From CBDUXZ01 sp965371325 [NCBI: uncultured bacterium] (GTDB lineage Bacteria > JAUYMQ01): a stretch of 12,271 nucleotides of DNA. Where the stretch lies: NCBI GenBank assembly GCA_965371325.1, contig CBDUXZ010000020.1:1-12271 (forward strand), given 5' to 3'. Each line of letters starts with the position of its first letter. Position 1 is the first letter of the stretch. A program made the translations under genes and the position numbers. Positions 1-12,271 of this stretch are shown piece by piece. The notes under the pieces are model-generated. The model was not told the DNA's origin and searched no databases. It saw only the letters and a program-made list of their open reading frames with translations.

Positions 1-101
1 CGCACGCTCGCCCCGTGGGCGATGTGACGAAGTTTCGGATTGCCCGTGGCCCGGGCGACGGCAATCACCTCCCGGCGTTCGGCCATGCGATCGATACTCA
101 C
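1..101 (-). CDS. 5' end of an unidentified operon gene (partial)
   Basis: Only the first 33 codons are in the window; the gene continues past the left edge. The start is taken as the GTG at 99-101, which overlaps the TGA stop of the flippase gene (98-100) as a GTGA junction. A GGGGGA ribosome-binding site at 108-113 lies 6 nt before it. An in-frame ATG at 84-86 is possible but sits about 21 nt from that site. The peptide begins MSIDRMAERREVIAVARATG and shows no signal peptide or membrane segment. I do not recognise the family. Tight coupling to the flippase suggests another protein of the same surface-polysaccharide pathway, but that is inference from position only. Confidence 0.6.
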   Translation of the reverse strand, partial: MSIDRMAERREVIAVARATGNPKLRHIAHGASV

Positions 102-1465
102 GGCGCTTCCCCCGGACCCGCCTTTGGCGGAAGCGGCCCGGCGCCCGCCGTTCCGAGGAACGGGAGCGCACGCTGGATCATCCAAACCACGAGCACGTTT
201 CCGGAAAGCGTTCCGGCGAGATACGCCCAGGCGGAGCCCGTGGCCTGCAGTTTCGGAACAAGCATGATCCCCGCCGCCACCATCACGACCGCCTGGACGG
301 CGTTCCCCCAGGTGCTCACCCCGGGCCGCCCGATCGAGAGCGTGGCGGGACGGGTCCAGATCGTGAGGTTCGCCACCACGAAGGCGGCCAGGAGCACGTA
401 GCATGCCGGGAGCGCCAGCAGAAAATCAGACTTCACGGTGAAGGCGAGGATCGGACCGGCGAAGAGCGCCATCAGCGCTGCGGCCGGGAGCGAATACACT
501 GCCATCGCCCCCCCGATGCGCCGGATGAGGCGCCTTAGCTGGACCGGATCCCCCATCGCGTGCATCCGCGACATCGCGGGGAAGACCACGTAGCCGAGGG
601 GCGCTGCGAAAACGCCCAGGAGGTTTGAGAAGCTCATCGCAATACGGTAGTAGCCCGCTGCCTCGGGCGAGGCGAAGTAACCGAGTATGAGCATGTCCGC
701 ATGCTTGTTGAGCGACTTCAAGTAGCCCGAGAGGTTCGTCTGGAAAACGAAGCCGCCCATGCGCGTGACCTCCGGCCAGAGTGGCGCCGGCCGCCAGGGG
801 CCCAGCTTGCGCAGAAGCGGCCATGCGAATGCCTGCACGAGAATCGTCGTGACCGCGGCGCTCGCCAGAAAACCCCATACAACCCCCACCAGGCCCCAGA
901 ACAGACCAACCCCCGCGAAAGCGAGATCGCAAACGCCCTTCGTCGAGCGATAGATTCCCAGAAGCCGGAACTTCTCATGGACACGGAGCAGGGTTTTCGA
1001 GGTGCCGTTCATGATCTTGAGCAGAAGGATTATGGCGTAGAGGCGCATGAGCAGCGTGGCTGTCTCCTCCTGCGCCGATTCGAGATTGAAGAAAGAGCGC
1101 GCCACCCACGGCGCGATGAAAAAGATGGCGGTAACGGAGAGGAGCGTAAGAAAGATATCGGTGAGATAGCCTAGAATCACGACAGCCTGGGCCCGCGCAT
1201 AATCCTTACGCACGAGATCGCCGGAGAGGTAACGGACAATGGACTCCTCGACACGGACGTCCATGAACTCGTCGATGAAGCGCACGACCGTGAGGGAGAG
1301 CTGAAGGAGGCCGTAAAGCGCGGGGCCGAGAGTGCGGGCCGCGAGAATGGTGAATACAATCCCCGTTCCGAGGATCGTCATGTCCCCACCAAGGACGTAT
1401 CCGGTGTTCCTGAAGAGGCGGGCCCGGAAGCTTCCGGACGGCAGCAATCTCTCACGAAGACCCAT
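98..1465 (-). CDS. Wzx-like polysaccharide flippase (MOP superfamily)
   Basis: This 455-residue, strongly hydrophobic protein fits the polysaccharide/O-antigen flippase family, which moves undecaprenyl-linked oligosaccharides across the inner membrane. It has roughly 12 predicted membrane segments spread over residues 20-435. The first spans 22-43 (VLGGDMTILGTGIVFTILAA) and is followed by the RTLGPALYGLLQLSLTV stretch typical of the family (usual length 400-500). Around residues 245-290 the charged loop KSLNKHADMLILGYFASPEA resembles the middle segment of such transporters, where they describe subunits not controlling growth of the polymer. The tail after residue 438 is Pro/Gly-rich and probably cytoplasmic. 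An AAAGG motif lies about 8 nt before the ATG. The gene follows a glycosyltransferase with a 56-bp gap and overlaps the next gene by 4 bp. The substrate cannot be read from sequence; a general MATE-type exporter is less likely in this context. Confidence 0.85.
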   Translation of the reverse strand: MGLRERLLPSGSFRARLFRNTGYVLGGDMTILGTGIVFTILAARTLGPALYGLLQLSLTVVRFIDEFMDVRVEESIVRYLSGDLVRKDYARAQAVVILGYLTDIFLTLLSVTAIFFIAPWVARSFFNLESAQEETATLLMRLYAIILLLKIMNGTSKTLLRVHEKFRLLGIYRSTKGVCDLAFAGVGLFWGLVGVVWGFLASAAVTTILVQAFAWPLLRKLGPWRPAPLWPEVTRMGGFVFQTNLSGYLKSLNKHADMLILGYFASPEAAGYYRIAMSFSNLLGVFAAPLGYVVFPAMSRMHAMGDPVQLRRLIRRIGGAMAVYSLPAAALMALFAGPILAFTVKSDFLLALPACYVLLAAFVVANLTIWTRPATLSIGRPGVSTWGNAVQAVVMVAAGIMLVPKLQATGSAWAYLAGTLSGNVLVVWMIQRALPFLGTAGAGPLPPKAGPGEAP

Positions 1466-1521
1466 CAGGCGGACCTTTCAACATGCCATGCGTGGAAGGT
1501 CGCAGCGGCCGTTACCACGCG

Positions 1522-2802
1522 TCAGCCCGCGTGACCCGTGCCGGCGCGGGCCCTTTCGTACAGACGCTCCACGCGGTCGAGAACCGGCCGGCTGTCGAAT
1601 TGCTCTCTGGCCCGGCGGCGCGCCTCGCCAAACATCGACCGGCGGAGATCCCCCTCCCCCACGATGCGCGCGACCGCCTTGGCGAAACCTGCCTCGTCGG
1701 AGGCGAGAAGTCCCGTCACGCCATCGACCACGATGTCCGTCGTGCCCCCCGTGGCCAGGGCGACCACCGGCGTGCCGAGGGCGGTGGCCTCGAGCAGCGT
1801 GCGGGAGAGCGGCTCGGGCCAGATCGAGGGAAAGAGGAGCGCCGTCGCGCCGCGCATGAGATCCTGCACCTCGTCGTTCGTGCGCCAGCCCACCAGGCGA
1901 ACATCCACACCGAGCCTCCGCGCTTCTCCCAGAAATGCTTCCTGCAACTCCCCCCGGGCTGCGGCCACGAGGGGAAGCCCGGGGATCGCCTGCACAAGCG
2001 CGCGAAGCATGGGGATAACTCCCTTGTTGCGGGCGAGTTTCCCGGCGTAAAGCAGGTAGGGCTTCCCGGCAAGTCCCGTCTCCGAGTGCACCCTTCCTTT
2101 TGGCTTCCCCTCCCCGTCATCCTGCAGCGCGCTGCAGTCCCCGACGTTGGGGATGCGCACGACACGCTCGGGGTCGACTTCGGGTGCACGCGACAGCAGC
2201 GCGTCGTGCACCCAGGTCGAAACGCATATGACGGCGTTTGATTCGCGCAGGATCGCGCGGCGGCGCCCGAGTGTGCGCGTCATGTATGGGATGAAGGCAC
2301 GGGATGCGGGCCACAGAGCGGCTTTCCGCCGCCGCGTGCAGGCGCGGAGGTTGCCGGGCGAGCAGCCGGGGCAGATCTCCTCTCCCGAAAGGGAGGTGTC
2401 CCAGAAGCAGACCGGCCAATAATCGCGGATCGACGAGACGACGGGAACGCCGGCGGCGCGCGCTTCGGGGATGGCGGGAAGAATCGAAAGGATGTGCTGG
2501 GCATGAACGAGATCGTACGGCGACGCGGCGAGCCGCTCCTTGAAGTAACGCCGCAGGCGCGGCACCACGCGCTCGTATAGATACACTGGCCCGAGCCCCG
2601 GAACACTGGGGCGGCGGTAACCCAGTTCAGTTACGCGCAGGCCCCGATAGGTCTTCTCCCGGAGACCGGGGCTTCCGGGGACGAGCTTCACCACCTCCAC
2701 CGCGTGACCCCGTTCGGCCAGCCCGGCGGCAAGATGATAGGCGGACAGTCCGCCCCCGCCGCAACCCGGCGGAAACGAGTCCGTTGGGAAGAGGATTCGC
2801 AT
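1522..2802 (-). CDS. GT4-type glycosyltransferase with an extra cysteine cluster
   Basis: A 426-residue GT-B fold retaining glycosyltransferase that probably adds a sugar from a nucleotide-sugar donor to a lipid-linked acceptor at the inner face of the membrane. The N-terminal domain opens with MRILFPTDSFPPGCGGGGLS, the glycine-rich loop of family 4. The donor domain has YAGKLARNKG (252-261) and the EX7E pair E330/E338 within EPLSRTLLEA, followed by the TGGTTDIVVDGVTGLL donor-binding region. Unusually, residues 132-155 hold four cysteines (C132, C144, C147, C155) with a CPGC core, which could bind a metal or form a structural knot; I have seen this pattern in some GT4 proteins, but its role is not known to me. 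The start is 3 bp after the radical SAM stop and has no clear ribosome-binding site, so translation is probably coupled. The sugar specificity is unknown. Confidence 0.88.
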   Translation of the reverse strand: MRILFPTDSFPPGCGGGGLSAYHLAAGLAERGHAVEVVKLVPGSPGLREKTYRGLRVTELGYRRPSVPGLGPVYLYERVVPRLRRYFKERLAASPYDLVHAQHILSILPAIPEARAAGVPVVSSIRDYWPVCFWDTSLSGEEICPGCSPGNLRACTRRRKAALWPASRAFIPYMTRTLGRRRAILRESNAVICVSTWVHDALLSRAPEVDPERVVRIPNVGDCSALQDDGEGKPKGRVHSETGLAGKPYLLYAGKLARNKGVIPMLRALVQAIPGLPLVAAARGELQEAFLGEARRLGVDVRLVGWRTNDEVQDLMRGATALLFPSIWPEPLSRTLLEATALGTPVVALATGGTTDIVVDGVTGLLASDEAGFAKAVARIVGEGDLRRSMFGEARRRAREQFDSRPVLDRVERLYERARAGTGHAG

Positions 2803-2805
2803 GTG

Positions 2806-3873
2806 TCAGTGGGATCGCGAGGGGAGCTTCGTCCGGTCAGTGAATATGAACTTCTCGTAGGTGAGGCTGTCGAGCGCCAGCTCCGCAAACAGCTTCGCCC
2901 TGGGCTGCGTCCCGCTCACGCAGCCGTCGCAGGGGTAGAGCCCCTTGCGGCGCCCCTCGGTATGGGCGCGCCGCAGTGCGCGCATGGGCTCTCCGTTCCA
3001 GATCTCACGAAGCGACTGCTCGCGCACGTTGCCGAGATGAAGCTTCCCCTCGATGTCGGTGCAGCACGGGATCACATCGCCGTTCCAGTGAATCACGAGC
3101 TGTTTCCAGAGCGCGTGGCAGACCGTATTTACAGCGTCGGGCATCTCGTCGATCATGAGCCTGTTGATATCCTCCGCCTTGCCATCCCAAGTCCAGAGTT
3201 TCTTGACGAAGACCGAGTCCGGAGCCATGTCCTTCCAGTAGCCGGTGAAATCGTCCACCTCGGCCTCGGTTTCCGTCATCTTGATGAGCTGCAGCACGGT
3301 GAAGGGACCCCGCCCCGCACGCGCCTTCGTCGCCAGCATGTTCGTGATGTTCTGCCGAACGATTTCGAAGTCGCCGTTCTTCCGCACCTTCTCGTAGGTT
3401 TCCTTGATGGCGCCGTCCATGCTGAGAACGATGAAGTCGAGCCCCGAATCGACGACCTCCTGGGCTCGCTTCTCGTTCAGCATCGTGCAGTTGGTCGAAA
3501 GGCCGACCTGGAGACCCACTTTTTTCGCCTCGCGGACCATCTGGAACATCTCGCGGTGAACTGTTGATTCGCCCCAGGCGTGCAGATACACGAAGGTGGT
3601 TCCGTTCGCCGCGGCGTCCGCCACGATCTTCCTGAACAGTTCCATCTCCATGTTTCCCAGCTTCCGCTCCATCTCGGTAATCGGGCACATGATGCAGGCA
3701 AGATTGCACCGGTTGGTCAGCTCGATGCGAAGGTGCTTTGGAAAACCGGCGGACACCTCCCTGCCGCGCAGATAGTCGCTTGCAAGACGCCAGCGATTGC
3801 GCGCCTCCTTCAGCCGGAAAGTGCGGCGGTCGGTGTACTTAATCAGGTAGTAAAGCGAAGGGACGGTCTTCAT
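2806..3873 (-). CDS. Radical SAM / SPASM domain protein
   Basis: A 355-residue radical SAM enzyme. The N-terminal cluster motif CNLACIMC supplies C56, C60 and C63 for the 4Fe-4S cluster that cleaves S-adenosylmethionine. LHAWGES (98-104) matches the SAM-binding GGE-like strand, and VLSMDG (149-154) is the usual strand-4 segment. The C-terminal part is a SPASM/twitch domain: C252, then WNGDVIPCC (C270, C271), then GNVREQSLREIW, then CDGC (C315, C318), enough for at least one auxiliary cluster. Family members modify peptides, sugars or nucleotides, and the reaction here cannot be deduced. SPASM proteins of this layout do occur in surface-polysaccharide loci, so a modification of a sugar or a carrier is the simplest guess; a RiPP-maturing role is less likely because no precursor peptide is seen. 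The ATG at 3873 lies inside the end of the kinase gene (35-bp overlap). No later ATG precedes the cluster motif. Confidence 0.9.
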   Translation of the reverse strand: MKTVPSLYYLIKYTDRRTFRLKEARNRWRLASDYLRGREVSAGFPKHLRIELTNRCNLACIMCPITEMERKLGNMEMELFRKIVADAAANGTTFVYLHAWGESTVHREMFQMVREAKKVGLQVGLSTNCTMLNEKRAQEVVDSGLDFIVLSMDGAIKETYEKVRKNGDFEIVRQNITNMLATKARAGRGPFTVLQLIKMTETEAEVDDFTGYWKDMAPDSVFVKKLWTWDGKAEDINRLMIDEMPDAVNTVCHALWKQLVIHWNGDVIPCCTDIEGKLHLGNVREQSLREIWNGEPMRALRRAHTEGRRKGLYPCDGCVSGTQPRAKLFAELALDSLTYEKFIFTDRTKLPSRSH

Positions 3874-4870
3874 TGCTGTCGCTTATCCCCCGGACATAGC
3901 TCTCGAAGTTATCGAGGTAGCGTGCCTTGCGAGATCTTTCAATACCCCACGGATAATCCGTGGCTCCGTAAATATACTCCATTCCGATGCAGAGTCCCTG
4001 GTACCACCGGGGAATCCGCATCGCCCTGCAGTAGTCGTCCAGCCATGCGCGCACCATCCGTGCGTAGGGCCCCGGCCCTGAAAGGCTGTAGGTGATGCGA
4101 TCGGACGAAAAACCTGCTTCTAGGCCCTTCGCGTAGGCGGTGAACAGATGAAAGAGATCCCGCACCGGCAGACCGGCATCGAGACTTTTCGTCCAGTCGA
4201 GCACCGACACCGTTGCGTTATCGAAGTCCTGCCCGGTCGAGGGAACGTCGAGTAGGACGTTCGATACACTGTAATCGCCATGGGTCAACGTGAAGGGGAA
4301 CGTCCCCCCGACCAGCCCGGCCACGCGCTCGCGAATGCGCCGGAGGTAAGCGGTTGCCCCCGGCGACAACTCGCTCCCTTTTTCGAACCTCCGGATCGGC
4401 TCCAGAAACGTCTGCTCCGCGTTGTCGGCTGAGAAGGCCACCTCGTCGCGCGTCGCGACGTGAAGCTCCGTGAGCCAGCGGCATACCTTTCGTAGCGCCC
4501 CGAAGCCGCGGGTCGGAAAGCTGTGTAGCCGCGATCCCGGCAGTCCCTCGAGCATGAGGATCGTTTTTCCGCCGATCGCGCAGAGCGACACCGGCCTGGG
4601 AACCGCCGGGAGAAAGCCGGGCAGCGGCGACAGCCGCCTGATGATCCTCTCGAGATTCTCGTACTCGAGCCGGAGATACTCCTCACCCTCTCGCGTGCGG
4701 GGAAGCTTTATCACCAGATCGGGACGGCGAACATGCTTCTTCGACAAGACGAGGAAGGTGCTGATCCGCGAACCCGGGATCTGGACAAAGGCGATCTTTT
4801 CAGGCAGGGGGGTTCCGGGAAGCAGCTCCGTCCAGTTCTCGAGCAGATAGCGACTGAGCAGCGGGAACAT
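3839..4870 (-). CDS. APH/choline-kinase-like phosphotransferase
   Basis: A 343-residue protein with the eukaryotic-like kinase fold of aminoglycoside phosphotransferases. Visible landmarks are the lysine strand VIKLPRT (K55), the hinge region LMLEGLPGSRL (105-115), the catalytic loop LTHGDYSVSNVLLD (H197, D199, N204) and the metal-binding VSVLDWTKS (D225). These residues are intact, so it should transfer phosphate from ATP to a small hydroxylated substrate. Antibiotic resistance is an unlikely role here. Enzymes of this fold in envelope gene clusters phosphorylate sugars, amino alcohols or lipid-linked intermediates, but the substrate is unknown. A GGAGGG site lies about 8 nt before the ATG, only 20 bp after the methyltransferase stop, and the 3' end overlaps the radical SAM gene by 35 bp. 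The C-terminal part (residues 285-335) is rich in Tyr, Trp and Arg and has no recognised motif. Confidence 0.82.
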   Translation of the reverse strand: MFPLLSRYLLENWTELLPGTPLPEKIAFVQIPGSRISTFLVLSKKHVRRPDLVIKLPRTREGEEYLRLEYENLERIIRRLSPLPGFLPAVPRPVSLCAIGGKTILMLEGLPGSRLHSFPTRGFGALRKVCRWLTELHVATRDEVAFSADNAEQTFLEPIRRFEKGSELSPGATAYLRRIRERVAGLVGGTFPFTLTHGDYSVSNVLLDVPSTGQDFDNATVSVLDWTKSLDAGLPVRDLFHLFTAYAKGLEAGFSSDRITYSLSGPGPYARMVRAWLDDYCRAMRIPRWYQGLCIGMEYIYGATDYPWGIERSRKARYLDNFESYVRGISDSNEDRPFALLPD

Positions 4871-4890
4871 CGTGAGCCCTCCGCCGGCCT

Positions 4891-5838
4891 TCAGGGCTTC
4901 CGCGCAATCGCAATATACGATGGCGCGGCCACCGCGATGAGCCCTGCGTCAATGGCCGCGCCTAACAACACCCGCTTCCAACGGGCCCGAGGATGGCGGT
5001 AAACGATGTGAAAGTATCGAAGGGCCTCTTTACTGTCAAGAGAAACGAGTCCCTGGATATCGGTGAGATCAGGAAGCGGAAGAAAAAGCCGCACGTCGTC
5101 GAATCCGCGTCGCGAAATCCGGCCGCGCAAGGCGGGAAGCGTGGTGGAGAGTTTGCCGCGCTCGAGTCCCCCCAACGTAAAGGCCGGGCGCAACCGGTTG
5201 GGAACTCCAATCATGAGAGTCCCGCCCCTTCGCAGCAAGCGATGGGCCGCCCGAATGATTTCGTCGAGCGCATCCGCGCTCCCGTTGCTCGAACGTTGTC
5301 GCGACCAGGGGCCCACGAGCGCAACAAGTGAAAACTCCTCACGCGTGAACGGGAAGTCCGATACACCTTCGCCGCACACGATCGCGCTCACGTTCGCAAG
5401 TGACTCCTGTTCCGTCCTCACCCGCAGATACTGCGCCGCTTCCGGATCCTGCGCGAAGATCACAAGCTCCCGCGCCCCCCCCGAGAGGGCCGCCATGTGA
5501 GCGCCCCAGCGATCGCCCATGAGGAGTGCGGCGCCTTTCGACCCGGGCTCCACGAGAAATTGCCAGTCGCCAAGCCGCTCCGTGCGCACCGCGCTGAGCC
5601 GCGTCATGAGATCCCCCACGCCGAGCCGTTGCGCTTCGAAGCGGCCCCGGGCGGCCTGCAACCAGCCGCGCTCCCGCGCGTCACGCGCGAGTGGAAGCAG
5701 CGTCGGGGGGTGTTCGGGCGAAGCCCACACGACACCGTCCTGCAGGATCAGGCGGTGGCCACAGCTTCCGCATTCGTAGGCGTTGCCGGCCGGATGCACG
5801 ACCGCCTCACAGCGCGTGCAACGAAGCAAGAAGCTCAA
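4891..5838 (-). CDS. Zinc-ribbon methyltransferase-like protein
   Basis: A 315-residue protein starting at TTG (5836-5838). The start is supported by a GGAGGC site 6 nt upstream, by a TTGA overlap with the preceding glycosyltransferase stop, and by the protein-like sequence beginning there; the open frame runs further upstream only as a shadow of that glycosyltransferase. Residues 7-26 form a small zinc ribbon (C7, C10, C23, C26, CxxC-x12-CxxC). The rest resembles a class I S-adenosylmethionine methyltransferase: a motif I-like strand at ALLMGDRWGAH (104-114), an acidic strand end near 131, the HRLLRRGGTLMIGVPN segment (199-214) and the RRGFDDVRLFLPLPDL region (243-258) seen in polysaccharide-cluster methyltransferases. 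The glycine-rich motif I is divergent (GDRWG instead of GxGxG), so SAM binding needs testing and an inactive or regulatory relative is possible. It sits between a glycosyltransferase and a kinase. Confidence 0.72.
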   Translation of the reverse strand: MSFLLRCTRCEAVVHPAGNAYECGSCGHRLILQDGVVWASPEHPPTLLPLARDARERGWLQAARGRFEAQRLGVGDLMTRLSAVRTERLGDWQFLVEPGSKGAALLMGDRWGAHMAALSGGARELVIFAQDPEAAQYLRVRTEQESLANVSAIVCGEGVSDFPFTREEFSLVALVGPWSRQRSSNGSADALDEIIRAAHRLLRRGGTLMIGVPNRLRPAFTLGGLERGKLSTTLPALRGRISRRGFDDVRLFLPLPDLTDIQGLVSLDSKEALRYFHIVYRHPRARWKRVLLGAAIDAGLIAVAAPSYIAIARKP

Positions 5839-7040
5839 GCGATCGCCTCCAGCATCCCACGGATTCGCCCGGCGCGGCGATCCCAGGTGTAGGCCGCCAC
5901 GTCGGCCAGCGCCTGCCGCGCGAGGGAGGCGGCCAGTGAAGGATCTTCGATGATCTTTCGCAGCGCAGCCGCCAGGGCCTCCGGATCTCCGGGTGGAACC
6001 AGCAGCCCGTTGGCGCCGTCCCGGATCACCTCGCGTATGGCGGGTAGATCGGAGGCGACCACCGGCACACCCGCCGCCATCGCTTCGAAGATCTTGAGGG
6101 GTGAGGTGAAGACGCGCGTGTAAATGCTCTCGGGCAGCGGCACGGCCGTCACGGTGGCCCGCGCCATGTGGGCCGCCAATTCTCCGTGGGGCATGAAGGC
6201 GCGGAGAACGACGCGCGATCCCACACCGATGGATTCCGAAAACGCCTCGACACGCGCGATGTCGGACTCGAAGGGAAGTCCGCCGATGATCTCCAGCCGC
6301 GCATCGGGAAGCTTCGCCATCGCCTGCACCAGCGTATCGACCCCCTTCCAGGGGTAGAGCTGTCCGATATAGGTGACAGTCGCCCGGCCCGGCCGTCTCG
6401 GCGCCCCGCCACTCCGCAGATGCACGCCGTTTCGAACGACGTGCAGATCGGAGCGCGGGCCGAAGGTTTCGATCAGCATGTCGCGCAGCGCCTCGGTCAC
6501 GCACACAACGGCGTCCGCCTTCTCGTAAAGATTCCTGTCGATCTCTTTCTGCCGATTGATCAGCGCCTCCGGAACGGGCGGGCTCTCGGGATACATCTCG
6601 TGGCGGATGGCCAGGAAAAGATGCGAGAGATGATGCATTTCGAAGATGACCGGGATCCTGTGCAAGGGTCTCAAGGTGATCAGCATGCGCGCGACGCCGT
6701 CGTCCCGCGCGAAAAAAGCGTCCGGGCGCCGAGCGCCCACAGGAACAAGCGCGCGACGCAGGCAGGAGAGCCCGAGGGTGATCAGGAAAGCACGATTACG
6801 CAGCCTGGCGGGCGCGCCGGGGGGAAGAACGGGGAGGCGGACAACGCGAAGGTCCGGGTGCGGGCTCAGACCGTAGAAGGCGAGCGACTCCACCTCGCCG
6901 GTCCGGTCCCTGCCGCCGCGCACGAGAAGCGTGACCCGGTCGCCCGCCCGCGCAAGTGCATGGCAGGTCTGGATGATCTGGATCGAGTTCGCGCGCTCCA
7001 TCGGGAAACGAAGGTTGACAGGATAAACGATGTCAGCCAT
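5835..7040 (-). CDS. GT4-type glycosyltransferase (SPLKIFE subtype)
   Basis: A 401-residue GT-B glycosyltransferase, probably cytoplasmic and acting on a lipid-linked glycan. The acceptor domain opens MADIVYPVNLRFPMERANSI; MHHLSH (135-140) holds conserved histidines, and VVRNGV (201-206) marks the domain junction. The donor domain has YIGQLYPWKGVDTLV (224-238) and TSPLKIFEAMAAG (312-324), in which E319 is the second glutamate of the EX7E motif. The first position is phenylalanine (F311), as in other members of this SPLKIFE subgroup, so this is not evidence of inactivity. The ATG at 7038-7040 is preferred over an adjacent TTG because AGGAG (7048-7052) lies 7 nt before it. The gap to the upstream arsenate reductase gene is 43 bp, and the gene ends in a 4-bp overlap with the methyltransferase gene. 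Confidence 0.88.
   Translation of the reverse strand: MADIVYPVNLRFPMERANSIQIIQTCHALARAGDRVTLLVRGGRDRTGEVESLAFYGLSPHPDLRVVRLPVLPPGAPARLRNRAFLITLGLSCLRRALVPVGARRPDAFFARDDGVARMLITLRPLHRIPVIFEMHHLSHLFLAIRHEMYPESPPVPEALINRQKEIDRNLYEKADAVVCVTEALRDMLIETFGPRSDLHVVRNGVHLRSGGAPRRPGRATVTYIGQLYPWKGVDTLVQAMAKLPDARLEIIGGLPFESDIARVEAFSESIGVGSRVVLRAFMPHGELAAHMARATVTAVPLPESIYTRVFTSPLKIFEAMAAGVPVVASDLPAIREVIRDGANGLLVPPGDPEALAAALRKIIEDPSLAASLARQALADVAAYTWDRRAGRIRGMLEAIA
5845..5850 (-). promoter_or_regulatory. Ribosome-binding site that fixes a TTG start
   Basis: The minus strand reads GGAGGC, then the 6-nt spacer GATCGC, then TTGAGC. The site lies inside the last codons of the upstream glycosyltransferase gene. 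Its strength and spacing are the main reason for choosing the TTG start of the methyltransferase-like gene. Confidence 0.7.
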
Positions 7041-7065
7041 CAACGCGCTCCTGGCAGGTCATTCG

Positions 7066-7084
7066 AAAAACCCCTCGCGGGACT
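7066..7084 (-). terminator. Possible weak attenuator hairpin
   Basis: Just after the arsC-like stop the minus strand reads TCCC, the GNRA-type loop GCGA, then GGGGTTTTTC. A short stem of three GC pairs plus wobble pairs, followed by U residues, could partly terminate or pause transcription between the first gene and the rest of the operon. The stem is too short for a confident terminator call. Confidence 0.22.
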
Positions 7085-7533
7085 TAGGATGACCCGTCGG
7101 AGGTGTCCGCCGCCTGTGCGCGAAGCCCCCCCGCAAGGCTCGCCACGCGTTTCTCTATCTCATCCCGCACGCTGCGGAAAACCTCGATTGCCTCGTCCGG
7201 CGCCGCCGCCGCGGGGTCTTCCAGCGGCCAGTGCCGGCTCTCTACTCCGGGCGGGAGGACGGGACAGCGGCCCCGGGCGTTGTCGCACAGTGTGATCACA
7301 ACGTCGGCTGCCCCGGCATCGGCAATCCGGAATTCCTTGGATGTCTGCGTCGCAATATCGATGTTCCGTTCGGCCATGACCTTGGGCGTGAGGGGGTGGA
7401 TGCCCTTGGGATCCAGCCCGCCGCTCGCGGCCTCCAGAACATCGCTCCCGATCGCCCGCGCAAAGGCCTCCGCCATCTGGCTACGCGCGGAATTGCCCGT
7501 GCAAACAAAAAGGACCTTTTTCCTGCCCGGCAT
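7084..7533 (-). CDS. arsC: Thioredoxin-coupled arsenate reductase / LMW phosphatase family
   Basis: A 149-residue protein of the low-molecular-weight phosphatase fold. The P-loop VCTGNSARS gives the nucleophile C11 and R17 (CX5R). TLCDNARGRC carries C83 and C90, spaced like the redox pair of the thioredoxin-linked arsenate reductases (C82/C89 in the staphylococcal enzyme), and HWPLEDPA supplies the general acid D106. All three cysteines make arsenate reduction to arsenite the best-supported activity; tyrosine phosphatases of the Wzb type lack that pair and usually end the motif DPY. The C-terminus is slightly longer than the usual 131-140 residues. A GGGGGAG site lies 4 nt before the ATG. No ArsR, ArsB or Acr3 gene is visible. 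The gene is the first of a polysaccharide operon, so a role on phosphorylated sugars or proteins is possible but unproven. Confidence 0.85.
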   Translation of the reverse strand: MPGRKKVLFVCTGNSARSQMAEAFARAIGSDVLEAASGGLDPKGIHPLTPKVMAERNIDIATQTSKEFRIADAGAADVVITLCDNARGRCPVLPPGVESRHWPLEDPAAAAPDEAIEVFRSVRDEIEKRVASLAGGLRAQAADTSDGSS

Positions 7534-7608
7534 ACGGCTCCCCCGGGATTGCTATGGTTCGGATTGGGGAAGGAGTCGGCGTGGTCCGTCCCCTCTCCCC
7601 GGGCGGGA

Positions 7609-7637
7609 AGTATAGCACCGGGGGAGTGGCGTTCCAT
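7609..7637 (-). promoter_or_regulatory. Sigma70-like extended -10 promoter for the left operon
   Basis: On the minus strand there is TGC-TATACT (-10 at 7609-7614, extension at 7615-7617). The -35 position 17 bp upstream reads ATGGAA (7632-7637), a weak match, so the extended -10 would carry most of the strength. Transcription would begin near 7602, about 70 nt before the arsenate reductase ATG. No other promoter was found for the seven genes downstream. Confidence 0.55.
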
Positions 7638-7698
7638 CAGGGAAGAAACGCCACCGCGCGATGCGCGCCTTTCTTGACGCTCCAAATCCCCGGTGCTA
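7613..7698. repeat. 11-bp inverted repeat around two divergent -10 elements
   Basis: TAGCACCGGGG at 7613-7623 is the exact reverse complement of CCCCGGTGCTA at 7688-7698, with 64 bp between the arms. Each arm contains the TGCTA part of one of the two divergent extended -10 elements. The arms could be operator half-sites or simply two similar promoters facing apart. Confidence 0.6.
7626..7654. repeat. 8-bp inverted repeat, candidate operator
   Basis: GTGGCGTT (7626-7633) and AACGCCAC (7647-7654) are perfect inverted arms separated by 13 bp. The left arm overlaps the presumed -35 of the minus-strand promoter, and the whole lies just upstream of the plus-strand -35. A dimeric regulator bound here could control both arms. 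It is too far from any gene end to be a terminator. Confidence 0.4.
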
Positions 7699-7702
7699 CG
7701 GT
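7674..7702 (+). promoter_or_regulatory. Sigma70-like promoter for the right-arm glycosyltransferases
   Basis: TTGACG (7674-7679), a 17-bp spacer, then TACGGT (7697-7702) preceded by TGC as an extended -10. Transcription would start near 7709 and leave a leader of about 54 nt before the ATG at 7763. The -35 is close to consensus, the -10 only fair. Confidence 0.6.
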
Positions 7703-7762
7703 CCGCGGTAACGCGCTCCGCGTCGATGACACATTGCCAAAAACCATGGTGCCTACACGAAT

Positions 7763-8968
7763 ATGCGTATTGCATTCCTGGAGACGACGCTCGAGGAGGG
7801 GAAGGGAATCCCGAACCGGGCGGTGGCGCTCGCGGGGGGACTCGCTTCCCGGGGTCACCATGTAACGCTCCTGTCTTTCCGCACCGACCGGCCGGATATT
7901 CCGAGCGACGTTCGTGTCTGCCGGTTCCCGGCCCTCGGACTGGTTCCTCTCCCCTTTCGTCTCGCCAATGCAACCAATCCTGTCGCGAAGAGGACCGCCA
8001 ATTTCTTCATACAGCGCGTGCTTGACGCCATCGCTCCCGACGTCGTTTGCGTCGATTACACGCCCCTCGACTGGTTTCCGCTGTATGGGCGCGGCGCGCG
8101 AAGCTACAAGGTGGCCTACACCTACCACGGCATCGCCAATCCGAAGTACTACGAGGGGGCGGCGCGCGAAGCACGCATCGCCACCCGCGCCACGATCCAT
8201 CGAAACGTCCGCGACGCCGACCTCGTGCACAGCGTGAGCCGTTTCTGCGCCGGCGAGCTCGAAGCGGAGGGCATCGCCTCGGAGGTGCTGCCGAACGGCG
8301 TCGACACGGCCGCCTTCGATCCGGGCCGCCGCATCCCCGCGATGAAGAGCGGCGCGCCGCTCCTCCTCTATATAGGCCGTTACACGGAGCACAAGGGCGT
8401 GCTCGCGCTCCTTCGCGCCTTTGCGGCCGCGCGCCGGACAATTCCGGAAGCCACGTTGCTCCTCTTCGCACGTCACGAAAGCCCAGCCTACGTGAAGCGC
8501 CTGGAGGCCTTCATCACGGAGGGGGGCATGGCGCAGAGTGCTTTTCTTTTCAAGGACGTCTACGGCGATCTTCTTCCCGCGCTCTATGCCACCGCCGACC
8601 TGTTCGTGTCAGGCGCTCTCGACGAAACTTTCGGCATGACCTTCCTCGAGGCTGCCGCCTGCGGCACTCCCGCAGTGGCCTACGACTCCCAGAGCATTCC
8701 AGAGGTCGTGCTGCACGGAGAGACCGGCCTCCTGGCGCCCGCGGGGAATATCGATGCCCTCGCGGCGTGCATGGTCGAGGCGCTTCGAGACGCGCATCGT
8801 CTGAGATCGATGGGGGAGGCCGCGCGCAAGAACGCGCTCACTTTCAGTTGGGATACCCTGGCCGCCCGGCTCGAGGAAAGCCTCCTTTCCGTCCTCGCTT
8901 CTTCGCCAACGGCCCGGGCGGGGGGGCGGGACCATCGAGCTCCCCCCAGCGAGGCAGCGCCGCCATGA
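7763..8968 (+). CDS. GT4-type glycosyltransferase
   Basis: A 401-residue GT-B glycosyltransferase, cytoplasmic by composition. The N-terminus MRIAFLETTLEEGKGIPNRA is the family's nucleotide-fold strand and loop. YHGI (121-124) carries the conserved histidine region, and PNGVDTAAFDP (177-187) is the linker typical of GT4. LYIGRYTEHKGVLALL (202-217) and the EX7E pair E288/E296 in DETFGMTFLEA complete the donor site, followed by SIPEVVLHGETGLL. The last 25 residues are low-complexity and Pro/Ala-rich. An in-frame stop at 7727-7729 and no better start support the ATG at 7763, although the ribosome-binding site is poor. It is the first gene of the right arm and overlaps the next by ATGA. Sugar specificity is unknown. 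Confidence 0.88.
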   Translation: MRIAFLETTLEEGKGIPNRAVALAGGLASRGHHVTLLSFRTDRPDIPSDVRVCRFPALGLVPLPFRLANATNPVAKRTANFFIQRVLDAIAPDVVCVDYTPLDWFPLYGRGARSYKVAYTYHGIANPKYYEGAAREARIATRATIHRNVRDADLVHSVSRFCAGELEAEGIASEVLPNGVDTAAFDPGRRIPAMKSGAPLLLYIGRYTEHKGVLALLRAFAAARRTIPEATLLLFARHESPAYVKRLEAFITEGGMAQSAFLFKDVYGDLLPALYATADLFVSGALDETFGMTFLEAAACGTPAVAYDSQSIPEVVLHGETGLLAPAGNIDALAACMVEALRDAHRLRSMGEAARKNALTFSWDTLAARLEESLLSVLASSPTARAGGRDHRAPPSEAAPP

Positions 8969-10074
8969 AAATCGGCGTCATTGCCGCGCACGTACCGCCC
9001 GATCCCGGCGGACTGGGCGAGACCGTCTGGTCGAAGCACCGATGGCTCCTCGGCCGGGGCGTCGACGCGCGCATTGTCACCTATTCGGCCCGGGCTTCCC
9101 GGCAAGGCGCCGACCCGGCGCTCTTCGGCCCGGAAATCACGCGCTACGAGCCCGTGGCGCGTGTGGGCGGAAGTTTCGCGCAAAAGTTTCGCGACACCCG
9201 CGCAATGGGACACATCCTTCACGACGCACTCTCCGCGTGCGATCTGATCGAGATCCAGGGCTGGAGTCTCTGGGCCACGGCCCTCTCGCTCTCCCCGGGG
9301 CGGCTCGGCCGCTTGCCATGGCTGCTTGTCTTCCGCGGCACCGATGGCTGGGAGTACCGGCCGCGCCCGATTCTCGACTTCAAGCGCCGGGTGAGCCGCC
9401 GCGCTCATACCCTCGCCAACAGCCGCGGTCTTGCCGGGCATCTCTCGCGCCTCGGGCTTCGCGTCGACGGCCACATCTGGAGCGAGGTCGACCCGGCGGT
9501 TTTCGAAATGCCTCTGGAAACACCCGAGCCGGGCCTCATCGTATCAGTGAAGGGGCTCTACCCCGCCGGTGATCCCGAGACGCTCATTCGCGCACTCGGG
9601 ATTCTCAGGAAGCGCGGCGTCCCCTTCCGCTACGTTCACGTCGGCATGGGGCCGCTGCGCGAACCGATGAGGAGACTTTGCGCCGACCTTTCCATCGAAA
9701 AAGAAGTGCAGTTCATCGATCAGGTGCCGCACGACAAGGTGCCGGAGCATTTGCGTCGCGCCGCGGTGAAGGTGCTGTCGAGCCGTATCGAATCGTCTCC
9801 CCACGTGATTGGAGAGGCAATGATGATGGGGAGGATGATCGTGGCGACGGCAACCACCGGCGCGTCGGAGCTCATTCGCGACGGGGAGACGGGGCTTCTC
9901 GCACGCGTGGGGGATCCGCAGGATCTTGCCGGCAAGATCGCGCAGGCGCTCTCGGACCCCGAAAGATCGCGTGAGACGGGGGCGCGGGCGCGCGAGTGGG
10001 CGCTCGCGAACCTTCGGGTGGACGTCGTCTTCCAGAAATACATGGATCTCTACAAGCGCCTGATCGAAGCCTGA
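8965..10074 (+). CDS. GT4-type glycosyltransferase
   Basis: A 369-residue GT-B glycosyltransferase. It opens MKIGVIAAHVPPDPGGLGET with the expected glycine loop. FRGTDGWEY (123-131) lies in the acceptor domain, and SVKGLYPAGDPETLIRAL (194-211) replaces the more usual GRL..KG strand. ESSPHVIGEAM carries the EX7E pair E276/E284, followed by ATTGASELIRDGETGLLARVGD. The start is the ATG of an ATGA overlap with the previous gene, with GAGG about 10 nt upstream; the open frame extends further 5' only as a shadow of that gene. The protein is shorter than its neighbours but both domains are present. It probably acts next to the preceding enzyme in assembling one glycan. Confidence 0.87.
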   Translation: MKIGVIAAHVPPDPGGLGETVWSKHRWLLGRGVDARIVTYSARASRQGADPALFGPEITRYEPVARVGGSFAQKFRDTRAMGHILHDALSACDLIEIQGWSLWATALSLSPGRLGRLPWLLVFRGTDGWEYRPRPILDFKRRVSRRAHTLANSRGLAGHLSRLGLRVDGHIWSEVDPAVFEMPLETPEPGLIVSVKGLYPAGDPETLIRALGILRKRGVPFRYVHVGMGPLREPMRRLCADLSIEKEVQFIDQVPHDKVPEHLRRAAVKVLSSRIESSPHVIGEAMMMGRMIVATATTGASELIRDGETGLLARVGDPQDLAGKIAQALSDPERSRETGARAREWALANLRVDVVFQKYMDLYKRLIEA

Positions 10075-10084
10075 CGGCTCACCG

Positions 10085-10112
10085 TTGACGCTCCCCCCCC
10101 GCAACCTATAAT
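10085..10112 (+). promoter_or_regulatory. Strong sigma70 promoter before the phosphodiesterase
   Basis: TTGACG (10085-10090), 16-bp spacer, TATAAT (10107-10112), in the 59-bp gap between the two genes. The -10 is a perfect consensus and the -35 differs at one base. Transcription would start near 10119, about 15 nt before the ATG, with the GGGGAG ribosome-binding site (10124-10129) inside that short leader. Confidence 0.75.
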
Positions 10113-10133
10113 GAGCCCGCTTCGGGGAGAATA

Positions 10134-11795
10134 ATGTCGGACAAGGGCGCCGGAGACGGCACGAAAACGCTTATCATCGGAATCGACGGCGGCACGTGGG
10201 CGCTTCTGGATCACTACGTCGCCGCCGGACACATGCCCGCAATGCAGCGAATCATGGAAGCAGGCGTTCGCGGGCCACTCCAGTCCACCGTCCCCCCCCT
10301 GACCTCCGCCGCCTGGACCAGCTTTCAGACCGGAAAATCGCCGGGAATGCACGGCGTCCTTGGCTTCTCGCTCCCCTCGGTGACCCGCGCCTTCGTCAAT
10401 TCGACCAGCATTCAGGGGAAGACCCTCTGGCAGCACCTATCGGACTTCGGGCTTACGGTCGGTGTCGTGAACTGCCCTGTCACCTACCCCCCCTACCCGG
10501 TCAACGGCTTCATGATCACGGGCCTTCTCACACCGCCGGGGAGTCCTAACTTCACCTACCCGCCCGAGCTCTCCGGCACCCTCGCGGGGTACCGCATCGA
10601 CGTTCGTATTCAGAACAATCCCTACGGTTTCCTGAGGGCCGATCAGAAGGTCGACGCCGAGGCGTTCTGGCGCGATCTGCACGAGGTCACCGCCCGCCGA
10701 ACGGAAACGTCGCTCCGGCTTCTGCGTGAGCGCCGCCCGGACGTTTTCATGGCCGCCTACACGGGGATGGATCGTATCTCGCACCTCTACTGGACCACGA
10801 TCGATCCCAAGTCGCCCGGTTTTGACGAAGGACATCCGCATGTGCGGGAAACCGTCAGGTACCTGGGTTCACTCGACAGCGCCATCGGGTCGTTTCTTGA
10901 AGCCGCCCCGGGCGCACACGTGTTCTTCGTCTCCGATCACGGGTTCCGCGCGCACCCGACGTTGAAGTTCCACATGAACGTTTTCCTGAGGGAAGCGGGA
11001 TTGCTTTCCACCACTTCCGAGAAGAGCGTCGCGGCGTCACAGAGCATGCTCAAGCATCTCGTTCCCGAGCCGGTGGCGCGGCGGCTGAAGACACTGCTGA
11101 AGCGCATCGCGCCGGAGCGGGCGCAGCAGCTGAAGGCCGCCATCGCAACGCCCATCGACTGGAAGCGCACGCAGGCCTTCGGCGTGCAGATGTACGCGCC
11201 CTTCGGCGGCATTCGTGTGAGCCTCGAGGGAAGAGAGCCGAACGGCATCGTCGCGCCCGGAACAGCCTACGAGGCGTTGCGTGACAAGCTCATCGCGGCG
11301 CTAAAACCCCTCCTCTACGACGGTGATCGGCCGGTCATCCGCAACGCGTGGCGGCGGGAGAAGGTCTTCGGAAGCGGCGTCGTCGAGCAAGTGCCGGACG
11401 TCGTCTTTGAAGTGCATGAGGAGCTGATCCCTTCGAACTACTTCTTCGATCGGCAGGAAGTCGTTACGTCGCTGACGGTGGGGAACCTGACGGGCATCCA
11501 CGCAATGGAGGGGCTTTTTCTCGCCTGGGGGCCCGGCGTTAGAAAGGGGGAGCGCTTCGAGGGGGCGGCGATCACCGATCTGGCGCCCACGATCCTTTAT
11601 GCGCTTGGCAAACCGGTCCCGAGCGACATGGACGGAAAGGTTCTACTCGGCGCGTTTACGGACGCTTTCACAGCCTCGCGCCGCATCGAGCGCGTCGACG
11701 TGGAGGGCGCGCCCTCCCGGGACGCATACGCGTATTCCGAGGAGGAGCAGAAGGTAATCGAGGAGCGGCTCCAGGCCTTGGGCTACTTCGACTGA
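10134..11795 (+). CDS. Alkaline-phosphatase-superfamily phosphodiesterase
   Basis: A 553-residue protein of the type I phosphodiesterase/nucleotide pyrophosphatase group, which hydrolyses or transfers phosphoesters with two metal ions. The metal and catalytic landmarks are in order: IIGIDGGTW (D18), PLTSAAW with probable nucleophile T57, MDRISHLYW (D213, H217), FFVSDHGF (D268, H269) and GIHAMEG (H456). The C-terminus EEQKVIEERLQALGYFD is a tail I recognise from many environmental members of this family. There is no signal peptide or membrane segment, so it is predicted cytoplasmic. Residues 300-350 form a charged helical insert. It has its own strong promoter after the glycosyltransferases, which suggests expression independent of the right arm. 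Possible substrates are nucleotide sugars, phosphoglycerol-type donors or a polyprenyl-linked intermediate; sequence alone does not decide. Confidence 0.85.
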   Translation: MSDKGAGDGTKTLIIGIDGGTWALLDHYVAAGHMPAMQRIMEAGVRGPLQSTVPPLTSAAWTSFQTGKSPGMHGVLGFSLPSVTRAFVNSTSIQGKTLWQHLSDFGLTVGVVNCPVTYPPYPVNGFMITGLLTPPGSPNFTYPPELSGTLAGYRIDVRIQNNPYGFLRADQKVDAEAFWRDLHEVTARRTETSLRLLRERRPDVFMAAYTGMDRISHLYWTTIDPKSPGFDEGHPHVRETVRYLGSLDSAIGSFLEAAPGAHVFFVSDHGFRAHPTLKFHMNVFLREAGLLSTTSEKSVAASQSMLKHLVPEPVARRLKTLLKRIAPERAQQLKAAIATPIDWKRTQAFGVQMYAPFGGIRVSLEGREPNGIVAPGTAYEALRDKLIAALKPLLYDGDRPVIRNAWRREKVFGSGVVEQVPDVVFEVHEELIPSNYFFDRQEVVTSLTVGNLTGIHAMEGLFLAWGPGVRKGERFEGAAITDLAPTILYALGKPVPSDMDGKVLLGAFTDAFTASRRIERVDVEGAPSRDAYAYSEEEQKVIEERLQALGYFD

Positions 11796-11810
11796 CCTCG
11801 ACTCGCGCAG

Positions 11811-11845
11811 GTCATTGCGAGGAAAGTGGCGACGGGGCATTCCCC
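11811..11845 (+). repeat. Degenerate TCATTGCGAGG-type intergenic repeat
   Basis: GTCATTGCGAGGAAAGTGG, then CGACGGGGCATTCCCCC, resembles the palindromic repeat (GTCATTGCGAGG...GCGACG..GCAATC) that I recall scattered between genes of many environmental bacteria. The right arm is decayed here (GCATTC instead of GCAATC). It sits in the convergent gap just after the phosphodiesterase stop. Only one copy is in the window, so the repeat call rests on memory of the motif. Confidence 0.4.
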
Positions 11846-11862
11846 CGACTGGAACGAATCGC

Positions 11863-11893
11863 AAAAAAGCCCGCGCAGAACCACGCGGGCTTT
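11863..11893. terminator. Bidirectional intrinsic terminator between convergent genes
   Basis: The arms AAAGCCCGCG (11866-11875) and CGCGGGCTTT (11884-11893) form a perfect 10-bp stem with an 8-nt loop. On the minus strand the stem is followed by a run of six T residues, so it should stop the V4R-like gene efficiently. On the plus strand the T tract is interrupted (TTTCGACTTT), so it may stop the phosphodiesterase transcript less well. Confidence 0.85.
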
Positions 11894-11912
11894 CGACTTT
11901 CGGGGGACCTGT

Positions 11913-12271
11913 TCACGAAGTGGTTTCGGCCTGGGGGTCGGTCCAGTGGCATGTGAACTCGCAGAAGTCGTCGCCCCGTGTTCGGCATTTCGACTCATCG
12001 ACCCGCACGTTCTCCCCTCCCCAAATGCCCATCGCCTCCTCAATCCAGCCCAGCATCCCCATGCAAATCGCCCGGTGGGGGGTCCCAAAATCGATGATGC
12101 GTGAAACGGCGCTCTCAGGCCCGACAAGCTCGGCCTCGATCCTCCCCGTGTCATAGTACTGCTGCCAGAGGAGGGGACCCATCTTCAGAACGAATGCGGG
12201 ATCGTGCTCCTTCGCGAAGCTCTGCTGGACGCCTCCCGCGAGCGCCATCCGCGCCGTGTGGGCGCCCATCT
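11913..12271 (-). CDS. V4R / heme-NO-binding-like sensor protein, C-terminal part
   Basis: About 119 codons of a gene that enters from the right edge; its start is outside or at the edge (an ATG at 12267-12269 may be internal). The fragment contains YYDTGRIEAELVGPESAV and HRAICMGMLGWIEEAMGIWG, then ESKCRTRGDDFCEFTCHW, where C95, C103 and the GDxxCEF pattern match the C-terminal motif of the V4R/heme-NO-binding fold and related sensory domains. Such domains bind small hydrophobic ligands or metal and often regulate transcription or signalling. The gene is convergent to the phosphodiesterase and has its own terminator, so it is probably not part of the polysaccharide pathway. The remaining domains are not visible. 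Confidence 0.6.
   Translation of the reverse strand, partial: MGAHTARMALAGGVQQSFAKEHDPAFVLKMGPLLWQQYYDTGRIEAELVGPESAVSRIIDFGTPHRAICMGMLGWIEEAMGIWGGENVRVDESKCRTRGDDFCEFTCHWTDPQAETTS

Follow-up and report, generated by a model that had tools for sequence, protein, structure and literature searches.

A recurrent pair of methyltransferase-like and APH-family kinase genes, accompanied by a BtrN-like radical SAM gene in a probable bacterial glycan operon

Results

The operon and its three non-glycosyltransferase genes

The window, by which we mean the whole 12,271-nucleotide stretch of DNA analysed here, contains the genes for a methyltransferase-like protein (P0001), a kinase (P0002) and a radical SAM (rSAM) enzyme (P0003) in the setting listed in Table 1. 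The location of this trio between two glycosyltransferases, with a 20-bp gap between the P0001 and kinase genes and a 35-bp overlap between the kinase and rSAM genes, was confirmed as given in the preliminary description. The rSAM gene is separated from the downstream GT4 gene by 3 bp, and the TTG start codon of the P0001 gene overlaps the stop codon of the upstream GT4 gene as TTGA. A Pfam scan of the ten window proteins found a flippase and no ABC family in these 12 kb, and detected no nucleotidyltransferase or aminotransferase families. The product of the operon is probably a bacterial surface sugar polymer.

Table 1. Coordinates of genes and sequence features in the window
Feature	Position	Strand	Remark
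GT4 glycosyltransferase, upstream of P0001 gene	5835..7043	-	7043-5835
P0001, methyltransferase-like, 315 aa, zinc ribbon, degenerate SAM site (putative pseudo-methyltransferase)	4891..5838	-	
P0001 N-terminal zinc-ribbon cysteines C7, C10, C23, C26	5761..5820	-	
P0001 degenerate SAM motif I, GDRWG, residues 108-112	5503..5517	-	
P0002, APH-family kinase, 343 aa	3839..4870	-	PF01636
P0002 catalytic loop HGDYSVSN, H197-N204	4259..4282	-	
P0002 D225-W226, metal-binding, DFG equivalent	4193..4198	-	
P0003, rSAM enzyme, 355 aa, four-cysteine twitch-type auxiliary-cluster domain	2806..3873	-	Nearest solved fold BtrN
P0003 radical SAM motif CxxxCxxC, C56, C60, C63	3685..3708	-	
P0003 stretch with auxiliary-cluster cysteines C252, C270, C315, C318	2920..3120	-	
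GT4 glycosyltransferase, downstream of P0003 gene	1522..2802	-	
Wzx-like oligosaccharide flippase	98..1465	-	PF13440, PF01943

P0001 had initially been called a methyltransferase, a name that holds as a statement of homology, since the protein scores 101 bits (E 3e-30) against a profile of nine motif-intact zinc-ribbon methyltransferases, but not as a plain enzyme name, since its SAM site is degenerate. Motif I reads LLMGDRWG where [DE]xGxGxG is expected, neither motif IV nor the ribose-binding acid of motif II is conserved, and about 25 residues are absent; P0001 thus lacks both motif I and the acidic ribose-binding residue by which an active class I SAM methyltransferase is recognized. Within the cut-off of the Pfam scan, no methyltransferase family matched it with an E value of 0.1 or lower (a separate search placed Methyltransf_25 at E 0.1), NCBIfam gave no match to P0001 and, above its cut-offs, named neither P0001 nor P0002, a plasmid search with P0001 found no match, and a PDB search with P0001 alone returned nothing useful. 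Judged from its sequence, P0001 appears to descend from a class I methyltransferase of the zinc-ribbon kind and to have a SAM site that has degenerated, and because this site is broken, methylation of the window glycan is unlikely.

P0002 matches PF01636 (E 2e-11, 44.5 bits versus a curated cut-off of 23.2) and has retained H197-G-D199, N204 and D225-W226, which, together with C56-x3-C60-x2-C63 in P0003, bears out the earlier statement that the catalytic residues of both enzymes are intact. Its identity to relatives is 16-27%, and its position in the kinase tree is without support. Searches with P0002 gave one weak match only in plasmids and, when used alone, nothing useful in the PDB.

P0003 contains the domains PF04055 (E 2e-16) and PF13186 SPASM (E 4e-20), and its cysteines C252, C270, C315 and C318, which are invariant across 31 aligned sequences, indicate along with CxxxCxxC a single auxiliary cluster. 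Structure modelling, which had been recommended for the trio, yielded an unusable model of P0002 alone (pLDDT 41), whereas for P0003 (pLDDT 87.8) the best solved fold was that of BtrN (PDB 4m7t; Z 23.4, 241 aligned residues, 2.7 A). BtrN was also the best match in a profile search (E 4e-37; next protein 2e-16), and BtrN, DesII and BlsE, radical enzymes that act on sugars or aminocyclitols, rank high in the fold list. Its cysteines and predicted fold mark P0003 as a BtrN-like radical SAM enzyme that carries a single auxiliary cluster.

The methyltransferase-like protein and the kinase form a widespread pair

Relatives of the kinase were sought in 1,754 genome look-ups, in which some genomes were counted twice and neighbours were disregarded. 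A methyltransferase-like domain was linked to 42 of 56 kinases over 51 contexts (25 fused, 17 adjacent) in seven phylum-level groups, these counts being taken over related members and hence not representing independent events. No methyltransferase was found for the other 14 kinases, including L219 and L221 (loci are numbered with the prefix L), which start near a contig end. Because the earlier, iterated methyltransferase profile was partly circular, having been built in part from regions later detected with it, the count was repeated with a strict profile from the nine motif-intact methyltransferases only, against which 700 shuffled decoys reached at most 3.9 bits. With this profile 37/56 kinases were linked, and the degenerate regions passed E 1e-3 in 28 and E 0.1 in 31 of 34 cases. 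The linked regions failing strict E 1e-3 were those of L141, L212 and L252, the second copies at L208 and L211, and the fused part of L213; the strict count retains L213 via a separate intact methyltransferase and drops the others (for L208 and L211, the copies at 13019 and 13428, respectively).

A two-sequence kinase profile had six matches in 247 Acidobacteriota genomes, all of them methyltransferase-linked and three as single fused proteins; the strict profile confirmed five of these links, while the sixth (L109/L141) rests on synteny with L146. Since the kinase profiles were grown from methyltransferase-linked members, only first-round and out-of-sample counts are unaffected by this choice. 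Among out-of-sample kinases (E < 1e-20) 10/14 were linked (strict 7/14), whereas APH kinases with lower scores were linked at 2/31 distinct places (strict 0/31), and Fisher tests against the 2/31 controls gave p values of 1.7e-5 and 0.0019, respectively, the threshold that separates the family from background kinases having been chosen after the scores were known. The controls comprised 32 loci at 31 places (L117-L120, L127, L170-L183, L187-L190 and L194-L202), L193 and L203 being repeats of places already counted. A joined P0001 and P0002 query found a match in one of 19 genomes, where the kinase adjoins an intact methyltransferase; searches in the phyla of genomes G003 and G016 gave 0/9 and 0/2, and Pfam detected no methyltransferase in L111 and nothing at all in L113. 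Taken together, the pairing of the methyltransferase-like gene with the kinase gene is genuine and widespread, and it recurs in other phyla, often as a fusion.

Loss of the SAM motif and variation in the kinase

SAM motif I is missing in 34 of 43 methyltransferase regions when scored by a strict pattern; L142, L143, L145, L146 and L148 retain parts of it. The nine regions with an N-terminal zinc ribbon have kept the motif and the 34 without a ribbon lack it, a rule that does not amount to nine independent cases, as the ribbon-bearing proteins may share descent. P0001 was the only protein seen in which the ribbon is kept but motif I is broken. On the tree the degenerate label needs six changes at best, and because the supported branches force only two, repeated loss of the motif is not established.

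The canonical kinase loop [HQ]xDx4N is kept in 32 of 42 relatives examined. The ten exceptions are seven fused proteins in which H replaces N (L157, L159, L160 and L214-L217), whose contexts show no GT4 or flippase match, and three kinases in which the catalytic Asp is missing; in one of these three, L204, the methyltransferase is intact.

Genomic setting of the pair and of the radical SAM gene

The Pfam list of 83 neighbour proteins is led by GT4, GT2, flippase and polysaccharide deacetylase, and a flippase is found in 24 of 51 kinase contexts versus none of 20 control contexts (21/39 when only contexts holding a linked kinase are considered). The pair thus often occurs in glycan clusters.

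The relatives of P0003 come from the best 80 of 138 loci with an rSAM gene, each spanning 3-21 kb; their proteins are at most 37% identical to it, apart from L074, a partial sequence at the end of a contig, at 40%. At these loci tblastn with the window kinase and methyltransferase-like protein found none at E 1e-3, and the unfiltered kinase profile reached E 0.19 at best. Conversely, no rSAM gene adjoins the pair in 39 module contexts, except that an rSAM fragment opens one methyltransferase-kinase reading frame (L151). An rSAM gene is present in 9/51 kinase contexts versus 0/20 controls (p 0.053, not significant), and six of the nine belong to one Acidobacteriota EPS cluster type, in which an rSAM/SPASM gene co-clusters with the pair at all six loci long enough to judge, 5-8 kb away; its product is only 29% identical to P0003. 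A scan of genomes with P0003 only gave nothing useful, and a viral scan returned 20 distant rSAM loci only.

The trio as a conserved unit, for which the preliminary description had suggested one modification route and advised a search for the genes as neighbours, was therefore rejected, with no kinase of the family at 80 rSAM loci and no rSAM gene beside the pair in 39 contexts. The methyltransferase-like protein and the kinase withstood this search, and independent scattering of homologues, named at the outset as a refuting outcome, applies to the rSAM gene but not to them; the co-clustering in one Acidobacteriota type rescues the original proposal in part. P0003 is part of the window operon and not of the methyltransferase-kinase module, and represents a local addition.

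Discussion

Our tentative reading, which we hold at a little short of an even chance, is that the operon would assemble a surface glycan for export by the flippase, in which P0002 phosphorylates the glycan, P0001 acts as a non-catalytic partner and P0003 is a separate BtrN-like sugar oxidase. P0002 would transfer phosphate from ATP to a hydroxyl on the lipid-linked glycan as it grows, P0001, with the SAM site seen to be degenerate in its sequence, may hold or present the acceptor or stabilize the kinase without methylating, and P0003 would most likely convert a sugar hydroxyl to a ketone. Since some kinases lack the canonical loop, or GT4 and flippase neighbours, not every member of the family need phosphorylate a glycan. 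A broader version is possible but rather doubtful: in a widespread lineage of glycan kinases the methyltransferase half may have become a subunit without catalysis that recognizes the glycan or activates the kinase, and in some clusters an rSAM enzyme would supply an oxidized sugar, giving an undescribed surface glycan with phosphate and keto sugars. P0001 would then be the one intermediate, with the ribbon present and the SAM site gone.

A kinase and a methyltransferase acting on one glycan have a characterized precedent, and in the cited papers the characterized enzymes belong to ABC-transporter O-antigen systems, where the chain is capped (PMC3482155, PMC11231755). The nearest known systems to the window pair are such chain terminators, WbdD and Klebsiella O7 ORF6, and a bifunctional methylphosphate terminator would have the kinase phosphorylate the chain end and P0001 methylate the phosphate, upon which growth stops. 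The order of methyltransferase and kinase domains matches, fusions with an intact motif I exist in the family (L144, 664 aa; L255, 691 aa), and in O7 ORF6 a methyltransferase is joined to a kinase that has the APH-like AmiN as its nearest fold (PMC11231755). However, motif I, motif IV and the ribose-binding acid are all lost from P0001, a flippase stands in the window while the two characterized terminators serve ABC-transporter pathways, and lengths of 315 and 343 aa would leave little space for a coiled-coil ruler, which makes a terminator improbable here. Alternatively, P0002 could be a sugar 1-kinase of a nucleotide-sugar pathway, with P0003 altering the sugar before transfer and P0001 as a relic. 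APH-family sugar kinases exist, maltokinase being weakly matched by the kinase profile (E 0.004, among the best 60 of 146 PDB matches), and the high rank of BtrN, DesII and BlsE would suit this explanation; yet no nucleotidyltransferase or aminotransferase family was matched among the ten window proteins scanned, and two GT4-kinase fusions (L250 and L253) and the frequent methyltransferase fusion point to a glycan or carrier, so that we consider it unlikely.

It is also quite unlikely that the three are independent tailoring enzymes sharing an operon, the link elsewhere reflecting the general methyltransferase richness of glycan clusters. Methyltransf_11 was indeed matched in 7 of the 83 neighbours, a quarter of the kinases are unlinked, and the rSAM gene and the pair are mostly apart, but 25 of the 42 linked kinases share a single reading frame with the methyltransferase-like domain, most of the linked domains belong to one recognizable type, as judged by the degenerate regions matching the intact profile, and the control kinases are rarely linked.

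If our favoured reading of a phosphorylating kinase with a non-catalytic partner is true, phosphate decoration of surface polysaccharides would be commoner than annotated, and the group would provide another case of an enzyme turned partner subunit. The related methyltransferase-kinase group is larger than the known terminators, about half of it lies beside flippases, and its methyltransferase is mostly broken; a literature search of CC-licensed PMC papers surfaced WbdD and found no description of the family.

Likened through its published description, Klebsiella pneumoniae O7 ORF6 shares with the window pair the order of methyltransferase and kinase, the APH-like fold and the glycan cluster, and fused forms occur in the window family too. 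ORF6 differs in being a single polypeptide that also includes coiled coil, CBM and GT modules, in serving an ABC-transporter pathway and in showing both activities in vitro (PMC11231755), whereas the window pair has two genes, a zinc ribbon, a flippase and a broken methyltransferase motif. WbdD of E. coli O9a has the same domain order and a glycan setting, but its kinase is described as eukaryote-like (PMC3482155), while P0002 is of the PF01636 APH type, and P0001 is, unlike the WbdD methyltransferase, without the SAM motif. WbdD was absent from the best 60 of 77 and the best 60 of 146 PDB matches of the kinase profiles, and the two may nonetheless be kin. WbdD-type membership of the window pair was rejected on the broken SAM motif: the terminator class combines intact kinase residues, which the pair has, with a SAM-binding methyltransferase domain, which it lacks.

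BtrN, a 2-deoxy-scyllo-inosamine dehydrogenase, shares with P0003 the CxxxCxxC motif, the four-cysteine auxiliary cluster and the fold (PMC9012708); the two are only about 21% identical when aligned by structure, and P0003 is distinguished by an N-terminal helical extension and a window in which no aminotransferase was identified beside it. Lastly, P0001 resembles the RlmA-type zinc-ribbon rRNA methyltransferase (PDB 1p91) in the zinc ribbon preceding a class I methyltransferase domain and differs in its glycan operon and lost SAM motifs. Although 1p91 was not the top-scoring PDB match (rank 15, E 5e-7), the profile of P0001 and the zinc-ribbon methyltransferases aligns to it over profile positions 5 to 174.

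The operon and its conserved part

The preliminary description had taken the order of a methyltransferase gene, a kinase gene and a radical SAM (rSAM) gene within a glycan operon to suggest one modification route. The gene layout holds, with the 20-bp gap and the 35-bp overlap exact by coordinates, and the first two genes represent a real module of a methyltransferase (MT)-like protein and an APH-family kinase, but the trio does not stand as a conserved unit. In the loci of relatives of the rSAM enzyme P0003 (best 80 of 138), the family of the window kinase P0002 was absent from all 80 by tblastn (E 1e-3), and a kinase profile with filters off reached a lowest E of only 0.19. We found no description of the MT-like/kinase module in the literature reached by our search.

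Genes of the window and in-frame fusions at loci of other genomes or plasmids (L-numbers)
Feature	Position	Strand	Remarks
GT4	7043-5835	-	first operon gene
P0001	5838-4891	-	MT-like; below every family threshold
P0002	4870-3839	-	APH kinase (family search)
P0003	3873-2806	-	rSAM enzyme with SPASM-family domain (family search)
GT4	2802-1522	-	downstream of P0003
Flippase	1465-98	-	last operon gene
PF01451 protein	7084-7533	-	149 aa
PF01663 protein	10134-11795	+	553 aa
V4R-domain protein	11913-12269	-	truncated by window end
MT-kinase frame	L151:7936-10092		
GT2-rSAM frame	L154:2243-4024		593 aa
GT4-kinase frame	L250:3289-5607		772 aa
GT4-kinase frame	L253:11749-14661		970 aa

Distribution and linkage of the kinase family

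A search with P0001 and P0002 in 19 genomes yielded one kinase (24% identity), which has an intact zinc-ribbon MT directly upstream (L107); this pair (L107/L108) sits in a Wza/Wzc/Wzx/Wzy-like cluster, the Wzy-type protein being recognized by Pfam and the others by eye. A two-kinase profile then gave six further kinases in 247 Acidobacteriota genomes, as single MT-kinase polypeptides (L111, L112, L113) or as MT-like, kinase and flippase genes (L109, L110, L114). With E-value limits that were not uniform across searches and phyla named from seed-record titles (G-numbers, seed genomes), kinase matches occurred in 18/317 Acidobacteriota genomes on repeat search, 23/161 Chloroflexota, 13/246 of the Planctomycetota-titled phylum (G012), 7/247 of the Desulfobacterales-titled phylum (G009; 8/148 via G006), 2/118 Nitrospirota, 1/52 SAR324 and 6/188 Myxococcota, where the two best-scoring kinases were paired and four lower-scoring ones unpaired; the phyla of G003 and G016 gave none (0/9 and 0/2).

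Among 56 kinases (E 1e-9) in 51 contexts of at most 20 kb, 42 were linked to an MT-like partner: 25 by fusion (L143-L145, L149-L151, L153, L156, L157, L159, L160, two each in L208, L210 and L211, L212-L217, L252, L255) and 17 by adjoining a separate gene (L108, L141, L142, L146-L148, L154, L155, L158, L204, L205, L245-L249, L256). No MT was found for the remaining 14 (L152, L206, L207, L209, L218-L221, two each in L250 and L253, L251, L254). Since the first MT profile had been built partly from regions that were counted, the test was redone with a strict profile of nine motif-intact MTs, which scored P0001 at 101 bits, recovered 28/34 degenerate regions at E 1e-3, gave at most 3.9 bits on 700 shuffled decoys and left 37/56 kinases linked. 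Lower-scoring APH kinases, used as controls, were MT-linked at 2 of 31 places (L174, L179) and at none by the strict profile, whose sole match (L120) lay on the opposite strand. Out-of-sample kinases from Chloroflexota and Nitrospirota (E <1e-20) were linked in 10/14 cases, 7/14 by the strict profile.

L208, L210 and L211 each hold their two fusions within one 20-kb context, and L208 and L210 carry an additional stand-alone MT-like gene. In L206 (L163), where no MT was found, the family kinase is in frame with a P-loop domain (thymidylate-kinase-like by eye). In L250 and L253 the kinase domain follows a GT4 domain in one frame, hinting that the kinase acceptor is a glycosyltransferase product.

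State of the module and its glycan setting

Our survey of 43 MT regions (42 modules and a second, separate MT in L213) found an N-terminal zinc ribbon in nine, all with motif I intact, and neither feature in the remaining 34. P0001 keeps the ribbon (C7, C10, C23, C26), its motif I reads LLMGDRWG and about 25 residues are missing; judged from its sequence, the methyltransferase half of the window module is broken. P0002 and 32/42 relatives examined have an intact catalytic loop; His replaces Asn in seven (L157, L159, L160, L214-L217), and the catalytic Asp is absent from three (L204, one copy in L208 and one in L210). The simplest reading is that most members would retain the MT-like part for a purpose other than methyl transfer, and the mechanism of the window module is likewise one that we infer. 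L204 (L161) mirrors the usual state, with a zinc-ribbon MT of intact motif I beside a kinase loop, HGHYGAEN, without the Asp.

WbdD of E. coli O9a adds first a phosphate and then a methyl group to the chain end (PMC3482155), and Klebsiella O7 ORF6 performs the same two reactions, its MT being paired with a kinase that is AmiN-like (PMC11231755); both belong to ABC-transporter systems, whereas the window operon has a flippase. GT4, GT2, flippase and polysaccharide deacetylase families ranked on top among 83 module-neighbour proteins, no ABC-transporter family was among the best 25 of their 58 Pfam families, and 21/39 contexts with a linked kinase had a flippase match.

The window also encodes, in front of the operon, a low-molecular-weight phosphatase/ArsC-like protein and, behind two divergent GT4 genes, a phosphodiesterase/nucleotide pyrophosphatase family protein, which could act on a phosphorylated glycan.

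The radical SAM enzyme

In the window P0003 lies directly behind P0002. With the P0003-family (A1) profile at E 1e-4, rSAM genes were present in 9/51 kinase contexts versus 0/20 control contexts (p 0.053), 5-8 kb from the pair in the five contexts measured. Six of the nine represent one Acidobacteriota cluster type, ordered Poly_export, unnamed gene, NusG-like, MT-like, kinase, flippase, deacetylase, two GT2, MT, rSAM/SPASM and GT2, with flanks assigned by Pfam in L146 and common to L141, while L245, L246, L247 and L249 were checked for profiled genes only; L142 and L248 are of the same type, their contexts being too short to show the rSAM gene. The L141 enzyme is 29% identical to P0003, below the best P0003 relatives. 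In L151 the rSAM profile recognizes the first ~100 residues of the MT-kinase frame (E 1.6e-5 and 4.6e-4), which look like a decayed copy, and a full rSAM gene lies 7.7 kb downstream. Radical enzymes thus enter MT-kinase clusters occasionally. L154 holds, in a cluster with an MT-kinase pair, a frame whose N-terminal half resembles a GT2 by eye, the other half matching the rSAM profile (residues 295-461).

The first genome scan gave no P0003 relatives; aligning P0003 with one plasmid homologue gave 138, of which the best 80 show 23-40% identity. A structure model from 31 sequences (pLDDT 87.8) had BtrN as the nearest solved fold (Z 23.4; DesII 21.8, SuiB 21.1, BlsE 20.5), and by family profile BtrN was far ahead (E 4e-37; second protein 2e-16). 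Four cysteines beyond the rSAM motif are invariant in the family alignment, which fits a twitch domain with a single auxiliary cluster (PMC9012708). Pfam annotation of 91 neighbour proteins of 22 relatives gave Radical_SAM (13), Glycos_transf_1 (7) and short-chain dehydrogenase (5). DegT-type aminotransferases directly adjoin P0003 relatives in plasmid records L001, L004 and L005, including the L001 perosamine synthetase, which we take to be of this type; the adjacency would be consistent with production of a keto-sugar as a transamination substrate. The BtrN-like fold and profile, the cysteines and the neighbouring genes therefore favor a sugar-oxidizing role, and oxidation of a sugar is our best guess for P0003.
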